Made by a program: the position numbers and the translations under genes. Under the pieces are notes generated by a model. That model ran no database searches, had not been told where the DNA came from, and saw only the letters and a program-made list of their open reading frames with translations. A stretch of DNA of 64,000 nt from Pseudomonadota bacterium (GTDB lineage Bacteria; Desulfobacterota; Binatia; Binatales; Binataceae): positions 1 to 64,000 of the forward strand of contig JAJPKP010000018.1 in the NCBI GenBank assembly GCA_021323675.1, given 5' to 3'. This document shows positions 1 through 64,000 of the stretch, one piece after another (the stretch's first letter is position 1; each line of letters starts with the position of its first letter).

Positions 1-429
1 CCGCCGCTGCGGGAGCGGCTGGAGGATGTGCCGCTGCTGGTGGAGCACTTCATCGATCTGTTCAACGCGCGGCAGATGCGCCAGGAGCCGGTGACGGGAA
101 TCGAGGAGGCGGCGCTGGAGGCGATGCGCCGTTACTCGTGGCCGGGCAACGTGCGCGAACTCGCCAACGCCATCGAGGGCGCGTTCACCTTCAGTCGCTC
201 GCCAAGCATCCGTCTTGAGGACCTGCCAACGGTGTTGTCTGGCAGTCCGGTACGGGAGCGTTCGTCGATCGTCCAGGACCTGCCGGTCGGCAGCTTCGCC
301 GACACGGAGCGGGCGATCATCCAGCGCGCGCTCGAGACCACCGAGGGCAACAAGTTGCAGGCGGCCAAGCTGCTCAAGATCTCCCGCAAGAAGCTCTACG
401 CAAAGATCGCGAAGTACGGGTTGGAATGA
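1..429 (+). CDS. Sigma-54-dependent response regulator/activator, C-terminal part (5' end outside window)
   Basis: The reading frame is open from base 1 and ends at 429. It encodes the end of the AAA+ domain of an NtrC-type activator, with the family motif RYSWPGNVREL at about residues 44-54 of the visible part. A short linker leads to a Fis-type helix-turn-helix near the C-terminus (EGNKLQAAKLLKISRKKLYAK). Such proteins bind upstream enhancer-like sites and drive open-complex formation by sigma-54 RNA polymerase. The GAFTGA loop, Walker motifs and sensory domain lie upstream of the window, so the signal it answers to cannot be named. A sigma-54 promoter is present elsewhere in this window, upstream of the ammonium transporter gene, but nothing links the two directly. 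Confidence 0.9.
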   Translation, partial: PPLRERLEDVPLLVEHFIDLFNARQMRQEPVTGIEEAALEAMRRYSWPGNVRELANAIEGAFTFSRSPSIRLEDLPTVLSGSPVRERSSIVQDLPVGSFADTERAIIQRALETTEGNKLQAAKLLKISRKKLYAKIAKYGLE

Positions 430-498
430 AGGGGCCATTCGCGGCCGGGTGCGGCGGCGACCGGCAAGCCGCGCAGTAACGAGGGCTGACTTTCGCCG

Positions 499-1719
499 CT
501 AGAGGATGCGGCGCGCACCCGCCAGGGCAAGGACTTCATTCGTGCCCTGCTCGACGGTCGAGAGCCGGGCGTCGCGAAACAGTTTCTCGATCAGGTTGCC
601 TGCCGTGAATCCGTCCGCTCCGAAGAGTTGCATTGCCGTATCGGCAATCCGGAATGCCGTGCGGGTGCAGTAGCTCTTGGCGGCGATCGCGGCCTCCAAT
701 GACGGCGTCGCGGCTTCGAGGTTATGAATCAGCGCGGCGCGCGAGAGCGCCCTGCAAGCTTCCACCTCGGTGAACATCTCGAACAAGCGCTCCTGCACGA
801 GTTGATGGTCGCAGATGCGCCGGCCGCCCTGGCGGCGGCGCTTCGCGTGCTCCAAGGCCTCTTCATAGGCGGCGCGCGCCGTTCCGGTGATTACCGCGCC
901 CATGCACGAATGGGCGTATGCGAGCATTCTGACGACTTCCAGCTCGAACCCTTCGCCCTTGAGCATGAAATGTCGCGGAACCCTGGTATCTTCGAACATC
1001 AGTGCGCCTTGATTCATTTCGCGCTGGCCCATCTTTCGCGGCTGCTCTCCGCGGGAAACTCCCGGCAGGTTGAGCGGGATGATCAGGAAGCCTTGGGCAG
1101 CCTTGGACGGCTCGATCGCGACCGAGCACAGCGCGTGGGTCGCGATGCCGCCATTGGTTATCCACGAAGCTTTGCTTCCGTTGACGAGGTAGTCCGGGCC
1201 GGCCACACGCGCGACGAGCTGAGCGCCGCTGGTCGGATAGCGGAACTCGTCGCTCCCTACCAGGAAATGATCCGAGCCGTGCCGCAATTCGCTGAGCGCC
1301 CAGCATCCGATCCACGAGGCGTCGCGGTTCTCCGCGAAGGGCCGAACGAACGTTTCCATCAGTTCCGGTCTGCCGTCGGCGATCATCGCCATCGCGGGCA
1401 CGCTCGACGCCACAAGACTCAGCGTGATTCCGGCGCTGCCCCAGCCCAGTTCCTCGAGCAGCATGTGAACGCCTACCGGCGACAGTCCGAGTCCTCCGAG
1501 ATGCGTGGGGATTGCGGCGCTGTGATAACCAAGGCCGTACGCCGCTTTGAATACCTGCATCAGAGGTGAATCGGGAGCGGTGAGCGAACGCGGATCGTCG
1601 AGGCGATCGATTGCGGCGGCCCCCGGACGCATCACTTCGGCGGCGAAGCGATGCGCTTCGTCGCGCAACGATTCGCATTGCTTCGACACCTGCGGGTTCA
1701 GCTCGTGATAAGGGTCCAT
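499..1719 (-). CDS. Acyl-CoA dehydrogenase family protein
   Basis: This 406-residue protein has the usual length and order of the acyl-CoA dehydrogenase family: an N-terminal helical domain, a middle beta domain (WIGCWALSE and WITNGG around residues 135-190) and a C-terminal four-helix domain with AMQLFGADGFTAGNLIEKLFRD. Family members are FAD enzymes that oxidise acyl-CoA at the alpha-beta bond and pass electrons to ETF. The C-terminal motif that normally reads YEGT reads VEQGTNEV here, so the usual catalytic Glu position appears to be Gln with a Glu one residue earlier. The substrate cannot be told. The gene is transcribed away from the sigma-54 activator and follows the TreT-like gene on the same strand. 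Confidence 0.9.
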   Translation of the reverse strand: MDPYHELNPQVSKQCESLRDEAHRFAAEVMRPGAAAIDRLDDPRSLTAPDSPLMQVFKAAYGLGYHSAAIPTHLGGLGLSPVGVHMLLEELGWGSAGITLSLVASSVPAMAMIADGRPELMETFVRPFAENRDASWIGCWALSELRHGSDHFLVGSDEFRYPTSGAQLVARVAGPDYLVNGSKASWITNGGIATHALCSVAIEPSKAAQGFLIIPLNLPGVSRGEQPRKMGQREMNQGALMFEDTRVPRHFMLKGEGFELEVVRMLAYAHSCMGAVITGTARAAYEEALEHAKRRRQGGRRICDHQLVQERLFEMFTEVEACRALSRAALIHNLEAATPSLEAAIAAKSYCTRTAFRIADTAMQLFGADGFTAGNLIEKLFRDARLSTVEQGTNEVLALAGARRIL

Positions 1720-1767
1720 TTTCGTGACCTCAAGGACGATTTGCGATTGCCATCGACAGGCTCGCGT

Positions 1768-3033
1768 TCACAGCGGTTTCGTCCGGATTTTGTCACAGAT
1801 CAGGCGGAGCTCATCTCGCGCGAGCCGAGGCAGGAGAAACTGCGCGCGTACCCTCTCGCGTCCAGCCCGCCCGAACTCGCCGCGTTCACCGAGATGGTTC
1901 AAGAGATGAACGATCCGCTGCGCGCAGTCTTCGACATTGTCTATCAGGTATCGCTCGAATCCGGGGGGAAACTGCATCGGAATTCCACCCGCGCGGCCTG
2001 CCACGATCGGTTTTTCCTTCCATAGCGCTTCCGAGACGACCAGCCCGAATCCTTCGCGCAGCGACTTCTGGATGACGACGTCGCATCCGCGCTGGAACAG
2101 ATTAACTTCCATGCTTCCGACGCCGGCGACGTTAGTGAAGACATAAAGGTCGGGGTCGTGGGCGCCTTCTTCCTGCACTAGATCCAGCAGACGCCAGCCT
2201 TCAGGGTCGTCCCCGGCCATCGCTCCGATCAGAGCCAATTGAACCTCGGGAATCTCGCGCTTCACCAGCCGGTAGGCATCAACCACTCCCAACGGATCTT
2301 TCCACGGATCGAATCGCGAGACCTGGAGAAGCAGCGGCCTGTCGACATCAACACCCGAATCGGCGATTGCGCGCCGGCATAGCTCGATTGGAAGCTCGAT
2401 GTTTTTTGTCGAGAACGGGTCGATGGCTGGGGCGATGTAGGTTGCGCGCGATCGGTCGAGGTGGGGCGGCAAAAATTCCGGCATCGTGAAGACGAACGCG
2501 TCGTACTCGTTGATGTACGGGACGAGAAACTCGCTTACCTGCGGGTCGGCCGCGGAACTATCGACGTGGCAACGCCAAATCCATTTCGCCTTGTTACGAC
2601 CGATGAAATGGCGGATCGCGGCCGGCTGCGGATCGTGCACGATAATCACGTCGTACTCGTCCTCGAGCAGCCTTGCGCTTTCTTCATTGACGCTCAGGTA
2701 AAGCTGCCGGGCTGATTTGGGTAGATCGTAATGCGCGCCCTGAAGCGCGTTGTGAAACGCCTTGGTTACCGTAAAGAACTCGGGGTCACCGTGAATCAGC
2801 CGCCATTCGGCGCTGATTCCAAGCCCCTGCAGCATCGGCAGATAGCGGCCAAGCAGTTCGGCCACGCCGCCGCCGTACGCGGTCGAATTGATATGGCATA
2901 TACGAACGCCGTTAAGTTCGCGGGCAAGCGCCGCAACCTCGTTCATCAGATCGTCACCGACCAGCAGCCGGTACCGATCGACATTGGCGCGCACTGAAGC
3001 GTTGGGGCGCCCGATCGCCACTCGTGGCAACAC
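1768..3033 (-). CDS. treT: Trehalose synthase (TreT-like, GT4 glycosyltransferase)
   Basis: The protein is a GT-B glycosyltransferase of about 421 residues with the TreT signature near its N-terminus (NSTAYGGGVAELL, then HGDPEFFTVTKAFHNALQG) and the GT4 E-x7-E motif EGFGLVVSEALWKE in the C-terminal half. TreT enzymes join glucose to NDP-glucose to make trehalose, and can run reversibly. I chose the GTG start at 3033 because AGAGG lies nine bases upstream and it gives the usual family length. The frame stays open to an ATG at 3087, which would add 18 basic residues. No other trehalose gene is nearby, so the pathway role (osmolyte, or trehalose use) is inferred from the family alone. Confidence 0.85.
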   Translation of the reverse strand: MLPRVAIGRPNASVRANVDRYRLLVGDDLMNEVAALARELNGVRICHINSTAYGGGVAELLGRYLPMLQGLGISAEWRLIHGDPEFFTVTKAFHNALQGAHYDLPKSARQLYLSVNEESARLLEDEYDVIIVHDPQPAAIRHFIGRNKAKWIWRCHVDSSAADPQVSEFLVPYINEYDAFVFTMPEFLPPHLDRSRATYIAPAIDPFSTKNIELPIELCRRAIADSGVDVDRPLLLQVSRFDPWKDPLGVVDAYRLVKREIPEVQLALIGAMAGDDPEGWRLLDLVQEEGAHDPDLYVFTNVAGVGSMEVNLFQRGCDVVIQKSLREGFGLVVSEALWKEKPIVAGRAGGIPMQFPPGFERYLIDNVEDCAQRIVHLLNHLGERGEFGRAGRERVRAQFLLPRLARDELRLICDKIRTKPL

Positions 3034-3440
3034 CTTCTTCTTCCTCTGCGTTTGGTTAACGCAAATCGCCTGCCAGACCCGGCGCACTTCGGGCGCAAAA
3101 TTCGGAGTTTTACGTGACAGTTCGCATCATCACGCGACGACCGAGTGGCTCCGATGGATACAGCGGGCCTTCACGGCGAGGACAGGCAACCATCAACGCT
3201 CCCGCGTTTCTTGGAATTTCGCTGGCACGGCGCTCGCTTAGGCATCCAGTGGAAGCAATTCAGAGCGGGAGCCGTATGGTGCCTTATCTCTTCAGAACAT
3301 TCCTCATGCCTGTTCCGAATTCCTCTCTTACCGCGGCGAAAGGCGCTTGCCGGCCGATCGTTGGTTCCGGCCCGCCTCTGTCCGCTGAATTTGTTCGCCG
3401 CTCGCTGTCGATGGTCTGGCGTCACGCTGAACGTTGAGGT
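3034..3440. other. Intergenic region between treT and the HlyD/ABC operon
   Basis: This is the divergent upstream region of the TreT gene and the HlyD-led operon. I see no convincing coding sequence. The only recognisable regulatory motif is the weak sigma-54-like element listed at 3223-3238. Confidence 0.6.
3223..3238 (+). promoter_or_regulatory. Weak candidate sigma-54 (-24/-12) element
   Basis: The sequence TGGCACGGCGCTCGCT has GG and GC separated by exactly ten bases and a perfect TGGCACG half. The -12 half is TCGC instead of TTGC. It would start transcription about 190 bases before the HlyD gene. This is weaker than the element upstream of the ammonium transporter. Confidence 0.25.
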
Positions 3441-4484
3441 GTGGCGATGTTCCGCAGGAGCGTGATCGCGGCAACTATCGCGGCCGCAATGTTCGGGGGC
3501 GGACTGGTAGCGGCGCTGGATAATCCGTCATGGCTCCTGGGACTCTTCGGCGGTTCCGACCGGAGCAACACGCTCCTCGTGTCCGGCAACATCGAGGCCC
3601 ACGAGAGCGTTCTCAGCTTCAAAGCGGTTCAATCACGCATCGTCGAGTTGCCTTTTGACGAGGGTCAGTGGGTCACGAGGGGCACCCTAATCGCGCGGCT
3701 TGATGATTCGGACTACCGGCAAAACGTCGCCACGGCGGAGGCAAAGGTTGAACAGAGCGTGCAGCAACTGGCGGCGTCGCAGGCCAACCTCGAAGCTGCA
3801 CGCAAGGTCGTCGTCAACGATGAAGCCGATTTGAAGCAGAAGACGATCGACTTCAGCCGCTTTCAGGCGCTGTGGGAGAGTGGAGCCACCTCGACCCAGA
3901 GCCGGGACCTGGCGGAGACCGCGTACGATCAATCCAAGGCTGCGTACATGCGCGACGTTGCCCTTAGGGCCGCGGCCGAGAGAAGCGTTACCGCCGCGGA
4001 GGCCGCGGTCAAAACTGCGCGGGAAGATCTGAAGCTGCAGAAGATCATTCTTGGTTATACCGTTCTGACCGCTCCATTCGACGGAGTGATTTTGACCCGC
4101 CAGGCCGAGCTCGGAGAGGTGATGCTTCCGGGCGCGCCGGTGGTTACCCTGGCGGACCTCGACCACGTCTGGCTGCGCGGCTACGTCAACGAGCCCGACA
4201 TCGGCAGGGTTCGCTTCGGCCAGCCGGCTGCCATCACCACTGACACGTTTCCTGGCAAAACCTACGACGGCCGCATTTCGTCGATTGCCTCGCGCGCTGA
4301 ATTCACCCCCAAGAGCGTCGAGACGCACACGGAGCGGGTAACGCTCGTCTATCGGATCAAAATCGACATCAACAACCCGACGCATGAGCTGGTGCCGGGA
4401 ATGCCGGCGGATGCCGAGATTCAACTGAATGGCACTACGGACCAGGCGCACCCATGGAACCTGAGATCGCAGTCGAGGGATTGA
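3441..4484 (+). CDS. HlyD-family membrane fusion protein (YhiI-like)
   Basis: This 347-residue protein has an N-terminal signal anchor, a split biotinyl-lipoyl/barrel-sandwich domain (ESVLSFKAVQSRIVELPFDEG; later TAPFDGVILTRQAELGE), a central alpha-helical hairpin rich in Ala, Gln and Glu (about residues 95-200) and a C-terminal beta-barrel. It is the periplasmic adaptor of an ABC efflux system. The start is GTG at 3441. Its 3' end overlaps the first ATPase gene by 31 bases, so the two are translated together. The gene order adaptor, ATPase, ATPase, permease, permease matches E. coli YhiI-RbbA-YhhJ with RbbA split into pieces. Confidence 0.9.
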   Translation: MAMFRRSVIAATIAAAMFGGGLVAALDNPSWLLGLFGGSDRSNTLLVSGNIEAHESVLSFKAVQSRIVELPFDEGQWVTRGTLIARLDDSDYRQNVATAEAKVEQSVQQLAASQANLEAARKVVVNDEADLKQKTIDFSRFQALWESGATSTQSRDLAETAYDQSKAAYMRDVALRAAAERSVTAAEAAVKTAREDLKLQKIILGYTVLTAPFDGVILTRQAELGEVMLPGAPVVTLADLDHVWLRGYVNEPDIGRVRFGQPAAITTDTFPGKTYDGRISSIASRAEFTPKSVETHTERVTLVYRIKIDINNPTHELVPGMPADAEIQLNGTTDQAHPWNLRSQSRD

Positions 4485-5374
4485 GCAAGCGCTTCGGACC
4501 GGTATCCGCCGTTGATTGCCTCAGCTTCGCGGTAAATCGTGGCGAGATTTTCGGCCTGGTCGGACCGGACGGCGCCGGCAAGACGACCACCATGCGGATG
4601 CTGGCCGGAGTGATGTCGTGCGATGGCGGCAGGATGAAAGTCGCCGGGCACGACGTCGCCGCCAACGCGGAAGCCGTAAAAGGCAGCATCAGCTACATGC
4701 CGCAACGCTTCGGGCTCTACGAAGACCTGACCGTCGATGAAAACATCCGGTTTTACGCCGACCTGTTTGGGGTCGCCCGGACCGAACGCCGGGAGCGCGG
4801 CGCGATGCTGCTTAAAGCAGCGGGGATGACGGAGTTTCGCGACCGGCTTGCAGGCAAGTTGTCGGGCGGGATGAAGCAGAAACTCGGTCTCATATGCGCG
4901 CTGATCCACCGCCCGCGCGTGCTGTTGCTGGATGAGCCGACCACGGGAGTCGATCCGGTGTCGCGCCGCGAATTCTGGCAGGTGCTTTATTCACTTCTCG
5001 CGCAAGGCGTTACGATAATCATTTCGACGGCCTACCTCGATGAAGCCGAGCGATGCAGCCGGCTCGCTCTCTTGCACAAAGGCCGCCTGCTGCTCTGCGA
5101 TACTCCCGAAAATCTGAAAAAGCGGATGCCCGGCGCGACCGTGGTCGTCAGCTCGCCGCAGGCGCGCGATCTGCGCGAACTGCTCGCCGGTGCGGAAGGT
5201 GTCTCGACGGTGATCCTGGTGGGAGCCGGCCTCCATCTGGTGGTGGACGATGCGGACCGGCGCGTGCCGGAGCTGAAAGCCCGGATACAGTCCGCGGGAA
5301 TCGCGTTCGATGAGATAACTGCCAGTGAACCCGCGATCGAAGACCTGTTCGTGGCGTACGTGCAGGGGCGGTAG
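4454..5374 (+). CDS. ABC transporter ATPase, first nucleotide-binding subunit (RbbA N-terminal-like)
   Basis: This 306-residue ATPase has Walker A GPDGAGKTTT near residue 38, signature LSGGMKQKLGL, Walker B VLLLDEPTTGVDP and an H-loop position occupied by STAYLDEAE. The C-terminal 80 residues form the accessory domain seen in ABC-2 export ATPases. The signature LSGGMKQKLGL resembles the first ATPase domain of RbbA-type proteins. It overlaps the HlyD gene upstream and is separated by four bases from the second ATPase gene. The substrate is unknown. Confidence 0.92.
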   Translation: MEPEIAVEGLSKRFGPVSAVDCLSFAVNRGEIFGLVGPDGAGKTTTMRMLAGVMSCDGGRMKVAGHDVAANAEAVKGSISYMPQRFGLYEDLTVDENIRFYADLFGVARTERRERGAMLLKAAGMTEFRDRLAGKLSGGMKQKLGLICALIHRPRVLLLDEPTTGVDPVSRREFWQVLYSLLAQGVTIIISTAYLDEAERCSRLALLHKGRLLLCDTPENLKKRMPGATVVVSSPQARDLRELLAGAEGVSTVILVGAGLHLVVDDADRRVPELKARIQSAGIAFDEITASEPAIEDLFVAYVQGR

Positions 5375-5378
5375 CGCA

Positions 5379-6341
5379 ATGCCGAACGATGGCAACATTT
5401 CGGTCCGGGTCGATGGACTGGTCAAGCGGTTCGGCAGCTTCACCGCGGTCGATAGGGTCAGCTTCAGCGCGTATCGCGGCGAGATCCTGGGGTTTTTGGG
5501 GCCGAACGGCGCGGGAAAGTCCACCGTGATCAGAATCCTGTGCGGGCTCCTCCGTCCAAGTGAGGGTTCGGTGATCGTGGCCGGAGTCGATGTAGGCAAG
5601 GACCCTGAAGGAGTGCGCCACCATATCGGCTATATGTCGCAGAAGTTCTCGCTCTACAACGACCTGGAAGTGAGCGAGAATCTGCGCTTCTTCGCCGGAC
5701 TCTACGGTGTGGACCGCGGGATCGCCGGCGATCGCATCCGCGAAGCAATCTCTCTTGCGGGGCTGCAAGGTCACGAGCACGACCTGACCGGAACCCTCGC
5801 CGGGGGATGGAAGCAACGGCTCGCGCTCGGATGCGCGTTGTTGCACCGCCCGGAAATCCTGTTTTTGGATGAACCGACCTCGGGGGTCGATCCGATGTCG
5901 CGCAGGCAGTTCTGGGACCTGATCCATGGCATGTCCGGCCGGGGGGTAACCGTCTTCGTCTCCACGCACTACATGGATGAAGCGGAGTATTGCGACCGCC
6001 TCGTGCTCATGAATCGCGGTCGAGTGGTCGCGATGGGTACTCCGCCCGAACTGCGCCATCTGGTGAAAAAAGGCGCGCTGCTGCTCGCGAAGTGCGAGCC
6101 GCTCGGCACCGCCTTGCAGATTCTCCAGGGGAGCCCCGGCGTCGCCGAGGCTGCCGTATTTGGAAACAGCCTGCATGTGAGGGTTGAACAAGCCGAGGAT
6201 GCCCTGGTCACGCTTCCCGCGATGCTGGAAAGCCGTGGCGTCAAGTGCGTGTCGCTTAAGCCGATAGAGGCGTCACTCGAAGATGTTTTCGTTCAGCTTG
6301 CCGGCGAACAGTCCGCCGTCCGCGGAGGTCCGGACCGATGA
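5379..6341 (+). CDS. ABC transporter ATPase, second nucleotide-binding subunit
   Basis: This 320-residue ATPase has Walker A GPNGAGKST, Walker B ILFLDEPTSGVDP and H-loop STHYMDEAE. The ABC signature reads LAGGWKQRLALG, which departs from LSGGQ and resembles the second ATPase domain of RbbA. That suggests an asymmetric ATPase pair with its partner at 4454. I chose ATG 5379, four bases after the previous stop, although the frame is open to 5325. The 3' end overlaps the permease start by four bases. Confidence 0.92.
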   Translation: MPNDGNISVRVDGLVKRFGSFTAVDRVSFSAYRGEILGFLGPNGAGKSTVIRILCGLLRPSEGSVIVAGVDVGKDPEGVRHHIGYMSQKFSLYNDLEVSENLRFFAGLYGVDRGIAGDRIREAISLAGLQGHEHDLTGTLAGGWKQRLALGCALLHRPEILFLDEPTSGVDPMSRRQFWDLIHGMSGRGVTVFVSTHYMDEAEYCDRLVLMNRGRVVAMGTPPELRHLVKKGALLLAKCEPLGTALQILQGSPGVAEAAVFGNSLHVRVEQAEDALVTLPAMLESRGVKCVSLKPIEASLEDVFVQLAGEQSAVRGGPDR

Positions 6342-7477
6342 GCCCAAGGCGGCTAATCGCGATGTCGCGCAAGGAGTTCATCCAGATTGTTCGCGATCCT
6401 CGCAGCCTGCTCATCGCATTGCTGATGCCGGTGATGCAGATGGTTCTGCTCGGCTACGGGGTAAGTCTGGATGCGAAGAATATCCCCGTTTACGTCTACG
6501 ACCAGGAAGGAAGCCAGGACAGCCAGGCGCTTCTCAAGCGCTTTCAGGCGTCTCCCTATTTTGACGTCCGAAAGACCGTGAACAGCTATCGCGATCTGCG
6601 GTACGCGATCGACTCCGACCGCTGCAAGCTCGCGATCGTCATCCCGTTCGACTTCTCACGGAAGCTGCGCGACACGGGCTTTGCGCCGGTGCAGGTTATC
6701 GTGGATGGAACCGACGACAACACCGCCAACCTGTCGAAAGGCTACGCGCGCGCCGTTATCGCGCGCTTTTCGGCGGATGTTCAGCACAACTGGCTTCAGC
6801 GCCAGGGGATGCCCATCGCGGCATCCAACGGCAACATCTCGGTTGATACTCGCATCTGGTTCAACGAGGACCTCGAGAGCCGCAACTTCATCATCCCCGG
6901 CATCGTCGCGCTCGTCATGGCTCTGGTGGGCGCGCTCCTGACTTCGCTCACCATCGCGCGCGAGTGGGAACGGGGAACGATGGAACAGCTTCTGTCCACG
7001 CCGATAACTCCTTCGGAGGTGATGCTCGGAAAGCTGATTCCCTATTTCATGGTCGGGATGGCGGACGCGGCGCTGTGCCTGATGATGAGCGTATGGTGGT
7101 TCGGGGTGCCGTTCCGCGGAACCCTCGCGTCGTTCTTCACCACGACCGCGCTCTTTCTCATCGTGATTCTCGGGATCGGGTTCATGATCTCGGTCGCGAT
7201 CCGAAACCAGCTCGGAGCAAGCATGATAGCGCTGCTGGTTACCCTGATGCCGACGTCGCTGCTCTCCGGCTACGCGTTTCCGATCGACCAGATGCCGGCC
7301 GCGGTGCGCGCGATAACGTACCTGGTCTATTCGCGATACTACGTGACGATACTCAAGGCGATTTATCTGAAGGGTGTCGGAGTGAAGGCGCTCGGCGCGG
7401 AGATGACGGCGCTGGCGGTCTATGCGGCGGTGATCGGGCTGCTGGCTACGCGCGCGTTTCGCAAGACGCTGGATTGA
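6338..7477 (+). CDS. ABC-2 type transporter permease (first)
   Basis: This 379-residue protein has the ABC-2 layout. One membrane helix at residues 15-35 is followed by a large periplasmic domain of about 150 residues (KNIPVYVYDQ, VQVIVDGTDDNTAN). A C-terminal bundle of five to six helices contains REWERGTMEQLLSTPI and LLSGYAFPIDQMP. It is the membrane subunit that works with the two ATPases upstream. The ATGA overlap with the second ATPase, and the two-base gap to the next permease, mark one transcript. It corresponds to the permease part of RbbA. Confidence 0.92.
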   Translation: MSPRRLIAMSRKEFIQIVRDPRSLLIALLMPVMQMVLLGYGVSLDAKNIPVYVYDQEGSQDSQALLKRFQASPYFDVRKTVNSYRDLRYAIDSDRCKLAIVIPFDFSRKLRDTGFAPVQVIVDGTDDNTANLSKGYARAVIARFSADVQHNWLQRQGMPIAASNGNISVDTRIWFNEDLESRNFIIPGIVALVMALVGALLTSLTIAREWERGTMEQLLSTPITPSEVMLGKLIPYFMVGMADAALCLMMSVWWFGVPFRGTLASFFTTTALFLIVILGIGFMISVAIRNQLGASMIALLVTLMPTSLLSGYAFPIDQMPAAVRAITYLVYSRYYVTILKAIYLKGVGVKALGAEMTALAVYAAVIGLLATRAFRKTLD

Positions 7478-7479
7478 AT

Positions 7480-8613
7480 ATGTTCGGACGAATTTTTCAC
7501 ATGCTGCTCAAGGAGTTCCTCGAGGTTAAGCGCGACAAGTGGGAGCGCTTTCGCCTGCTGGTCCCTCCGCTGATTCAGAAGGTGCTGTTCGGGTACGCGG
7601 CGACTTTCGAGGTTTATCACGTCTCGACCGCGGTGCTCGATCTCGACCACAGCCAGGAAAGCCGCGAGATGGTATCGCGCTTCACCGGCAACGGGCGCTT
7701 TGACGTGGAGGCGCTGCCCTCCAGCAGCCAGGCGATGCGCGGCCTTATCGATCGCAGCAAGATAACCGTCGGCATCCGCATCAATCCGCAGTTCGGCGAA
7801 CTCCTGCGCAAGGGACAGACCGCGCCGCTGCAGGTGATAGTGGACGGGACCAATTCCAACACCGCGCTGCTCGCGCTCGACTACGTCGGGCAAATCGCCG
7901 CCCGATTCTCCTCCGACTACCAGCGCGACTACATGAATCGAATCTTTCCCGAATACCAGGTGATGCTCCCGAGCGCAAAAATGGAGGAGCGGCCGTGGTA
8001 CAACCCGGACCTTGACAGCCAGTGGTTCTTTGTCCCCGGTCTGGTCGGAAGCATCGCGCTCATGACGATCGTCAATGTCACTTCGTTCGCGATCGTGAGA
8101 GAGCGCGAAATCGGAACCCTCGAACAGATCATGGTCACGCCGATTCGGCCGATCGAGTTCATTCTCGGCAAGACCGTTCCGTTTTTTGTGCTGGGCCTGA
8201 TCGAGGTCGCGCTGGTCGCGGTGGCGGGCGCCCTGTGGTTCGGAGTGCCGTTTCGGGGCAACCCGCTGGTAATGTTGCTGGGCACGTCGCTCTTTTTGAT
8301 AAGCAGCCTGGCGGTCGGATTGTTGATCTCAACGACCTGCCGGACGCAGCAGCAGGCGTTCGCATCGGGATTCTTCTACCTCACGCCGGCGTTTACGCTG
8401 TCCGGGTTCGCGTTCCCCATTTCGAGCATGCCGACAGTGATGCAGTGGATCACCTATCTGGATCCGCTTCGTTATTACCTTGTGGTGCTGAGGGGAACCT
8501 TTCTGAAGGGAACCGGGCTCGCCATCCTGTGGCCGCAGATGGTGGCGATGGCGATACTGGGGGTGGCGATGTTCGCGGTGAGCGTGGCGCGCTTCGAGAA
8601 GTCGCTGGATTGA
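7480..8613 (+). CDS. ABC-2 type transporter permease (second, YhhJ-like)
   Basis: This 377-residue paralogue of the preceding permease has the same layout: an N-terminal helix, a periplasmic domain with VQVIVDGTNSNTALLAL-like features, then a helix bundle with REREIGTLEQIMVTPI and LSGFAFPISSMP. ATG 7480 lies two bases after the previous stop; the frame is open further upstream, but inside the first permease gene. Two different permeases with two different ATPases imply a heterotetrameric exporter, as in RbbA plus YhhJ. The cargo is not evident. Confidence 0.92.
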   Translation: MFGRIFHMLLKEFLEVKRDKWERFRLLVPPLIQKVLFGYAATFEVYHVSTAVLDLDHSQESREMVSRFTGNGRFDVEALPSSSQAMRGLIDRSKITVGIRINPQFGELLRKGQTAPLQVIVDGTNSNTALLALDYVGQIAARFSSDYQRDYMNRIFPEYQVMLPSAKMEERPWYNPDLDSQWFFVPGLVGSIALMTIVNVTSFAIVREREIGTLEQIMVTPIRPIEFILGKTVPFFVLGLIEVALVAVAGALWFGVPFRGNPLVMLLGTSLFLISSLAVGLLISTTCRTQQQAFASGFFYLTPAFTLSGFAFPISSMPTVMQWITYLDPLRYYLVVLRGTFLKGTGLAILWPQMVAMAILGVAMFAVSVARFEKSLD

Positions 8614-8644
8614 CGCGCCTTTTGCCGCGCAAGGGCGGAGATCG

Positions 8645-10054
8645 ATGGAGACAAGGATCGCATCCGGATTTCAATCGTCGCCCACGCTTCGTTTTCTTGG
8701 CGCCGCCGGAACCGTTACCGGAAGCAAGTTTCTGGTTCAGCGCGGAGGTGCGGCCGTGCTTGTCGATTGCGGCCTGTTCCAGGGTTTGAAGGAAAACCGC
8801 CTGCGCAACTGGGATTCGCTTCCGGTCGATCCCCGCGCGATCCGATCGGTAGTCCTGACCCACGCGCATCTGGATCACAGCGGCTACCTGCCCGCGCTTT
8901 GCCGCAACGGCTTCAAGGGCAACGTATTTTCCAGCGCCGGAACGCATTCCCTGTGCAGAATACTGCTGCCTGACAGCGGCCGGCTGCAGGAAGAGGAAGC
9001 GGACTACGCCAATCGCAAAGGCTACTCGAAGCACACCCCGGCGCTGCCGCTCTACACCGAAGAGGAGGCATGGAAGGCTCTCGAGCGGTTTCATCCGGTA
9101 TCGTCCGGAGCGCCATTCGAGATCGCAGGCTGCCGCGTCAGTTTTCGTCGCGCCGGCCACATCCTGGGCGCATCGTCGGTGCTCGTCGAACTGGGAAACC
9201 GCCGAATCTTCTTCAGCGGAGACCTGGGACGTCCGCGCCATCCGATCCTGAAGGCGCCGGAGCCGCCGCCGAAGGCTGATGTAATAGTTGTCGAATCGAC
9301 TTACGGCGACCGCCTGCATGACGACAGCGGCGCACTCGCGGCATTTGCGGATGCGATCGTGCGCACCGCGGCGCGCGGCGGCACGATCATCGTGCCTTCA
9401 TTCGCGGTCGATCGGACCGAGGTCGTCCTGTTGCATCTGCGCCGCTTGCAGCAGGAACGCCGCATCCCCGCTCTCCCGATTCATGTGGACAGTCCGATGG
9501 CGCTCGCGGCGCTGAGACTCTACAAGGCCGCGATTACATCGCGCGAGCCGTCCATCGCTCCGGAAATTGCCGGCAAACCCGACATCCTGCATCCGGAGAA
9601 TCTCACCGAGGTGAAAACGATTGAGGAATCCATCGCATTGAACGAGAGGGAAGGGCCAATGATCATTATCTCGGCTTCCGGGATGGCGACCGGCGGGCGC
9701 GTTTTGCATCATCTCGCCAATCGCCTCCCGGACGAACGCAACACCGTCATCCTGGTTGGCTACCAGGCCGAAGGGACGCGCGGGCGCTCGATGCTGGACG
9801 GCGCCGAAACGGTGAAGATGCTGGGACGGTACGTTGCGGTCGGCGCCGAAATCGTCAGTATTCCGGCGTTTTCAGTCCACGCGGACCAGTCAGAGATAAT
9901 AAGCTGGCTCAAGAGCGCCGAAGCGTGCCCCGAAGTCGTGTACCTGGTCCACGGCGACCCCGGAGCCATCGACGCGCTGCGACAGAGGATTGAGTCGGAG
10001 CTCCGGTGGCAAACGGTCGTCCCGCGCTATCTCGAACGCGTGAGACTTGACTAG
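8645..10054 (+). CDS. Metallo-beta-lactamase/beta-CASP RNase-like protein (RNA-specificity domain)
   Basis: This 469-residue protein of the CPSF73/Ysh1-type family has the metal-binding HxHxDH motif THAHLDHSG near residue 78, a GHILGASS His further on and GDLGRPR. The beta-CASP segment includes VVESTYGDR, VPSFAVDRTE and VDSPMALAA. The C-terminal ISASGMATGGR and FSVHADQSE complete the catalytic and RNA-specificity motifs. All metal ligands appear intact, so nuclease activity on RNA is expected from the family. It sits 31 bases after the ABC permease and nine bases before the phosphorylase gene. The inference is a role in RNA turnover feeding nucleotide salvage. Confidence 0.9.
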   Translation: METRIASGFQSSPTLRFLGAAGTVTGSKFLVQRGGAAVLVDCGLFQGLKENRLRNWDSLPVDPRAIRSVVLTHAHLDHSGYLPALCRNGFKGNVFSSAGTHSLCRILLPDSGRLQEEEADYANRKGYSKHTPALPLYTEEEAWKALERFHPVSSGAPFEIAGCRVSFRRAGHILGASSVLVELGNRRIFFSGDLGRPRHPILKAPEPPPKADVIVVESTYGDRLHDDSGALAAFADAIVRTAARGGTIIVPSFAVDRTEVVLLHLRRLQQERRIPALPIHVDSPMALAALRLYKAAITSREPSIAPEIAGKPDILHPENLTEVKTIEESIALNEREGPMIIISASGMATGGRVLHHLANRLPDERNTVILVGYQAEGTRGRSMLDGAETVKMLGRYVAVGAEIVSIPAFSVHADQSEIISWLKSAEACPEVVYLVHGDPGAIDALRQRIESELRWQTVVPRYLERVRLD

Positions 10055-10062
10055 GAGACAAT

Positions 10063-11568
10063 ATGTTCCGCCTGAAGCATCTTCCCGTCGACACTCTGCG
10101 CGAGCACGTGATCATGATCCATGAACAGGCGGTGAGAAGCGGCAATCTCGGCTTCAATCCGCTGGATCGCGTGCGTGTCTCGGGCAGCGATCCGGCGACC
10201 GGAAAGTCTCGCGAGATAACCGGAGTGCTGAACTTCTGCCGCGATGCCCTGGTCGGCCCCGAGGAGGTAGGGCTCTCAGACGAAGCTTTTCACGATTTCG
10301 GGCTTCCCGAGGGCACGCTGGTCAGCGCAAGCCTTGCCGTCGCTCCTCACAGCGTGGACCTGGTCCGCGACAAGCTCGCCGGAAAGCGGCTCGATCGGAC
10401 GGGCTTCACGGCGATCCTCGCGGACGTCGCGGCGCGGCGTTATTCGCGCGTGGAATTGGCGATGTTTGTGCTGGCGTGCGCGCTCAAGCGCCTCGATCTC
10501 GCGGAGCTGGTTGATTACACGCACGCGATGATTGACACCGGTGACCAGCTCAAATTCGAGGCCGATATCGTCGCGGACAAGCACTGTATCGGCGGTATTC
10601 CGGGCAATCGCACGACCATGATCGTGGTGCCGATTCTCGCGTCCCTCGGCCTTACTATCCCGAAAACGTCCTCGCGCGCGATAACCTCTCCGGCCGGCAC
10701 CGCGGACACGATGGGCGTGCTGGCGGATGTATCGCTTTCCGCGGATCGCATCCATCAGGTCGTCAACCGCACCGGCGCCTGCATCGCATGGGGAGGGGCG
10801 CTGGAACTGGCGCCGGCCGATGACGTACTGATCACGGTGGAGCGGCCGATGGAACTGGACACGGAAGCGCAGATGGTCGCGTCGATACTGGCTAAAAAGA
10901 AGACCGTCAGCGCGACTCACGTGCTGATCGATATTCCCGTGGGTCCGTCAGCGAAAGTGCGCACCTACGCGGCCGCGGATCAGCTCGCATCGCTCTTTCG
11001 CGCGGTCGCGGCGCATCTCGATCTCCATCTGGAGGTGGCGCTCACCGATGCGCGCGCACCCGTCGGACGCGGGATCGGCCCGCGCCTTGAAGCCCTGGAT
11101 GTCCTTTCCGTGCTGCGTTGTGACGCGGATGCGCCCCAGGATTTGCGCGAGAAATCGCTCTATCTCGCTTCGAGGATTATCGAGATGAGCGGCAGGGTGC
11201 TGCCCGGCGCCGGATATCGCGAAGTGCGGCGCACCCTCGATTGCGGCGCGGCAATGGCGAAGTTTTCGGAAATCGTGGACGCGCAAGGTCCGCGCGACCT
11301 GCCTCCGGAAGCGCCTTATCGTTACACCGTCACCGCCCCCGCTGACGGCCGCATTCGCAATGTCGATTGCTGGGAAATCGCCCGGGTGGCAAAACGCGCC
11401 GGCGCGCCTGCCAACGTCGCGGCAGGCGTTAAAATGCTGAAATCCGTCGGCGACATATTGTCGAAGGGCGAGCCTCTGTTCGAGATTCACGCCTGCAGCA
11501 CGGAACAGCTCGAAACTGCCAGAGCCTATGCGCAGGAGCATCCAGGTATCATCACGATGGGCTTCTAG
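10063..11568 (+). CDS. AMP/thymidine phosphorylase family protein (archaeal-type, about 500 residues)
   Basis: This 501-residue protein belongs to the long AMP phosphorylase/putative thymidine phosphorylase family and differs from the shorter classical DeoA. An extra N-terminal domain of about 90 residues precedes the catalytic core DKHCIGGIPGNRTTM. The conserved KTSSRAITSPAGTADTM segment takes the place of the DeoA glycine-rich loop. Archaeal relatives phosphorolyse AMP, CMP or UMP to ribose-1,5-bisphosphate, while the bacterial members are mostly uncharacterised. I cannot separate the two substrates from sequence. It follows the beta-CASP gene by eight bases, so nuclease and phosphorylase are probably co-expressed. 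No RuBisCO or ribose-1,5-bisphosphate isomerase gene is in the window. Confidence 0.85.
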   Translation: MFRLKHLPVDTLREHVIMIHEQAVRSGNLGFNPLDRVRVSGSDPATGKSREITGVLNFCRDALVGPEEVGLSDEAFHDFGLPEGTLVSASLAVAPHSVDLVRDKLAGKRLDRTGFTAILADVAARRYSRVELAMFVLACALKRLDLAELVDYTHAMIDTGDQLKFEADIVADKHCIGGIPGNRTTMIVVPILASLGLTIPKTSSRAITSPAGTADTMGVLADVSLSADRIHQVVNRTGACIAWGGALELAPADDVLITVERPMELDTEAQMVASILAKKKTVSATHVLIDIPVGPSAKVRTYAAADQLASLFRAVAAHLDLHLEVALTDARAPVGRGIGPRLEALDVLSVLRCDADAPQDLREKSLYLASRIIEMSGRVLPGAGYREVRRTLDCGAAMAKFSEIVDAQGPRDLPPEAPYRYTVTAPADGRIRNVDCWEIARVAKRAGAPANVAAGVKMLKSVGDILSKGEPLFEIHACSTEQLETARAYAQEHPGIITMGF

Positions 11569-11695
11569 GAGCAGGCCAGTTCGTGCCGCGCGGCGCAAAG
11601 CGGTTTGCGCCCGCCAAAGAAAATAACGGATGTGAAACTGGCGGTACTTTGCCAGGTGCCCGCCGCGGGATGTAACACTTGAGCCAGGAGAGACT

Positions 11696-13975
11696 ATGGC
11701 GCGCCGGCCGATGCTGATTTCTCGTTGGTGGTTGCAGGGAGCGATCCTGACCTACCTGTTCGGATTCCTCGTCCTCGGCATCCTCGCCTACATGACCTAC
11801 TCCGACGAGCCGCCGCTTCCGGCGCGAATGGTTACGCAAAGCGGCGACGTCCTGTTTACATCGCGAGACGTCATGGACGGGATGCATGTGTTCGAACGCT
11901 ACGGGCTGATGGAATACGGCACCGTGTACGGTCATGGGGCGTACCTGGGGCCGGACTTCACCGCTCAGTATCTGCATCGCGAAGCCGAGTCGCTCGTTCA
12001 ATCTTACGAGAATGCCGCGGGCGCGACGCAATCGGCCGCCGCTCGCGTCGCTGAAGAGTTGCATCGCAACACCTACGATCCCGGCACGGGAACGGTGACC
12101 GTCAGTGACGCGCGCGGCGCCGCGTTCGTAGAGCTGCGCGGCTATTATGAGCGGATGTTCGGGGCGAGTTCCTCGGAATCGGGATTGCAGGCGCATTCGA
12201 TCGCCGACCGCGCCGATATCGACAAGCTCGCCGATTTCTTCGCGTGGACGGCGTGGACGGCGGCGGCGGATCGCCCCGGCCGCGATTATTCTTACACCAA
12301 CAACTGGCCGCCCGAACCTTTGGCCGGCAACTCAGTCACCGCCGATGCGGTTGCGTGGAGCGTCATATCGATCATCTTCCTGCTGGGCGGGATGGGAATC
12401 GTGCTGTTTTTCTTCGGGCGCTATGACTGGCTCGGATGGACCGAGAGCGCGGCTGAGATCAGGTTTCTGCCGGTCGAGACGGTGGGTCTGACACCCGCAC
12501 AGCGGGTGGTCGTATGGTATCTGCTGGTGACTTCCGCGCTGTTCGTTTTGCAAACGCTGGTTGGCGGGCTCACCGCGCACTACCGGGCGGAACCGTCGAA
12601 CTTCTTCGGTTTCGACATTTCGGCGCTGATTCCCTACAACCTCGCGAGGACCTGGCACGTCCAGCTCGCGATTTTCTGGGTTGCGACTTCATATCTCGCG
12701 GCGGGTATCTTCCTCGCACCGCTCATCTCGGGCCACGAGCCGAAGGGACAGGCGGCGCTGTCGGTGGTTTTGCTGGGCGCGCTGGCGATAGTGGTCTTCG
12801 GCAGCATGGCGGGAGAATACGCGAGCATCAGGGGATGGTTGACCAAAGGATGGTTCTGGCTGGGCGATCAGGGATGGGAATATCTCGACCTCGGGCGGCT
12901 CTGGCAGGTGCTGCTGATAGCCGGCCTGGTGCTGTGGGTGGTTATCTTGTGGCGTGGATTGCGCCGAAAGCTCGCTACGGAATCATTCGGAAATCTCCCC
13001 TGGTTGCTGCTCTACGCCGCGCTCGCGATCCCCGGCTTCTATGCGGTAGGACTGCTGGCCAGCCCAAACAGCGGATTCGTCGTGATTGATTTCTGGCGAT
13101 TCTGGGTAGTCCATCTGTGGGTCGAGGACTTCCTTGAACTGTTCACCACCGTAGTGGTTGCCTACCTGTTTGTCTTGCTTGGGACGGTGCGCGAGAGCAC
13201 CGCGATTCGCGTCATCTACCTCGACATTATTCTCTATTCAGTCGGCGGCGTGATCGGGACGATGCACCATCTTTACTTCAGCGGCACACCCGCCGCGCAC
13301 ATGGCGCTGGGCGCCGCCTTCTCGGCGATGGAAGTGATTCCGCTGCTGCTGCTCACTCTGGAGGCCTGGGCGTTCATACGCTCCGGCGAGCGTTCGATGG
13401 CTCCGAACGAGCATCCCCATCGCTGGGCCGTATGGTTCCTGATCGCGACCGGCCTATGGAATTTTCTCGGCGCCGGGGTGTTCGGTTTCCTGATCAACCT
13501 GCCGGTGGTGAGTTACTACGAGATCGGAACCGGCCTGACCGCCAATCATGCGCATACCGCGATGATGGGTGTTTACGGGATGCTGGCTGTGGGGTTGCTG
13601 CTGTTTTGCCTCAGGTATCAGATGCGTCCCGAGGCGTGGAGCGACCGGCTGGCCGGCATCTCGTTCTGGTCATTGAATCTCGGCCTTGCGTGGATGGCCT
13701 TTTGCAATCTGTTTCCGGTTGGGATCGTTCAGCTCTACGACGCGGTGAAAGTAGGTTATTGGCACGCGCGTGCCGCCGCATTTATCGAGACACCCTGGGT
13801 GCATGCGCTCGAATGGCTGCGGCTGCCGGGCGACGTGCTGTTCATCGTGGGTGGCGCGCTGCCGCTCCTGGTTCTATGCGTCCGCGGCGTGATCTATCCG
13901 AGTGCGGCGCGCGTGTCGGGCGAACAGGTTTCAACGCGGCTCTTTACCGCGGAAGTTGAACGAGATGTCGCATGA
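11696..13975 (+). CDS. norZ: Quinol-dependent nitric oxide reductase, single-subunit (qNor)
   Basis: This 759-residue membrane protein has about fourteen helices. A large N-terminal extracytoplasmic domain (residues 40-215) replaces the cytochrome c subunit of cNor. The catalytic features are conserved: VVHLWVEDFLELFTT, MHHLYFSGTP carrying the paired non-haem iron histidines, and SAMEVIPLLLL with the expected Glu. The haem ligands lie in TWHVQLAIFW and TANHAHTAMMG. The paired histidines and the Glu argue for ordinary NO reduction (2 NO to N2O) over the NO dismutase variant, in which these positions change. ATG 11696 is preceded by a good AGGAGA. The gene lies 127 bases after the phosphorylase gene and probably has its own promoter. 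Confidence 0.93.
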   Translation: MARRPMLISRWWLQGAILTYLFGFLVLGILAYMTYSDEPPLPARMVTQSGDVLFTSRDVMDGMHVFERYGLMEYGTVYGHGAYLGPDFTAQYLHREAESLVQSYENAAGATQSAAARVAEELHRNTYDPGTGTVTVSDARGAAFVELRGYYERMFGASSSESGLQAHSIADRADIDKLADFFAWTAWTAAADRPGRDYSYTNNWPPEPLAGNSVTADAVAWSVISIIFLLGGMGIVLFFFGRYDWLGWTESAAEIRFLPVETVGLTPAQRVVVWYLLVTSALFVLQTLVGGLTAHYRAEPSNFFGFDISALIPYNLARTWHVQLAIFWVATSYLAAGIFLAPLISGHEPKGQAALSVVLLGALAIVVFGSMAGEYASIRGWLTKGWFWLGDQGWEYLDLGRLWQVLLIAGLVLWVVILWRGLRRKLATESFGNLPWLLLYAALAIPGFYAVGLLASPNSGFVVIDFWRFWVVHLWVEDFLELFTTVVVAYLFVLLGTVRESTAIRVIYLDIILYSVGGVIGTMHHLYFSGTPAAHMALGAAFSAMEVIPLLLLTLEAWAFIRSGERSMAPNEHPHRWAVWFLIATGLWNFLGAGVFGFLINLPVVSYYEIGTGLTANHAHTAMMGVYGMLAVGLLLFCLRYQMRPEAWSDRLAGISFWSLNLGLAWMAFCNLFPVGIVQLYDAVKVGYWHARAAAFIETPWVHALEWLRLPGDVLFIVGGALPLLVLCVRGVIYPSAARVSGEQVSTRLFTAEVERDVA

Positions 13976-13996
13976 ACCGCCTGCGGCGCCCGCGCC

Positions 13997-14362
13997 CTAC
14001 ACTGAGTCGCTTTCCTCGGGGAGTTCCAGGAGCGAGACCGGTGTGTAGCGCGGCTGGTCCACTCCCATCAGATTCACGTCACGCGGTTCGAGATAACGAA
14101 CCGCGGCGGTTGTGATGCCGACCATGACGGGAGGAGTGCCGTCGCGATCGTTTGCCATCCGGCATTCGAAGCGCACCACGACTCGAGTTTTGTTCTCTAC
14201 TGTCCTCAGGCCCTCAACCGTGCCGGGCCACCATCGCCCCCGGCCAAGGCGCACTACCCAGATCCAGACCGTTGCTCCCACCTTGAGGCTCTGCACTTGC
14301 CCTGAACGCATCGACAACGCTCCCGTTTTTGGACTTCGATGCCAGTGCACAACGCATTGCAT
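13997..14362 (-). CDS. Small hypothetical protein with a Tudor/PWWP-like motif
   Basis: This 121-residue basic-to-acidic protein is not recognised as any named family. Its core reads GATVWIWVVRLGRGRWWPGTVE (residues 29-50, quoted in parts: GATVWIWV, GRGRWWPGTVE). The following VVVRFECR and RYLEPRD look like strands of a small beta-barrel of the Tudor, SH3-like or PWWP type. It is convergent with the NO reductase gene and upstream of nothing obvious. An internal ATG at residue 18 is an alternative start. The residue pattern looks like a real conserved protein, but without homologues I cannot assign a function. Confidence 0.5.
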   Translation of the reverse strand: MQCVVHWHRSPKTGALSMRSGQVQSLKVGATVWIWVVRLGRGRWWPGTVEGLRTVENKTRVVVRFECRMANDRDGTPPVMVGITTAAVRYLEPRDVNLMGVDQPRYTPVSLLELPEESDSV

Positions 14363-14472
14363 TGGACTTCAATTTGATGCCGCAACTCATCGTCTGTTTA
14401 CTGTGGATGCGAACTATTTGACACTGGTTAAAAGCAATCTCTGAAAAGGTCAATCCTCGTTTCCGGAGCGGT

Positions 14473-15195
14473 TCACGGGGGCAGAGACAGATTCCGTTCC
14501 GCTCTTGAAAGCGCCGCGAAAATTGCTTCGCGCGTGGGCGCCGTCATCAGGGTCCGCAGGGTTTCGGGCCGCGCGCACATCTGCGGAAGTTTCGCCAGCC
14601 ACGGAAGATGCAACTCGTGAAACTTCAGGCCGAGAACGAAGAACAGATGGGTCAGGCCGCCGTCCAGCGCATCGAAATCGACGCCGCCGCGCGATCGCCC
14701 CAATACCATGAATGGCTTGAAAACCTGCTCGGGATGCCGCTGCAGGGTGTGAAGGAATGCGATGCCGTTGCCGGTGGCGCTCGGCATTACGTTCTCGCGC
14801 TCGATGAGCGCGCCGACGAACCAGGTTTTGTCGCGGACGAGCTTGAGGCTCATGGCCAGCGCGGCCAGTTCCTCGATTACCCCGGTCTTCGTGGTCGCGC
14901 GCAGCTCAGGAATTATGTGGGTCGGCTGAAAACAACTGTCCAGCGTGAGCAGGCGGCGCGGCACCGGTTTGGCCGGATTAACCTCGGGCTGCGGCGGTGT
15001 CACCCCCAGCATCTGATCGTCGAGCCAGGTGTCCAGCATCGCCTTGCGAAAGCGCCACTGGTTTCCGATTTTGACGCCGGGAAGTGCTCCTTCCGCGACG
15101 AGTTTCAGCACCGTCCTTTCATTCACGTTCAGGTATGCCGCGACCTGCCGCACCGTCATCAGATGATCGGTTATCGGCGCCGCTGCCTGGGTCAT
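14473..15195 (-). CDS. Excisionase-type HTH fused to a PTS EIIA(Ntr)-like domain
   Basis: This protein of about 240 residues has two domains. Residues 8-60 form an excisionase/MerR-like helix-turn-helix (LMTVRQVAAYLNVNERTVLKL, then PGVKIGNQWRFRKAMLDTWL, quoted in parts: LMTVRQVAAYLNV, GVKIGNQWRFRK). From about residue 90 there is a PtsN/EIIA-fructose-like fold with NGIAFLHT, where the His matches the phosphorylation site of GIAIPH motifs. That makes it a candidate phosphorylation-sensing DNA-binding protein. ATG 15195 has AAGGTCAGGA just upstream; a GTG at 15216 would add seven residues. It is divergent from the Ehr-like operon, so control of that operon is plausible but unproven. Confidence 0.8.
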   Translation of the reverse strand: MTQAAAPITDHLMTVRQVAAYLNVNERTVLKLVAEGALPGVKIGNQWRFRKAMLDTWLDDQMLGVTPPQPEVNPAKPVPRRLLTLDSCFQPTHIIPELRATTKTGVIEELAALAMSLKLVRDKTWFVGALIERENVMPSATGNGIAFLHTLQRHPEQVFKPFMVLGRSRGGVDFDALDGGLTHLFFVLGLKFHELHLPWLAKLPQMCARPETLRTLMTAPTREAIFAALSRAERNLSLPP

Positions 15196-15623
15196 TTTCC
15201 TGACCTTGTTTGACACCGACCTAGTATTACGTCAGATTACCTAGAACTGCAATTGTTTACGTTCAAATGCATTCCCGATTTGAGACCCTTCGCCTTCGGC
15301 CTGTAGAACGGCTCGGCAAGCTCCCGATTAATCCTCTCCCGGCGACGGTTGGAACGGCCGGGACCGCATGCGGGATGCGCAATCGTGTCAGTCGCAGGAT
15401 GTCGATGCGCTGCTAGGCCGCTTTACAAGTCTATCGGGACATTCGAGCCTCACCTTCCAGTCGTCAGAGTATGTTTTTGCAGCTTTTCTTCGAATCAAGC
15501 GATTCAAAGCCCGGATCGCCGCTCGCCGCCGGAGAGTCCGGCGATCCGATCCGGTCTCAATTCGGTACCACCTCGCGAGTTCGCGGCGCGAAGGCGCAGC
15601 CAGCCACGGGTAGTTTCTAAACC
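15196..15623. other. Divergent control region between the HTH-EIIA gene and the Ehr-like operon
   Basis: This 428-base gap holds no convincing gene. The 70 bases next to the regulator gene are AT-rich compared with the rest of the window and contain the promoter-like and repeat elements listed separately. The half nearer the operon is GC-rich, and I found no sigma-54 or FNR-type site in it. Confidence 0.6.
15219..15266 (-). promoter_or_regulatory. Candidate promoter with ACCTAG/ATTAC direct repeats
   Basis: Read on the minus strand, TTGAAC (15266-15261) is followed after 17 bases by TAGGTA (15243-15238), a plausible -35/-10 pair about 40 bases upstream of the HTH-EIIA start. On the plus strand ACCTAG occurs at 15219-15224 and 15239-15244, exactly 20 bases apart. 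ATTAC occurs at 15226-15230 and 15236-15240, ten bases apart. Repeats on the same helix face that overlap the -10 suggest an operator, perhaps for autoregulation. The assignment is tentative. Confidence 0.35.
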
Positions 15624-17591
15624 GTGGCCGGTCTCTTGCTTTCGATAGCGCTCTTTGGCGCCGGCGCTGCGGGCGCGCTTATCTTCGCCAATCATGGCCG
15701 TTGGACCACTTATGCGGGAGTCGGCGGTGTGGTGGCTGGATGCGCGGTTGGGATAGTGCCCGCGCTTCGCGCCGCCCTCGGTGGGCCTGTCGAGTCAATT
15801 CATGCCGGATGGGCGGTGCCATACGGCAGCTTTTTCTTGCGGCTTGACGCGTTGTCGGGATTCTTCCTGCTGCCGGTGTTCGCGATCTGTCCGCTCGCGG
15901 CGATCTATGGAGCTGGCTACCTGGAAGCGTTTCGTCCAAAGAAGTCGCTTGCGCCTCCCTGGTTCCTGTTCAACTTGCTGGCCGCCAGCATGGCCATGGT
16001 CATCGTCGCGCGAAACGGACTCCTGTTTCTGGCCGCGTGGGAGATGATGGCGCTGTCGTCGCTGTTCCTGGTTACATTCGAGGATGAGAAGGAAGAGGTG
16101 CGGCGTGCGGGATGGATCTATCTGGTTGCCAGTCATGCCGGAACCGCGTTTTTGTTCGCGCTTTTCATCCTGCTCGGACGCGCTCACGGTTCGCTGGACT
16201 TCGATCGCTTTGATGCGTCCGCGGGGACGGGCCTGCTCTTCGCGCTTGCGCTGATTGGGTTTGGAACCAAGGCGGGATTCGTTCCGCTCCACGTATGGCT
16301 GCCGCAAGCGCATCCGGCCGCTCCGAGCCACGTCTCAGCCGTGATGTCGGCGGTGATGATCAACACCGGCATCTACGGATTGTTGAGAGTGTTCACGCTG
16401 ATCGGGCCGCTGCCCGCGTGGTGCGGATGGCTCCTGTGCGTGGTCGGAATTCTGTCCGCGCTCACCGGCGCGCTACACGCGCTGGCGCAGCGCGACTTGA
16501 AGCGCCTGCTGGCGTACAGCTCGGTCGAAAATGCGGGAATAATCGCGCTTGGGATCGGCGTCGGCCTAATCGGAATTGCGTCGAAGAGTCCGCTGGTGGC
16601 CTGCGCCGGATTTGCCGGCGGGCTGCTTCACTTGCTCAACCACTCCCTTTTCAAAAGCCTGCTGTTCCTGACCGCCGGCGCGGTCGTGCACGGGTCGCAC
16701 ACGCGCGATCTTGACCGGCTTGGCGGGCTTCTCAAACGGATGCCGGTTACGGGCGTTCTGTTCGCGGTCGGAGCCGTGGCGGTTTCAGCATTGCCGCCGC
16801 TCAACGGCCTGATCGGCGAGTTTCTCGTTTATCTTGCGAGCTTGAGAGGGATCGCGGAATTCGACGGCGGCGGCCTGACGGTTCTGGTCTCCGCGTTTGC
16901 CGCGCTGGCGGCCGCCGGGGGATTTGCCGCGGTTGCTTTTGCAAAGGCCTTTGGCATCGCCTTTCTGGGCCATCCGCGCAGCGAATCGGCGGAGCATGCC
17001 AGAGACCCCGGATGGACGATGCTCGCGCCCGCGACGGTGCTGGCGGCGGCGTGCGCGCTTGCGGGAAGCTTCGGCGCACGGCTGGTTGCCGCCATCGCGC
17101 CACTGATCGCGAGCATCACCGGGATGCCCGATGCGAAGAGCTATCTGAGCGGCGCCGCAAATGCGGTCGCGCACGTTGCATTCGTGGGTGGAGCACTGGC
17201 CGGAATCTCACTGGTGGTTATGGCGGCGCGCTCGCGCCTGCTGGCAGGCCGAAAAGTCCGATCGGCGCTGACGTGGGATTGCGGTTACTACCGGCCGGCG
17301 CCGCGGATGCAGTACACGGGCTCGTCATTTGTTCAACCGCTGACGGCTGCGTTCGCCGCGGTACTCGGAACCCGAATCCGCGTGATCGAGCCGCGCGGTC
17401 TGTTCCCATCCGATGCGAGCCTCACGACCGAAGCGCGCGATCCTTATCAGGACCGGCTGTTTGCGTCCTTGTTCGGAGCGATCGGCCGCGGACTCTCGAT
17501 GCTGCGGCCGCTTCAACAGGGGCTGGTTCAACTTTACGTCCTGTACATCGCGATCACGCTGATCGCGCTTTTACTCTGGCAGTTCGCCTGA
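15624..17591 (+). CDS. hyfB: HyfB/HycC-type proton-translocating antiporter-like subunit
   Basis: This 655-residue membrane protein of the NuoL/MrpA family has about sixteen helices. The expected proton-path residues are present: the Glu of WEMMALSSLF, the Lys of GFGTKAGFVPLHVWLP and the segment HLLNHSLFKSLLF. A C-terminal extension contains TWDCGYYRP and RMQYTGSSF, which is typical of HyfB/HycC and not of NuoL. It starts with GTG and no clear ribosome-binding site. It opens a six-gene operon with only small gaps or overlaps, which forms the membrane and peripheral arms of an Ehr-like complex. Confidence 0.9.
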   Translation: MAGLLLSIALFGAGAAGALIFANHGRWTTYAGVGGVVAGCAVGIVPALRAALGGPVESIHAGWAVPYGSFFLRLDALSGFFLLPVFAICPLAAIYGAGYLEAFRPKKSLAPPWFLFNLLAASMAMVIVARNGLLFLAAWEMMALSSLFLVTFEDEKEEVRRAGWIYLVASHAGTAFLFALFILLGRAHGSLDFDRFDASAGTGLLFALALIGFGTKAGFVPLHVWLPQAHPAAPSHVSAVMSAVMINTGIYGLLRVFTLIGPLPAWCGWLLCVVGILSALTGALHALAQRDLKRLLAYSSVENAGIIALGIGVGLIGIASKSPLVACAGFAGGLLHLLNHSLFKSLLFLTAGAVVHGSHTRDLDRLGGLLKRMPVTGVLFAVGAVAVSALPPLNGLIGEFLVYLASLRGIAEFDGGGLTVLVSAFAALAAAGGFAAVAFAKAFGIAFLGHPRSESAEHARDPGWTMLAPATVLAAACALAGSFGARLVAAIAPLIASITGMPDAKSYLSGAANAVAHVAFVGGALAGISLVVMAARSRLLAGRKVRSALTWDCGYYRPAPRMQYTGSSFVQPLTAAFAAVLGTRIRVIEPRGLFPSDASLTTEARDPYQDRLFASLFGAIGRGLSMLRPLQQGLVQLYVLYIAITLIALLLWQFA

Positions 17592-17594
17592 CCC

Positions 17595-18506
17595 ATGAAG
17601 CCGCAGTCCGCATTTCCGCTTCTTCTCGCGATCGCACTGGCGCCGATGGTGCAGGGAATCATCAATCGAACGAAAGCGATCGTGGCGGGCAGGGCGGGTC
17701 AGCCGCTGATGCAACCCTATCTTGACCTGGCCAAACTGCTTCGCAAGGGAGCGGTCTACAGCGAAACCGCGTCATGGGTGTTTCGGACCGCCCCGGCGGT
17801 CGGACTTTCCGCGATCATCTGCGCGGGAGCGCTGATCCCCTTCGCTGCCTTTCCATCGCTTACGCACTTCGGCGGCGATCTGGTTCTCCTTGGCTATCTT
17901 CTGGCGCTGGGCCGCTTTGCCATAGTCCTCGGCGCGCTCGACACCGGCTCCAGTTTTGAGGGGATGGGCGCAAGCCGGGAGATAGCCTTTGCCGCACTGG
18001 CGGAAGCGCCGCTGTTTCTCGCGCTTGCTGCGATTGTGCGCGAAACCGGCTCGCTTTCGCTCACGCCAGCGCTCGGGGCGGTCTCTATCAACGTGTGGAA
18101 CCACGCGGCTCCATCGATGTGCCTGACAATCGGGGCATTGCTGATCGTGTTTCTCACCGAGAATGCGCGAATTCCAGTGGACGACCCGACTACGCATCTC
18201 GAACTCACGATGATTCACGAAGTCATGGTGCTCGATCATAGCGGCCCGGACTTCGCGATAGTCCAGTACTCGGCGGCGCTCAAGATGTGGTTTCTCGGCG
18301 CAATCATCGTGGCGATCGCCGTTCCGTGGCACGTCGGGAATGCGTTGGCCGATGCGGCATGCGCCCTTGCCGGAATCGCGGCGCTGGGAATTGTGACCGG
18401 GCTTATCGAGGCATCGATGGCGCGGCTCAGGCTGTTGCGCGTCCCGACTCTGCTTCTCACCGCCGCAATGCTTTCGGCGCTGGCATTCGTGATGGTCGCG
18501 AAGTGA
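17595..18506 (+). CDS. hyfC: HyfC/HycD-type (NuoH-like) membrane subunit
   Basis: This 303-residue protein of the NuoH family has about eight helices. It carries GRAGQPLMQPYLDLAKLL near the N-terminus and ENARIPVDDPTTHLELTMIHE in the second half (quoted in parts: IPVDDPTTHLEL, MIHEVMVLDHSG). The acidic residues of this loop line the quinone chamber in complex I and couple the peripheral arm to the membrane arm. The gene starts three bases after hyfB. Conservation of the loop suggests that redox-proton coupling is kept even though the NiFe site downstream is altered. Confidence 0.92.
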   Translation: MKPQSAFPLLLAIALAPMVQGIINRTKAIVAGRAGQPLMQPYLDLAKLLRKGAVYSETASWVFRTAPAVGLSAIICAGALIPFAAFPSLTHFGGDLVLLGYLLALGRFAIVLGALDTGSSFEGMGASREIAFAALAEAPLFLALAAIVRETGSLSLTPALGAVSINVWNHAAPSMCLTIGALLIVFLTENARIPVDDPTTHLELTMIHEVMVLDHSGPDFAIVQYSAALKMWFLGAIIVAIAVPWHVGNALADAACALAGIAALGIVTGLIEASMARLRLLRVPTLLLTAAMLSALAFVMVAK

Positions 18507-18510
18507 AGCG

Positions 18511-19161
18511 ATGAACCAGGTTATCGATTCCATCCTGATTCTTCTGACGCTGACGGGCTTTGTCCTGTTGGGGTCGAGCAGGCTGGCCGCCTGTATCAAG
18601 GCCGTGGGTATTCAGGGAGCGCTGCTCGGATTGCTTGCGCTGGTTGTGCAAAGCGGCGACCTCTCGATAACCGGCGTGGTGCTTGCGCTGATTGGCGCGA
18701 CGGTCAAAGGCATTCTGCTGCCGGTGTTGTTGTTCCGCGCGATGCGGGAGGCGGACACGACTCGCGAAGTCGAGCCGCTGATCAGCTTCAATCTGTCGGT
18801 TCTGGCAGGCGCCCTCGAGCTCGCGATGTCGCTCTGGATTGGACGCCATCTGCGGCTTCCAGCGGACCCGGTTTCATCGTTCTTTGTGCCGGCCGCGATA
18901 TTCACCATCCTCGCCGGATTGCTCGTGATAGTAAGCCGGCGCAAAGCGATTACCCAGGTAATTGGATATCTGATGCTTGAAAACGGCGTGTATGTGTTTG
19001 GTACCGCGGTCGCCCTGCGGATGCCGGTGCTGGTGGAGCTGGGCATCCTGCTCGACGTCTTCGTCGGGGTGTTTGTGATGGGCATCGCGGTGTTCCACAT
19101 CAGCCGGCAATTTGACCATATCGATTCTCTGCGGCTCGCAAGCCTGAACGATCGCGTCTGA
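18511..19161 (+). CDS. hyfE: HyfE-type membrane subunit (NuoK-like)
   Basis: This 216-residue hydrophobic protein has six to seven predicted helices, matching HyfE, which combines a NuoK-like core with extra helices. Features include LLGSSRLAACIKAVGIQGALLG at residues 17-38 (in parts: SSRLAACIKAVGIQ) and a later VIGYLMLENGVYVFG with the Glu of the NuoK-type channel. It begins four bases after hyfC, and its last base is shared with the hyfF start codon. It is a structural and proton-path component of the complex and has no redox cofactor. Confidence 0.9.
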   Translation: MNQVIDSILILLTLTGFVLLGSSRLAACIKAVGIQGALLGLLALVVQSGDLSITGVVLALIGATVKGILLPVLLFRAMREADTTREVEPLISFNLSVLAGALELAMSLWIGRHLRLPADPVSSFFVPAAIFTILAGLLVIVSRRKAITQVIGYLMLENGVYVFGTAVALRMPVLVELGILLDVFVGVFVMGIAVFHISRQFDHIDSLRLASLNDRV

Positions 19162-20633
19162 TGCTGCTTGCCTTGATACTGCTGCCGGCCGCCGCCGGCC
19201 TTGTCTGCCTGCTGATCGCGTCGGACCCCGCGCGTCGCGCGATTTTGATCGTGACCGCCGCTCTCGAGGCCGCGCTCTCGATCGCGACATGGGTGAACGC
19301 TCCGCCTGCTCAGTTCGGCGGCTGGCTTGCAGAAGATGCCCTGGGGCGGTTGTTCGTAACGCTGACGAGCGTGCTGTTTCTGGCGTGCAGCGTTTATGCG
19401 GTTGCCTATTTGCGCGAGGAGCGCGAGAAAGTCCATTCCGATATCGAGGAAGGGTTCTTCTTTTCCAACGCGCGAGAGGCCAGCTTCACCGGTTGCCTGT
19501 TATTGTTCCTTTCGGCCATGTCGCTGGTCGCCCTAAGCCAGCATCTGGCGCTGCTGTGGGTGGCGGTCGAAGCGACCACGCTGGCAAGCGCTCCTTTGAT
19601 TTACTTCCACCGCCATCATCGTTCTCTCGAGGCGACCTGGAAATACCTTCTGATTTGTTCGGTTGGAATCGCGCTCGCGCTGCTGGGTGTGTTTTTCCTG
19701 GCGGTCGCCGCGATCAGGCCCGGGGACAACGCCGTATCGCTGATCCTCGCCGATCTGCTCAAGGACGCGCCGCGACTGAATGCGATCTGGCTTAAGGCCG
19801 CATTCGTGCTGATGCTGGTGGGGTACGGATCGAAGATGGGGCTGGCGCCGTTTCACACCTGGCTTCCCGATGCGCACAGCGAAGCTCCGTCGGTCGCATC
19901 CGCTCTGCTGTCCGGAGCGCTGCTCAATTGCGCATTCCTGGGGATCCTGCGAGCGCACGAGGTCTGTATTGCCGGCGGCCTGGGAGCTTTCAGTGGCGGT
20001 CTTTTGCTCGGCTTCGGGTTGCTTTCGATGGGAGTGGCGGCAGCCTTCATCGTCGGCCAGAGCGATTACAAGCGGATGCTCGCCTACTCAAGCGTCGAGC
20101 ACATGGGCATCCTCGCGGTCGGCGCGGGAATTGGCGGCGCCGCCGCATTCGGCGCGATTCTTCATGTGGTCGGTCATTCGTTCGCCAAGGCGATGCTGTT
20201 CATGGTCGCGGGCAATCTGCTCGCGGTGTACCGCACCAAGACCAGCAACGACGTCTCGGGCGCGCTGAGAATAGTTCCGGTTTCGGGACTGCTGTGGATG
20301 CTTGGCATTCTGGCGATTATCGGCGCGCCGCCGTTTGGTCCGTTTCTGAGCGAATTCGTGATTCTGAAGGCCGCGCTGGATCAGGGTCGCAACTTTGTCG
20401 CGATGGCGTACCTGGCGGTGCTCGCGATTGTCGTGGCCGGAATGTCGGCGCCGGCGATGGCGATGGCGTACGGCCGCCCGCGAACTGGCGGCACGGAACC
20501 GGTGCGCCAAAGCATCGTGTTCAGCGCTGTTCCTGCCCTCTGCTGTGCCGCCATTCTCGTGATCGGAATCTACCTGCCACCAGTACTGAACCGCTCGCTG
20601 CATGAGGCGGCGCACCTGTTCAGCCGAGGCTGA
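19161..20633 (+). CDS. hyfF: HyfF-type (NuoM/N-like) antiporter-like subunit
   Basis: This 490-residue protein is the second antiporter-like subunit of the operon. It contains the Glu of WVAVEATTLAS, the Lys of GYGSKMGLAPFHTWLPDAH and HVVGHSFAKAMLF, the canonical polar axis of NuoM/N proteins. The late segment PPFGPFLSEFVILKAAL is typical of HyfF. Two antiporter-like subunits (HyfB and HyfF) and no HyfD-like third make this a compact group-4-type membrane arm. It overlaps hyfE by one base and precedes the large-subunit gene by one base. Confidence 0.92.
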   Translation: MLLALILLPAAAGLVCLLIASDPARRAILIVTAALEAALSIATWVNAPPAQFGGWLAEDALGRLFVTLTSVLFLACSVYAVAYLREEREKVHSDIEEGFFFSNAREASFTGCLLLFLSAMSLVALSQHLALLWVAVEATTLASAPLIYFHRHHRSLEATWKYLLICSVGIALALLGVFFLAVAAIRPGDNAVSLILADLLKDAPRLNAIWLKAAFVLMLVGYGSKMGLAPFHTWLPDAHSEAPSVASALLSGALLNCAFLGILRAHEVCIAGGLGAFSGGLLLGFGLLSMGVAAAFIVGQSDYKRMLAYSSVEHMGILAVGAGIGGAAAFGAILHVVGHSFAKAMLFMVAGNLLAVYRTKTSNDVSGALRIVPVSGLLWMLGILAIIGAPPFGPFLSEFVILKAALDQGRNFVAMAYLAVLAIVVAGMSAPAMAMAYGRPRTGGTEPVRQSIVFSAVPALCCAAILVIGIYLPPVLNRSLHEAAHLFSRG

Positions 20634-20634
20634 G

Positions 20635-22137
20635 ATGTCCTCATCGAGCCCATCGTTCCACGCCGCCGAAGCAATACCGCTGGCAAACGTTCCGGAGTTG
20701 CGGATGCCCGAGTTCAGGGATGCGGTCGTATCCTCCGTGAACGGCGGCGCTTCGCTGTCCGCGCTGCTTGGCCGCCAACGCGACGGCCGATACCTTGAAT
20801 TGCTAGCGGTGCTGGCGAATGCGGCCACTGGCCGCCTGTCGATCGTCCGCACCACGGCGGACGGCGCATATCCGTGCCTCACGCTCGATTGTCCGCAGGC
20901 GCATTGGTTTGAGCGGGAAATCGCCGAGCAATGGGGCGCCATCCCGGAAGGCCATCCGTGGCTGAAGCCGATTCGCTTCCATGCTCTCCACCGCAACGGA
21001 GTGGTCGCGGAAGCGCCGGCGCCTGGTGTAACCAACTTTTTCTCGATGCGCGGCGAGGAAGTTCACGAAGTCGCGGTGGGCCCCGTGCATGCGGGGATCA
21101 TTGAGCCCGGACACTTCCGGTTTCAATGCCACGGCGAACGCGTTTTCCATCTGGAGATCGCGCTCGGCTACCAGCATCGGGGAGTCGAGCGCGCGCTGGC
21201 GAGCGGGCCTGACAAGCGCACCATCCATCTTGCCGAGACGCTATGCGGCGACACGACGGTCGGGCATACAACCGCGTATTGCGAAGCACTTGAGGCATTG
21301 AGCGATACGCAGGTTCCTCCCGCCGGTCAGGTGTTGCGCGGCGTCGCGCTCGAATTGGAGCGGATGGCAAATCATTGCGGAGACCTTGGCGCGCTGGCGG
21401 GCGACGTCGGCTATCTCCCCAGCGCAGCTTACTTCGGCCGAATCCGCGGAGATTTTCTCAACCTCACGGCGATGCTCTGTGGGAGCAGGTTCGGCCGGGG
21501 GATGATACGGCCAGGGGGAGTTGGATTCGGGCTCGCTCGCGATCGGACAGCGGAGTTCCTTAAACGACTGAAGGATGCTTTCCGCGATCTGTCCGATGCG
21601 GCCGTTCAGCTTTGGGATCGTCCTTCGGTTCAGGCAAGGTTTGAGGACACCGGTCCAGTGTCCCGCGAGGATTGCATCGCGCTCGGTCTCGTTGGTCCGG
21701 CCGCACGCGCATGCGGGATAGAGCGAGACGTTCGGCGCGACTTTCCCAGCGGAATCTTCCGGTCGGTACAGATTCCGGTTTCCAAATGGGACAGTGGCGA
21801 CGTGTTCGCGCGCGCGTGGGTGCGATGGCTGGAGATCCAGCGATCGGAAACGTTTGTACGTGAGCAAATTGCCTCGCTTCCCGGCGGATCGGAACTGGAG
21901 CGCCCGGGGCCTCTGCGTCCGAATCATCTGGCGGTGGCGATGGTGGAAGGATGGCGCGGAGAAATCTGCCACGTTGCAATCACCGATTCGCAGGGAAGCT
22001 TCGCCCACTACAAGGTCGTCGACCCATCGTTTCACAATTGGATGGGCCTGGCGCTGGCGATGCGTGGCCAACAGATCTCCGACTTTCCGCTGTGCAACAA
22101 GAGCTTCAATCTCTCGTATTGCGGCCACGATCTTTGA
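20635..22137 (+). CDS. Ehr-type large subunit (HyfG/NuoCD-like) with degenerate NiFe site
   Basis: This 500-residue protein has an N-terminal NuoC-like part (WFEREIAEQWGAIPEGHPW, in parts: WFEREIAEQWG) and a C-terminal HyfG/NuoD-like part. In NiFe hydrogenases the first metal motif reads CGxC; here it reads CGDT, with Cys204 kept and the second ligand Thr207. The second motif, normally DPCxxC, is replaced by FNLSYCGHDL at the extreme C-terminus, leaving only Cys496 and a displaced Cys487. The NiFe centre therefore cannot form normally. The fold and operon are those of group 4 hydrogenases, so this is an energy-converting hydrogenase-related subunit. ATG 20635 is used; an in-frame ATG at 20602 lies inside hyfF. 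Confidence 0.85.
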   Translation: MSSSSPSFHAAEAIPLANVPELRMPEFRDAVVSSVNGGASLSALLGRQRDGRYLELLAVLANAATGRLSIVRTTADGAYPCLTLDCPQAHWFEREIAEQWGAIPEGHPWLKPIRFHALHRNGVVAEAPAPGVTNFFSMRGEEVHEVAVGPVHAGIIEPGHFRFQCHGERVFHLEIALGYQHRGVERALASGPDKRTIHLAETLCGDTTVGHTTAYCEALEALSDTQVPPAGQVLRGVALELERMANHCGDLGALAGDVGYLPSAAYFGRIRGDFLNLTAMLCGSRFGRGMIRPGGVGFGLARDRTAEFLKRLKDAFRDLSDAAVQLWDRPSVQARFEDTGPVSREDCIALGLVGPAARACGIERDVRRDFPSGIFRSVQIPVSKWDSGDVFARAWVRWLEIQRSETFVREQIASLPGGSELERPGPLRPNHLAVAMVEGWRGEICHVAITDSQGSFAHYKVVDPSFHNWMGLALAMRGQQISDFPLCNKSFNLSYCGHDL

Positions 22138-22146
22138 GGAGCGCAC

Positions 22147-22914
22147 TTGTCCAGTCTCATCTTCACTCGAATACGGCAGGGTAAACGCACAATCCCGTTT
22201 CCCGAGGTTGAGCCGGCGCTGCCGGAGAGATTTCGCGGAATTCCCGAGATCGATTCCTCGCTTTGCGTTTCCGGGTGTTCCGCGTGCGCGGAGGTTTGCC
22301 CGACCGATGCGATTTCTCACGGCGCGGCGGTGAAACTTGACCTTGGCAGATGCCTATTCTGCCCGGAGTGCGCCATCGCGTGCCCCCAACAGGCGATTCA
22401 TCCGGGAAACGATTACCGGATGGCCGCAAATCGGCGAGAAGATCTGATCCTCACCGGCGCCGAAACTCCAAAGCTCGCGCGCCGCATGGCGGATGAGCTT
22501 TATCGCGTCCTGGGTCGATCGCTTAAGCTCCGGCAGGTAAGCGCCGGCGGATGCAACGCGTGCGAAGCGGATGTCAACGTGCTCAACACGGTAGTGTTCG
22601 ACCTGGGACGTTTCGGAATTCAATTCGTCGCCTCTCCGCGGCACGCCGACGGCCTTCTGATCACTGGTCCGGTCACGCGCAACATGCTGGCCGCGCTGGA
22701 AAAAACTCACGACGCGGTCCCCGATCCGAAGGTCGTGATAGCGGTCGGGGCCTGCGCGATTTCCGGCGGACCATTTCGCGGCCATCCGGAAACCGTGGGG
22801 CCCGCTGACCGCATCCTGCCGGTGGATCTCTTCGTTCCGGGCTGTCCCCCGCATCCGGTTACGATTCTGGACGGATTGTTGCGGCTGGTCGGGCGAATAC
22901 GCGACTCAGCCTGA
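22147..22914 (+). CDS. Ferredoxin-NuoB fusion: 2[4Fe-4S] domain plus small subunit of the Ehr-like complex
   Basis: This 255-residue protein fuses a HyfH-like ferredoxin and a HyfI/NuoB-like small subunit. The first cluster motif is CVSGCSACAEVCP (spacing C-x3-C-x2-C-x3-CP, one residue longer than usual). The second is CLFCPECAIACP. The NuoB part from about residue 130 keeps GGCNACE, GACAISGG and VPGCPP, the four ligands of the proximal N2-type cluster. Electrons from a ferredoxin or partner could run through these three clusters to the quinone-facing site. It has a TTG start ten bases after the large subunit and ends the operon. Confidence 0.9.
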   Translation: MSSLIFTRIRQGKRTIPFPEVEPALPERFRGIPEIDSSLCVSGCSACAEVCPTDAISHGAAVKLDLGRCLFCPECAIACPQQAIHPGNDYRMAANRREDLILTGAETPKLARRMADELYRVLGRSLKLRQVSAGGCNACEADVNVLNTVVFDLGRFGIQFVASPRHADGLLITGPVTRNMLAALEKTHDAVPDPKVVIAVGACAISGGPFRGHPETVGPADRILPVDLFVPGCPPHPVTILDGLLRLVGRIRDSA

Positions 22915-22967
22915 ACGGCGCGGGCCGCCCGAGAGAAAGCAAACCGATATCAGGCGAATGCAGGCGG

Positions 22968-23231
22968 CTACGCGCCCTGCTGATTCGTTGAGGCCGTTCT
23001 TCTCGCGGTCGAACGCTTTGCCACGTACGCGACTGCGCCGATCATTCCGATCATGACAAACGGCATCGCGGTCAGAAGAAGGGTGCTCAGATAATACGCG
23101 TGAAGGCCGCGTCCGCTCGAGGCGGCGAAGCAGGCCGGGCATGCGTGAGCCAAGGACGACCAAAGCAGGGTGATCGCCAGAGCGCCGCAAACCGAGCGGC
23201 TTATCCCTGTGAGAGATTGTCGGCGGAACAT
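22968..23231 (-). CDS. Small membrane protein with CPAC motif at the end of the oxidase operon
   Basis: This 87-residue protein has a hydrophobic N-terminal segment ending at LAHACPACFAASSGRG, a CPxC motif that would face the periplasm, followed by one long helix (LLLTAMPFVMIGMIGAVAYVA). Its ATG at 23231 lies four bases after the subunit IV stop, with ACCTG just upstream. It is unassigned. The position and the two cysteines suggest a metal- or thiol-linked accessory function for the oxidase, but a plain structural role is equally possible. Confidence 0.65.
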   Translation of the reverse strand: MFRRQSLTGISRSVCGALAITLLWSSLAHACPACFAASSGRGLHAYYLSTLLLTAMPFVMIGMIGAVAYVAKRSTARRTASTNQQGA

Positions 23232-23235
23232 CAGG

Positions 23236-23544
23236 TCAACCGCCGTGCCGAAACACGATGTCGGGAATGAGCGTGATCGCGAATCCCACCAGGAACAGGG
23301 CCGGCACCGCCACAATGATGTAGATAAGCAGATGCTCGTGCTTCAGATGCATGTAGTTGCGAAGCACCAGCGTCGCCTTGACGGCAGCGACCGCGAAGAT
23401 AAGCGCCACTGCCGCCTCGCGCGGAATCGGCAAGATAAAGATCGCCAATCCAACGATCAGCAAGACCACGAGCAGGGCCCAGACGATGACGTAAAGCCTG
23501 CTTTCGTTGTCGGCGGGCACACTCTCGAGCGTTCCATGACTCAT
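23236..23544 (-). CDS. ctaF: Cytochrome c oxidase subunit IV (prokaryotic type)
   Basis: This 102-residue protein has three predicted helices and the motif MHLKHEHLLIYI, in the size and pattern of caa3/aa3-type COX4. It has no cofactor and stabilises the complex. It lies ten bases downstream of the subunit III gene in the order II, I, III, IV. Confidence 0.9.
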   Translation of the reverse strand: MSHGTLESVPADNESRLYVIVWALLVVLLIVGLAIFILPIPREAAVALIFAVAAVKATLVLRNYMHLKHEHLLIYIIVAVPALFLVGFAITLIPDIVFRHGG

Positions 23545-23554
23545 CGGCCGAACC

Positions 23555-24154
23555 TCAGGTCAAATAGAGAAGCGGAAACAGAAAAATCCACACTACGTCC
23601 ACGAAGTGCCAGTAGAGACCGGCGAACTCGATTCGCCGTTCGAGAAAATCCCAGGGTTTGCGGCTAAGCGCGGCAACCAGCAGCACCAGGTTGACCACGA
23701 TTCCCCCGATCACATGAAGTCCGTGAAGGCCGGTCATTCCGAAGTAGAACGACCAGAACATACCCGTGGCGGGCGTAAATCCTTCGCGAATTTCGGTCGT
23801 GTATTCGAAGCCCTTGACGCCCAGGAACACAAAGCCCAGCAGCACGGTCGCGAGCAGGAACATCCTGGTTTGAGTGAGGTTGTGCTTGCGCGCCGAGGCC
23901 AGCGCCATGATCATCGTCAGGCTGGAGGTAACCAGCACGAGTGTATTAAAGGCGCCGAGCCGCCATTTGACATGAGCGCCGTCGGCGGCGAAGTCATGCG
24001 AAAAGGAGAACAGGACAAACACTCCCATCAGCGCGCCAAACACCATGATTTCCGAGGCCAGAAACCACCAAATGGCAATTTTGCCGGGCGCGATCTCGTG
24101 AATTGAATCGTTTTCCGGAAGTATCGTCCGGGTTACATCCGCGGTTGCACTCAT
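23555..24154 (-). CDS. ctaE: Cytochrome c oxidase subunit III
   Basis: This 199-residue protein has five helices, the short bacterial form of subunit III that lacks the first two helices of the mitochondrial protein. It contains WWFLASEIMVFGALMG, the conserved Glu helix (LGVKGFEY) and GLHGLHVIGG, ending in YWHFVDVVWIFLFPLLY. It is a haem-free structural subunit linked to proton uptake and long-term stability of aa3-type oxidases. It sits 35 bases after subunit I. Confidence 0.95.
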   Translation of the reverse strand: MSATADVTRTILPENDSIHEIAPGKIAIWWFLASEIMVFGALMGVFVLFSFSHDFAADGAHVKWRLGAFNTLVLVTSSLTMIMALASARKHNLTQTRMFLLATVLLGFVFLGVKGFEYTTEIREGFTPATGMFWSFYFGMTGLHGLHVIGGIVVNLVLLVAALSRKPWDFLERRIEFAGLYWHFVDVVWIFLFPLLYLT

Positions 24155-24189
24155 CGCCAGTTCCTCACAGGTCAGAAGGCAGATAGCCT

Positions 24190-25896
24190 CTACCGGCCAG
24201 CGGCCTGCGCACCTTGCTGGTCCAGTTCATTCTGGGCGATCCAATCGTGCGCCGCGCCCGGAACGCTATATTCGTACGGATCGCGATATACGCGCGGCGG
24301 CGGAGAGAAGTTCGGATGCTTCGGCGGAGAGGAGACCGTCCATTCCAGGGTGTTCGCGTGCCAGGGGTTTTTCTCCGCTACCGGCCCCCGGACCATCGAG
24401 TAGAAGAAATTCACGATGAATGGAATCTGGCCGAGCAGCAGGATGATCGCGAAAACCGTCGCGATTACGTGAAACGGCTGCAGCGGCTTCAGCATCTCGT
24501 ACGACGACAGTTCGTAGATTCGCCGCGGGCTCCCGCCGATTCCAACCAGGAACAACGGAATAAAGACGCCGTTGAAGGCGATGAACGAAACCCAGAAATG
24601 TATCTTGCCGAGCGCTTCGTTCATCATCCTGCCGAACATCTTGGGGAACCAGAAATACATCCCGGCAAAGCCCCCGAAGAACAGCACGGGGAAGAGCGTG
24701 TAATGAAAGTGCGCGACCACGAAGTAGGTCCCATGCATGTAGATGTCGCTGGCTGCCGATCCCAGGAAGATTCCCGTCACCCCGCCGATGATAAATGTCG
24801 CCAGACCGCCCAGCGCGAACAGCATCGGCGATGCCAGGTTGATTGCGCCCTTCCACAGCGACGCGATCATCGCGAATACGATGATCGCGAAAGGCACTGA
24901 AATCATGATGGTCGTGATGCTGAACGGGCTCGCCAGGCGTGGGTCCATCCCCGAGACGAACATGTGATGCGCCCAAACGATGAAGCTGAGCAGCCCGGCG
25001 GCCAGCGTTGAATAGACGATCATCGAGTAACCGAAGATCGGTTTGCGCGTAAACACCGGAATCACTTCAAGAATGATCCCGAAGCCGGGCAGGGCGACCA
25101 CGTACACTTCCGGATGCCCAAAGAACCAGAACAGATGCTCCCACAGGATTGGATCGCCGCCGCGGTCCGGCTGGAAAAACGAAGTACCCGCGACCCGATC
25201 CAGAAGCAGCATTATTGCGCCGGCTACCAGCGGTCCGACCGAGAGCAGAAAAACCACCGCCGCCGTCATCTCCATCCACACCAGCATCGGTAGCCTCATC
25301 AAGGTGAGGCCGCGTGCGCGAAGGTTGAGGCCCGTCACAAGAAAGTTCACCCCGCCCATCAGGAACGAGGCAAACTCGAGCGCCACCGCCAGAATCCAGA
25401 GATTCTGCCCCCAGGTCACTCCGGTGTAGACCGCTTTGTCCGACAGCGGAACATAACTCGTCCATCCAGCCGCGGCCGGACCGTTCGGGACGAAGAATGA
25501 CGCGATCAGCACGGCGGACGCGGCGAACAGGGTCCAGAATGACATCGCGTTGAGGCGGGGAAACGCCATGTCGTCCGCTCCGACCATCAGCGGAATCAGG
25601 TAGTTGCCGAAACCGCCCAGCAGAAACGGCATCGCGACGAAAAACACCATCACCGTGCCGTGCAGCGTGATGAGCGCGTTGTAGTTGTCAGGCCCGATCG
25701 GCCCCCAGCCGGGAATCGAAGTCTCCGGCCACGCGAGCTGCCATCGAATCAGGTAGCTCGAACCGCCGCCGATCAGCGCCATCACCGCGGAGAGCGCCAT
25801 GTACTGCTTGGCGATCACCTTGTGATCGACGGAAAAGATGTAGCGGCGGACGAAGCCTGCCGCGTGTTCATCGTGTTCTGCCGACTTTACGTTCAT
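24190..25896 (-). CDS. ctaD: Cytochrome c oxidase subunit I (aa3-type, A1 family)
   Basis: This 568-residue subunit has twelve core helices. The haem and copper ligands are in LHGTVMVFF, GHPEVYVVALPGFG (His-Tyr crosslink pair and the D-channel Glu), WAHHMFVSGMD and HFHYTLFPV. The D-channel entrance GNYLIPLMVGADDMAFPRLN is intact, placing it in the A1 family of proton-pumping haem-copper oxidases. It lies 24 bases after subunit II. With subunits II to IV it forms the terminal oxidase, and it is convergent with the Ehr-like operon. Confidence 0.97.
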   Translation of the reverse strand: MNVKSAEHDEHAAGFVRRYIFSVDHKVIAKQYMALSAVMALIGGGSSYLIRWQLAWPETSIPGWGPIGPDNYNALITLHGTVMVFFVAMPFLLGGFGNYLIPLMVGADDMAFPRLNAMSFWTLFAASAVLIASFFVPNGPAAAGWTSYVPLSDKAVYTGVTWGQNLWILAVALEFASFLMGGVNFLVTGLNLRARGLTLMRLPMLVWMEMTAAVVFLLSVGPLVAGAIMLLLDRVAGTSFFQPDRGGDPILWEHLFWFFGHPEVYVVALPGFGIILEVIPVFTRKPIFGYSMIVYSTLAAGLLSFIVWAHHMFVSGMDPRLASPFSITTIMISVPFAIIVFAMIASLWKGAINLASPMLFALGGLATFIIGGVTGIFLGSAASDIYMHGTYFVVAHFHYTLFPVLFFGGFAGMYFWFPKMFGRMMNEALGKIHFWVSFIAFNGVFIPLFLVGIGGSPRRIYELSSYEMLKPLQPFHVIATVFAIILLLGQIPFIVNFFYSMVRGPVAEKNPWHANTLEWTVSSPPKHPNFSPPPRVYRDPYEYSVPGAAHDWIAQNELDQQGAQAAGR

Positions 25897-25920
25897 CGCC
25901 GCGTCTGCCTCAGGCGCTCG

Positions 25921-26607
25921 TCAGTTGGAAGCGCTCTTGTTATCGAGATTTTCGGCCCGCCATTTCCCGTAATCGTCAGGCGTATGCACGATTACTTCGC
26001 CGCGCATCGAGTAGTGGCCGAAACCGCACAATTCGGAGCATGCAATTTCATAGCGGCCAGGCTTGGTCGCCTCGAACCACGCGATGATCTTGCGCCCGGG
26101 GACCACGTCCTGCTTAAGCCGCAGATTGGGAACCCAGAAGCTGTGGATCACATCCTCGGACGAAAGCGTGAGACGAACGACCTTGCCGACCGGAACGTGG
26201 AGCTCGTTTTCCAGCGTGACGTTGTTCGAGCTGTCCAGCTTCCCGGCGGCGTCCGGGTAGGTGAAATTCCAGTTGAACTGCTTGGCGGTGACTTTGACCT
26301 CGACTTGCGAGGGAGGAGGGGTGCCTTTCACCAGTTGCCAGGCGCGATGACCGGCGGAATCGATTCCGAGGTCGAAGCACAGGACGATTAGCGCGGGCAC
26401 CAGAACCCACGCCGCTTCCCTGCGCGTATTGCCGCGATTGTAAAATGCCCGTGTCTGGGCGCCGCGCCGGTAGCGAATCGCAAAATAGACCAGCAGAGCT
26501 TCGGCGACGATAAAGAAAAAGCCGACGATGTAGAAGATCATCCAGAAGACATGGTCGATCTCCCCGCCGAAGGTGGACACGCTTTGCGGAAACAGGCTTG
26601 CGATCAC
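25921..26607 (-). CDS. ctaC: Cytochrome c oxidase subunit II
   Basis: This 228-residue subunit has two membrane helices (residues 18-42 and 65-85) and a periplasmic cupredoxin domain. The dinuclear CuA ligands are complete: HSFWVP and CSELCGFGHYSM (C-x3-C-x3-H-x2-M). There is no fused cytochrome c domain, so electrons come from a separate carrier. Its start codon overlaps the stop of the ferritin-like gene upstream (ATGA), which ties that gene to the oxidase operon. Confidence 0.95.
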   Translation of the reverse strand: MIASLFPQSVSTFGGEIDHVFWMIFYIVGFFFIVAEALLVYFAIRYRRGAQTRAFYNRGNTRREAAWVLVPALIVLCFDLGIDSAGHRAWQLVKGTPPPSQVEVKVTAKQFNWNFTYPDAAGKLDSSNNVTLENELHVPVGKVVRLTLSSEDVIHSFWVPNLRLKQDVVPGRKIIAWFEATKPGRYEIACSELCGFGHYSMRGEVIVHTPDDYGKWRAENLDNKSASN

Positions 26608-27206
26608 TGCGACTCTCTCCTGATTAAGTCCAGCAGTTTGGCCTCGTCAGCCTGGAAGCTCGCATAAACCTCCTGCTCGGCGGCACGGTAGCGTTCCAGT
26701 AGCTGCGCAACCCGGTCCTGCCCGCCGCGGCCAGGGGCCAATTCGGACAATTTTTCTCCGACCCACGACAGGTGCCACTGCTCGTCCGCCGTCACCGCTT
26801 CGAGTACTTCCAGCGTGCCTTTGTCGACGCCCGTGCGCATCGCGTGCTCGTTGTATCGTTCAAGGGCTCGATTCTCGGCGACGATGGTCAATGCGAGAAT
26901 CTCGACTACGTCGCGCGGCACTCCGATCTTTTGCCCCATCCGATGCTGATAACCGCCGACGACATCCGAAGGCGCTCCGCCCAACTCGCAGATGCGCTGG
27001 GTCCAGAGCCATGCATGGCGAGTCTCGTCAGCGAGATGGCGCGTGAGCTTGGCCTGGGAATCGGGGTCGCGCAGATGGCGATGCAGATTCAGGAGCAGAC
27101 GCGCCCCCCGAAGCTCGGCATCCCGGTAGAAGTTCATGATTAAGAGCAGGGCCTCGAGTTCTTCGGGCGCCAGCCTGGTTTCAGCACCCACCGCTCCGCC
27201 TTCCAT
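26604..27206 (-). CDS. Ferritin-like diiron protein leading the oxidase operon
   Basis: This 200-residue, mainly helical protein has the four-helix diiron pattern of two ExxH motifs, ETRHAWLW near residue 62 and EQWHLSWV near residue 140, with acidic residues in FYRDAELRG and VAENRALERY supplying the other ligands. This matches the ferritin-like/rubrerythrin superfamily without a rubredoxin domain. It overlaps the subunit II start by four bases and so is co-translated with the oxidase. Possible roles are peroxide removal, iron handling for haem assembly, or a hydroxylase or oxidase reaction. The sequence does not decide between them. Confidence 0.75.
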   Translation of the reverse strand: MEGGAVGAETRLAPEELEALLLIMNFYRDAELRGARLLLNLHRHLRDPDSQAKLTRHLADETRHAWLWTQRICELGGAPSDVVGGYQHRMGQKIGVPRDVVEILALTIVAENRALERYNEHAMRTGVDKGTLEVLEAVTADEQWHLSWVGEKLSELAPGRGGQDRVAQLLERYRAAEQEVYASFQADEAKLLDLIRRESQ

Positions 27207-27483
27207 CAGACAAACAAATCAACCTCGCGCGGCATAGGCTGCACGTAATGTGCCATCCGTAGGCGCGTGTTCGATGAACAAAATGCCGAGCAAAACATGC
27301 GATTACCAACCGTTCAGTTGATAAGTGCGCGGTATTGATAGTGATGCCTATGGAATCATGTTTCCGTCCGCGCCAATCGAAAGTCCGAATGCGGCTCACA
27401 CTCGCACCGCGGGCGGCGACCCTCCGATTCGCGAGTGGCAGACGAATTGCTCCTTTATTTCGCGAATCAGGCGGTGCGACACC

Positions 27484-27945
27484 ATGCAGATCGTCAATCT
27501 CATGACCTCTGACGCGATAACTGTGGGTCCGAATGACAAACTTGCCGACGCTAAGCGCGTAATGGATGAAGGCGGGTTCCGGCGGGTCCCAGTCGTTGAT
27601 GGCGGCCAGCTCGTCGGAATCCTGACCGAGCGCGATATCCGCGGGCACGCGGGTTATCTGGAATCGACCCGAGTTGACGCCGCTATGCGCAGCCCCGTCA
27701 TAACCGTGTCTCCATACAATACAGTGCGGGACGCGGCGACTCTGATGCTCAAGCACAAGATTGGGGGCTTGCCTGTGCTTGCATCCGGAGAGCTGGTCGG
27801 AATCGTGACGACCAGCGACCTTTTGAAAGCTTTTCTCGCGGAGGGCTACGGAGTGTTCTGGGGGCCTCGAATCCTCGTTGAACCGAGGCCCCAGCAGCGG
27901 CTCCTGCCAGGGCTCTCAGCGCGCCTGCGGAAAGTGTTCCGATGA
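27484..27945 (+). CDS. CBS-domain pair protein
   Basis: This 153-residue protein consists of two CBS domains (MTSDAITVGPNDKLADAKRVM at residues 6-26, in parts: TSDAITVGPNDKLADA; then MRSPVITVSPYNTVRDAA) and a short basic tail. CBS pairs bind adenine nucleotides and report energy state. I chose ATG 27484 because the CBS fold begins there; the frame is open to 27325 but the extra residues look unrelated. It is divergent from the ferritin/oxidase operon across 277 bases. Its partner is unknown. Confidence 0.85.
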   Translation: MQIVNLMTSDAITVGPNDKLADAKRVMDEGGFRRVPVVDGGQLVGILTERDIRGHAGYLESTRVDAAMRSPVITVSPYNTVRDAATLMLKHKIGGLPVLASGELVGIVTTSDLLKAFLAEGYGVFWGPRILVEPRPQQRLLPGLSARLRKVFR

Positions 27946-27994
27946 AGGGACTGAGACATGCCGAGCGCAGCCGGGCGGCCGCGCTCGACTGCGC

Positions 27995-29281
27995 TCAATT
28001 GCGCGCGGGGCTGAGCTTGTAGCGGATCGGCATGTGCTTGATGCCGCCGACGAAGCTCGATCGCAGCCTCGAAATCGGTCCCGCGAGTTCCGCAGATTCA
28101 AGCCGCTTCGCCAGCTCGCGGAAAATGACCTCGAGTTCCAGCCGCGCCAGGTTCGACCCGAGGCAGAAGTGCTCGCCGATACCGAAGGCCAGATGCGGAT
28201 TCGGGTTGCGGCCGATATCGAACTTGAAAGGCTCGTCGAACACGTCCTCGTCGCGGTTCGCGGACGGATAGAACAGGCAAACCGACTCGCCGGCGCGAAT
28301 CTTCTGCCCTCTTACGACGGTGTCCTGAGTCGCGGTGCGCGCGAACTGGATCACCGGAGACGTCCAGCGCGCAATTTCCTCGACCGCGGATTTGATCATC
28401 CCGGGGTCGGCCTTGAGGCGCTCGAACTGGTCGGGATTCTCGATCATCGCAAGCAAGCCGCCAGTGGTCGCATTGCGCGTGGTCTCGTTCCCGGCCACGA
28501 CCAGCACCAGCAGATACGACAGCAACTCCAGCGTCGGCATGGGCGCGCCGTTGATCTTCGCGTTGGCGAGGATGCTGGTGACGTCGTTGGTCGGATGCTT
28601 TCGGCGCTCCTCGACCATGTTGGTGAAGTATTCGAAGACCTCCATCCGGGCCTGTGCGAAGGTCTCGGTCGGATTCTCCCCGCGCTGAAACTCGGGGTCG
28701 CCGCCGCCGATAATTTCGTTGGTCCATCGGAACATCCGCGGCCAGTCCGGGCGCGGCACCCCGAGCATCTCAGCGATTACCGCGACCGGCACCCTTGCCG
28801 AGATTTCCGTGACGAAATCGCATTCGGTACGACCCATCAGGTCGTTCAGAACCTCGGTGGTTATTCTCGTGACCTCCGGCTCCAGCGCACGGACCGATCG
28901 GGGGGTGAAATAGGTGCTGAGCAGCCGGCGATACTCGCCGTGCTCGGGCGGGTCCATGTTGAGCAGATGCTTGAGCGGAAGGGCTTCGGGTGGCAGCGCT
29001 TCTTCACCGGGAGCGAGCACGAACACCGCAAGCCGCGGGCCGTTCAGCCACAGGCGCGGCTGCTTGCTGATTTCCATGATATCGGCGGCCTTGGTGATCG
29101 CCCAGAACGGATCGGTGCGTGGATGTTCGACGTGGAATACGGGCTTGTGCTTGCGCAGGTAGGCCCATTCGGCATGCGGGTACCCGTTTTGTTCGTAGTG
29201 TTCGGGGCTGACGATGTCGATGGTGTCGAGCGACAATTCGCGAGGCTTGGCGCCCGGGTTGGCTGCTGTCCGTGCTTCCAT
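27995..29281 (-). CDS. Cytochrome P450
   Basis: This 428-residue bacterial class I P450 has I-helix VVAGNETTRNAT near residue 255, ExxR-type residues in ERLKADPG and the haem loop FGIGEHFCLGSNLARLE near residue 355, with Cys as the axial ligand. It needs an electron-donating ferredoxin, and one is encoded 40 bases upstream on the same strand. The length and HFCLGSNLAR style resemble CYP families acting on terpenoids, sterols or fatty acids, but the substrate is not predictable here. It is probably in one transcript with the ferredoxin. Confidence 0.95.
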   Translation of the reverse strand: MEARTAANPGAKPRELSLDTIDIVSPEHYEQNGYPHAEWAYLRKHKPVFHVEHPRTDPFWAITKAADIMEISKQPRLWLNGPRLAVFVLAPGEEALPPEALPLKHLLNMDPPEHGEYRRLLSTYFTPRSVRALEPEVTRITTEVLNDLMGRTECDFVTEISARVPVAVIAEMLGVPRPDWPRMFRWTNEIIGGGDPEFQRGENPTETFAQARMEVFEYFTNMVEERRKHPTNDVTSILANAKINGAPMPTLELLSYLLVLVVAGNETTRNATTGGLLAMIENPDQFERLKADPGMIKSAVEEIARWTSPVIQFARTATQDTVVRGQKIRAGESVCLFYPSANRDEDVFDEPFKFDIGRNPNPHLAFGIGEHFCLGSNLARLELEVIFRELAKRLESAELAGPISRLRSSFVGGIKHMPIRYKLSPARN

Positions 29282-29321
29282 TGATTATACTCCGATGCTG
29301 GTCTTATGTGCGGCGCGCAAC

Positions 29322-29513
29322 CTACTTCTCGCGCAGCGATATCGCCTGCCGCGGACACATCCGGACAGCCAGCTTCACCTTTTCAATCAGCGAGTCCGGT
29401 GGATTTTCGATCCGAAGGTGCGCCTGATCGTCGCGCACTTCAAACACTTCGGGCGCGGCGGCTACGCAGCGCTCATTGCCTTCGCATAGCTTGAGATCGA
29501 TCTCGATCTTCAT
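29322..29513 (-). CDS. 3Fe-4S-type ferredoxin
   Basis: This 63-residue protein has the pattern C-x5-C (CEGNERC) and a later CP in RMCPRQAIS. That leaves three cysteines where a 4Fe-4S protein would have four, so a 3Fe-4S cluster is expected. Ferredoxins of this kind are the usual donors to bacterial P450s. The gene ends 40 bases before the P450 start. Confidence 0.9.
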   Translation of the reverse strand: MKIEIDLKLCEGNERCVAAAPEVFEVRDDQAHLRIENPPDSLIEKVKLAVRMCPRQAISLREK

Positions 29514-29538
29514 CGCCTCGTCCCTCTTCCTTGGTTAG

Positions 29539-29574
29539 CAGGCATAAGCGGCGCCGATGCGCCGCTTATGCCTG
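29539..29574. terminator. Perfect 16-bp hairpin between the LLM and ferredoxin genes
   Basis: The arms 29539-29554 and 29559-29574 are exact reverse complements around the loop CGAT. The stem is GC-rich at the loop end. No T-run follows on either strand, so it may be a factor-dependent or weak terminator, an mRNA-stabilising or processing hairpin, or a protein-binding palindrome. It begins only 23 bases after the LLM stop. Confidence 0.6.
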
Positions 29575-29597
29575 ATCTGTACAAACGAGTAAACCAG

Positions 29598-30773
29598 CTA
29601 TCTTCCCGCCGCCGCCGCAGGTTCCTGCCGTCGCGCGCCCTTCGCCTCCACGTTGCGGAAATACGGAATCACGTGGCGGCCCAGCAACTTGATAGTATCC
29701 ATAATCGCCGCATGAGGCATCCGGCCTACCTGCACCAGAAGCAGCAGCTCGTCGATTCCCGCCTCAGGATATTTCTGGATGCCGCTGATGCAATCGTCGG
29801 GGTTGCCGCAGATTACCGTGCCGCTTTGCGCCGCGGCCTCGATGTTGAAAGCGCTGGGCGCGATCGGCGCCGCGGTCAGCGGCTTCGACTCGTCCTTTTT
29901 CCCGCCGCGGCTAGAAATGAGCGCGTCAGTGATATTCGAGTAGTACTGGTAGGTCTTGGCGGTCTTCGGGATGTAGAGTTGCTGGCCGAGCTCCCAGAAG
30001 AAACGCATGTTCGTTTCGGCAACCTCGTATGCTTTCTTTCTGGTCTCCGCGCAGCACGCCATCGCCGATGCCGCAACCTGATTGTTGACGAACGCGCCCG
30101 CCGGCTCGGTGCACGCATTGGCGGCGTCCCGATAAATCTTGAGCTGCGCCTCGAGCATCCCAGGAGCGAGGAATCCGAAGGACAGGAGTCCCAGTCCGAG
30201 CTTGCCCGCCCGCTCGAAGCTCGAGGGCTGCGTGGCAGCGTGCCACAGGGGCGGATGCGGCTTCTGGAGCGGCTTGGGCAGGACCGACCGCTCCGGCATC
30301 TTCAGATACTTTCCGTCGAAGCTTACTTTGTCCTTCATCCACATTTTCGGGATGGCGCGAACCGCTTCTTCCCACTGGCCGATCGTTTCGTCCGGGTCGA
30401 TCGCGAACCCGCCCAGCTCCTGTTCCGTAATTGAACGGCCGGTGCCGAGTTCGACACGTCCATTCGATAGAATGTCCAGCACCGCCGCGCGTTCGGCGAC
30501 CCGCACCGGATGGTTGTAGCGATGCGGCAGCAGGACGACGCCGTGTCCCAGCCGGATCCGCTGCGTGCGCTGGCTGATTGCGCCAAAGAAGACCTCGGGC
30601 GCCGAGCTGTGGGAATATTCGGTCAGAAAGTGATGCTCGACGCACCACACACCGTGGAATCCCATCTCTTCCGCGAGCTCGATCTGCGCGATCGCCTGCC
30701 AATATGTGTTGTACTCGGAGAGTTCATGCCACGGCTTCGCCATTTGAAGCTCGTAAATCAACGAAATTCGCAT
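29598..30773 (-). CDS. LLM-class flavin-dependent oxidoreductase (luciferase-like)
   Basis: This protein of about 391 residues has the bacterial luciferase-like TIM-barrel fold. Typical segments are GFHGVWCVEHHF at the N-terminus, RIRLGHGVVLLPHRYNHPVRVAERAAVLD (in parts: RLGHGVVLLP, ERAAVLDILSNGR), GTGRS and ICGNPDD. Such enzymes use FMN or F420 with O2 or as dehydrogenases; the sequence alone does not tell which. ATG 30773 begins the fold (MRISLIYE); upstream in-frame residues look like leader sequence. It lies upstream of the ferredoxin and P450 on the same strand, separated by a hairpin. Confidence 0.88.
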   Translation of the reverse strand: MRISLIYELQMAKPWHELSEYNTYWQAIAQIELAEEMGFHGVWCVEHHFLTEYSHSSAPEVFFGAISQRTQRIRLGHGVVLLPHRYNHPVRVAERAAVLDILSNGRVELGTGRSITEQELGGFAIDPDETIGQWEEAVRAIPKMWMKDKVSFDGKYLKMPERSVLPKPLQKPHPPLWHAATQPSSFERAGKLGLGLLSFGFLAPGMLEAQLKIYRDAANACTEPAGAFVNNQVAASAMACCAETRKKAYEVAETNMRFFWELGQQLYIPKTAKTYQYYSNITDALISSRGGKKDESKPLTAAPIAPSAFNIEAAAQSGTVICGNPDDCISGIQKYPEAGIDELLLLVQVGRMPHAAIMDTIKLLGRHVIPYFRNVEAKGARRQEPAAAAGR

Positions 30774-31018
30774 CGGGGCCTTCCTTACCGCCGTGGAGTT
30801 GCGTTTGAACGCATCGACGGATTCGAACAAAAATCAGCAAGTCAAATGCCAGAAGAAGGGCCCAGAAAAGTCTACTGCCGGCGAGACGAGTTACAGACGA
30901 TGATTCAATTCGAGCCAATCGCACACCGCGGCGAGTGGCGCGTTAGGAGACAATCGCGGGCGGCGAGGCGCTCGATGCTCCGGCGGATATCCCGGCGTAA
31001 TGTGACGGAGAATTATCT

Positions 31019-32932
31019 ATGACAGTCGCGCCGTACGGCTCCTGGAAATCGCCCATCACTTCCGATCTGATCGCGTCCGAGATGATTAGACTTGCGGGCG
31101 TCTTCATCGACGGCTCGGATATCTACTGGCTGGAGATGAGACCGCGCGAAGCCGGCAGGTGTGTGCTGGTCAGGCGCGATGCCAATGGCGGCGTCGCCGA
31201 CGTAACGCCCGATGGCTTCAACGTGCGGACCCGCGTTCATGAGTACGGCGGCGGAGCCGTCGTCATCGCGGGCGAGACCGCATGGTTCTCGAATTTCACG
31301 GATCAGCGGCTGTACCGCCAGGAGTTGCGCGGATCCAACAACACTCCGCGACCGATCACACCGGCACTTGCTTTCAGGTACGCGGACGGCGTCTTCGATA
31401 GCTATCGCAACGCAATCATCTGCGTGCGCGAAGACCACACCCGAGGGGAAGACAGCGTCGCCAACACGATTGTCGCGATCGATGCGGATGGATCCGGCCC
31501 GCAGCGCGTGCTCATCGAAGGCAACGATTTCTACTCGAACCCGCGGCTAAGCCCCGATGGTTCCCATCTGGCGTGGCTTACCTGGAACCATCCGAACATG
31601 CCGTGGGACGCAGCCGAATTGTGGATCGGGACGATCGCACCGGACGGCTCGCTCCGGTCTGTGGGAAAGATAGCGGGCGGGGATGACGAGTCGATCTGCC
31701 AGCCGGAATGGTCTCCTGACGGCCGGCTTTATTTTGTGTCCGATCGCACGGGATGGTGGAACATCTACCGTTACGAGGGCGGCGGCGTGAAGCCGGTATG
31801 CCCGCGCGAGGCCGAGTTCGGCCGGCCGCAATGGGTCTTCGGCTTGTCAACCTACGCGTTCGAGTCGTCTGACCGGGTCGTTTGCACGTTCTCGGAGCGC
31901 GGGATCGGCAAACTGGCCTGGCTCACTCCCTCGACCGGAAGCCTCGCGCCGATCCACATTCCATACACCGACATCGCGGATCTGCGCGCCTCGCGGGGAC
32001 GCATCGTGTTCCAGGGCGGCGCTCCGAGCGAGTGCATGAGCATCGTCACCATGGATGCGGCGGCGGAACAGACGGAAGTGCTGCGGCGGTCGAGCCGCGC
32101 GGCGAGCGATCCGGCGCTTCGCGCCTGTTTCTCGCATCCTGAGCCCATCGAGTTTCCCACCGCAAACGGCCTCACTGCGCACGGCCTGTTTTACCCTCCG
32201 TCTAATCCCGACTATGAAGGGCCGGCCGGCGAGGCCCCGCCGCTGCTCGTGAGGAGCCACGGCGGTCCGACTTCAGCTTCGTCCAGCACGCTCGAACTGC
32301 TGATCCAGTTCTGGACCAGCCGCGGAATCGCGGTGCTCGACGTGAACTACGGCGGCAGCAGCGGGTACGGGCGCGAATATCGCAATCGCCTGCGCGGCCA
32401 ATGGGGCATCGTCGATGTCGAGGACTGCATCGCCGGCGCAAAGAGCCTCGCGGCATCCGGACGCATCGATGCCCGGCGCGCGATGATCACGGGCGGCAGC
32501 GCGGGCGGTTACACTGTTCTCTGCGCGCTTACCTTTCACGATTTCTTCAAGGCCGGAGCAAGCCACTACGGCGTGAGCGATCTGGAAGCTCTGGCGAAGG
32601 ACACCCATAAATTCGAAGCGCGCTATCTCGATCGCCTGGTCGGGCCGTACCCCGAGCGGCGCGATCTGTATATCGAACGGTCGCCCGTCAACCATGCGGA
32701 ACAACTCTCGACGCCCGTCATATTCTTCCAGGGAGATGAAGACCGAATCGTTCCGCCCGATCAAACCGGGAAGATGGTCGAGGCGATCCGCGCCAAAGGC
32801 TTGCCGGTTGCCTATCTGCTTTTCGCCGGCGAGCAGCACGGTTTTCGAAAGTCGGAGAACATCAAGCGCGCGCTCGACGCAGAATTGTACTTCTATTCAA
32901 CTCTGGTGCTTCGCACCGGATTACGATTTTGA
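31019..32932 (+). CDS. S9-family serine peptidase (prolyl oligopeptidase type)
   Basis: This 637-residue protein has an N-terminal beta-propeller (repeated [16 protein letters not shown] blades) and a C-terminal alpha/beta-hydrolase. The triad is visible: nucleophile GGSAGG near residue 500, Asp in GDEDRIVPP and His in EQHGFRKS. Members cleave short peptides, often after proline or dipeptides, and are cytosolic or periplasmic. No signal peptide is seen, so it is probably cytosolic. It is divergent from the LLM gene. Confidence 0.93.
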
Positions 32933-33002
32933 TTTTCTGATCCTGGCGAAGCCGCCATTGCCCCGGCTCGATACGCAAGCACGGCGCGATTTATGACCAG
33001 TG

Positions 33003-35495
33003 TTACCACCCGCGTCCAACCTCGCGCGCGACTGGTTCATCGAGACCTGAAAGGCGTAGCTTTTGGTGGCCCAGGGGCGGATTGCCGGAACTTTCCGCTC
33101 CCGCAACGACTGTAGGCGCCGAATCATAAAGCAGATAGGCGGACCGCAACCATTCGAATCTGTGCAGCGACGGCTGCCAGCGCGCGGCGATCGATCGCGG
33201 ATCCTCGTCGGACTTGATTTCATTCAGGACCTCGGCCGATCCCACCATCGCGAGCGTCGAGTCCGTATCGAAAGTGTCCGGGTACAAATGGCGGAGTGCG
33301 GCGATTAGCTCGATTCCGAGCCTCGGAGAATCGAGTGCATCACGGTCTTCCACGATGATTCTTGATCCTTTGCACGTGCGGCCGGCGTAATGATCACCAA
33401 CGGGCGCGAACGCTGCGGGCTCGAACCGCACCCCGGCAATCCCCCGATGGTTCAGGTAGTCTGTCAGTTGGTTCGCATCTGCCCACGGCGCGCCGACCAG
33501 CTCGAATGGCGTTGCAGTGCCGCGCCCGACGCTCACGTTCGCGCCTTCCGCCATCGCGACACCAGGATAAAGCACGGCCTCCGAAAGAGTTCTGAGATTC
33601 GGCGAGGGGGGAATCCACTTGAGTCCGGTTGCGTCGTACCACTCGCCGCGATGATACCCGCGCATCTCGATCACATGCAGGCGAGCGCCGATTCGTTTCT
33701 CGCGATTGAACATCCCTGCCAATTCGCCCGCGGTCATTCCGTGGCGCGTGGGCAGGGGAAAGTAACCGGTGAACGATGTGCGATTCGCGTCGAGCACGGG
33801 TCCCTGCACGACGGCGGCTGATATAGGATTCGGGCGGTCGAGAACATAAAAATCGATTCCGCGCCGCGCCGCCGCCTCCATCGCGTACGCCATCGTGGTC
33901 ATATACGTGTAGAAGCGCGCGCCCGAGTCTTGAACATCGAAGACAAGCGCATCGATGCCTTCGAGCATCGCGTCGCTGGGATGCGTTAATCGTCCGTAGA
34001 GGCTGAAGAGCGGCAGCCCCGTGCGCGGCTCGACTCCGGATGCGGCCGCATCGTCAACATCGCCGTAAAGGCCGTGCTCGGGACTGAAGATTGCACTCAA
34101 CTTCACGTTCGGCGCTCGCGAGAACGCATCGATGTCGCTGATGCCCGCGCGCGTCACGCCGGTTTGATTTGTAATGAGCCCGACCCGCTTGCCGTTCATT
34201 TCGACAAATCCGTCGGCGACGAGCACATCGGCACCGCTTGCCACGTTCGACTCCGGCAATCGCGGCCGGCCGGGCGACGGGCAATATGGCCTCAGTTCCG
34301 GACGCTCGGTGATGAGTTCCTGTTCGGAGACCGGCGCAAGCTGGTCCGCAACCAGCGCGAGAAGCTTCTTTCGCAGCGGGCCCGCATCGCCGCGGCCATC
34401 CGGATAGGTTCGATTGGTGAGAACGATCACCCAGGTACTGGACAGCGGATCGATCCACAGCATCGTTCCGGTGAAGCCCGTGTGTCCGTAGGAGCCTACC
34501 GGGGGCAGTTGGTCGCGGTTGGGAGCGAACGGCGCCGCGAGATCCCATCCAAGACCGCGCAACCGTGCCGCTCCCGCGGGCGTGCGGGGGATTGTCATCT
34601 CATCGATGGCGTGGCGGCTCAGAACACAAGCGCGATTCGGGGCGGACGCGTCAAGCATCGCGCGGGCAAAGGCCGCCAGATCGTCTGCGGTCGAGAATAG
34701 ACCCGCGTGTCCGGCAACTCCTCCCATCCGCGCGGCCGTCGGATCGTGCGGCACACCCACGCGAAGCTTGCCGTTGACAAAGAGTGTAGGGGCGATGCGC
34801 GGATACACGGATGGGGGCGGGTCGAAGCCGGTATCGTTCATGCGCAGCGGACCGAAGATGTGCTTGCGGCAATACGAATCGAGCGGCGTTCCGGAAACGC
34901 GCCTTACAACTTCGCCGAGTGTTTCAAAATTTATGTCGCTGTATTCGTAATGTGAGCCCGGTGGATAATCGGGATGCGCAGCCTCGATCATTTTCATCGC
35001 GCTGCGGTAGCCGGTCCATCCAGCACTCAAATCGAGGTCGGCCTTCAGCCCCGAGTAGTGAGTCATCAACTGGCGGATCGTGATGCCGCTTTTGCCGTAT
35101 CGGCCGAATGCCGGCCAGTAGCGCGCCGCCGGAGCGTCGAGGTCGAGCTTTCCGGCGTCGGCGAGCTGCATGATCGCGACGGTGGTGGCGACGACCTTGG
35201 TCAATGACGCGAGATCGAAGACGGTGTCCGGCGTCATCGCGACGCGGCTCGGCGCCAACTCCCGATAACCGAACGCTCGCCGGTAAACCGCGTGATCGCT
35301 CTGGCCGATCTCGATGACCGCGCCGGGAATTCTGCCCGCCTCGATTTCGCTTTGGACAATACTGTCGATCGGCGACAATGCGGCCGCAGTCAGCGCCGGC
35401 GAGAAGCGGGCGCTCGCGAGCCCCGGCGCCGCCATCACCATAAGCAGCGCGACGATAATGCCGCCTCGCCAACCGATGATCGACGGCCTGGTCAC
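33003..35495 (-). CDS. Secreted fusion of class C beta-lactamase-like hydrolase and NamZ-type muramidase (DUF1343)
   Basis: This protein of about 830 residues begins with a signal sequence (IIVALLMVMAAPGLASA). Domain 1 (about residues 40-400) is a serine beta-lactamase/esterase fold with SLTK, YSD and HTG motifs. Domain 2 (about 430-830) is NamZ-like: LITNQTGV, FSPEHGLYG, VFDVQDSGARFYTY and LDRPNPI. NamZ releases MurNAc from the non-reducing ends of peptidoglycan fragments. In Bacillus the equivalent proteins are encoded by neighbouring genes, so the fusion supports a joint role in cell-wall recycling. The start is uncertain: GTG 35495 fits the signal peptide, while ATG 35618 would overlap the nitroreductase gene. 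Confidence 0.85.
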   Translation of the reverse strand: MTRPSIIGWRGGIIVALLMVMAAPGLASARFSPALTAAALSPIDSIVQSEIEAGRIPGAVIEIGQSDHAVYRRAFGYRELAPSRVAMTPDTVFDLASLTKVVATTVAIMQLADAGKLDLDAPAARYWPAFGRYGKSGITIRQLMTHYSGLKADLDLSAGWTGYRSAMKMIEAAHPDYPPGSHYEYSDINFETLGEVVRRVSGTPLDSYCRKHIFGPLRMNDTGFDPPPSVYPRIAPTLFVNGKLRVGVPHDPTAARMGGVAGHAGLFSTADDLAAFARAMLDASAPNRACVLSRHAIDEMTIPRTPAGAARLRGLGWDLAAPFAPNRDQLPPVGSYGHTGFTGTMLWIDPLSSTWVIVLTNRTYPDGRGDAGPLRKKLLALVADQLAPVSEQELITERPELRPYCPSPGRPRLPESNVASGADVLVADGFVEMNGKRVGLITNQTGVTRAGISDIDAFSRAPNVKLSAIFSPEHGLYGDVDDAAASGVEPRTGLPLFSLYGRLTHPSDAMLEGIDALVFDVQDSGARFYTYMTTMAYAMEAAARRGIDFYVLDRPNPISAAVVQGPVLDANRTSFTGYFPLPTRHGMTAGELAGMFNREKRIGARLHVIEMRGYHRGEWYDATGLKWIPPSPNLRTLSEAVLYPGVAMAEGANVSVGRGTATPFELVGAPWADANQLTDYLNHRGIAGVRFEPAAFAPVGDHYAGRTCKGSRIIVEDRDALDSPRLGIELIAALRHLYPDTFDTDSTLAMVGSAEVLNEIKSDEDPRSIAARWQPSLHRFEWLRSAYLLYDSAPTVVAGAESSGNPPLGHQKLRLSGLDEPVAREVGRGW

Positions 35496-35529
35496 GACAG
35501 GGATTGTATCATTGCGGAGTTGGTCGAGG

Positions 35530-35994
35530 TCACTCGGCGGGGTAGCCGATCGGAAGCAGGGCAACGGGCCGCCAGTCGGATTGAATTTCCTTGCGGAAGA
35601 TCGCTTTGACCTCATCATCTCCGAACGCGCCGACCCAGCATCCGGCGAGCCCCGAGGCTACCGCTTGAAGCCACGCGAAGCTGGCGGCGATGGTCGCGTC
35701 CTGGATGCAGTAGAGGTCGCGGCCGCGCGATCCGTATTTTGCGGCGGATCGTGAGGGCACGGCCCAGAAAACGAGAACGACGGGCGCCTGCGCCACGAAA
35801 TCCTGGCCGAATGCGGCGCGAGCAAGTCTCCGCTTTATTTCGCCGTCGGCGATAACGTGAATTTCGCGCGCCTTGAGACCGCCGGCGGAAGGCGCGGTGT
35901 TTATCGCATCGAGGATCTCAGCCAGCGTTTCCATCGTGACTCCACGCGGTTGGAAACTCCTGACGGAGTGCCGCTTGTTGAAAACGTCGAGCAT
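35530..35994 (-). CDS. Nitroreductase-family flavoprotein (short form)
   Basis: This 154-residue protein begins with KRHSVRSFQP, the FMN-binding start of the nitroreductase fold. It contains INTAPSAGGLKAREI and DATIAASFAWLQAVASGLAGCWVGAF, typical for dimeric NAD(P)H-dependent FMN oxidoreductases. It is shorter than the common 180-220 residues. The final PIGYPAE matches the usual C-terminal motif, so it is complete. The substrate is unknown. Confidence 0.9.
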   Translation of the reverse strand: MLDVFNKRHSVRSFQPRGVTMETLAEILDAINTAPSAGGLKAREIHVIADGEIKRRLARAAFGQDFVAQAPVVLVFWAVPSRSAAKYGSRGRDLYCIQDATIAASFAWLQAVASGLAGCWVGAFGDDEVKAIFRKEIQSDWRPVALLPIGYPAE

Positions 35995-36038
35995 CGCTTT
36001 CTCCCGATTGGTTGCGGTTTCCGCGCACTGAGACGAGC

Positions 36039-37091
36039 TTACCGGGCGCCGCCCCTGCGAGCCGGGCCCGCCCAGGTTATCGTGCGCTCCCTCACCTCAA
36101 ACCGTCCCTCCAGGAACTTCTCGATGACCCACATGTTGGTCCGGCAATGGCTGGTTATTTCCGAGACCGTCGCTGCGCTCCGATCGCCGGCCAGCGCCAG
36201 ATAAGGGAGAATCTGATCCGCCATATGGCGGTCCAGGCAGGCGGACTCGCGCAATTGATCTGCAAGCTTGGCCGCACCCTCCCTGCCGACATCTTCCGCC
36301 ATCTTCCCCGGGGCGCCGAGGCTGCTTGCGCCTATCACCGAGTTGTCAAATTCCGCGACGGCGCAAAATGAGCTGCCCGGCGAAAAACTAAAGTGATACT
36401 CGAAGTCCGATCGCGCCGGAACCGAAAGTGTTCCGAGGACGCCCAGCGCGCCCTCGATCTGCCTTTCGGCCACTCGGCGGCGGGCGAGGGCCTCCGATGC
36501 ACGCGAGGTCAGGGTGACCCGCCGCAGCGCTCCGCGTTCGAGCAGCTCGATGCGCCCGAGGTTCGCCGAACCTGACTGGAAGCGGAGGGCGGCTCCGCCC
36601 TTGGGATAGTAACCGCGCCGCGCGACGCTTATCTCTGCAACTACTCCAACGCGCCGAAGAAGCCGCAGGAACACCTGCTCGAGGTAGTCGAGCGTTGGCG
36701 CGCGCGAGGTGTCGGTCCCGCCGCCTTCGAACTCGACGGTGACGGGCGTTTTTGCCGCGACGATCGCGGGAAGCAACGCCTGAATTATCAGCGTTATGCT
36801 TCCGGCGGTTTCCACCTTGACCATCAGATGGCGCGCGCGATCCTGCCCCGGGCGAAAGAAAAGCTCGCGCGAATCGATCTGATCGCCCTCGAGCCGAGCG
36901 TCGCACAACTGCGCGAGCGCGCGGACTCCCGCCAGATGCTGCGGCCTGAGCCCGGGCTGTCGGCGGGAATGACGAATCTTGAAGATACCGCAGGCTTTTC
37001 CCGTAACCGCCGCGAGGCTGCAGGCCGTCCGCACGATTTGTCCGCCGCCTTCGCCAAACGATCCGTCGACTTCGACTACGGCTGTTTCCAT
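36039..37091 (-). CDS. rtcA: RNA 3'-terminal phosphate cyclase
   Basis: This 350-residue protein has the RtcA signature DGSFGEGGGQIVRTA at its N-terminus, IRHSRRQPGLRPQHLAG, EFEGGGTD and the C-terminal HMADQILPYLALAG with the catalytic His. RtcA turns an RNA 3'-phosphate into a 2',3'-cyclic phosphate using ATP through an adenylated His. It usually lies beside the ligase gene rtcB under a sigma-54 activator RtcR; neither is in this window. It may form a transcript with the nitroreductase gene 45 bases downstream. Confidence 0.95.
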   Translation of the reverse strand: METAVVEVDGSFGEGGGQIVRTACSLAAVTGKACGIFKIRHSRRQPGLRPQHLAGVRALAQLCDARLEGDQIDSRELFFRPGQDRARHLMVKVETAGSITLIIQALLPAIVAAKTPVTVEFEGGGTDTSRAPTLDYLEQVFLRLLRRVGVVAEISVARRGYYPKGGAALRFQSGSANLGRIELLERGALRRVTLTSRASEALARRRVAERQIEGALGVLGTLSVPARSDFEYHFSFSPGSSFCAVAEFDNSVIGASSLGAPGKMAEDVGREGAAKLADQLRESACLDRHMADQILPYLALAGDRSAATVSEITSHCRTNMWVIEKFLEGRFEVRERTITWAGPARRGGAR

Positions 37092-37169
37092 TCGCGGCGA
37101 ACTCTGGTCCAGCTCGCGGCCGCTCGCGCGATCAATCGCGCGGCGCGAGCGGAATTCCGGCGGTCCTGG

Positions 37170-38468
37170 TCATTTCGATGGAGCATCCTGTTTGCACGCC
37201 GATCCCTCGATCTTGAGGCCCGCCTCTGTATAGCGGTTGCGCGGATTCCAGAGCATCCAGCCGTCCGACCCGAATTTCTCCGCGGCCGTTATCTGCGCCC
37301 GTATTTCATTGGCGGTGAACTCGCGCCGGTCGAACGCGTAGTCGCGAAAGGCCTGAAGCCACGGGCGGAACCGGATCGACGGGATGCCCACGCGCTCACG
37401 GCCGTTCTGCAGCGACAGAAAAACTATCTCATACGGATGCGCGACCGGCAGGCGATATCCGGGAATGCCGAACTGGAAGCACGACGGGTAAAGCATCGGC
37501 GAGATGTAATCGACCACCGGCGCCAACTCCTCGAGCCGCTGCCCGATATGCGTGTCGTCCAGATTCCACATCACGTAGCCGAAGATGTCGGCCGCCACGT
37601 ACACATTGTAGGGCGCGAGCCGCTTGTAGGCTCGATCGAGAAAGCCCGCGACCGCGCTCATCCGGCTCGGCATGTTGACCGGCTCCGAGAACTGAAGCCC
37701 GGTCGCATCGGGAAACCGAACGTAGTCGAACTGGATTTCGTCGAAACCGAATTGCGCGGCCTCGACCGCAACCTCGACGTTGTAGTCCCAGACTTCCCGC
37801 TTGAAGGGATCGGTCCAGGCCAGATGCTCGCGGTCTCGAAACAGCGAGCCGTCGCTCCTCTTCACCGCGAGATCGGGGCGCGAGGTCGCGACCGGATCGT
37901 CCTTGAAAACCACGATGCGCGCGATCGCATAGAGTCCCTGCTTGTGCAGCCGATCGACAAGCGCCTTGCCGTCGCCGATGGTGATGGTTTTTTGCGCGCC
38001 GGAATTCTGCGCAAGCGGAATGGACGTTCTGAATGCCACCATCCCGCGATCGCCCTTGACGTCGACCACGACCGCGTTGAGTTCCGTCTTGTTAACCAGA
38101 TCGAGGGCGGCTTCGCGCAGGATGTTGCTGCCAATTCCGTAGAAGGAAAGATACAAGGCTTTCGGCTGAAACGGGGTCAGCGCGACTTGGCGAGTGCCGC
38201 CGTCCCATTCGCCGACCGGAACCGATTGGCGCAAGTGACCGTAGGCCCTGAAGCCGAGCGTGTCGCCGGGACCGCTCACCTTGAAGCTCCCGTTATGGTC
38301 GCTGCGAACCATCCTGTCGCCCAAGGTAACGATCGCATCTTCAAGCGGCAGATGAGTCGATGCGTCGAAGACCTTTCCTTCGTATGCGAGAGCGCGTGCC
38401 GCGGCCGCGGCGATAACGAGCCAGAGCAGCAGCGCAATTGCATTCCTTAACCGGCGCGTTCCTCGCAC
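37170..38468 (-). CDS. Secreted putative glycoside hydrolase (DUF4015 type)
   Basis: This 432-residue protein has a signal peptide (ALLLWLVIAAAAARALA), a short beta-rich N-terminal domain and a TIM-barrel region. The barrel carries NAVVVDVKGDRG, IARIVVFKDDP and FGFDEIQFDYVRFPD, with acidic residues at strand ends as in the DUF4015 putative glycoside hydrolases. No substrate is established for this family. Its start is two bases from the stop of the deacetylase gene, so the two are co-translated, suggesting action on the same polysaccharide. Confidence 0.85.
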   Translation of the reverse strand: MRGTRRLRNAIALLLWLVIAAAAARALAYEGKVFDASTHLPLEDAIVTLGDRMVRSDHNGSFKVSGPGDTLGFRAYGHLRQSVPVGEWDGGTRQVALTPFQPKALYLSFYGIGSNILREAALDLVNKTELNAVVVDVKGDRGMVAFRTSIPLAQNSGAQKTITIGDGKALVDRLHKQGLYAIARIVVFKDDPVATSRPDLAVKRSDGSLFRDREHLAWTDPFKREVWDYNVEVAVEAAQFGFDEIQFDYVRFPDATGLQFSEPVNMPSRMSAVAGFLDRAYKRLAPYNVYVAADIFGYVMWNLDDTHIGQRLEELAPVVDYISPMLYPSCFQFGIPGYRLPVAHPYEIVFLSLQNGRERVGIPSIRFRPWLQAFRDYAFDRREFTANEIRAQITAAEKFGSDGWMLWNPRNRYTEAGLKIEGSACKQDAPSK

Positions 38469-38470
38469 GG

Positions 38471-39235
38471 CTACCTTCCTTCCAGGATGGCGGCGAAAGC
38501 CGCGCCCCGGTCATGATCGGTCACGATATAGCGGGGGATGGCCATCACGTTGTCAGCGCGCGAGGCGTGATGGCGCTCGATGGTGAAGCCGGCGACGTAA
38601 CCTGTGCCGCGCGCCATTTCGATCAGGCTGTCATCCACGATTCCGAACGGCCAGGAGAGCAAATCCACCTTGATATCGAGCCGCCGCTCGAGAACCTCGC
38701 GCGACTTGGTGAACTGCGTCTCAACGAACCTGCGATACGCGTCCGCCGACAGGCGCGCCTTTTCGATGCGGAAGTTTGGATGCCAGTAGGTGTGCGACTC
38801 GATCGTAAACAACCCCGTCTTTTTAAGCTCCGCCAGCTCCTCCCAGGTCATCGCGTACGACGCGTTCGAAATCGCCGACGGATAGATGAAGAGCGTTATC
38901 GGGACCCGATAACGCTCGGCCAGCGGCTTCATCTCGGTGAACACGGTGCGATGCCCATCGTCGGCGGTGATCGCCACCGCCCGCGCGGGGAGCGTGCCCC
39001 GTCCAGCCACGAATTCCACCACCTCGCGAAGCGGGACCGGCGCATAGCCGTGGTCGCGCAGGAACTTCAACTGAGCTTCGAACACCGGCGTGGTGACCGT
39101 CATGCTGTCGGCCACCACCGGCCCGAAGCGATGATAAACGAGCACGGTTGCGTCTTCCTGCGCGCGGGCGATGCCGAGAGTGAGCGCGATTGCCGGCAGG
39201 AGCATCGCGGATGCAAGGATGCGCGCCAGGATCAC
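38471..39235 (-). CDS. Polysaccharide deacetylase (NodB fold), secreted
   Basis: This protein of about 254 residues has a signal peptide (ARILASAMLLPAIALTLGIARA, in parts: LASAMLLPAIALTLG) and NodB motifs. Motif 1 reads AITADDGHRT, keeping the catalytic and metal Asp pair, and motif 2 reads ESHTYWHP with the two metal His. It removes N- or O-acetyl groups from polysaccharides. GTG 39235 overlaps the stop of the UspA gene (GTGA) and gives a proper signal peptide. Together with the glycoside hydrolase gene downstream it resembles a split PgaB-type pair. Confidence 0.88.
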   Translation of the reverse strand: MILARILASAMLLPAIALTLGIARAQEDATVLVYHRFGPVVADSMTVTTPVFEAQLKFLRDHGYAPVPLREVVEFVAGRGTLPARAVAITADDGHRTVFTEMKPLAERYRVPITLFIYPSAISNASYAMTWEELAELKKTGLFTIESHTYWHPNFRIEKARLSADAYRRFVETQFTKSREVLERRLDIKVDLLSWPFGIVDDSLIEMARGTGYVAGFTIERHHASRADNVMAIPRYIVTDHDRGAAFAAILEGR

Positions 39236-39702
39236 TCGGCGTTCCGTCGGGAAGGATGGCCTGTGTCGCCATGTTCCGCCGATTCTTGCGGGCGAATGGT
39301 CATGACCGGACATGAAGCCGCGCGCACCACCTGTTCAGCCACGCTTCCGAGAAAGAATCGGTCGATGCCCTTGCGAGCGTGCGTCGCGATGACGATGCAT
39401 TGCGCGGAAAGGCGCCGGGCGGCTTCGAGAATGGATTTGGCGACATCGTCGCTGGGCTCGATAATCATCTCGCAGGCGGCACCTTTGCCAAGCTGCTCAT
39501 CGACGATCTCGCGAAGGCGCTCCTTTGCGTTCAAGATCGGAAGGTCCGCCTCGTCACGCGTCAATGCGAAAGGAAATCTCATCGCGTGAAATAGAAAGAG
39601 TTGCCCGCCGGGGGGCAGAAGGCCGCGTGCGGTTCTGATCGTAGCGGTGCAATTGTCGTCGAAATCGACAGCGCACAGAATTCTGTGGAATGGACTCGTC
39701 AT
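39232..39702 (-). CDS. Universal stress protein (UspA family)
   Basis: This 156-residue single-domain UspA protein begins ILCAVDFDDN and ends with the ATP-binding loop IATHARKGIDRFFLGSVAEQVV and CPVMTIRP (in parts: GIDRFFLGS, CPVMTIRP). Start ATG 39702 fits the domain; an upstream in-frame ATG adds 13 unrelated residues. Its stop overlaps the GTG of the deacetylase gene, an odd but translationally coupled arrangement. Confidence 0.92.
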   Translation of the reverse strand: MTSPFHRILCAVDFDDNCTATIRTARGLLPPGGQLFLFHAMRFPFALTRDEADLPILNAKERLREIVDEQLGKGAACEMIIEPSDDVAKSILEAARRLSAQCIVIATHARKGIDRFFLGSVAEQVVRAASCPVMTIRPQESAEHGDTGHPSRRNAE

Positions 39703-39852
39703 GCCCAGCCGTCCCAGGCGCAAAAGCATCACGCATGCCATCGGCGGGCGCGGCGAATCGCACGGGCAGCCGCAATTTCGTCGCCGGCTGATTGTGGCTT
39801 ATGGCGTCAGGACCGGACTGCGGTGGCGCCTACGGATGCAGGCGAGGAGCGC

Positions 39853-41385
39853 CTATCGGCCCACCGGACGCAGCGTCGCGCGCATCGCGCGATCGAACGC
39901 CCACTGGCGAATATGATTGATCTGTTCCTTCATCGTGCGCGCCAGCGGGACTGTGCCCATCGCCACGCCGATCAGATCCTCGCGCGTCAGTTCATGCTCC
40001 TTGAGGCGCGCCTTGGTTAGCGCCGATATGACGCACTGCTCGATTTCGGCGCCGGTCCAGTCCTTGGTGAACTCGACCAGTTCCTGCAGATTGAACTTCG
40101 ACGGGTCAACGCCGCGGCGGCTCAGATGAATTCTGAAGATGTCAACCCGCTCGCTGGCAAGCGGAAGATCGACAAAGAACACTTCGTCGAATCGTCCTTT
40201 GCGGATCATCTCGGCGGGCAGAAGGTCGATTCGGTTCGCGGTGGCCGCGACGAAAAGTCCGCGCGCCTTTTCCTGCATCCAGGTCAGGAAGAAGGCGAAG
40301 ATTCTGCCCTGCTCGCCGCTCGCTTCGGACGAAGTTATGCCCATCTCGATCTCGTCGAACCACACCACCGCCGGCGCCATCTCTTCCAGCATCTTGCAGG
40401 TCTGAACGAATGTCGCGGCGGGCTGTCCGTGGCGTCCCGAGAAGATTTCGATCATGTCGATGCGATAAAGGGGCAGCCCGAAGTGCGATGCGACCGCCTT
40501 GACCGAAAGGCTTTTCCCGCACCCGGGAATGCCCATCATCAACACGCCCTTGGGAACGATATCGGCGCTGAGCGTGTCGCGCAGCTCGAACAGCTTCTTG
40601 CGCTCCATCAGCCAGGTCTTCAGGTTTTCCAGCCCCCCGACCTGCCCGATATCGGTATTGTCGGAAATGAACTCGACGACTCCGGTGCGGCTGATGAGCA
40701 GGCGCTTTTCTTCGAGCAGCGCCGGCATCGACTCCATCCCGAGATGGTTGTTCGCGGCAAGGGCGCGCCGCACCGCGTGGCGCGCTTCGTCGATGGTGAG
40801 TCCCTGAAGGGCGCGCGCCAGTTGTTCCAGCGCCGCCTTGTCGTTATCGACCTTTGCGCCGCGCGCGTGGGCCTGCTCGGCTTCCTCGCGAACAAAATCC
40901 ATCAACTCGACCAGATCCGGCGGCCTCAGTTCGACGAACGCCACATCGCGATCCAGTTCCTCGGGCACGAATCGAACCGGAGAGCTTATGACCACGAACT
41001 TCTTTTGGTCGAGGCACAACTGGTACAGATCGCGAAGCCGGCGGCGCACCTCGGGCGATTCCCGCAGCGGCTCGTGGAAGTCCTTCAGATGGAAAATCGC
41101 GGCGTCCTTGAGAACGGCGATAAAGTCGAGCGCCTCGCGCGGGCTTGAAGCTCCGGCCTCCGGCTTCCCGTCGCCGCGGCGCATCCCCTCGGTCAGAGTC
41201 CAGGTCCAGATAGGCGTCGGCGTGTCGCCGAACAATCCCAGCCCGGCTTCGCGCAACACTTTGGCGATCCGGTGCTCTTCGGTCGTCCTCACATAAGTCA
41301 GCGGACGCCCGGATTCGAAAATGTCCCGTAGGGTCCTGGCGGCGCGGCTTTTGACCGACTGGGTTTTTTTCGGCTGCTCCATCAA
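39853..41385 (-). CDS. AAA ATPase (Ycf46-like)
   Basis: This 510-residue protein has an inactive-looking N-terminal P-loop-like half (residues 1-240) and a C-terminal AAA domain with MGIPGCGKSLSVKA (Walker A), VWFDEIEMGI (Walker B) and ATANRIDLLPAEMIRKGRFDEVFFVDLP (in parts: NRIDLLP, RKGRFDEVF) holding sensor 1 and the arginine fingers. This layout matches cyanobacterial Ycf46 and its bacterial relatives, which are linked to inorganic carbon or stress responses but lack a defined substrate. It is divergent from the hemerythrin-like gene. Confidence 0.9.
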   Translation of the reverse strand: MMEQPKKTQSVKSRAARTLRDIFESGRPLTYVRTTEEHRIAKVLREAGLGLFGDTPTPIWTWTLTEGMRRGDGKPEAGASSPREALDFIAVLKDAAIFHLKDFHEPLRESPEVRRRLRDLYQLCLDQKKFVVISSPVRFVPEELDRDVAFVELRPPDLVELMDFVREEAEQAHARGAKVDNDKAALEQLARALQGLTIDEARHAVRRALAANNHLGMESMPALLEEKRLLISRTGVVEFISDNTDIGQVGGLENLKTWLMERKKLFELRDTLSADIVPKGVLMMGIPGCGKSLSVKAVASHFGLPLYRIDMIEIFSGRHGQPAATFVQTCKMLEEMAPAVVWFDEIEMGITSSEASGEQGRIFAFFLTWMQEKARGLFVAATANRIDLLPAEMIRKGRFDEVFFVDLPLASERVDIFRIHLSRRGVDPSKFNLQELVEFTKDWTGAEIEQCVISALTKARLKEHELTREDLIGVAMGTVPLARTMKEQINHIRQWAFDRAMRATLRPVGR

Positions 41386-41567
41386 ACAACGTCCTGTTCA
41401 CCGGCCGGAGAGCGAGACTCTGCCGGCCGCTCCTAATAATGCCACAGGGAGAGGGGCGATGCGCGAGGCGCCTCCTTGACGTAACCGCAGGGAAGATCAA
41501 TGCCACTATCGAGCGTGAGACGCCACGCGGGCGTCTGGCAAGCGGGAAAGGCGCGATTCACCGGCTC

Positions 41568-42077
41568 ATGAACCAGGAAACGATCCGGGATTTTCTTGAA
41601 TGCGATCACAAGCGGCTCGATGCGTTACTCGAGCGCGCCGGGCGCGAGCCTGGTCAGATCGATCTTGCGGCATTCGGAGAATTTCGCCGCGGCCTGCTCA
41701 AGCACATCGGGATGGAGGAAAAGATTCTCCTGCCCGCCATCCAGCAACTCCGCGGTGGAGAACCCCTGCCAATCGCGGCAAAAATCAGGCTCGAGCATGG
41801 CGCAATCGCGGCGCTGCTGGTGCCGAGCCCGCGTCCCGCCGTGTTGCGCGCGCTCAAGGCGATACTTGCCATGCACAATGCCGGCGAAGAGGGTCTGAGC
41901 GGCGTCTATGCCGAATGCGATCGTATCGCGGGTGCCGAGCGGGAGGCGATTCTCGACCGGTTGCGGCAAGCGCCCGAAGTTCCGGCCGCCAACCACGTTG
42001 ACAGCGACAGGGTCGAAGCCTCGGCTCGGCGCGCCATCTCGCGCGCCGGCTTCGATCCCGAATTGCTGGCCGACTAA
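41568..42077 (+). CDS. Hemerythrin-like HHE-domain protein
   Basis: This 169-residue helical protein has an HHE cation-binding domain: CDHKRLD, LLKHIGMEEKILLP (HxxxE), RLEHGAI and MHNAGEEG supply the His and acidic ligands of a diiron site. Functions in the family include O2, NO or iron sensing and storage. ATG 41568 starts at the first helix; upstream in-frame residues look non-coding. The gene is convergent with the desaturase gene. Confidence 0.85.
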   Translation: MNQETIRDFLECDHKRLDALLERAGREPGQIDLAAFGEFRRGLLKHIGMEEKILLPAIQQLRGGEPLPIAAKIRLEHGAIAALLVPSPRPAVLRALKAILAMHNAGEEGLSGVYAECDRIAGAEREAILDRLRQAPEVPAANHVDSDRVEASARRAISRAGFDPELLAD

Positions 42078-42137
42078 GCGCAGCGTTCGCGCAGGACCAC
42101 GCAGTCGGGGCCGATCGCGATTCTCGCCGCGGGAACT

Positions 42138-43013
42138 TCAGGGAGCGGCGTTCGTCGCCGGGGCGTGCCGAACATTGCTCGCCAGCCCGAGCTTCTCGAA
42201 CAGGCAGATTAGCGCATAGCCGATGTCAGGTTGGCGCCAGTTCCATCCGAGCCGCGCGAGCGAAGGGCGGGCATGATGATTTCGATGCCAGTTCTCGCCC
42301 TGGAAGAAATGCATCAGCGCGAGCCATCCGACGTTGCGGCTCGAATCCTGCCCGAACGGCGTGTTGGGCTCCATGTGGCACACGCTGTTTACGAAGCACT
42401 GTGCGTGAAGCGCGAACACCAGGCGGATTGAACCGAGCCAGAAAAATGCCGCAGGGCCGAAATACAGCCCTCCAAAATACGCCAGCGTCAAAATCGCAGG
42501 CTGAAGCGGTTTCCAGATTCGATACTGCAGCCGGTTCAAATCCGGGCAGTAGCGTTCGATCGACGGGGCCTCCGCCTGCCAGAGCCATCGCAGATGCGCC
42601 CACCAGAAGCCGTACAGCGCGGGGCTGGAGACATCGCCGGGCGTGTCCGCGCTCGCGTGATGAACGCGATGGCTCGCGGTCCAGGTCACCGGCGATCCGG
42701 AACCATTGAACACGGCGAAGAACGTCAGCGCGGCGCTCAGGGCCGGATGAAGCTTCAGCGAGCGATGGGCGAGCGCGCGATGATAGCAAACCGTCGTGCC
42801 GAGTCCGCCAATCCAGGCCAGCGCAATCGCGCCCACGAGGATCCGCCATCCGGGGAGAGGGAAGAGAATCAGCCCGATCAGCGCGGTTACATGAATCAGG
42901 ATGAACCACGGCAGGATGATGAAGTCGTGGCGGGTGGTGCGCCACCACGGCCATTCCCATCCGCGCTGCGCGGGTTCGTGTTCGGGGCTTTGCTCAAGTG
43001 CGGCGTTGATCAT
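42138..43013 (-). CDS. Acyl-CoA/acyl-lipid delta-9 type fatty acid desaturase
   Basis: This 291-residue membrane protein has the three histidine boxes of the diiron desaturase family: HRALAH (first), HRVHH (second) and HRNHH in ENWHRNHHA (third), with four hydrophobic helices around them. It introduces a double bond into fatty acyl chains using O2 and reduced ferredoxin or cytochrome b5-like donors. Its ATG overlaps the end of the DEAD-box helicase gene by four bases. Helicase and desaturase pairs often respond to cold, which is a reasonable inference here. Confidence 0.93.
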   Translation of the reverse strand: MINAALEQSPEHEPAQRGWEWPWWRTTRHDFIILPWFILIHVTALIGLILFPLPGWRILVGAIALAWIGGLGTTVCYHRALAHRSLKLHPALSAALTFFAVFNGSGSPVTWTASHRVHHASADTPGDVSSPALYGFWWAHLRWLWQAEAPSIERYCPDLNRLQYRIWKPLQPAILTLAYFGGLYFGPAAFFWLGSIRLVFALHAQCFVNSVCHMEPNTPFGQDSSRNVGWLALMHFFQGENWHRNHHARPSLARLGWNWRQPDIGYALICLFEKLGLASNVRHAPATNAAP

Positions 43014-44257
43014 CTTTCACCATGCGAAACGTATCTTGCACGTGCCGGATATCCTCGATCGCCCCGATAACCGCGAGGCTGACGATGGTGGGCGGCTGAT
43101 GGTTTGGCGGGCTGCACACGCGGACCGCTGGGAATTTCAGGATGCTCGAATCCTTCGAGCGTCGCGCGGCCCAGCCTGACGCCAAGCGTCTTCTCGATCC
43201 CGCGCAGCAAAAGCCCGTCTTCCGGCATCACGAGGCTGAGCGCCTCGCCCGATTTGCCCATCCGGGCCGTCCGGCCGATGCGATGGATATAGCTTTCCGA
43301 GGTGTCCGGGAGATCGAAGTTGATGACGTGAGAAACGTCGGGCACGTCGAGGCCCCGTGCCGCGACATCCGTCGCGACCAGGACGTCGTACTGGCCCCGG
43401 CGAAAGCCCGCAAGCGCGGCGTTGCGTTGGCTCTGGGAGCGATCGCCATGGATCGCGACCGCTTTGATTCCGCTTCGGACCAGGAGTTTTGCGGCACGGT
43501 CGGCGCGGCTTTTGGTGCGGGTAAACACGATTGCGCGATCGACTTCCTCGCGCGCTAGCAGCTTGATCAGCATCGGCCCCTTGTTCTCGCGAGATACCGC
43601 GTAGATCGCCTGGCGGATGCTTGCGGGAGGGGTGGCGGCCTTGCCGGCGCTCACGCGCACCGGGTCGCGCAGGAACGCTCGCGCGACTTCTTCCACGCCC
43701 GCATCCATCGTCGCCGAGAACATCAGGGTCTGATGCTCTGCGGTGACCGCCTTGAGGATTCGGCGCAACTGGGGAAGGAAACCCATGTCGAGCATCCGGT
43801 CCGCCTCGTCGAGCACGACGGTCCTGATGCGATCGAGCCGCACGGTGCCGCGTTCGAGATGATCGATCAGCCGTCCGGGGCAGGCGATGACGACGTGGGC
43901 CGATCGCAATTCGTGAATCTGGCGATTCATCGATTCACCGCCCACGGCCACCGCGGCGCGAAGTCCCAGATGGCGGGCGAGAAGCGCAAACTCGTGCGCG
44001 ATTTGAGCGGCCAGCTCGCGCGTCGGAGCCAGGATCATCGCGCTCAGCTCGCGCGAGCCGGCGCCACGAATCCGATCGAGCATCGGCAGCAGAAACGCCG
44101 CGGTCTTGCCGCTGCCGGTGCTGGCGGTTGCGACAAGGTCACGGCCCGCCAGGGCTACCGGAATCGCTTCAGATTGAATCGGCGTTGGATTGTGATGTCC
44201 GCGGTCGCGAACTGCGCGCAGAATTTCGGGAGATAGGGAGAGGACAGAAAAGGACAA
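43010..44257 (-). CDS. DEAD-box RNA helicase (RhlE-like)
   Basis: This 415-residue helicase has the full motif set: Q motif (PTPIQSEAIP), I ASTGSGKTAAF, Ia APTRELAAQ, II LDEADRMLDMG, III SAT, V TDVAARGLDVPDV and VI HRIGRTARMG. It unwinds short RNA duplexes with ATP. The short basic tail (RGYRGDRGYPARARYVSHGER-like) fits RhlE-type proteins. The desaturase gene follows with an overlapping ATGA, suggesting a cold-responsive two-gene operon. Confidence 0.95.
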   Translation of the reverse strand: MSFSVLSLSPEILRAVRDRGHHNPTPIQSEAIPVALAGRDLVATASTGSGKTAAFLLPMLDRIRGAGSRELSAMILAPTRELAAQIAHEFALLARHLGLRAAVAVGGESMNRQIHELRSAHVVIACPGRLIDHLERGTVRLDRIRTVVLDEADRMLDMGFLPQLRRILKAVTAEHQTLMFSATMDAGVEEVARAFLRDPVRVSAGKAATPPASIRQAIYAVSRENKGPMLIKLLAREEVDRAIVFTRTKSRADRAAKLLVRSGIKAVAIHGDRSQSQRNAALAGFRRGQYDVLVATDVAARGLDVPDVSHVINFDLPDTSESYIHRIGRTARMGKSGEALSLVMPEDGLLLRGIEKTLGVRLGRATLEGFEHPEIPSGPRVQPAKPSAAHHRQPRGYRGDRGYPARARYVSHGER

Positions 44258-44418
44258 ACGAACTCCATTGTCAGAGCCAGCGGATTCCCGTTGGGCGGTG
44301 AGGCCGAACGAAGGTTCTGAGGGGTTAAAGGGTTAATGCGTCGCGGAATCCGACGCGCGTTCGCCGTTCATCGGCTGTGACACAGCGTATGGGTATCGGT
44401 CCCGGCAATCAAGGGGGA

Positions 44419-45492
44419 TCAGCCGCCACGCGACGATTTTTTCCAGATGCCGCGCTCGATCAGCAGCGCGATCTGGTTCTCGAGCACTTCGCGGCGATAC
44501 TCTTCGTGCTTCATCGGAGCACGGCCCAGGTACAGATTCTTCGGATAAATCGGCGCTTTGTACAGGAGTTGATAAAGCTCGGTGCGCAGATCCTTCATCC
44601 AGTTGTCCCACTGCGCGTGAGTCCGATGGTGGCGCAGCGCTTCGACGTCGATGACGCCGGCCATGTAGGTTGAGCCGCCGCCGTATTCCTGGCGCGCCAC
44701 AATTTGCCCGCGATAGTCAAAGATGAACGAGCGGCCGCCAAAGGTATCGATGGGCGTATTGTCGCTCGCACTCAGGTAATACGTCCCCATGTTGGGCGCC
44801 ACGACATAGAAGTTGTTGTCCAGCGCCCTCGCGCGGCTCTGGATTTCGAACATCTCGTTGCCCGCCGCGGGATGAGGATACGATCCCCGGTACACAATCT
44901 CGGCGCCGTTGAGCGCCAGCGCTCGCGCATTCTCAGGATAGGACCCTTCGTTGGCCATCATGATGCCGAGCCGGCCGATTTCCGTGTCGGCGACCGGCCA
45001 GAACGCATCGAGGGTCTTGCCGTATCGCTCAACCCACCAATCGAAGATGTCGTGAGGACAGACTGAATGCTCGACCGGAAAGAGCGGCGACACCTTGTAA
45101 TGCTTGAGGATGACTTCGCCGCGGGGATCCAGGATGAAACCGACGTTGAAGAAGCGGTCCTGCCACTCAGGATGACGCGCTTTGGCCTGCGCGATCACGA
45201 AGGCGTTGTATTGCCGGGCGATCTCGCCCAACGATTCGGTTTCCGGGCCGGGGATGTCGATCGCGCATTCGCGGGCGAAGGTTGCGTGATCGAGATCGAG
45301 CACCTCATCGTTGAAGCCCTGCAGCGCGCCTTCGGGTATCGCGATCAGGCGCACCGGCAGATCGAGGCTCGAAAGCCATGCCGCCGCCCTGGCGAGATGG
45401 TGCAGATGATCGAGATTTACCGCGATGTCGGGGCGGGTGCGGATTCCGCGCACGGTGGGAATAAGACCGACGGCGGTGTACGGCTCGATCAT
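44419..45492 (-). CDS. Nitrilase-fold protein with catalytic Cys replaced by Ala
   Basis: This protein of about 357 residues has the aliphatic amidase/nitrilase fold. The Lys loop is LKHYKVSP, and the nucleophile elbow, normally GxxxCxDxxxPE, reads [12 protein letters not shown] with Ala180 where the catalytic Cys should be. The surrounding residues are well kept ([30 protein letters not shown]), so the fold should be intact. Hydrolysis by the standard Glu-Lys-Cys triad is not possible. It may be a regulatory or binding protein, or use other chemistry. Its ATG at 45492 overlaps the trpB2 stop (ATGA), so the two are co-translated. Confidence 0.82.
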
Positions 45493-46847
45493 GAAGGCGC
45501 GACCTTCGGCAATTGATCCAGCGCCGCCGCGATCGCGTCCGCCGGATACGAGATGTCCTCGAGCTCGCCGTGAAGGTAGCGGTCGTAGGCGGTCATGTCG
45601 AAATGGCCGTGGCCCGAGAGCGTAAAGAAGATCGTTTTCGGTTCGCCCGAACGCTTGCACGCGATCGCCTCGTCGATTGCGGCGCGAATCGCATGGTTGC
45701 TTTCGGGTGCGGGGATGATCCCTTCGGAGCGCGCGAACGTGAGTCCGGACTCGAAAGTTGCCAACTGTGGCACCGCTACCGCCTCAACGATCTTTTCGTG
45801 ACAGAGCTGCGAGACCAGCGGCGAATCGCCGTGATAGCGCAGACCGCCCGCGTGGATCGAGGGCGGCACGAAGTTGTGGCCCAGCGTGTACATCAGCATC
45901 AGCGGCGTCAACCCGGAAGCATCGCCCGAGTCGTACGCATAATGGCCCCGCGTCAGGGTAGGGCACGACTCCGGTTCGACCGCTATCAGGCGAACCTTGC
46001 GGCCCGCCGCCTTGTCCGCGAGGAACGGAAACGCGGTGCCGCCGAAGTTCGACCCTCCGCCGCAGCACGCGATTACCACATCCGGATAGTCGCCGGCTTT
46101 TTCGAACTGTCGCTTCGCTTCGAGACCTATCACGGTCTGATGGAGAAGGACGTGGTTGAGCACCGATCCCAGCGCGTATTTCGTGTCGTCGCGCGAGACC
46201 GCTTCCTCGACCGCCTCGGAGATAGCGATTCCCAACGAGCCCGGCGACTCGGGATCGAGATCGAGAATCCTGCGGCCCGATCGCGTGTGCGAGCTCGGGC
46301 TTGCGATCACTTCCGCCCCCCACGTTTCCATCATCGAGCGGCGAAACGGCTTCTGGTCGTAACTGACTCGGACCATGAAGACCCGCACCTCGATCCCGAA
46401 CATCCGGCCCGCCATCGCCAGCGCCGATCCCCACTGTCCGGCGCCCGTCTCGGTGGTTAGGCGGCGCACGCCTGCGATGTGATTGAGGTAGGCCTGCGCG
46501 ACGGCGGTGTTGGGTTTATGCGAGCCGGCGGGGCTCACGCCTTCGTACTTATAGTAGATGCGCGCGGGGGTTCCGATTGCGGCTTCAAGCCGCCGCGCCC
46601 GGAACATCGGCGTGGGCCGCCATTGCCGATAGATTTCCCGCACCGGATCGGGAATCGCAATCCATCGCTCGCGCGAGACTTCATGCTCGATAATCGGTTG
46701 AGGAAAGATCGCCGCGAGCGCCGACGGATCTATCGGCTTGCCATCGGGACCAAGCGGCGGCGCGGGCGGATTGGGCAGGTCCGCGACCACGTTGTACCAG
46801 TGCGCCGGTATCTCGGACTCATCGAGCAGAATCTTCACCTGGGACAT
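45489..46847 (-). CDS. trpB2: Tryptophan synthase beta chain-like protein (TrpB2 type)
   Basis: This 452-residue PLP enzyme is of the TrpB2 class, with the longer N-terminus typical of that class. The PLP lysine lies in GSHKPNTA, and the phosphate-binding loop is [11 protein letters not shown]109-like catalytic acid is in [10 protein letters not shown]. TrpB2 enzymes often work without TrpA and take free indole or other nucleophiles with serine. No trpA or other trp genes are nearby. The coupled gene downstream is the Cys-less nitrilase-fold protein, and the ammonium transporter gene lies upstream behind a terminator. Confidence 0.92.
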
Positions 46848-46907
46848 CGACCGCGATAATCCATCGAGCCCGTTACTGTTTCAAGCCCGATCGGCGGCGA
46901 TGCCATG

Positions 46908-46947
46908 AAAAAGAGAAGGGCCGGTCTCCGCATCGGGGCCGGCCCTT
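46908..46947 (-). terminator. Rho-independent terminator after the ammonium transporter gene
   Basis: On the minus strand a stem with arms AAGGGCCGG (46947-46939) and CCGGCCCTT (46924-46916) closes a 14-base loop. CTCTTTTTC follows at about 46915-46907. It begins 21 bases after the transporter stop and separates it from trpB2. Confidence 0.8.
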
Positions 46948-46967
46948 CGGTCGATGGAGAGAGATGC

Positions 46968-48530
46968 TTACGCTACTTTCTTCGGCTTGCTCGGGCGAGC
47001 CAGCGTACGTCTTCCGATCGGAACGTCGTCGATGCTCTTCGGGCATCCGTCTTCGCCCGTCACGACATACTCGGGATAGGCCGGGAAGCCGTGCTCGTGA
47101 AGATCGAGCCCTTCGATTTCGCCCTCGGTCGGGATGCGCAGGCGGAACGCCAGGTGCACTCCGTACATCAGCGCCATCGAGGCGATAAAGGTAGCTATCG
47201 TGATCGAGAAGCTGCCGATGATCTGCGCTTTCAGAACGCTGAGACCGCCGCCATAAAACAACCCCGTAAGCACGGTGCTGGTGTCCGCGCCCGTAGGAGT
47301 CGGCGCTCCGTATTTGCCGGCCGCGAACAGGCCGAGCGAGAGCGTGCCCCAGATTCCCGCAACCATGTGCACTGGAACCGCCCCGATCGGATCGTCGATT
47401 CGCAGGTATTCGAGGAGATCGATACCCCACACCACGACGATGCCCGCGACGATGCCGAGCAGGAACGCGCCTTCGGGATCGACCCAGTAGCAGGGGCATG
47501 TGATTGCGACCAGGCCGGCCAGAAACCCGTTGACCGTCAGTCCGAGGTCCCATTTCCCGCCCTTGATATATGAGTAGAAGAGGGAGGTGAGACCCGCGGA
47601 GCAGGCCGCCAGCGTGGTGTTGAAGGAGACCCGGCCGATGCCTTGCGCGTCGAGCGCCGATAGCGTGCTTCCCGGGTTGAAGCCGTACCATCCGAACCAC
47701 AGGATGAGTCCGCCGGTTGCGCCGATGATGAGGTCATGCGGCTTCATCGGCTGCCCGCCGTCGCGCTTGAAGACGCGTCCGAGCCGCGGGCCCAGCACAA
47801 TTGCGCCGGCCAGCGAGATCGTGCCGCCGATCGTGTGAACCACGGTCGATCCGGCGAAGTCATGAAACGCCATCGGCGCCATGTTGGCCAGCCATCCGTC
47901 CGGACCCCACGCCCAGTGCCCAATAATCGGGTAGATAAAGCCGGTCACGCCGACGCTGTAGAGCAGGTCGCCGATAAAGTCGCAGCGCCCAATCATCGCG
48001 CCCGAAGTGACCGTCGAGCAGGTGTCCGCGAATGCGTACTGAAAGACCCAGTAAGCAAGCAGCGGCACCCCGGTCGTGCCGTAAGTCGCGGGAAGTCCGT
48101 GCAGCATAAAGCCTGTTGTGCCGATCCACGGCGTTCCCGGGCAGAACATGAAAGCGAAGCCCCATAGCCAGAAAGTGACGCCGCAGATGCAGGTGTCGGC
48201 GATTCCTTCGACCAGGATGTTGACGCTCTCGCGCGAGCGCGCGAACCCCGCCTCCAGCATCACGAAGCCGACCTGCATGCAGAACACCAGGTAGGCTGCG
48301 ACCAGCGTCCACACGGTATTGATCGCGTTGATGTGGGGCGGGGGCAGCGGCGGCGCCGCGTCGGCGTACGCCTGCCCGGGCAGGTACCACTTGGTCATGA
48401 GCGTGAGCACGATCGCCAGACCGATCGTTTTCGCCAGCAGCAGCGTGCCGGCTTTCTTTCGCGTCTCTGAATCGCTGAGCGCCTCGCGAAGCCGCTCGTA
48501 GATTCCCCCTCCGCCTGGTCCTTTTTTCAT
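46968..48530 (-). CDS. amt: Ammonium transporter (Amt family)
   Basis: This protein of about 520 residues has the eleven-helix Amt fold, with EAGFARSRE, the gating Phe and CGVTFWLWGFAF. The conserved His pair is in DFAGSTVVHTIGG and PVHMVAGIWG. The N-terminus is extended by about 70 residues (first 24 hydrophilic, then an extra helix), longer than classical AmtB. ATG 48530 is used because AGGA lies close upstream; in-frame residues further up look non-coding. No glnK gene is adjacent. A strong sigma-54 promoter precedes it, which fits nitrogen-limitation control. Confidence 0.93.
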   Translation of the reverse strand: MKKGPGGGGIYERLREALSDSETRKKAGTLLLAKTIGLAIVLTLMTKWYLPGQAYADAAPPLPPPHINAINTVWTLVAAYLVFCMQVGFVMLEAGFARSRESVNILVEGIADTCICGVTFWLWGFAFMFCPGTPWIGTTGFMLHGLPATYGTTGVPLLAYWVFQYAFADTCSTVTSGAMIGRCDFIGDLLYSVGVTGFIYPIIGHWAWGPDGWLANMAPMAFHDFAGSTVVHTIGGTISLAGAIVLGPRLGRVFKRDGGQPMKPHDLIIGATGGLILWFGWYGFNPGSTLSALDAQGIGRVSFNTTLAACSAGLTSLFYSYIKGGKWDLGLTVNGFLAGLVAITCPCYWVDPEGAFLLGIVAGIVVVWGIDLLEYLRIDDPIGAVPVHMVAGIWGTLSLGLFAAGKYGAPTPTGADTSTVLTGLFYGGGLSVLKAQIIGSFSITIATFIASMALMYGVHLAFRLRIPTEGEIEGLDLHEHGFPAYPEYVVTGEDGCPKSIDDVPIGRRTLARPSKPKKVA

Positions 48531-48919
48531 TTCCTCGCATTCCCTCCAAAGCTGATCTCGATGACATGGTCGCCGATTCGATGGCGGCCCCGTGGCCATC
48601 AGCAATGCGCGTGCCTCGAACCGGCGATGAAGCTCTCGCTCGGATGGCGGAGTCGAGTCGCGATCGAGCGGATGACCGGTCGTCAAACTTTCGATGGAGT
48701 TTCAGGCTGAAGCTGCGAGCGTCCCGATAATCCCGCCAAAACCGCCTTGCCCAACAGGGCAGCAGTGCACGGCGGTTCAGCATCGCGGGCTTTCGCGCGC
48801 CCTCGCGATGCCACCTATTCGAGCATCAAGTCTGCCATTGAAGCGGAGAGCGCGATGCGCAAAGCGCGCACCGCGCCCGCGCGCAACCGCGGTGCAATCA
48901 GATCGCTATGAGATCGCGG
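48531..48919. other. Intergenic region upstream of amt
   Basis: This region of about 390 bases has no convincing gene. It holds the amt sigma-54 promoter. The part near 48840-48900 is very rich in GCGC repeats and lies after the stop of the methyltransferase gene. Confidence 0.6.
48601..48616 (-). promoter_or_regulatory. Sigma-54 (-24/-12) promoter of amt
   Basis: Read on the minus strand the sequence is AGGCACGCGCATTGCT. GG and GC are exactly ten bases apart, and 13 or more of the consensus positions of TGGCACG-N4-TTGCW match. Transcription would start near 48590, about 60 bases before the amt ATG. Sigma-54 control is the rule for ammonium uptake genes in proteobacteria, which supports the call. 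Confidence 0.75.
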
Positions 48920-49714
48920 TCACGGAGCGGTGGCGATCGCGGCGAACACCCGATGCAGCACCATCAGCGGATCCTCCGGAAACCGATTCTCCAGCGTTGC
49001 CTTGAGATCGGCGTCAAATGCCGCGACCGCATCCGCCGGCAGGCTTGCGCCCACGCCGGCGCTGGCGCGGATGCGCCCGCGCCACGCCTCGTGAGAGTAG
49101 GGCACGTCGAGATCGAAGGAGAATGTTTCGAGGTTGCGAAAGCCCGAAGTCGCCAATCCCGCCATCCATTGCGGGTACATCCCGACGCCCCCGCCCAGCT
49201 TCCATTTGGGATTATGCTTCTCGATCAGCTTTTCGGTCGCATCCGCGACGTTGCCGGGAAGCGGAATCCAGTCGAAATGAGCAATCACCAGTTGTCCTCC
49301 CGGCTTGAGCAGGCGGCGCGCCTCCGCGGCCGCACGCGTCCGGTCGAACCAATGCCAGCACTGTCCCGCTATCACCAGATCGAATGCGCGATCGGGCAGT
49401 GCTGTCGCTTCCGCCGCGGCTTCGACGTAGCGCACGGCAACGCCGGCCTCGCGGTCGAGCCGCGCCGCTTCTTCCATCAGGGGCGCCGATCGGTCGAGCC
49501 CGACCGATTCGCATCCGCGCTCGGCGAGACCGCGCGCGATAGTGCCGGTGCCGGTTCCCAGGTCAAGCGTTCGCATCCCGGCCTTTACAACCCCCATCGC
49601 GGCCAGCCGTTCGAAGAACGACGGCGGAAAGCCCGCGCGATGCTTGCCGTAATCGGCGGCGGTGCGTCCGAAGTCGGCTCTCAGGCTGCCGGCTTTCACT
49701 TCTGCCGACGACAT
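48920..49714 (-). CDS. Class I SAM-dependent methyltransferase
   Basis: This 264-residue protein has the class I methyltransferase fold. Motif I is LDLGTGTGTIARGL near residue 47, followed by VGLDRSAPLMEEA (acidic end of strand 2) and FDLVIAGQCWHWFD (motif II). It resembles UbiE/Methyltransf_11-type proteins acting on small molecules. ATG 49714 begins the coherent protein; the frame is open upstream because of GC bias. It is divergent from the HTH-citrate synthase gene. Confidence 0.9.
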   Translation of the reverse strand: MSSAEVKAGSLRADFGRTAADYGKHRAGFPPSFFERLAAMGVVKAGMRTLDLGTGTGTIARGLAERGCESVGLDRSAPLMEEAARLDREAGVAVRYVEAAAEATALPDRAFDLVIAGQCWHWFDRTRAAAEARRLLKPGGQLVIAHFDWIPLPGNVADATEKLIEKHNPKWKLGGGVGMYPQWMAGLATSGFRNLETFSFDLDVPYSHEAWRGRIRASAGVGASLPADAVAAFDADLKATLENRFPEDPLMVLHRVFAAIATAP

Positions 49715-49740
49715 CAGAAGTCTCCTCGCGGTCGGCTGGA

Positions 49741-49790
49741 GGTGGCCTTGACTTCTGACTTGATATATCTTTGCACTGCTGTATTCAACT
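49741..49790. promoter_or_regulatory. AT-rich divergent promoter region, methyltransferase / citrate synthase fusion
   Basis: This is the only AT-rich stretch between the two divergent genes. On the plus strand TTGATA (within CTTGATATATC) is followed after 16 bases by TATTCA, a weak -35/-10 pair pointing to the citrate synthase-like gene. The call is tentative. Confidence 0.3.
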
Positions 49791-49873
49791 TGAACACCAA
49801 AGGCAGTCTTGACGGCGCGGTTCGGGGATGGCGTCATCTGCACGTGGGAAATCGAACCTCCGACCGCGCGCAG

Positions 49874-51175
49874 ATGCTCACGGCCGCCGAGGCCGCAGGC
49901 GCCCTCGGCGTCAAGCTCGGCACTTTGTACGCGTACGTGAGCCGCGGATGGCTGAAAAGCTACCGCCGCCGCATCGGCAGGCAGGCTCTCTACCGCCGCG
50001 CCGACATCGAGGCACTGCGCGGCGTGGTGACGCCCGAGCGCGGACGGCGCGGGCGCAGCCTGCCGGACGCCTCGTCGTGGGTGACGGTCGCGCAGCCCAA
50101 GAGCGCGGAGACGGCGACCTCGGGAGTCATCGTCGCGGAATCGGGTGTGAGTTCCATAATCGACGGCAGACTGGCCTATCGCGGCTATCCGATCGAAGAA
50201 GTTGTCGAGCACGCTTCCTTTGAAGAGGTCTGCCTTTTGCTCTGGAACGGCGAGCGTCCCTCCGCCGACGAGATCGCCGCGCTCAGGGCGGAGATTCGCG
50301 ATGCGCGGATGCCGCCGCAGGTCGCCTCGGCCCTGTCCGCCGTCGGCGAGGATGCGCCTCCGCTGCTTCGGCTGGCGGCGGTGATGCCGGCGCTGGCGGC
50401 GTGGGACAGCCGGCAGGCGCCGCGCAGCCCGATCGATCGCGCCAAGCTCGTCATCAGCCATCTCCCGCTCGCGCTCGCGCGCCAGCGTCAATATGGCGTT
50501 CGTCCGGATCACGGCGGGATGGCGGAGCGGCTGCTCGAATCGGTGGCGGGGACGTCGGCGGCGGAGTGGGAAGTGATCGCGATGGACCGGGTGCTGGTGG
50601 CCTGCGCCGAGCACGAACTCAACGCCTCAACCTTCGCGGCGCGGGTGGTCGCGAGCACCGGCGCGGACCTGTTTGCATCGGTGCTTTCGGCGCTCTGTTC
50701 GCTTTCCGGACCGATTCATGGCGGAGCGTGCGATCGGATCGAAGAGCTGTTCGCGCGAATTGTGGCCGGGGCGCGAATCGGCGACTGTCTCGATGCGATC
50801 ACCCGGGAGAACCGGCTGCCCCCTGGCTTCGGACACGCCATCTATCCCAACGGCGATCCGCGCGCCGTGCTGCTCCGCAAGCACGCGGAGACTATCGCCC
50901 GCCGCAAGGGCCGCAAGCTGCTCGATATCGCCCTGCGCATCGAGGAAGCGGTGTGGAAGCGCGAGCGGCTGCGCCCGAACCTGGACTTCTACCTGACGGT
51001 ATCGGCGCGGATGCTCGGATTTCCGCGCGGAATACCCGCCGCTGTCTTTGCCGTCGGACGAAGCGCGGGATGGATCGCGCACGTCCTCGAACAATATGCC
51101 GACAACCGCCTGATTCGGCCGCGGATGCGCTATCGCGGAAGCCCGCTGCGCCATTGGAATTCCTGGGGGGATTGA
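49874..51175 (+). CDS. Citrate synthase family protein with N-terminal excisionase-type HTH
   Basis: This 433-residue protein begins with a helix-turn-helix (MLTAAEAAGALGVKLGTLYAY, in parts: AAEAAGALGVKLGTLYAYV; then IGRQALYRRADIEAL) typical of excisionase/MerR proteins. A citrate synthase fold follows from about residue 90. The three catalytic residues are present: His in SGPIHGGA, His in GFGHAIYPNGDPRA and Asp in NLDFYLTVSARM. So it may both bind DNA and condense an acyl-CoA with a keto acid such as oxaloacetate. GTG 49844 is an alternative start adding ten residues. No tricarboxylic or methylcitrate cycle gene is adjacent. Confidence 0.88.
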   Translation: MLTAAEAAGALGVKLGTLYAYVSRGWLKSYRRRIGRQALYRRADIEALRGVVTPERGRRGRSLPDASSWVTVAQPKSAETATSGVIVAESGVSSIIDGRLAYRGYPIEEVVEHASFEEVCLLLWNGERPSADEIAALRAEIRDARMPPQVASALSAVGEDAPPLLRLAAVMPALAAWDSRQAPRSPIDRAKLVISHLPLALARQRQYGVRPDHGGMAERLLESVAGTSAAEWEVIAMDRVLVACAEHELNASTFAARVVASTGADLFASVLSALCSLSGPIHGGACDRIEELFARIVAGARIGDCLDAITRENRLPPGFGHAIYPNGDPRAVLLRKHAETIARRKGRKLLDIALRIEEAVWKRERLRPNLDFYLTVSARMLGFPRGIPAAVFAVGRSAGWIAHVLEQYADNRLIRPRMRYRGSPLRHWNSWGD

Positions 51176-51190
51176 TCCCGCGCCGCGCGA

Positions 51191-51781
51191 TCAATCCTGG
51201 CCAAGCGCGGCGATACATTCCTCGCGAATTTGCCACACCCGATCGAAGCTCTTGCCCCCCGCCACATCGGGATTGTCCGCTATCCAGCGCCGGACAAACT
51301 GCTGATGAAGGGTTTTCTTGTAATCGCCGATCTGTGCCGGCTCGATTTCCGCTTCATGTAGGAAGCGTGCGATCGGCTCCGCCGATGCGCCCTTCAGGTC
51401 GCGGGTTATGTCGATTCGCTCCCCGCGATAGCGCAGGTAGCAATGCGCCTCGGGCACGCGGTCGAGACCGTGGCGGTCGAGCACGATTCCGACGCCGGGA
51501 GTGTTGCGCTCGCTCATCTCGTAGATTCCGATCACGAGCGCTACTTCCAGCCCCTGTTCGGCCGCAAGCAGTTTGAGCAGCGCGTGCTTGGTGCTGCAGG
51601 TTCCTCGCCGCTCGCGCAGCACCGCGATCGGATCGCTGCGGTCGCGGTTGCGTCCATACGGAAGAAGGTTCACATGGCGCGCGGCGGCGCGATAATCGCC
51701 GATGCCGAGATCGAGAAACGCCTCGCTTACCGCCCCGGCGGGCTTGAGAACATCGTCCGGAAGAGCATCCCACGATCGCAT
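51191..51781 (-). CDS. Transglutaminase-like cysteine protein
   Basis: This 196-residue protein has the transglutaminase/protease-like core: Cys in RRGTCSTKHALL near residue 83 and His in PEAHCYLRYRG near residue 132. The arrangement matches small bacterial transglutaminase-like proteins of unknown substrate. It is convergent with the citrate synthase fusion and divergent from the dehydrogenase gene. Confidence 0.75.
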   Translation of the reverse strand: MRSWDALPDDVLKPAGAVSEAFLDLGIGDYRAAARHVNLLPYGRNRDRSDPIAVLRERRGTCSTKHALLKLLAAEQGLEVALVIGIYEMSERNTPGVGIVLDRHGLDRVPEAHCYLRYRGERIDITRDLKGASAEPIARFLHEAEIEPAQIGDYKKTLHQQFVRRWIADNPDVAGGKSFDRVWQIREECIAALGQD

Positions 51782-51954
51782 CGTCGGTCATTCGTCGCGC
51801 GGCTGGCCCTGATAGCGCCGCGGAACCCGCGCGGTTCCATCACATCTCGGATTGACTTCTCGTGCAACGTGCTCTTTGACTGCGCGGAGGGCGCTTCGAT
51901 GCTTTGACGCGAGGCGCCGTCAAGTCGTATTGAAAAAGAAGCGAGGCGACCGCG

Positions 51955-52974
51955 ATGAAGGCTCTGGCCAAGACCAAATCCGGATACGGCGCTGAAGTCA
52001 TCGATCTGCCGACCCCAAAGCCCGGCGACGGCGAGCTGCTGGTTCGCGTGGGTGCGTGCGGAGTGTGCGGCAGCGATCTCCATCTGTATGAATGGGAACT
52101 GGGCGCCGACCGGATGGTCGCCCGGATGCCATTCGTGATGGGCCATGAGCCGGCCGGCGAGGTCGTCGAGGTGGGGCCCGGCGAGTCCGGCTTCAAGCCC
52201 GGCGATCGCGTCGCGCTCGATCCATTCGGGCATTGCGGGCGATGCGGACCATGCCGCGCGGGGCGTTTCAACCTGTGCTCTTCTCCGACCACGCTCTCCG
52301 GCGCATTCGCGGAATTCACCATCGCGCCCGTGGGAAATTCGCATCTGGTGCCGCCGTCGATGAATCTCGAGCAGGCGGCGCTGCTGGAACCGTTCGGCAC
52401 CGGCCTTCATGCGGTCGAGCAGTCTTCCCTCAAGGCGGGCGATAGTGCGGTAATCGAGGGTCCCGGACCGATTGGTCTTTCGATCGCGATGGCGGCGCGC
52501 GCGCTCGGCGTCAGCTCGATCGTCATCACCGGGCTTCCCCAGGATGCGGACCGGCTCGCGCTGGCCCGCGATCTGAAATTCACCACGGTGACCGCCGGCG
52601 ACGAAGGCTGGATAAAACAGGTCCGCAACCAGCTTCCGTCCGAAGGCGCGGACGCCTTGTTCGACGCATCCGGCTCAATCGATTCGCCGCGCGATCTGCT
52701 GCGCCGCGGCGGAGAGTTCATCGAGGTGGGATGGCCCGCGCGCGATCTCTCTTCCGCGGAGCTTCGCGGGCTCTTTTTCCACGGTGTAAAATGGATTAAT
52801 TCGCGAATCCGGACGCCCGAGACCTGGCGGCGAGCCATCGCGCTGGTCGCTTCGGGCGCGATCGATTTGATGCCGATGGTGACGCATCGATATGAACTCG
52901 CTCGGGGTGTCGATGCGTTCGAGTTGCTGCGCGAACGCAAGGGAGTCAAAGCGCTGATTCTGCCGCACGGATGA
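51955..52974 (+). CDS. Zinc-dependent medium-chain dehydrogenase (sorbitol/threonine type)
   Basis: This 339-residue MDR-family alcohol dehydrogenase has catalytic zinc ligands in GVCGSDLH (Cys) and GHEPAGEV (His, Glu). Structural zinc ligands are CGRCGPCRAGRFNLC, and the Rossmann part contains IEGPGPIGLSIAMAARALG (in parts: GPGPIGLSIA). It oxidises alcohols or polyols with NAD(P). The substrate is unknown. The amidohydrolase gene begins 35 bases downstream, so a shared catabolic transcript is plausible. Confidence 0.93.
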   Translation: MKALAKTKSGYGAEVIDLPTPKPGDGELLVRVGACGVCGSDLHLYEWELGADRMVARMPFVMGHEPAGEVVEVGPGESGFKPGDRVALDPFGHCGRCGPCRAGRFNLCSSPTTLSGAFAEFTIAPVGNSHLVPPSMNLEQAALLEPFGTGLHAVEQSSLKAGDSAVIEGPGPIGLSIAMAARALGVSSIVITGLPQDADRLALARDLKFTTVTAGDEGWIKQVRNQLPSEGADALFDASGSIDSPRDLLRRGGEFIEVGWPARDLSSAELRGLFFHGVKWINSRIRTPETWRRAIALVASGAIDLMPMVTHRYELARGVDAFELLRERKGVKALILPHG

Positions 52975-53009
52975 TCCGCGCGCGATGCTTTTAATTCGGG
53001 AGTACGCTC

Positions 53010-54125
53010 ATGAGGAACGGATTCAAAATTGTCGATACCGATACCCATCTGATGGAACCCGACTACGTCTTCGAGAAGTACATCGACGATCGCTACAAGT
53101 CGCAGGCGCCGAAAATGGGAATCGCGCCCGACTCCGGACGCCGCACGTTTCTCGTCGAGGGTGAGGCGTTCACCCGCGAAAAGGGCAAGTACCCGATGGC
53201 GGCGCCGGGCTTTCTCGAATCCGTGCGCAAGGCGATGAAGCGCTTCGAGCGCGCCGCCAAAACCGGATTCAGCCCCGAAAGCCGAATCCTGGACATGGAC
53301 GAGCAGGGGGTCGATGTCCAGATCATCTATCCCACCGCGGCCGGGCAGATGATGGGACGCGAGTTCAGGGACACGAAGCTGCTGGCCGCGTGCTGCCGCG
53401 CCTACAACGATTGGAGCGCGGACTTCTGCTCGCACGATCCGAAGCGGCTGCGATGGGCCGCGATTCTGCCGATGCAGGATCCGGACGAGGCGATCAAGGA
53501 AGCCCATCGCTCCGCCAAAAACGGCGCGGTCAGCTTCTATGTGCGGCCCAATCCGGTGCGCGGCCGCACCATCTTTCATCAGGACTACCTGCCGCTGTGG
53601 GGCGAGGTCGAGAAGATCGGAATTCCCATCTCCACCCACGACTCCGCCTCCGCCTCGGTCGATTCGTTCGGCGACCGCATGGACACCCACGTGAGCGGCC
53701 ACATCCTGTCGCATCCGTTCGAAGCGATGGCCGCGATGGCGGGGCTTATCTGGTACGGAGTCTTCGAGAAGTATCCCAAGCTGCGGGTGGTTCAGGTCGA
53801 GGCGGATGGCGGATGGGTGCCGTACTGGCTGCAGCGGATGGAACAGCACTGGAACTACAGCGGCAACGCGGAGCATGAATATCTGACTCGCCGTCCGACC
53901 GAATATTTCAAATCGAACTTCTTCGTGGCCTTTCGCGGCGACGAGCCGACGATGAAAGCGGCGATCGAGATCGTTGGCGACGACAACTTTCTCTGGGACA
54001 CCGACTACCCGCATCCCGACGGAACCTTCCCGTGGGGCGTCAGCGCAATCCTGGAGCAGCCGATTCCCGACGCGAGCAAACGCAAAATCCTGTGGGACAA
54101 CGCCGTCCGCGCCTTCAATCTCTAA
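53010..54125 (+). CDS. Amidohydrolase family protein (amidohydrolase-2 type)
   Basis: This 371-residue TIM-barrel metal hydrolase/decarboxylase starts VDTDTHLMEP, where one His of the usual HxH is an Asp-Thr-His variant. It ends with LWDTDYPHPDGTFPWG, the metal Asp loop. The fold matches the ACMSD-like amidohydrolase-2 group that includes decarboxylases and lactonases. It is common in actinobacterial and Binatota-like aromatic catabolism clusters. It is followed by the DUF3237 gene. Confidence 0.9.
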   Translation: MRNGFKIVDTDTHLMEPDYVFEKYIDDRYKSQAPKMGIAPDSGRRTFLVEGEAFTREKGKYPMAAPGFLESVRKAMKRFERAAKTGFSPESRILDMDEQGVDVQIIYPTAAGQMMGREFRDTKLLAACCRAYNDWSADFCSHDPKRLRWAAILPMQDPDEAIKEAHRSAKNGAVSFYVRPNPVRGRTIFHQDYLPLWGEVEKIGIPISTHDSASASVDSFGDRMDTHVSGHILSHPFEAMAAMAGLIWYGVFEKYPKLRVVQVEADGGWVPYWLQRMEQHWNYSGNAEHEYLTRRPTEYFKSNFFVAFRGDEPTMKAAIEIVGDDNFLWDTDYPHPDGTFPWGVSAILEQPIPDASKRKILWDNAVRAFNL

Positions 54126-54153
54126 GCTGGCCTACTCGGCCCGGAGAACGCGC

Positions 54154-54570
54154 ATGGAGCCGGAACTGCTTTTCGAAACCACCATCACGATCGGTCAAAT
54201 GCACGCGCTCCAGAACACGCCCGAAGGCAATCGCACGATTGCGTACATCGGCGGCGGCACGTTCGAGGGACCGAACCTGAAGGGCGAGGTCCTGCCCGGC
54301 GGCGGCGATTGGTTCGTCGAGCGGCCCGACGGAGTCGGATGCCTCGATGTGCGGCTGCTTCTGCGCACCGACGACGGCGAGCTCATCTACATGACCTACC
54401 AGGGGCGCGCCGAGATGCCGAAACAGCGCGGCGAGCCGCTCCGAACGCGCACCGCTCCGACCTTCTCGACCTCCACGCACGGCAAGTACGCCTGGATAAA
54501 CTCCGTGCAGGCGGTGGCCGAGGGCGAGACCATCAAGGGCGGCATCATCTACAGGGTCTATCGCACGTAG
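54154..54570 (+). CDS. DUF3237-family protein
   Basis: This 138-residue protein fits DUF3237: LFETTITIG, GGGTFEGPNLKGEVLPGGGDW (in parts: GPNLKGEVLPGGGDW), MTYQGRA and a C-terminal GIIYRVYR. The family forms a small beta-barrel that is often encoded beside amidohydrolases, as here, 28 bases downstream. The function is unknown. ATG 54154 is chosen because the family sequence starts there. Confidence 0.88.
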   Translation: MEPELLFETTITIGQMHALQNTPEGNRTIAYIGGGTFEGPNLKGEVLPGGGDWFVERPDGVGCLDVRLLLRTDDGELIYMTYQGRAEMPKQRGEPLRTRTAPTFSTSTHGKYAWINSVQAVAEGETIKGGIIYRVYRT

Positions 54571-54655
54571 CCTGCCGTGGCGGGCGACAGGTCGCGCGCG
54601 CCGGCCCGCGCCGGCATACTTTCGTGCGCCTAATACATCTGCGATAAATGTATAA

Positions 54656-55705
54656 GTGGCTGCGAAGGCATCAGCGCAATCGGTTCTGGAAGCTCTACGC
54701 CAGGTAAAGTACCCCGGCTACCAGGACGATATCGTCACCCTCGGCATCATCGAGGAGGTCGTTCCCAAAGCCGGGGGCGGCTTCTCGATCCTGCTAAGGC
54801 AGGCAACCGAGCGCGACGGCGTAATCCAGCATCTCGCCGATGCGATTCATCACACGCTCGTGCACGGAATCGGAATTGAGGAATTCGAGCTGCGCGTACG
54901 CAAGCTCGAAGCCGAACTCGGAGAAAAGACCGGTCGGGTCCGGCTCGAAGGAACGAAATACATCGTGGCCGTGGCGAGCGGAAAGGGCGGTGTCGGCAAG
55001 TCCACCGTGGCCGCCAATCTTGCCTGCGCGCTCGCGCAGCTCGGGCTAAGCGTCGGGCTTCTCGATGCGGACATCTACGGGCCGTCGGTGCCGATGATGT
55101 TTGGGACCGGAGACGAACGGCCCAAATCGGCGGGCGGACAGAACTTTTATCCCATCGAAAAATACGGCGTTAAGCTCATCTCGATTGGATTCTTTCTCGG
55201 CGAACGCGCCCCCGTCATATGGCGCGGTCCGATGGTGATGGGCGCGGTGCGCCAGTTTCTCAAGGACACCCTCTGGGGCACGCAGGATTTTCTGATCGTC
55301 GATCTGCCGCCCGGCACCGGCGATGCGCAATTGACACTGGCGCAGCAGGTCTCGCTGGACGGCGCTATCATCGTCACCACCCCTCAGGATGTGGCGCTGC
55401 TCGATGCGCTCCGGGCGGTGCGGATGTTCCGGCAGGTGCATTGCCCGCTGCTCGGCGTCGTCGAGAACATGAGCTACTTCGAATGTCCCGACTGCGGCGA
55501 GCGAGACGAACTGTTCGGGCACGGAGGCGGAGAGCGGATGGCGGTGCAGGAGCGCATCGACCTGCTCGCAAAAATTCCGATTCAGACCGACCTCAGGAAG
55601 GCGGGCGATGAAGGGATGCCGCTGGTGATCAGGAATCCCTCGCATCCCGCCAGTATTGCTTTCAAGGATCTGGCCCGGCGGGTGGTGGCGGCGATGCCGG
55701 AATGA
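54656..55705 (+). CDS. Mrp/ApbC-family iron-sulfur carrier ATPase
   Basis: This 349-residue protein has an N-terminal MIP18/DUF59-like domain (residues 8-85) and a Mrp ATPase domain. The latter carries the deviant Walker A SGKGGVGKST near residue 106 and PGTGDAQLT. The CPDC near residue 280 would bind a bridging Fe-S cluster in a dimer. It delivers or repairs 4Fe-4S clusters. It starts with GTG after a short AT-rich stretch containing ATACAT and ATGTAT as an inverted pair. A ferredoxin gene follows 150 bases downstream. Confidence 0.93.
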   Translation: MAAKASAQSVLEALRQVKYPGYQDDIVTLGIIEEVVPKAGGGFSILLRQATERDGVIQHLADAIHHTLVHGIGIEEFELRVRKLEAELGEKTGRVRLEGTKYIVAVASGKGGVGKSTVAANLACALAQLGLSVGLLDADIYGPSVPMMFGTGDERPKSAGGQNFYPIEKYGVKLISIGFFLGERAPVIWRGPMVMGAVRQFLKDTLWGTQDFLIVDLPPGTGDAQLTLAQQVSLDGAIIVTTPQDVALLDALRAVRMFRQVHCPLLGVVENMSYFECPDCGERDELFGHGGGERMAVQERIDLLAKIPIQTDLRKAGDEGMPLVIRNPSHPASIAFKDLARRVVAAMPE

Positions 55706-55856
55706 GGTCGAAAAACAGTTCCGATAGCTTGCTCGGTATGGAGTCCGCCGATATTCTTCCCCTTCAAACCGAGAGGAAAGACGGCCCCTTCATCAGGCCC
55801 TCCGGATCGAGTTTAGTTCACGCAAGTGTGCGTTGTGGCTGGAGAATCGTCAGGAT

Positions 55857-56189
55857 ATGTCGACACTGATTACGGAAGAATGCATTAACTGCGGCGCGTG
55901 CGAGCCGGAGTGCCCGAATACCGCCATCTATGAAGGCGGCGCAGCCTGGGAGCTCGATGGACAAACGGGCGCCGCATTGAAGGAAGACATCTATTACATT
56001 GTTCCGCAGAAATGCACCGAATGCGTCGGTTTCTTTGACCAGGAACAATGCGCCGCGGTCTGCCCCGTGGATTGCTGTATCCCCGACCCCAACATTCCCG
56101 AGAGCGAGGAAGTACTGATCGAGCGCGCCAAGAAGCTCCATCCGGATCAGACCTTCGGCCCGGACTTCCCTTCGCGATTCAAGAAGTAA
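55857..56189 (+). CDS. 2[4Fe-4S] ferredoxin (YfhL type)
   Basis: This 110-residue protein has a first cluster motif [12 protein letters not shown]. The second motif is stretched, [18 protein letters not shown], with eight residues between the second and third Cys as in YfhL/Alvin-type low-potential ferredoxins. A C-terminal helical tail follows. ATG 55857 starts at the cluster domain; the frame is open to 55833. It may donate electrons to nearby redox enzymes. Confidence 0.93.
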
Positions 56190-56201
56190 AAGGCCTTTCG
56201 C

Positions 56202-56285
56202 TGCGCGGGCGAACGCCCGCGCATTCCGAAATAATCCAGCGTCGCGCCCCGGGCCCGGGCTTTCAGCCTGTGCCCGCCGGGGCGC
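56202..56285. repeat. Two GC-rich hairpins between the ferredoxin and coaBC genes
   Basis: The first hairpin (56202-56223) has perfect 10-base arms TGCGCGGGCG/CGCCCGCGCA around AA. The second (56244-56285) has arms GCGCCCCGG/CCGGGGCGC. The first starts 12 bases after the ferredoxin stop. Neither has a strong T-run, so termination is possible but not proven; they may be REP-like. Confidence 0.5.
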
Positions 56286-56398
56286 CTTTGCCCCCGCGTG
56301 GGACGGCGGCGTCAATCGGATGAGCGCGAGTCTCCAAAGCCTGCCCGAGCCGGAGGGCATGGCGAAGCGGCGCGGCGATTAATAGAATCCGACTCACG

Positions 56399-57631
56399 AT
56401 GTCGCGGCTTAAGGACAAGACCATCGTTCTCGGCGTGACCGGCGGCATTGCCGCATACAAGGCGGCCGAGATCACGCGGATGCTCGTGCAGCGCGATGCG
56501 AAAGTGCGCGTGATGATGACGCCGAACGCGCGCGAATTCATTACGCCGCTTACGCTCCAGGCGCTCTCACAAAATCCAGTCGCGACCGACACCTTCTCGC
56601 TGACCGAGGAATCGCAGATTGGCCATATCCGCCTCGCCGATGCCGCCGACCTCGTGCTGATCGCTCCGGCTACCGCCGATGTGATCGCGAAGGCCGCCGC
56701 CGGTATCGCCGACGACATCGTGACCACGGTCCTGCTCGCGACGCAGGCGAAAGTCGCGTTCGCTCCCGCGATGAACGTGCATATGTATGCGCATCCCGCC
56801 GTGCAGGAGAATCTCGCGCGGCTTCGCGCCCGCGGCGTGACGATAATCGAGCCGGGCGAAGGCGAGCTCGCCTGCGGATACGAGGGCAAGGGCCGCCTTG
56901 CCGATCCGGCCGCAATCGTCGAGGAGCTGGAGCGGATGCTCGCGCCGCAGGACTTGAGCGGCGAGCGCGTGCTGGTGACCGCGGGGCCGACCCAGGAAGC
57001 GATCGACCCGGTGCGGTTCGTGTCGAACCGATCGTCGGGAAAGATGGGATTCGCGATCGCGCGCGCCGCGGCGCATCGCGGCGCCCAGGTCAGAATGATC
57101 GCGGGGCCGTCCTCCCTCGCAACGCCCTCCGGCGTGGAACGAATCGACACCGTCAGCGCCGCCGAATTGCTCGGTGCGACTTCCCGCAATTTCCCGTGGT
57201 GCACCGCCCTGGTGATGGCGGCGGCGATCGCGGACTTTCGCCCCGCCGAACCCGCATCGCACAAGGTCAAGAAGAACGCGCGCGGCTTCGACCTCAGGAT
57301 GGCGCCGATTGCCGACGAGATGCCGAAGCTCGCCGAAAAAAAGGGATCGCGGGTGCTGATCGGATTTGCGGCCGAGACCAACGATCTCGAAGCGAACGCG
57401 CGCGACAAACTGAAGCGCAAAGGCCTCGACCTTATCGTCGCCAACGATGTGACCAAGGAAGGCGCGGGCTTCGGCGTGGACACCAATATCGTCACGCTGA
57501 TCGGCGCCGACGGATCCTTCCAGGACTGCCCGAAGCTCTCGAAGGACGAAGTCGCGGAAATAATCCTCGACCGCCTCGCCGCCATTCGCGCATCGAAATC
57601 GAAGTCCCGCCGCCTGCGCGCGGTTCGCTAG
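56399..57631 (+). CDS. coaBC: Bifunctional phosphopantothenoylcysteine decarboxylase/synthetase
   Basis: This 410-residue CoaBC has an N-terminal FMN-dependent decarboxylase half with GVTGGIAAYKAAEI, APATADVIAKAAAGIADD (in parts: APATADVIAK) and PAMNVHMY, whose Asn and His are active-site residues. The C-terminal synthetase half begins LVTAGPTQEAIDPVRFVSNRSSGKMG (in parts: GPTQEAIDPVRF). It makes 4'-phosphopantetheine in coenzyme A synthesis. It is complete and essential in most bacteria. Confidence 0.97.
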   Translation: MSRLKDKTIVLGVTGGIAAYKAAEITRMLVQRDAKVRVMMTPNAREFITPLTLQALSQNPVATDTFSLTEESQIGHIRLADAADLVLIAPATADVIAKAAAGIADDIVTTVLLATQAKVAFAPAMNVHMYAHPAVQENLARLRARGVTIIEPGEGELACGYEGKGRLADPAAIVEELERMLAPQDLSGERVLVTAGPTQEAIDPVRFVSNRSSGKMGFAIARAAAHRGAQVRMIAGPSSLATPSGVERIDTVSAAELLGATSRNFPWCTALVMAAAIADFRPAEPASHKVKKNARGFDLRMAPIADEMPKLAEKKGSRVLIGFAAETNDLEANARDKLKRKGLDLIVANDVTKEGAGFGVDTNIVTLIGADGSFQDCPKLSKDEVAEIILDRLAAIRASKSKSRRLRAVR

Positions 57632-57781
57632 GCCCGCCGGCTTCGCTCCGCCCGGCTTCTTTGGAATTTTCCGAAGCGGATCGAGATGATCTGCTGCTTC
57701 CCGCCGCGACTGCCGCTATGCTGTTGTTCGCGACCCGCACAGATCTGAAACTTCATTTGCTCCGAGGTCCTGTAACTCGTT

Positions 57782-58267
57782 ATGAGCAGCACGTTTCAGC
57801 TACTGGTCAACGGCCAATCCCATCGCGTCACCGTCGATTACGACGACACTCCGCTCCTGTACGTCCTGCGCGACGATTTGAGGCTGAAGGGAGTCCGGTT
57901 CGGATGCGGTGCTGGACAGTGCGGCGCATGCACCGTTCTGATCGACGGACGCGCGGAGCGATCCTGCGAGCTTCCGGTATGGTCGGTCGAAGGCCGGCCG
58001 ATCACGACCATCGAAGGGCTCGCAACCGCCGGCCGGATGCATCCCCTTCAGCGCGCGATCATCGACGGCCAGGCGGGGCAATGCGGCTTTTGCCTGTCGG
58101 GAATCATCATGAAGGCCGCCGAGCTGATCGAACGCGACCATCAGCCCTCGCGCGAAAAGCTCGCGGCGGCGCTCGATGAAAACCTGTGCCGATGCGGCGC
58201 GCATGCGCGCATCCTGAACGCGATCGAGCGCGCATGGAAGGAAGACTCAGCCGGAGGCGGCAAATGA
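57782..58267 (+). CDS. 2Fe-2S small subunit of a CoxS/IorA-type molybdenum hydroxylase
   Basis: This 161-residue protein has the plant-type 2Fe-2S motif CGAGQCGACTVL near residue 44 and a second 2Fe-2S motif in the helical C-terminal half (CGFCLSGI and ENLCRCGAH). It carries electrons for the large catalytic subunit encoded immediately downstream with an overlapping ATGA. No FAD-binding medium subunit is in the operon, which points to an IorAB-like two-subunit enzyme. Confidence 0.95.
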   Translation: MSSTFQLLVNGQSHRVTVDYDDTPLLYVLRDDLRLKGVRFGCGAGQCGACTVLIDGRAERSCELPVWSVEGRPITTIEGLATAGRMHPLQRAIIDGQAGQCGFCLSGIIMKAAELIERDHQPSREKLAAALDENLCRCGAHARILNAIERAWKEDSAGGGK

Positions 58268-60387
58268 GTGAGCCGGTTCGACTTCCATGGAGCTTGCGCG
58301 ATAACCCGATCCTGCGCCAATGGGTCGATTTCTCCGTCCCCGGGACGGCGCGAGTGTTCACGGCCAAGGTCGAGCTCGGGCAGGGAATCCTGACCGCGCT
58401 CGCGCAGATCGCGGCCGACGAGCTTCGATTGCCGATCGAGCGGATCGCGGTCGTCTCCGGCGACACGCGCCATTCTCCCAACGAAAGCTACACCGCCGGC
58501 AGCATGTCCATCGAAATCGGTGGGAGCTCGCTCCGGCTCGCATGCGCCGAAGCGCGCGAGTTGATGATCGAAGCGGCGGCGCGCCGGCTCAAGGCCGACA
58601 AGGCCCGGCTTAGCGTCGCGGGAGGATCGATTTTGCTGGACGGCCGGCAATCTGACCTCGATTATTGGAAGCTCGCCCCCGAAATAGACATGAACCGCGC
58701 GGTTTCGGGAACCGCGACTCTTACCGATCCGAAGGATGCGACCTATCTCGGCCGCAGTACCGCCCGCTTCGATCTGCCGGCCAAGGTCGCGGGAGGCGCG
58801 TTCGTTCACGACCTCGAATTCCCCGGGATGCTGCATGCGCGCGTGCTTCGCCCTCCGTCCGCGAACATGCATCTCACCGCTATCGACCTGTCCGCGGCCG
58901 AGCGGCGTCCGGGCGTCGTGAAGGTCTGGCGCAGCGGCGATTTCGCCGCGGTCTGCTGCGAACGCGAGTATCAGGCCGTCAAGGCGATCGAGGCTCTGCG
59001 CGCGAGCGCGAGCTGGACGCACGACGATCGCCTTCTCATTGCGGGAAATTGGAAAGACTGGCTGACAACGCGGCTGGCCGTCGATTCTCAATCCGAAACC
59101 GGACGCCGCTCCCCGGTCGAGGGCGACGTAATCCGCCGCAAGGCGATTTATTCGAAGCCCCCGATCGCGCACGCATCGCTGGGCCCTTCCTGCGCCGTCG
59201 CCTGCTTCAACGACGGCGCGTTGTCCGTATGGACCCATTCCCAGGGAGTGTTTCCATTGCGCGAGGCGCTCGCGAAGGCGCTCAGCGTCGATCCGCGGCG
59301 AATCGAGGTTATCCACGCGCAGGGCGCCGGATGCTACGGGCACAACGGCGCCGACGACGTTGCGATGGATGCAGCGTTGCTGGCGATGCAGGTGCCGACG
59401 CGGCACGTGCGCGTTCAATGGATGCGTGAAGATGAATTCGCGTGGGCCCCAATCGGATCGCCGATGGCGGTGGCGATCGAAGGCGCGGTCGGCCCTGACG
59501 GAAAGCTGCTCGAATGGTCGAGTGAAATCTGGAGCGGGCCGCACGGCCGGCGGCCCAATCTCTTCGGCGTCGAATTGCTCGCGGCGGCGCAGCTCGAGCG
59601 GCCCATCGCGTTTCCGGTTGTGCACGAGGATATGAATCGATTCGCGGGCGCCGCCCGCAATTCCGAACCGCCTTACGACCTTCCGTACCGGAAAATCGTC
59701 CTTCACAGCCTGCCGAATCTGCCGTTTCGAACCTCGGCCCTGCGCACGCTGGGCGGCTATGCCAACGTGTTCGCGGTCGAGTCGTTCATCGACGAACTTG
59801 CCGATGCGGCCGGAATCGACCCGGTCGAATTCCGGTTACTGAACCTCTCTGACCCGCGCGCCCGCGAGACGATCGAGGCGGCCGCGCGAATCTCAGGATG
59901 GGACCGGCGGGCGCCGCGCGGAACCGGCCGCGCATCCGGAATCGGCTTCGCCCGCTACAAGACCACTGCCGCTTATGTCGCCGCGGTCGCCCGCGTGGAC
60001 GCCAACGAGCGCGTGCGCGTCGAGCGCGTCGATTGCGCCGTCGATGCCGGCCTTGCGGTCAATCCCGATGGAGTCATCAACCAGATCGAAGGCGGTATCA
60101 TCCAGTCGATCAGTTGGACTCTGATCGAGCAGGCGGCGTTCGGCCCCGGCGGCATCGCGGCGCGGAATTGGGAGGAATATCCGATCCTGCGCTTCGAGCA
60201 GGCGCCGGAGATTCAGGTCGAGCTGATTCAGCGGCCCGATCTTCCGTCGCTCGGGGTCGGCGAAGCCGCGCAGGGTCCGGTCGCGGCGGCGGTGGCCAAC
60301 GCGGTCGCGCGCGCTTTGGATTGCAGAATCCGCGACCTGCCTATTACCCGCGAACGGATAGTCAGCACGCTCGCGCGGCCGGACTGA
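58264..60387 (+). CDS. Molybdenum hydroxylase large subunit (isoquinoline 1-oxidoreductase/CoxL-like)
   Basis: This 707-residue subunit of the xanthine dehydrogenase superfamily has VELGQGILTALAQIAADEL (in parts: VELGQGILTALAQ), GAGCYGHNGADDV, the cofactor-contacting RTLGGYANVFAVESF (in parts: TLGGYANVFAVESF) and the catalytic Glu in GVGEAAQGPVAAAVANAV (in parts: GVGEAAQGP). It would hydroxylate an aldehyde or N-heterocycle at a molybdenum-cytosine dinucleotide cofactor. ATG 58264 overlaps the small-subunit stop. No Tat signal is visible, so it is cytoplasmic or depends on an unseen partner. An amidohydrolase gene follows 24 bases later. Confidence 0.93.
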   Translation: MSEPVRLPWSLRDNPILRQWVDFSVPGTARVFTAKVELGQGILTALAQIAADELRLPIERIAVVSGDTRHSPNESYTAGSMSIEIGGSSLRLACAEARELMIEAAARRLKADKARLSVAGGSILLDGRQSDLDYWKLAPEIDMNRAVSGTATLTDPKDATYLGRSTARFDLPAKVAGGAFVHDLEFPGMLHARVLRPPSANMHLTAIDLSAAERRPGVVKVWRSGDFAAVCCEREYQAVKAIEALRASASWTHDDRLLIAGNWKDWLTTRLAVDSQSETGRRSPVEGDVIRRKAIYSKPPIAHASLGPSCAVACFNDGALSVWTHSQGVFPLREALAKALSVDPRRIEVIHAQGAGCYGHNGADDVAMDAALLAMQVPTRHVRVQWMREDEFAWAPIGSPMAVAIEGAVGPDGKLLEWSSEIWSGPHGRRPNLFGVELLAAAQLERPIAFPVVHEDMNRFAGAARNSEPPYDLPYRKIVLHSLPNLPFRTSALRTLGGYANVFAVESFIDELADAAGIDPVEFRLLNLSDPRARETIEAAARISGWDRRAPRGTGRASGIGFARYKTTAAYVAAVARVDANERVRVERVDCAVDAGLAVNPDGVINQIEGGIIQSISWTLIEQAAFGPGGIAARNWEEYPILRFEQAPEIQVELIQRPDLPSLGVGEAAQGPVAAAVANAVARALDCRIRDLPITRERIVSTLARPD

Positions 60388-60411
60388 TTCGATTGCCGGA
60401 GGAGCGAACGG

Positions 60412-61419
60412 GTGAAATCACTTGCTATCGATATGCACGCGCACGCCCTGATCGAAGACGTCGAGACCATCGCGCGCGCGGACCCGCGATGGGCCCATGA
60501 GGCGGCGCGCGCGGCGGAAATCGTCGGCGAAGCCTCGCTTCGCCACAATCGCGGCGTGATGGCGGACGAATGGCGGCCGGCGCTTACTCGCGCCGAGAGG
60601 CGCATCGCCGCGATGGACGCGATGGGAATCGATATGCAGGCGGTCAGCGTCGCGCCCACCCAGTATTACTACTGGGCGAACCGCGAACTGGCGGCCCGTA
60701 TCGTCGCCGCCGCCAACCAGGGCATCGCGGCGCTATGCCGCAAGCATCCGGAGCGGCTCGCCGGACTCGGCATCGCCGCGCTGCAGCATCCCGATCTCGC
60801 CGTCGCGCAGCTCGAAACCGCGATCCAAACGCTGGGACTCAAGGGCGTGATGGTTTCGACGGAGGTGAACGGCGCCGAATTGGCGGACGAGCGCCATCTG
60901 CCGTTCTGGCAAAAGGCCGAGGAACTCGGCGCGATGATTTTCATCCATCCGATCGGATGCGCGATCGGAAAGCGGCTGGTTCCGCACTATTTTTCCAACG
61001 TGATCGGCAATCCGCTGGAGACGACGATGGCGCTGGCGCATCTGATTTTCGCGGGCGTGCTCGACCGATGCCCCCGGCTGAAGATCTGCGCGGCGCACGG
61101 CGGCGGCTACTTCCCGTTCTATTCGGCGCGGTTCGACCACGGATGGCGCGTGCGACCCGAGGCCCACACCTGCCTCCACGCCCCCAGCGAATATCTGAAA
61201 CGCCTGTGGTTCGATTCGCTGGTCTATACGCCCGAGCATCTGGGCTTCCTGATCCGCCACGCAGGCCCGGACCGGGTGGTGTTGGGAACCGACTACCCGT
61301 TCGACATGGGCGTACCCGATCCGCTGGCGCGCCTCGACCAGGTCGCATCGCTCTCAGAAGCCGACCGCGCCGCGATCCGCGGGAAAAACGCCGCAACCCT
61401 GCTAGGAATCGCGAACTAA
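60412..61419 (+). CDS. ACMSD-like amidohydrolase family protein
   Basis: This 335-residue TIM-barrel protein begins with the metal motif DMHAHAL (HxH). It contains IFIHPIGCAIGKRL, CAAHGGGYFPFY and the terminal metal Asp in VVLGTDYPFDMG. This pattern is that of 2-amino-3-carboxymuconate semialdehyde decarboxylase-like enzymes, which process ring-cleavage products. Its position after the molybdenum hydroxylase suggests a short catabolic operon for an aromatic or heterocyclic substrate. Confidence 0.92.
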   Translation: MKSLAIDMHAHALIEDVETIARADPRWAHEAARAAEIVGEASLRHNRGVMADEWRPALTRAERRIAAMDAMGIDMQAVSVAPTQYYYWANRELAARIVAAANQGIAALCRKHPERLAGLGIAALQHPDLAVAQLETAIQTLGLKGVMVSTEVNGAELADERHLPFWQKAEELGAMIFIHPIGCAIGKRLVPHYFSNVIGNPLETTMALAHLIFAGVLDRCPRLKICAAHGGGYFPFYSARFDHGWRVRPEAHTCLHAPSEYLKRLWFDSLVYTPEHLGFLIRHAGPDRVVLGTDYPFDMGVPDPLARLDQVASLSEADRAAIRGKNAATLLGIAN

Positions 61420-61514
61420 CGCCGGGTCGTATCGGCAAAAGTTGACCCCCGCGCTGCCGTGACGCAGCCCTCTTCGGCCAACCCCGCAAATATGGTTAGA
61501 AATAAGGGCCAACC

Positions 61515-61600
61515 GCCGGGGTGGTGGAACTGGTAGACACAGGGGACTTAAAATCCCCTGGACCGAAAGGTCCGTGCGGGTTCGAATCCCGCCCCCGGCA
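61515..61600 (+). tRNA. tRNA-Leu (anticodon UAA)
   Basis: The 86-base cloverleaf has acceptor arms GCCGGGG and CCCCGGC with discriminator A. The anticodon stem GGGGA/TCCCC carries the loop CTTAAAA, giving anticodon TAA. It has the long variable arm GGACCGAAAGGTCC of class II tRNAs and the T arm GCGGGTTCGAATCCCGC. The 3' CCA is not encoded. The region after it carries a toxin-antitoxin pair and gene remnants. Confidence 0.97.
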
Positions 61601-61723
61601 TTCTAGACTGCGTGTCATGATTGGGTTTTTAGCTCTCGACCTCGAGACGTCGAGCGCGACGTGCGGTGCGATGGAGGCCGACACTGGCTGAACTTTGGCC
61701 GTTCTCTGCGGTCATAGTGGATT

Positions 61724-61941
61724 GGTCCGTGTCGCCGCGACAGGGGAACGCTCGCCGGAGAGAGCGAAACGTCCGATGCTTGGACGCATCAACGGGCTCA
61801 TGTAAGGTTAGGAGTAAGGAATATCCACATAGGTAAGGCAAGTGCCAGTTTCCACGATCACGAGCAAAGGGCAGACGACGATACCTGGAGAAATCCGGCG
61901 GCATCTTAAGCTCAAAACGGGCGATCGCGTCGAGTTCATAG
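61724..61941 (+). repeat. Direct repeat, copy A (vapB upstream region plus antitoxin 5' end)
   Basis: This stretch is highly similar to 62671-62877. Shared blocks include GGTCCGTGTCGCCGCGACAG, GAAACG, GATGCTTGGACGCA and the first ~30 codons of the antitoxin. The two copies differ by short indels and scattered substitutions. This copy is the one that retains an intact antitoxin reading frame. Confidence 0.8.
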
Positions 61942-62081
61942 TCGAACGTGACGGCAAGGTGGTCCTGGTGCCTGCGACGGTGGACGTGCGCGAATTAAAG
62001 GGGCTTCTCGCTCCGGCTCCTCGGCGAGTTTCGCTCGATGAGATGGAGGTGGCGATCCGCAAGCGCGCGGGACGGCGATGA
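61842..62081 (+). CDS. vapB: AbrB/SpoVT-type antitoxin (VapB)
   Basis: This 79-residue protein has the AbrB swapped-hairpin motif STITSKGQTTIPGEIR and then LKTGDRVEFIVERDGKVVLVP (in parts: GDRVEFIVE). A C-terminal tail should wrap the toxin. It binds DNA and neutralises the downstream PIN toxin. The start is GTG. It overlaps the toxin gene by four bases (ATGA), and its promoter region and 5' end exist as a second decayed copy downstream. Confidence 0.92.
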   Translation: MPVSTITSKGQTTIPGEIRRHLKLKTGDRVEFIVERDGKVVLVPATVDVRELKGLLAPAPRRVSLDEMEVAIRKRAGRR

Positions 62082-62470
62082 CCGGAATCGACACGAACGT
62101 TCTCGTCCGATACCTCGTGCAGGATGACCCCGAGCAGGCGAGAAAGGCCACCCGATTTATTACCAACGAGTGCTCGTCGGAGGATCCCGGATTCATCAAC
62201 CGGATCGTTCTTTGCGAGCTGGTCTGGGTGCTGGAGACTGCCTACGGCTATGCGCGCGATAAAGTGGCGCTGGCGCTGGAACGGATCCTGCGCACCGCCC
62301 AGTTTACGATCGAGGACCATCAGGAGGCATGGTCTTCCCTTCGCGAGTATCAGGATGGTGCTGACTTCGCCGATTCTCTCATCGGCGCCGTTAATTGCCG
62401 TCGCGGATGCGAGCGAACGGTGACCTTTGATCGCAAAGCGAGTCGGCGCGGCGGCTTTGCCGCTTTGTGA
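62078..62470 (+). CDS. vapC: PIN-domain ribonuclease toxin (VapC)
   Basis: This 130-residue PIN domain has the acidic active-site residues: Asp in MTGIDTNVLVRYL, Glu in VLCELVWVLE, and Asp in DGADFADSLIGAV plus FDRKASR. VapC toxins cut specific RNAs. The gene is translationally coupled to vapB. All catalytic positions look intact, so the toxin is probably active when unbound. Confidence 0.93.
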   Translation: MTGIDTNVLVRYLVQDDPEQARKATRFITNECSSEDPGFINRIVLCELVWVLETAYGYARDKVALALERILRTAQFTIEDHQEAWSSLREYQDGADFADSLIGAVNCRRGCERTVTFDRKASRRGGFAAL

Positions 62471-62504
62471 GAGGCGGCTCGATTCCAATGCGTTGTGGCG
62501 GGGC

Positions 62505-62640
62505 CGGGTCTTACGGTCAGCACGGGAACCCGCGATTCTCGGACCACCCGCTCCGTGATGCTGCCCAACAGCACCGGTTAAGGCCGGTGTGGCCGTGCGT
62601 TGCCATCACGATCAGGTTGGCTTCAAGGTCTTCGGCTGCG
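62505..62640 (-). pseudogene. Universal stress protein remnant with single-base frameshift
   Basis: On the minus strand, IRAAEDLEANLIVMATHGHTGLNR is encoded in one frame, and LLGSITERVVRESRVPVLTVRP continues in a second (quoted in parts: MATHGHTGLNR, LLGSITERVV). Together these are the C-terminal third of a UspA protein. The break falls near 62571-62576, where CGGTGCTGTTG has lost one G relative to the expected CGGGTGCTGTTG. The N-terminal two thirds are absent; the remnant starts next to repeat copy B. Confidence 0.8.
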
Positions 62641-62670
62641 CGAATTGCGCCCGCGGGGGCTCGCCGCGCG

Positions 62671-62877
62671 GGTCCGTGTCGCCGCGACAGTGGAACGCTC
62701 GCCGCAGAGAGCGAAACGGCTGATGCTTGGACGCACCAACGGGCCCTGGGCAAGGAATAGCTGTGCGGGTATGGCGAATGGCAGTTTCCACGATCACGAG
62801 CAAAGCGCGGACGACGATACCGGGCGAAATACGGCGGCATCTCAAGCTCCAGGGGGCGATCGCGTCGAGTTTGTCGT
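62671..62877 (+). repeat. Direct repeat, copy B (decayed)
   Basis: Second copy of the element at 61724-61941, about 940 bases downstream. It keeps GGTCCGTGTCGCCGCGACAG, GATGCTTGGACGCA and the antitoxin start, but carries substitutions, an 11-base length difference before the start codon and a coding frameshift. Confidence 0.8.
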
Positions 62878-62920
62878 CGAAGCGGACTCCGAGTACGGTC
62901 GCGGGAGCCGGAGTCTTTGA
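62778..62920 (+). pseudogene. Decayed vapB copy
   Basis: ATG 62778 begins AVSTITSKARTTIPGEIRRHLKL, matching the intact VapB almost residue for residue (in parts: STITSKARTTIPGEIR). Near 62850 one base is missing (CTCCAGGGGGCGATC against CTCAAAACGGGCGATC), after which GDRVEFVVE continues in the next frame until a stop at about 62920. No toxin gene follows. Confidence 0.8.
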
Positions 62921-63226
62921 TTCGCGCTTCGATTGTCGCGCGGCGATTTCCTTCGCCGCTCCGGTTTTGGCTTGACGAGACGATTGGTTTTAGAATAGCC
63001 GTTTTCAGGCTCAGGCCACGGAGGGTCTGCGGGTTCTCAACCCGTGCGAGAATACCTCTGCGCCAAAATTTGCGGGATTGTGCCGCGCCTGAGCGGCGAG
63101 AACGCAGTTTCACAAATCGTAATCAAGGACGGGATCATCGTGGACGATGCGAGTCGATGCGAGATAGTGGCCTCCAGCGCAAGGGTGTTAAACCAGTCTG
63201 CACGCGGCCAATAGCCGGGCATTTCA
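62921..63226. other. Intergenic region upstream of the ABC transporter gene
   Basis: No gene is supported in this stretch of about 300 bases. It contains a GC-balanced sequence with TTGACG near 62972 and TAGAAT about 14 bases later, too close for a standard promoter. Confidence 0.5.
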
Positions 63227-64000
63227 ATGAACAGGTTCGATAGAGTTTTCTGGGAAAAGGTCGGTTCCTTAATCAAACTCTACTGGTTTTCCGGCGAACG
63301 CCGGACCGGGCTGAAGCTGCTGGCCTGCGTGGCCGTGCTCAGTGGTCTGGGGATCACGCTGGGCGCCTACAGCTCCTATCTCAATCGCGATTCCACCAAC
63401 GCCCTGGTCGGAAAGCATCTGCCGCTCTTCTACCATCTGATGCTCTTCTGGGTGGGGGTGACCGCGCTTGGGGTTATCGCGAGAGTCCTGGGAATCTACC
63501 TGGGCAGCCTCCTATACATCGAATGGCGCGAATGGCTGACGCACTATTTCGTCGACGCCGGGTTTGCCCATCGTGCCTTTTACCGCATGGGAGCGGTCGG
63601 CAAGGTCGACAATCCCGACCAGCGCATCAGCGACGACTTGAGCTCCTTCGTCTCCTCGACGCTCACGCTCTCGGTGACGGTATTATTCGCGATCGCCGGG
63701 GTTGCTACCTACTTCGCGATTCTGTGGTCCATCTCCGCCGCGCTCGCATCGACCCTGGTTGTATATGCGATAGTGGGCTCATATCTGTCGGTCGTGATAG
63801 GACGGCGGCTGGTAAGCCTCAACTACTATCAGGAAAGGTACCAGGCTGATTTTCGCTTCGGCCTGGTTCATGTGCGCGATAACATCGAGCCGATTCTCAT
63901 CTACGGAGGAGAGCAGCACGAGACGCTCCAGTTGAAGCGCCGGTTCTCCAAGGTCGTACAGAACTTCAAGGAGCTCGTTCTCTGGCAGCGCAATCTCGGT
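63227..64000 (+). CDS. SbmA/BacA-like ABC transporter, N-terminal membrane domain (3' end outside window)
   Basis: The first 258 residues of an ABC transporter of the SbmA/BacA or YddA type run to the window edge. They contain four visible membrane helices (LLACVAVLSGLGITLGAYSSYL, in parts: LACVAVLSGLG; FYHLMLFWVGVTALGVIARV, in parts: FWVGVTALGVIA). The family motifs EWREWLT, NPDQRISDDL and EADFRFGLVHVRDN-like QADFRFGLVHVRDN and YGGEQHE are present. Relatives move peptides, very-long-chain fatty acids or cobalamin. ATG 63227 is the first good start. Whether an ATPase domain is fused downstream cannot be seen. Confidence 0.9.
   Translation, partial: MNRFDRVFWEKVGSLIKLYWFSGERRTGLKLLACVAVLSGLGITLGAYSSYLNRDSTNALVGKHLPLFYHLMLFWVGVTALGVIARVLGIYLGSLLYIEWREWLTHYFVDAGFAHRAFYRMGAVGKVDNPDQRISDDLSSFVSSTLTLSVTVLFAIAGVATYFAILWSISAALASTLVVYAIVGSYLSVVIGRRLVSLNYYQERYQADFRFGLVHVRDNIEPILIYGGEQHETLQLKRRFSKVVQNFKELVLWQRNLG

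Follow-up and report, generated by a model that had tools for sequence, protein, structure and literature searches.

Six open reading frames lie head to tail at positions 15624–22914 of the 64,000-nucleotide stretch of DNA analysed here (the window), all on the + strand and in the position first claimed for them (Table 1). Placement with Pfam and NCBIfam models assigned them as HyfB-like, NuoH/HyfC-like, HyfE-like and HyfF-like proteins, a large subunit uniting 30 kDa and 49 kDa parts, and a ferredoxin+NuoB fusion, in agreement with the six-gene group 4 hydrogenase/complex I module (HyfB, C, E, F, G and a fused H-I) described in the earlier note. The HyfB-like protein scored 554 bits against NF005086 (hydrogenase 4 subunit B), below the cut-off of 667 bits, and the HyfH+HyfI fusion consists of a ferredoxin-like [4Fe-4S] domain followed by a NuoB-like proximal-cluster domain. 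ATG 20635 (500 aa) is the more likely start of the large subunit than ATG 20602 (511 aa); residue numbers given here are counted from the upstream ATG 20602, so that the threonine previously given as Thr207, correct when counted from ATG 20635, is Thr218. Neither the cluster itself nor the annotated genes flanking it include NuoEFG (NADH-oxidising module). Oxidase genes downstream of the cluster were recognised by eye. The complex-I genes of the same genome are located on contigs C75 and C81, apart from this cluster.

Table 1 Genes and sequence features of the window discussed in the text.
Feature	Position	Strand	Details
HTH_17 + PTS_EIIA_2 regulator gene, divergent	14473..15216	-	247 aa; PF00359 80 bits, PF12728 57 bits
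HyfB/EhrA-like antiporter-type membrane subunit	15624..17591	+	655 aa, GTG start; PF00361 175 bits
HyfC/NuoH-like membrane anchor	17595..18506	+	303 aa; PF00146 109 bits
HyfE-like (NuoK-like) membrane subunit	18511..19161	+	216 aa; NF008556 80 bits, PF00420 20 bits, both below cut-off
HyfF-like antiporter-type membrane subunit	19161..20633	+	490 aa; PF00361 161 bits
HyfG/EhrL-like large subunit, 30 kDa + 49 kDa fusion	20602..22137	+	511 aa from ATG 20602
Former CGxC ligand loop, C215-G216-D217-T218	21244..21255	+	Row counts at each position in text
C-terminal tail C498-NKSFNLSYCGHDL in place of DPCxxC	22093..22134	+	Stop codon immediately 3'
HyfH+HyfI (EhrS-like) fusion	22147..22914	+	255 aa, TTG start; PF01058 103 bits, Fer4 families

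Affiliation with the Ehr family

The assignment of the six genes to an Ehr (energy-converting hydrogenase-related) complex, and not to a hydrogenase, is supported by co-encoded group 4/complex-I subunits, an incomplete set of NiFe cysteines and grouping with the Geobacter complex. The Ehr complex of Geobacter (EhrA-EhrS) was reportedly named in Coppi 2005 and is said to be reviewed in Marreiros 2013; it comprises the same kinds of subunit as the window, with a large subunit lacking the NiFe ligands, and Geobacter (L073, L114) and Geomonas (L097, L108) rows belong to the same family. The window has one hyfB-like gene, whereas some related loci, such as those of Pelobacter (L084) and Geomonas (L108), have two. 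Phylogenetic analysis placed 27 Ehr rows, including Geobacter argillaceus L073, in a single clade (100/100 support) apart from HycE/HyfG, Ech/MbhL and NuoD, which bears out the Ehr-type identity proposed earlier; clustering with active group 4 hydrogenases was not seen. The sister relation of this clade is unsure, as the long branches of Ehr, a second NiFe-less clade and NuoD meet. The name Ehr may also cover true hydrogenases, since EhrL of Desulfotomaculum ruminis is reported, in the available part of its source, with all four cysteines (PMC3569383).

Homologues of HyfB, C, E, F, G, H and I are common to the window and E. coli Hyd-4 (Hyf) and FHL-1 (Hyc), as are the 30 kDa+49 kDa large-subunit fusion and the proton-path residues. 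Unlike these systems, the window lacks three of the four cysteine ligands and the cleavable C-terminal peptide, and no HyfA-, HyfD-, FdhF-, HyfJ/HycI- or activator-like gene was recognised in its cluster. Complex I (NuoB, C, D, H, I, K, L/M/N) shares with the window the core, the fold, the antiporter Glu/Lys residues, Asn257 and the end position of the large subunit, but differs in the NADH module, absent from the window cluster.

One scan of species genomes with the patterns PVHAG[IV]IE and CNKSFNLS yielded at least 568 confirmed Ehr stretches. The patterns occur in 84/87 and 83/87 family rows, respectively, 4 rows having the first but lacking the second, and conservation of these two stretches is in part a product of selection by the scan, which used both.

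Ligand loss and conservation of the large subunit

Alignment with E. coli HycE and HyfG showed that the four ligand positions (215, 218, 505 and 508) read C, T, S and G in the window, and three of the four NiFe ligands are therefore gone, as the earlier note had described (CGxC changed to CGDT, DPCxxC replaced); the CGxC + DPCxxC signature of group 4 [NiFe] hydrogenases, with its four cysteines, is thus missing from the protein. Across 87 family rows, position 215 is A in 75, S in 9 and C in 3, and position 218 is T in 77, S in 9 and A in 1, while positions 216 (G), 217 (D), 505 (S) and 508 (G) are each the same in 87/87; none of the 87 rows has a cysteine at 218, 505 or 508. This pattern is not due to chance, being conserved over many phyla.

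The window tail, which aligns with SLDPCYSCTDR of HycE, is itself strongly conserved, with Y506, D510 and L511 kept in 87/87 rows along with S505 and G508. Among the nearest 120 protein-database relatives (best 120 of 8000 scored), 117 end in SFNLSYCGHDL, two carry a one-letter variant and one stops short of the end; the word set by which they were found covered the first 500 residues, leaving the last 11 outside, and the tail still agrees. The protein terminates where mature HycE ends, leaving no C-terminal peptide for a maturation protease to remove, and in the VIA alignment to the HycE chain model residue 509 falls on chain residue 537, the alignment end. With 10 sequences, AlphaFold gave a poor model (pLDDT 59.6), which was set aside. 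The structure prediction that had been suggested for the site succeeded overall with 95 sequences, giving HycE (7z0s_E) as the best fold match, but failed at the tail (residues 501–510, mean pLDDT 46), and as the model cannot place it, we infer the position of the tail in the pocket from the alignment.

Loss of the NiFe ligands would also be expected of a hydrogenase remnant that has no function and drifts under relaxed selection, which is how the available part of a 2026 paper (PMC13194489) describes Ehr of Geobacter; the paper reports missense changes in two Geobacter ehr genes in cells kept on an anode for 17 years. We regard this reading as highly improbable: it is at odds with 81 invariant large-subunit positions in 87 rows spanning many phyla, with the invariant or nearly invariant pump residues described below, and with dN/dS values of 0.05–0.21 for 13 of 14 nearest pairs (one undefined; pairs have sequences in common and some dS values exceed 1). 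Judged from these sequence comparisons, the Ehr complex is under purifying selection and is not decaying.

The Hyp cofactor pathway does not seem to be needed by Ehr. The hyp-gene search proposed in the earlier note found HypD and HypF in the window genome, but a separate group 3b-like hydrogenase adjoins them and confounds the result. HypD was not seen in 15 of 36 other Ehr genomes, these 15 including four of the six with stated completeness (92–99%).

Predicted ion pump, proton path and candidate acceptors

Residues of the predicted pump are intact, as claimed previously, and conserved across the family: HyfB E140, K216 and K344 in 87/87 rows and E399 in 86/87, HyfF E137, K225, K304 and K343 in 83/83, and the acidic residues of the NuoH-like subunit in 81–84 of 84. 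E. coli HycC differs in having Leu208 at the position equivalent to K216 of the window HyfB. The proximal (N2) cluster cysteines of the window fusion (CxxC..C..C; motifs GGCNACE, GAC and PGC) are also intact, with a CxxC spacing of hydrogenase type in contrast to the tandem CC of complex I; the GCxxC[ED] motif occurs in 79/85 HI protein rows, and 63/85 match a strict motif for a pair of ferredoxin-type clusters, with no match in the other 22.

Residues of the proton path around the former NiFe site are similarly retained. Glu168 of the large subunit falls on HycE Glu193, and Arg452, His258, Glu411 and Arg369 align with HycE R478, H284, E437 and R395 (numbered by subtracting 12 residues for a tag in the PDB chain, inferred from 581 versus 569 aa), whose roles we take from the available part of PMC9474812. 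E168, R452, H258 and E411 are invariant in 87 rows and R369 is kept in 86/87, while N257 is Asn as in complex I. The canopy Asp529 of HycE, for which strict conservation across both hydrogenases and complex I has been reported, is replaced by Asn503 in the window, and the proton path may therefore differ.

Ferredoxin is probably the electron donor, since no module for flavin, NAD or formate is encoded in the Ehr cluster. Ferredoxin oxidoreductases of POR_N type are present in 36/37 relatives with or without Ehr and therefore lend no support to this donor.

A quinone had been put forward as acceptor, in which case Ehr would be an ion-pumping ferredoxin:quinone oxidoreductase resembling the core of cyanobacterial NDH-1. 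The positions of the quinone-site Tyr87 (Thermus Nqo4) and His38 are Gly216 and Ile167 in the window, and the proximal cluster is of the hydrogenase type. Genome content weakens the proposal further. The survey for HypD, quinone markers and enzyme I covered 30 genomes hand-chosen from 80 loci, plus relatives and G000; UbiA being too broad a quinone marker (29/30), MenD, MqnA/D, MqnC and UbiG were used. MenD and MqnA/D are absent from 15 of 31 hand-picked Ehr genomes, a fraction that is not a prevalence, as the sample leans towards phyla of fermentative appearance and includes some respirers for control; most of the 15 are drafts of unstated completeness. MqnC and UbiG exceed their cut-offs in 0 of these 15, with MqnC scoring at most 50 bits, although MqnC is an imperfect marker (of four MqnA/D-positive controls, two pass, one scores 426.6 against a cut-off of 428.1 and one reaches 46 bits). 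The 15 genomes carry the same pocket residues. Rectinema subterraneum is a named strain with Ehr and no quinone markers. G000 itself has MenD, and a UbiA-family prenyltransferase in 14 of the 15 leaves room for quinone by an uncharacterised or scavenging route. The acceptor is probably not a quinone, and we consider the quinone reading unlikely.

A ferredoxin-fed, ion-pumping reductase of polysulfide, persulfide or disulfide, comparable to the archaeal membrane-bound sulfane reductase (MBS) of Pyrococcus furiosus, seems to us about as doubtful as the quinone reading. MBS is likewise a NiFe-less, ferredoxin-fed group 4 relative with antiporter-like subunits, one with a solved structure and a proposed mechanism in the available part of PMC7684303, and the tail cysteines of Ehr are nearly invariant (C498 in 84/87 rows, C507 in 85/87). 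These are, however, replaced by Asn (498, 3 rows) and Ala (507, 2 rows). According to the same portion of that source, MbsL retains two ligand cysteines, catalysis is proposed to take place at a proximal cluster that three Cys residues ligate, and the proton-donor Glu is reportedly missing (PMC7684303), whereas Ehr retains this loop Glu and the hydrogenase-type cluster motif; the shortened three-Cys motif of MBS is not seen in the window (CxxC, C, C).

A partnership with formate dehydrogenase, either as an FDH-Ehr respiratory unit or in producing H2 from formate, is considerably less probable. In the available parts of their sources, Ehr subunits of Geobacter sulfurreducens are more abundant on formate than with H2 (PMC7894505) and an FDH-Ehr unit is proposed for Riflemargulisbacteria (PMC6349859). 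Production of H2 is at odds with the lost ligands, Geobacter rows L073 and L114 included; neither a formate dehydrogenase nor a HycB-like linker was found in the cluster of the window or among its annotated neighbours, and no FDH-type neighbour family recurs in the relatives (neighbours partly annotated).

The explanation that we favour, as somewhat likely, is that Ehr is a ferredoxin-fed H+ or Na+ pump whose emptied NiFe pocket is where a small acceptor, probably other than a quinone, is reduced. Electrons would enter from ferredoxin, the putative donor, and pass along the predicted [4Fe-4S] clusters to this acceptor, which would be reduced and protonated in the pocket, a step suggested by the retention of Glu168, the proton donor of MBH/FHL type. 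Asp217 and the invariant parts of the tail (SYxGxDL) may line the new substrate site, and HyfB and HyfF would use the released energy to pump H+ or Na+. No test of the Ehr reaction is described in the available parts of the literature searched.

A PTS-type regulator and the significance of Ehr

Of the 70 loci whose first hyfB is complete, 52 carry a regulator homologue next to Ehr; one of these (L098) was scored as immediately upstream on a 40-bit match, and the profile used was built from the same loci in which it was counted. Seventeen of the 70 have no regulator gene despite at least 1 kb of upstream sequence and one more has less than 1 kb upstream. The remaining 17 of 87 loci were left out because the first hyfB was cut or not recognised as complete, although two of them (L049 and L069) do have a regulator gene upstream. 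Run against the window together with a further 187 kb of sequence, the profile matched the window's own gene alone. A histidine aligned with the EIIA phospho-acceptor is present in 59/60 aligned copies. The window copy is divergent and of a second type, and a PHROGs scan of it returned weak excisionase-type HTH matches. PTS enzyme I occurs in 36/37 Ehr genomes, and in 7 of 8 tested genomes from the 17 regulator-less loci, so that the presence of enzyme I does not strictly go with that of the regulator. No EIIA regulator beside Ehr is described in the available parts of the literature searched.

A neighbour family in 11 loci (c8) appeared histidine-kinase-like by eye. Clusters c6, c7, c9 and c10 seemed recurrent, but by-eye inspection of strand, position and composition identified them as open reading frames antisense to genes of Ehr or of the regulator. 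Beyond the regulator, the kinase-like family and these ORFs, every neighbour family was confined to at most 4 of the 87 loci (neighbours partly annotated).

The regulator hints at when cells use Ehr: its EIIA domain would read the phosphotransfer state of the cell's PTS and set ehr expression. Tentatively, Ehr could be a third, widely distributed product of the complex-I superfamily besides hydrogenases and quinone reductases: a ferredoxin-driven ion pump with a new, metal-free active site of Glu168, Asp217, Arg452 and the Ser-Tyr-Cys-Gly-x-Asp-Leu tail, which would reduce a soluble metabolite and be controlled by a DNA-binding EIIA protein sensing PTS phosphorylation. These results narrow the Ehr question to a common, strongly conserved complex that is not relic-like, seemingly without need of the Hyp pathway and probably without need of quinone. 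With residues to mutate, Geobacter as a genetically tractable host and Rectinema subterraneum as a strain lacking quinone markers, an old question becomes directly testable: which task is left to a complex-I-like pump that has lost its NiFe site without gaining a quinone site in exchange.

Cluster, surroundings and relatives

The six genes, assigned in the earlier note to a group 4 hydrogenase/complex I module (HyfB, C, E, F, G and a fused H-I), received the same assignment from Pfam and NCBIfam naming. Every NCBIfam Hyf/Hyc model listed scored under its cut-off for these proteins, and the HI fusion passed that of one general NuoB subfamily model. The NorB-like protein beside the regulator is likely a quinol-type nitric oxide reductase, and a cytochrome oxidase cluster, recognised by eye from the window translations, lies downstream, facing the Ehr genes. 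The host genome, 94.8% complete and spread over 87 contigs totalling 4.59 Mb, encodes three PF00346 proteins: the window large subunit and two complex-I subunits (contigs C75 and C81). Names attached to close protein matches suggest that the host belongs to Candidatus Binatia.

Features of the Ehr (energy-converting hydrogenase-related) region of the window
Feature	Position	Strand	Basis
NorB-like protein, COX1 + NorB cytochrome-c-like domains	11696-13975	+	Pfam; adjoins Ehr regulator
HTH_17 + PTS_EIIA_2 gene	14473-15216	divergent, upstream of Ehr genes	Pfam
Six-gene Ehr cluster, close-packed	15624-22914	+	window ORF translations
HyfB-like subunit	within 15624-22914	+	Pfam Proton_antipo_M
HyfC/NuoH-like subunit	within 15624-22914	+	Pfam NADHdh
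HyfE-like subunit	within 15624-22914	+	Pfam/NCBIfam naming
HyfF-like subunit	within 15624-22914	+	Pfam Proton_antipo_M
HyfG-like large subunit	within 15624-22914	+	Complex1_30kDa + Complex1_49kDa
HyfH+HyfI fusion	within 15624-22914	+	Fer4 + Oxidored_q6
871-aa protein, beta-lactamase-family serine hydrolase domain fused to NamZ exo-muramidase domains	33006-35618	-	

A scan of GTDB species genomes for Ehr relatives returned at least 568 confirmed related stretches. Among the matches listed, 80 loci from many phyla share 53–65% identity, and nearly all contigs of sufficient length show the order B-C-E-F-G-HI again. The 27 Ehr rows of a 41-row tree form one clade (support 100/100) apart from HycE/HyfG, Ech/MbhL and NuoD, in agreement with the earlier placement as Ehr-type rather than active group 4 hydrogenase; their sister (94/89, with a long-branch warning) is another NiFe-less clade from other host-family members. 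The window cluster is a true Ehr complex, a member of an already known kind.

A second NiFe-less Hyf-like complex (L036:6931-14540, L037:6552-14223, L014-L017 and L019) has a large subunit of ~530 aa, with SATS/SGTS and TFALSVHENDR motifs in L036/L037, and in the L036 small subunit the fourth Cys of the proximal cluster is missing as well (VAGNPP). It occurs in 5 of 22 other host-family members, two of the five being judged by frame length and score only, and none of the 22 carries both it and a window-type Ehr. Other variants include two tandem Ehr-like clusters in a Verrucomicrobia genome (L098:4345-19446), the second large subunit being far more divergent (532 versus 781 bits), a natural HyfE-HyfF-like fusion in a single 710-aa frame (L033:10796-12928, genome G003), and a second, Ech-type cluster (large subunit CGIC) in a Phycisphaerales locus that also contains an Ehr cluster (L050:18207-20900). 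Two hyfB-like genes are present in 12 of 70 loci among the matches listed (L042, L051, L061, L066, L071, L077, L084, L085, L103, L108, L112 and L113), which would add an antiporter-type module to the length of the membrane arm.

Residue conservation and selection

HycE equivalences were obtained by alignment to the PDB chain, less 12 residues for a tag of inferred length, with residue roles in formate hydrogenlyase (FHL) and complex I taken from excerpts of PMC9474812. By this alignment, large-subunit E168 corresponds to the FHL loop Glu E193, which delivers protons according to those excerpts, R452 to the canopy Arg R478, and H258, E411 and R369 to H284, E437 and R395; N257 stands at S283, where complex I also has Asn, and N503 at the canopy Asp D529. 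E168, R452, H258 and E411 are invariant in all 87 family rows, and R369 and N503 are each kept in 86. The antiporter subunits retain the Glu and Lys residues seen in homologues that pump protons, as the earlier note had read for HyfB and HyfF; at the K216 equivalent E. coli HycC has Leu, whereas E. coli HyfB has Lys. The proximal-cluster cysteines, likewise reported intact, have hydrogenase-type CxxC spacing. This differs from complex I, where the two Cys are in tandem (CC), and from MBS, the NiFe-less sulfane reductase, for which the excerpted PMC7684303 describes a shortened site with three Cys. Of 85 HI proteins, 63 fit a stringent pattern of two ferredoxin-type clusters.

A 2026 paper (PMC13194489, in excerpt) argues that Geobacter Ehr is drifting and "already nonfunctional". 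The present data speak against decay of the family, and Ehr does not look like a relic: all 87 rows agree at 81 of the 511 positions of the large subunit, and dN/dS is 0.05–0.21 in 13 of the 14 closest pairs (undefined in one).

A putative PTS-type regulator

Among the matches listed, 70 of 87 loci have a complete first hyfB. In 45 of these, an HTH-EIIA homologue directly precedes hyfB in the same orientation; in four it sits between B and C, and in three (window, L073, L114) it is divergent. It is absent from 17 with at least 1 kb seen, and one was not judged. The profile used for this count gave 63 matches in or within 2.5 kb of clusters and one in the other 468 kb. At the position of the EIIA phospho-acceptor, 59 of 60 aligned copies retain His. 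The window copy belongs to a second type, with GIAFLH in place of GIAIPH, as does the divergent L033 copy. PTS enzyme I (PF05524) was found in 36/37 Ehr genomes, the exception being Geothrix paludis, whose locus has no such regulator, and in 7/8 tested genomes of regulator-less loci. Enzyme I frames in the host family are ~800 aa, presumably the length of PtsP/EI-Ntr. We infer that the PTS phosphorylation state controls Ehr.

Electron acceptor and proposed mechanism

Excerpts of the Geobacter sulfurreducens literature show that Ehr is expressed there: its subunits reach higher levels with formate than under conditions containing H2 (PMC7894505), and their levels are also raised in syntrophic coculture (PMC8691401). 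The same excerpts suggest that it makes H2 from formate, which is at odds with the loss of the NiFe ligands in the Geobacter rows of our alignment; Desulfotomaculum ruminis EhrL is reported, in the excerpted PMC3569383, with all four Cys. Of the maturation genes (hypA-F) that the earlier note had named for a check, those for HypD and HypF are present in the host, but beside a sulfhydrogenase-like group 3b hydrogenase: this locus (C84:28000-47000) encodes the group 3b-like [NiFe] large subunit, HypD and a 942-aa frame combining a maturation-protease domain with HypF. HypD was found in 21 of 36 other Ehr genomes and not in 15; the latter include four of the six with stated completeness (92–99%).

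Quinone, the acceptor favoured earlier, was assessed in 31 hand-picked Ehr genomes, drafts among them. MenD was over cut-off in three and MqnA/D in 13, and neither in 15 (Treponema UBA12037, Rectinema subterraneum, three Elusimicrobia, three Omnitrophota, one Riflebacteria, and one each of Auribacterota, Lentisphaerae, Kiritimatiellae, Planctomycetes GWC2, Fibrobacteres and Zixibacteria). In these 15, UbiG and MqnC were over cut-off in none, MqnC being an imperfect marker that passed in two of four control genomes with one more just below, and UbiA-family proteins occurred in 14. The invariant pocket residues are identical in the marker-less genomes and the quinone makers, and the complex-I quinone residues Tyr87 and His38 align with G216 and I167 in the window. 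The missing markers and unchanged pocket are therefore read as evidence against quinone as an obligatory acceptor, within the limits of draft genomes and a hand-picked sample. Sulfur compounds, in an MBS-like reaction, are the other named rival.

Most likely, Ehr provides a ferredoxin-fed electron path, coupled to pumping, that ends on a small molecule in the pocket left empty by the NiFe centre. Ferredoxin, the putative donor, would reduce the two ferredoxin-type clusters, from which electrons would pass to the proximal cluster and on to the small molecule; protons would be supplied by E168 and an R452/H258/E411 path, and the pumping of H+ or Na+ would fall to HyfB and HyfF.
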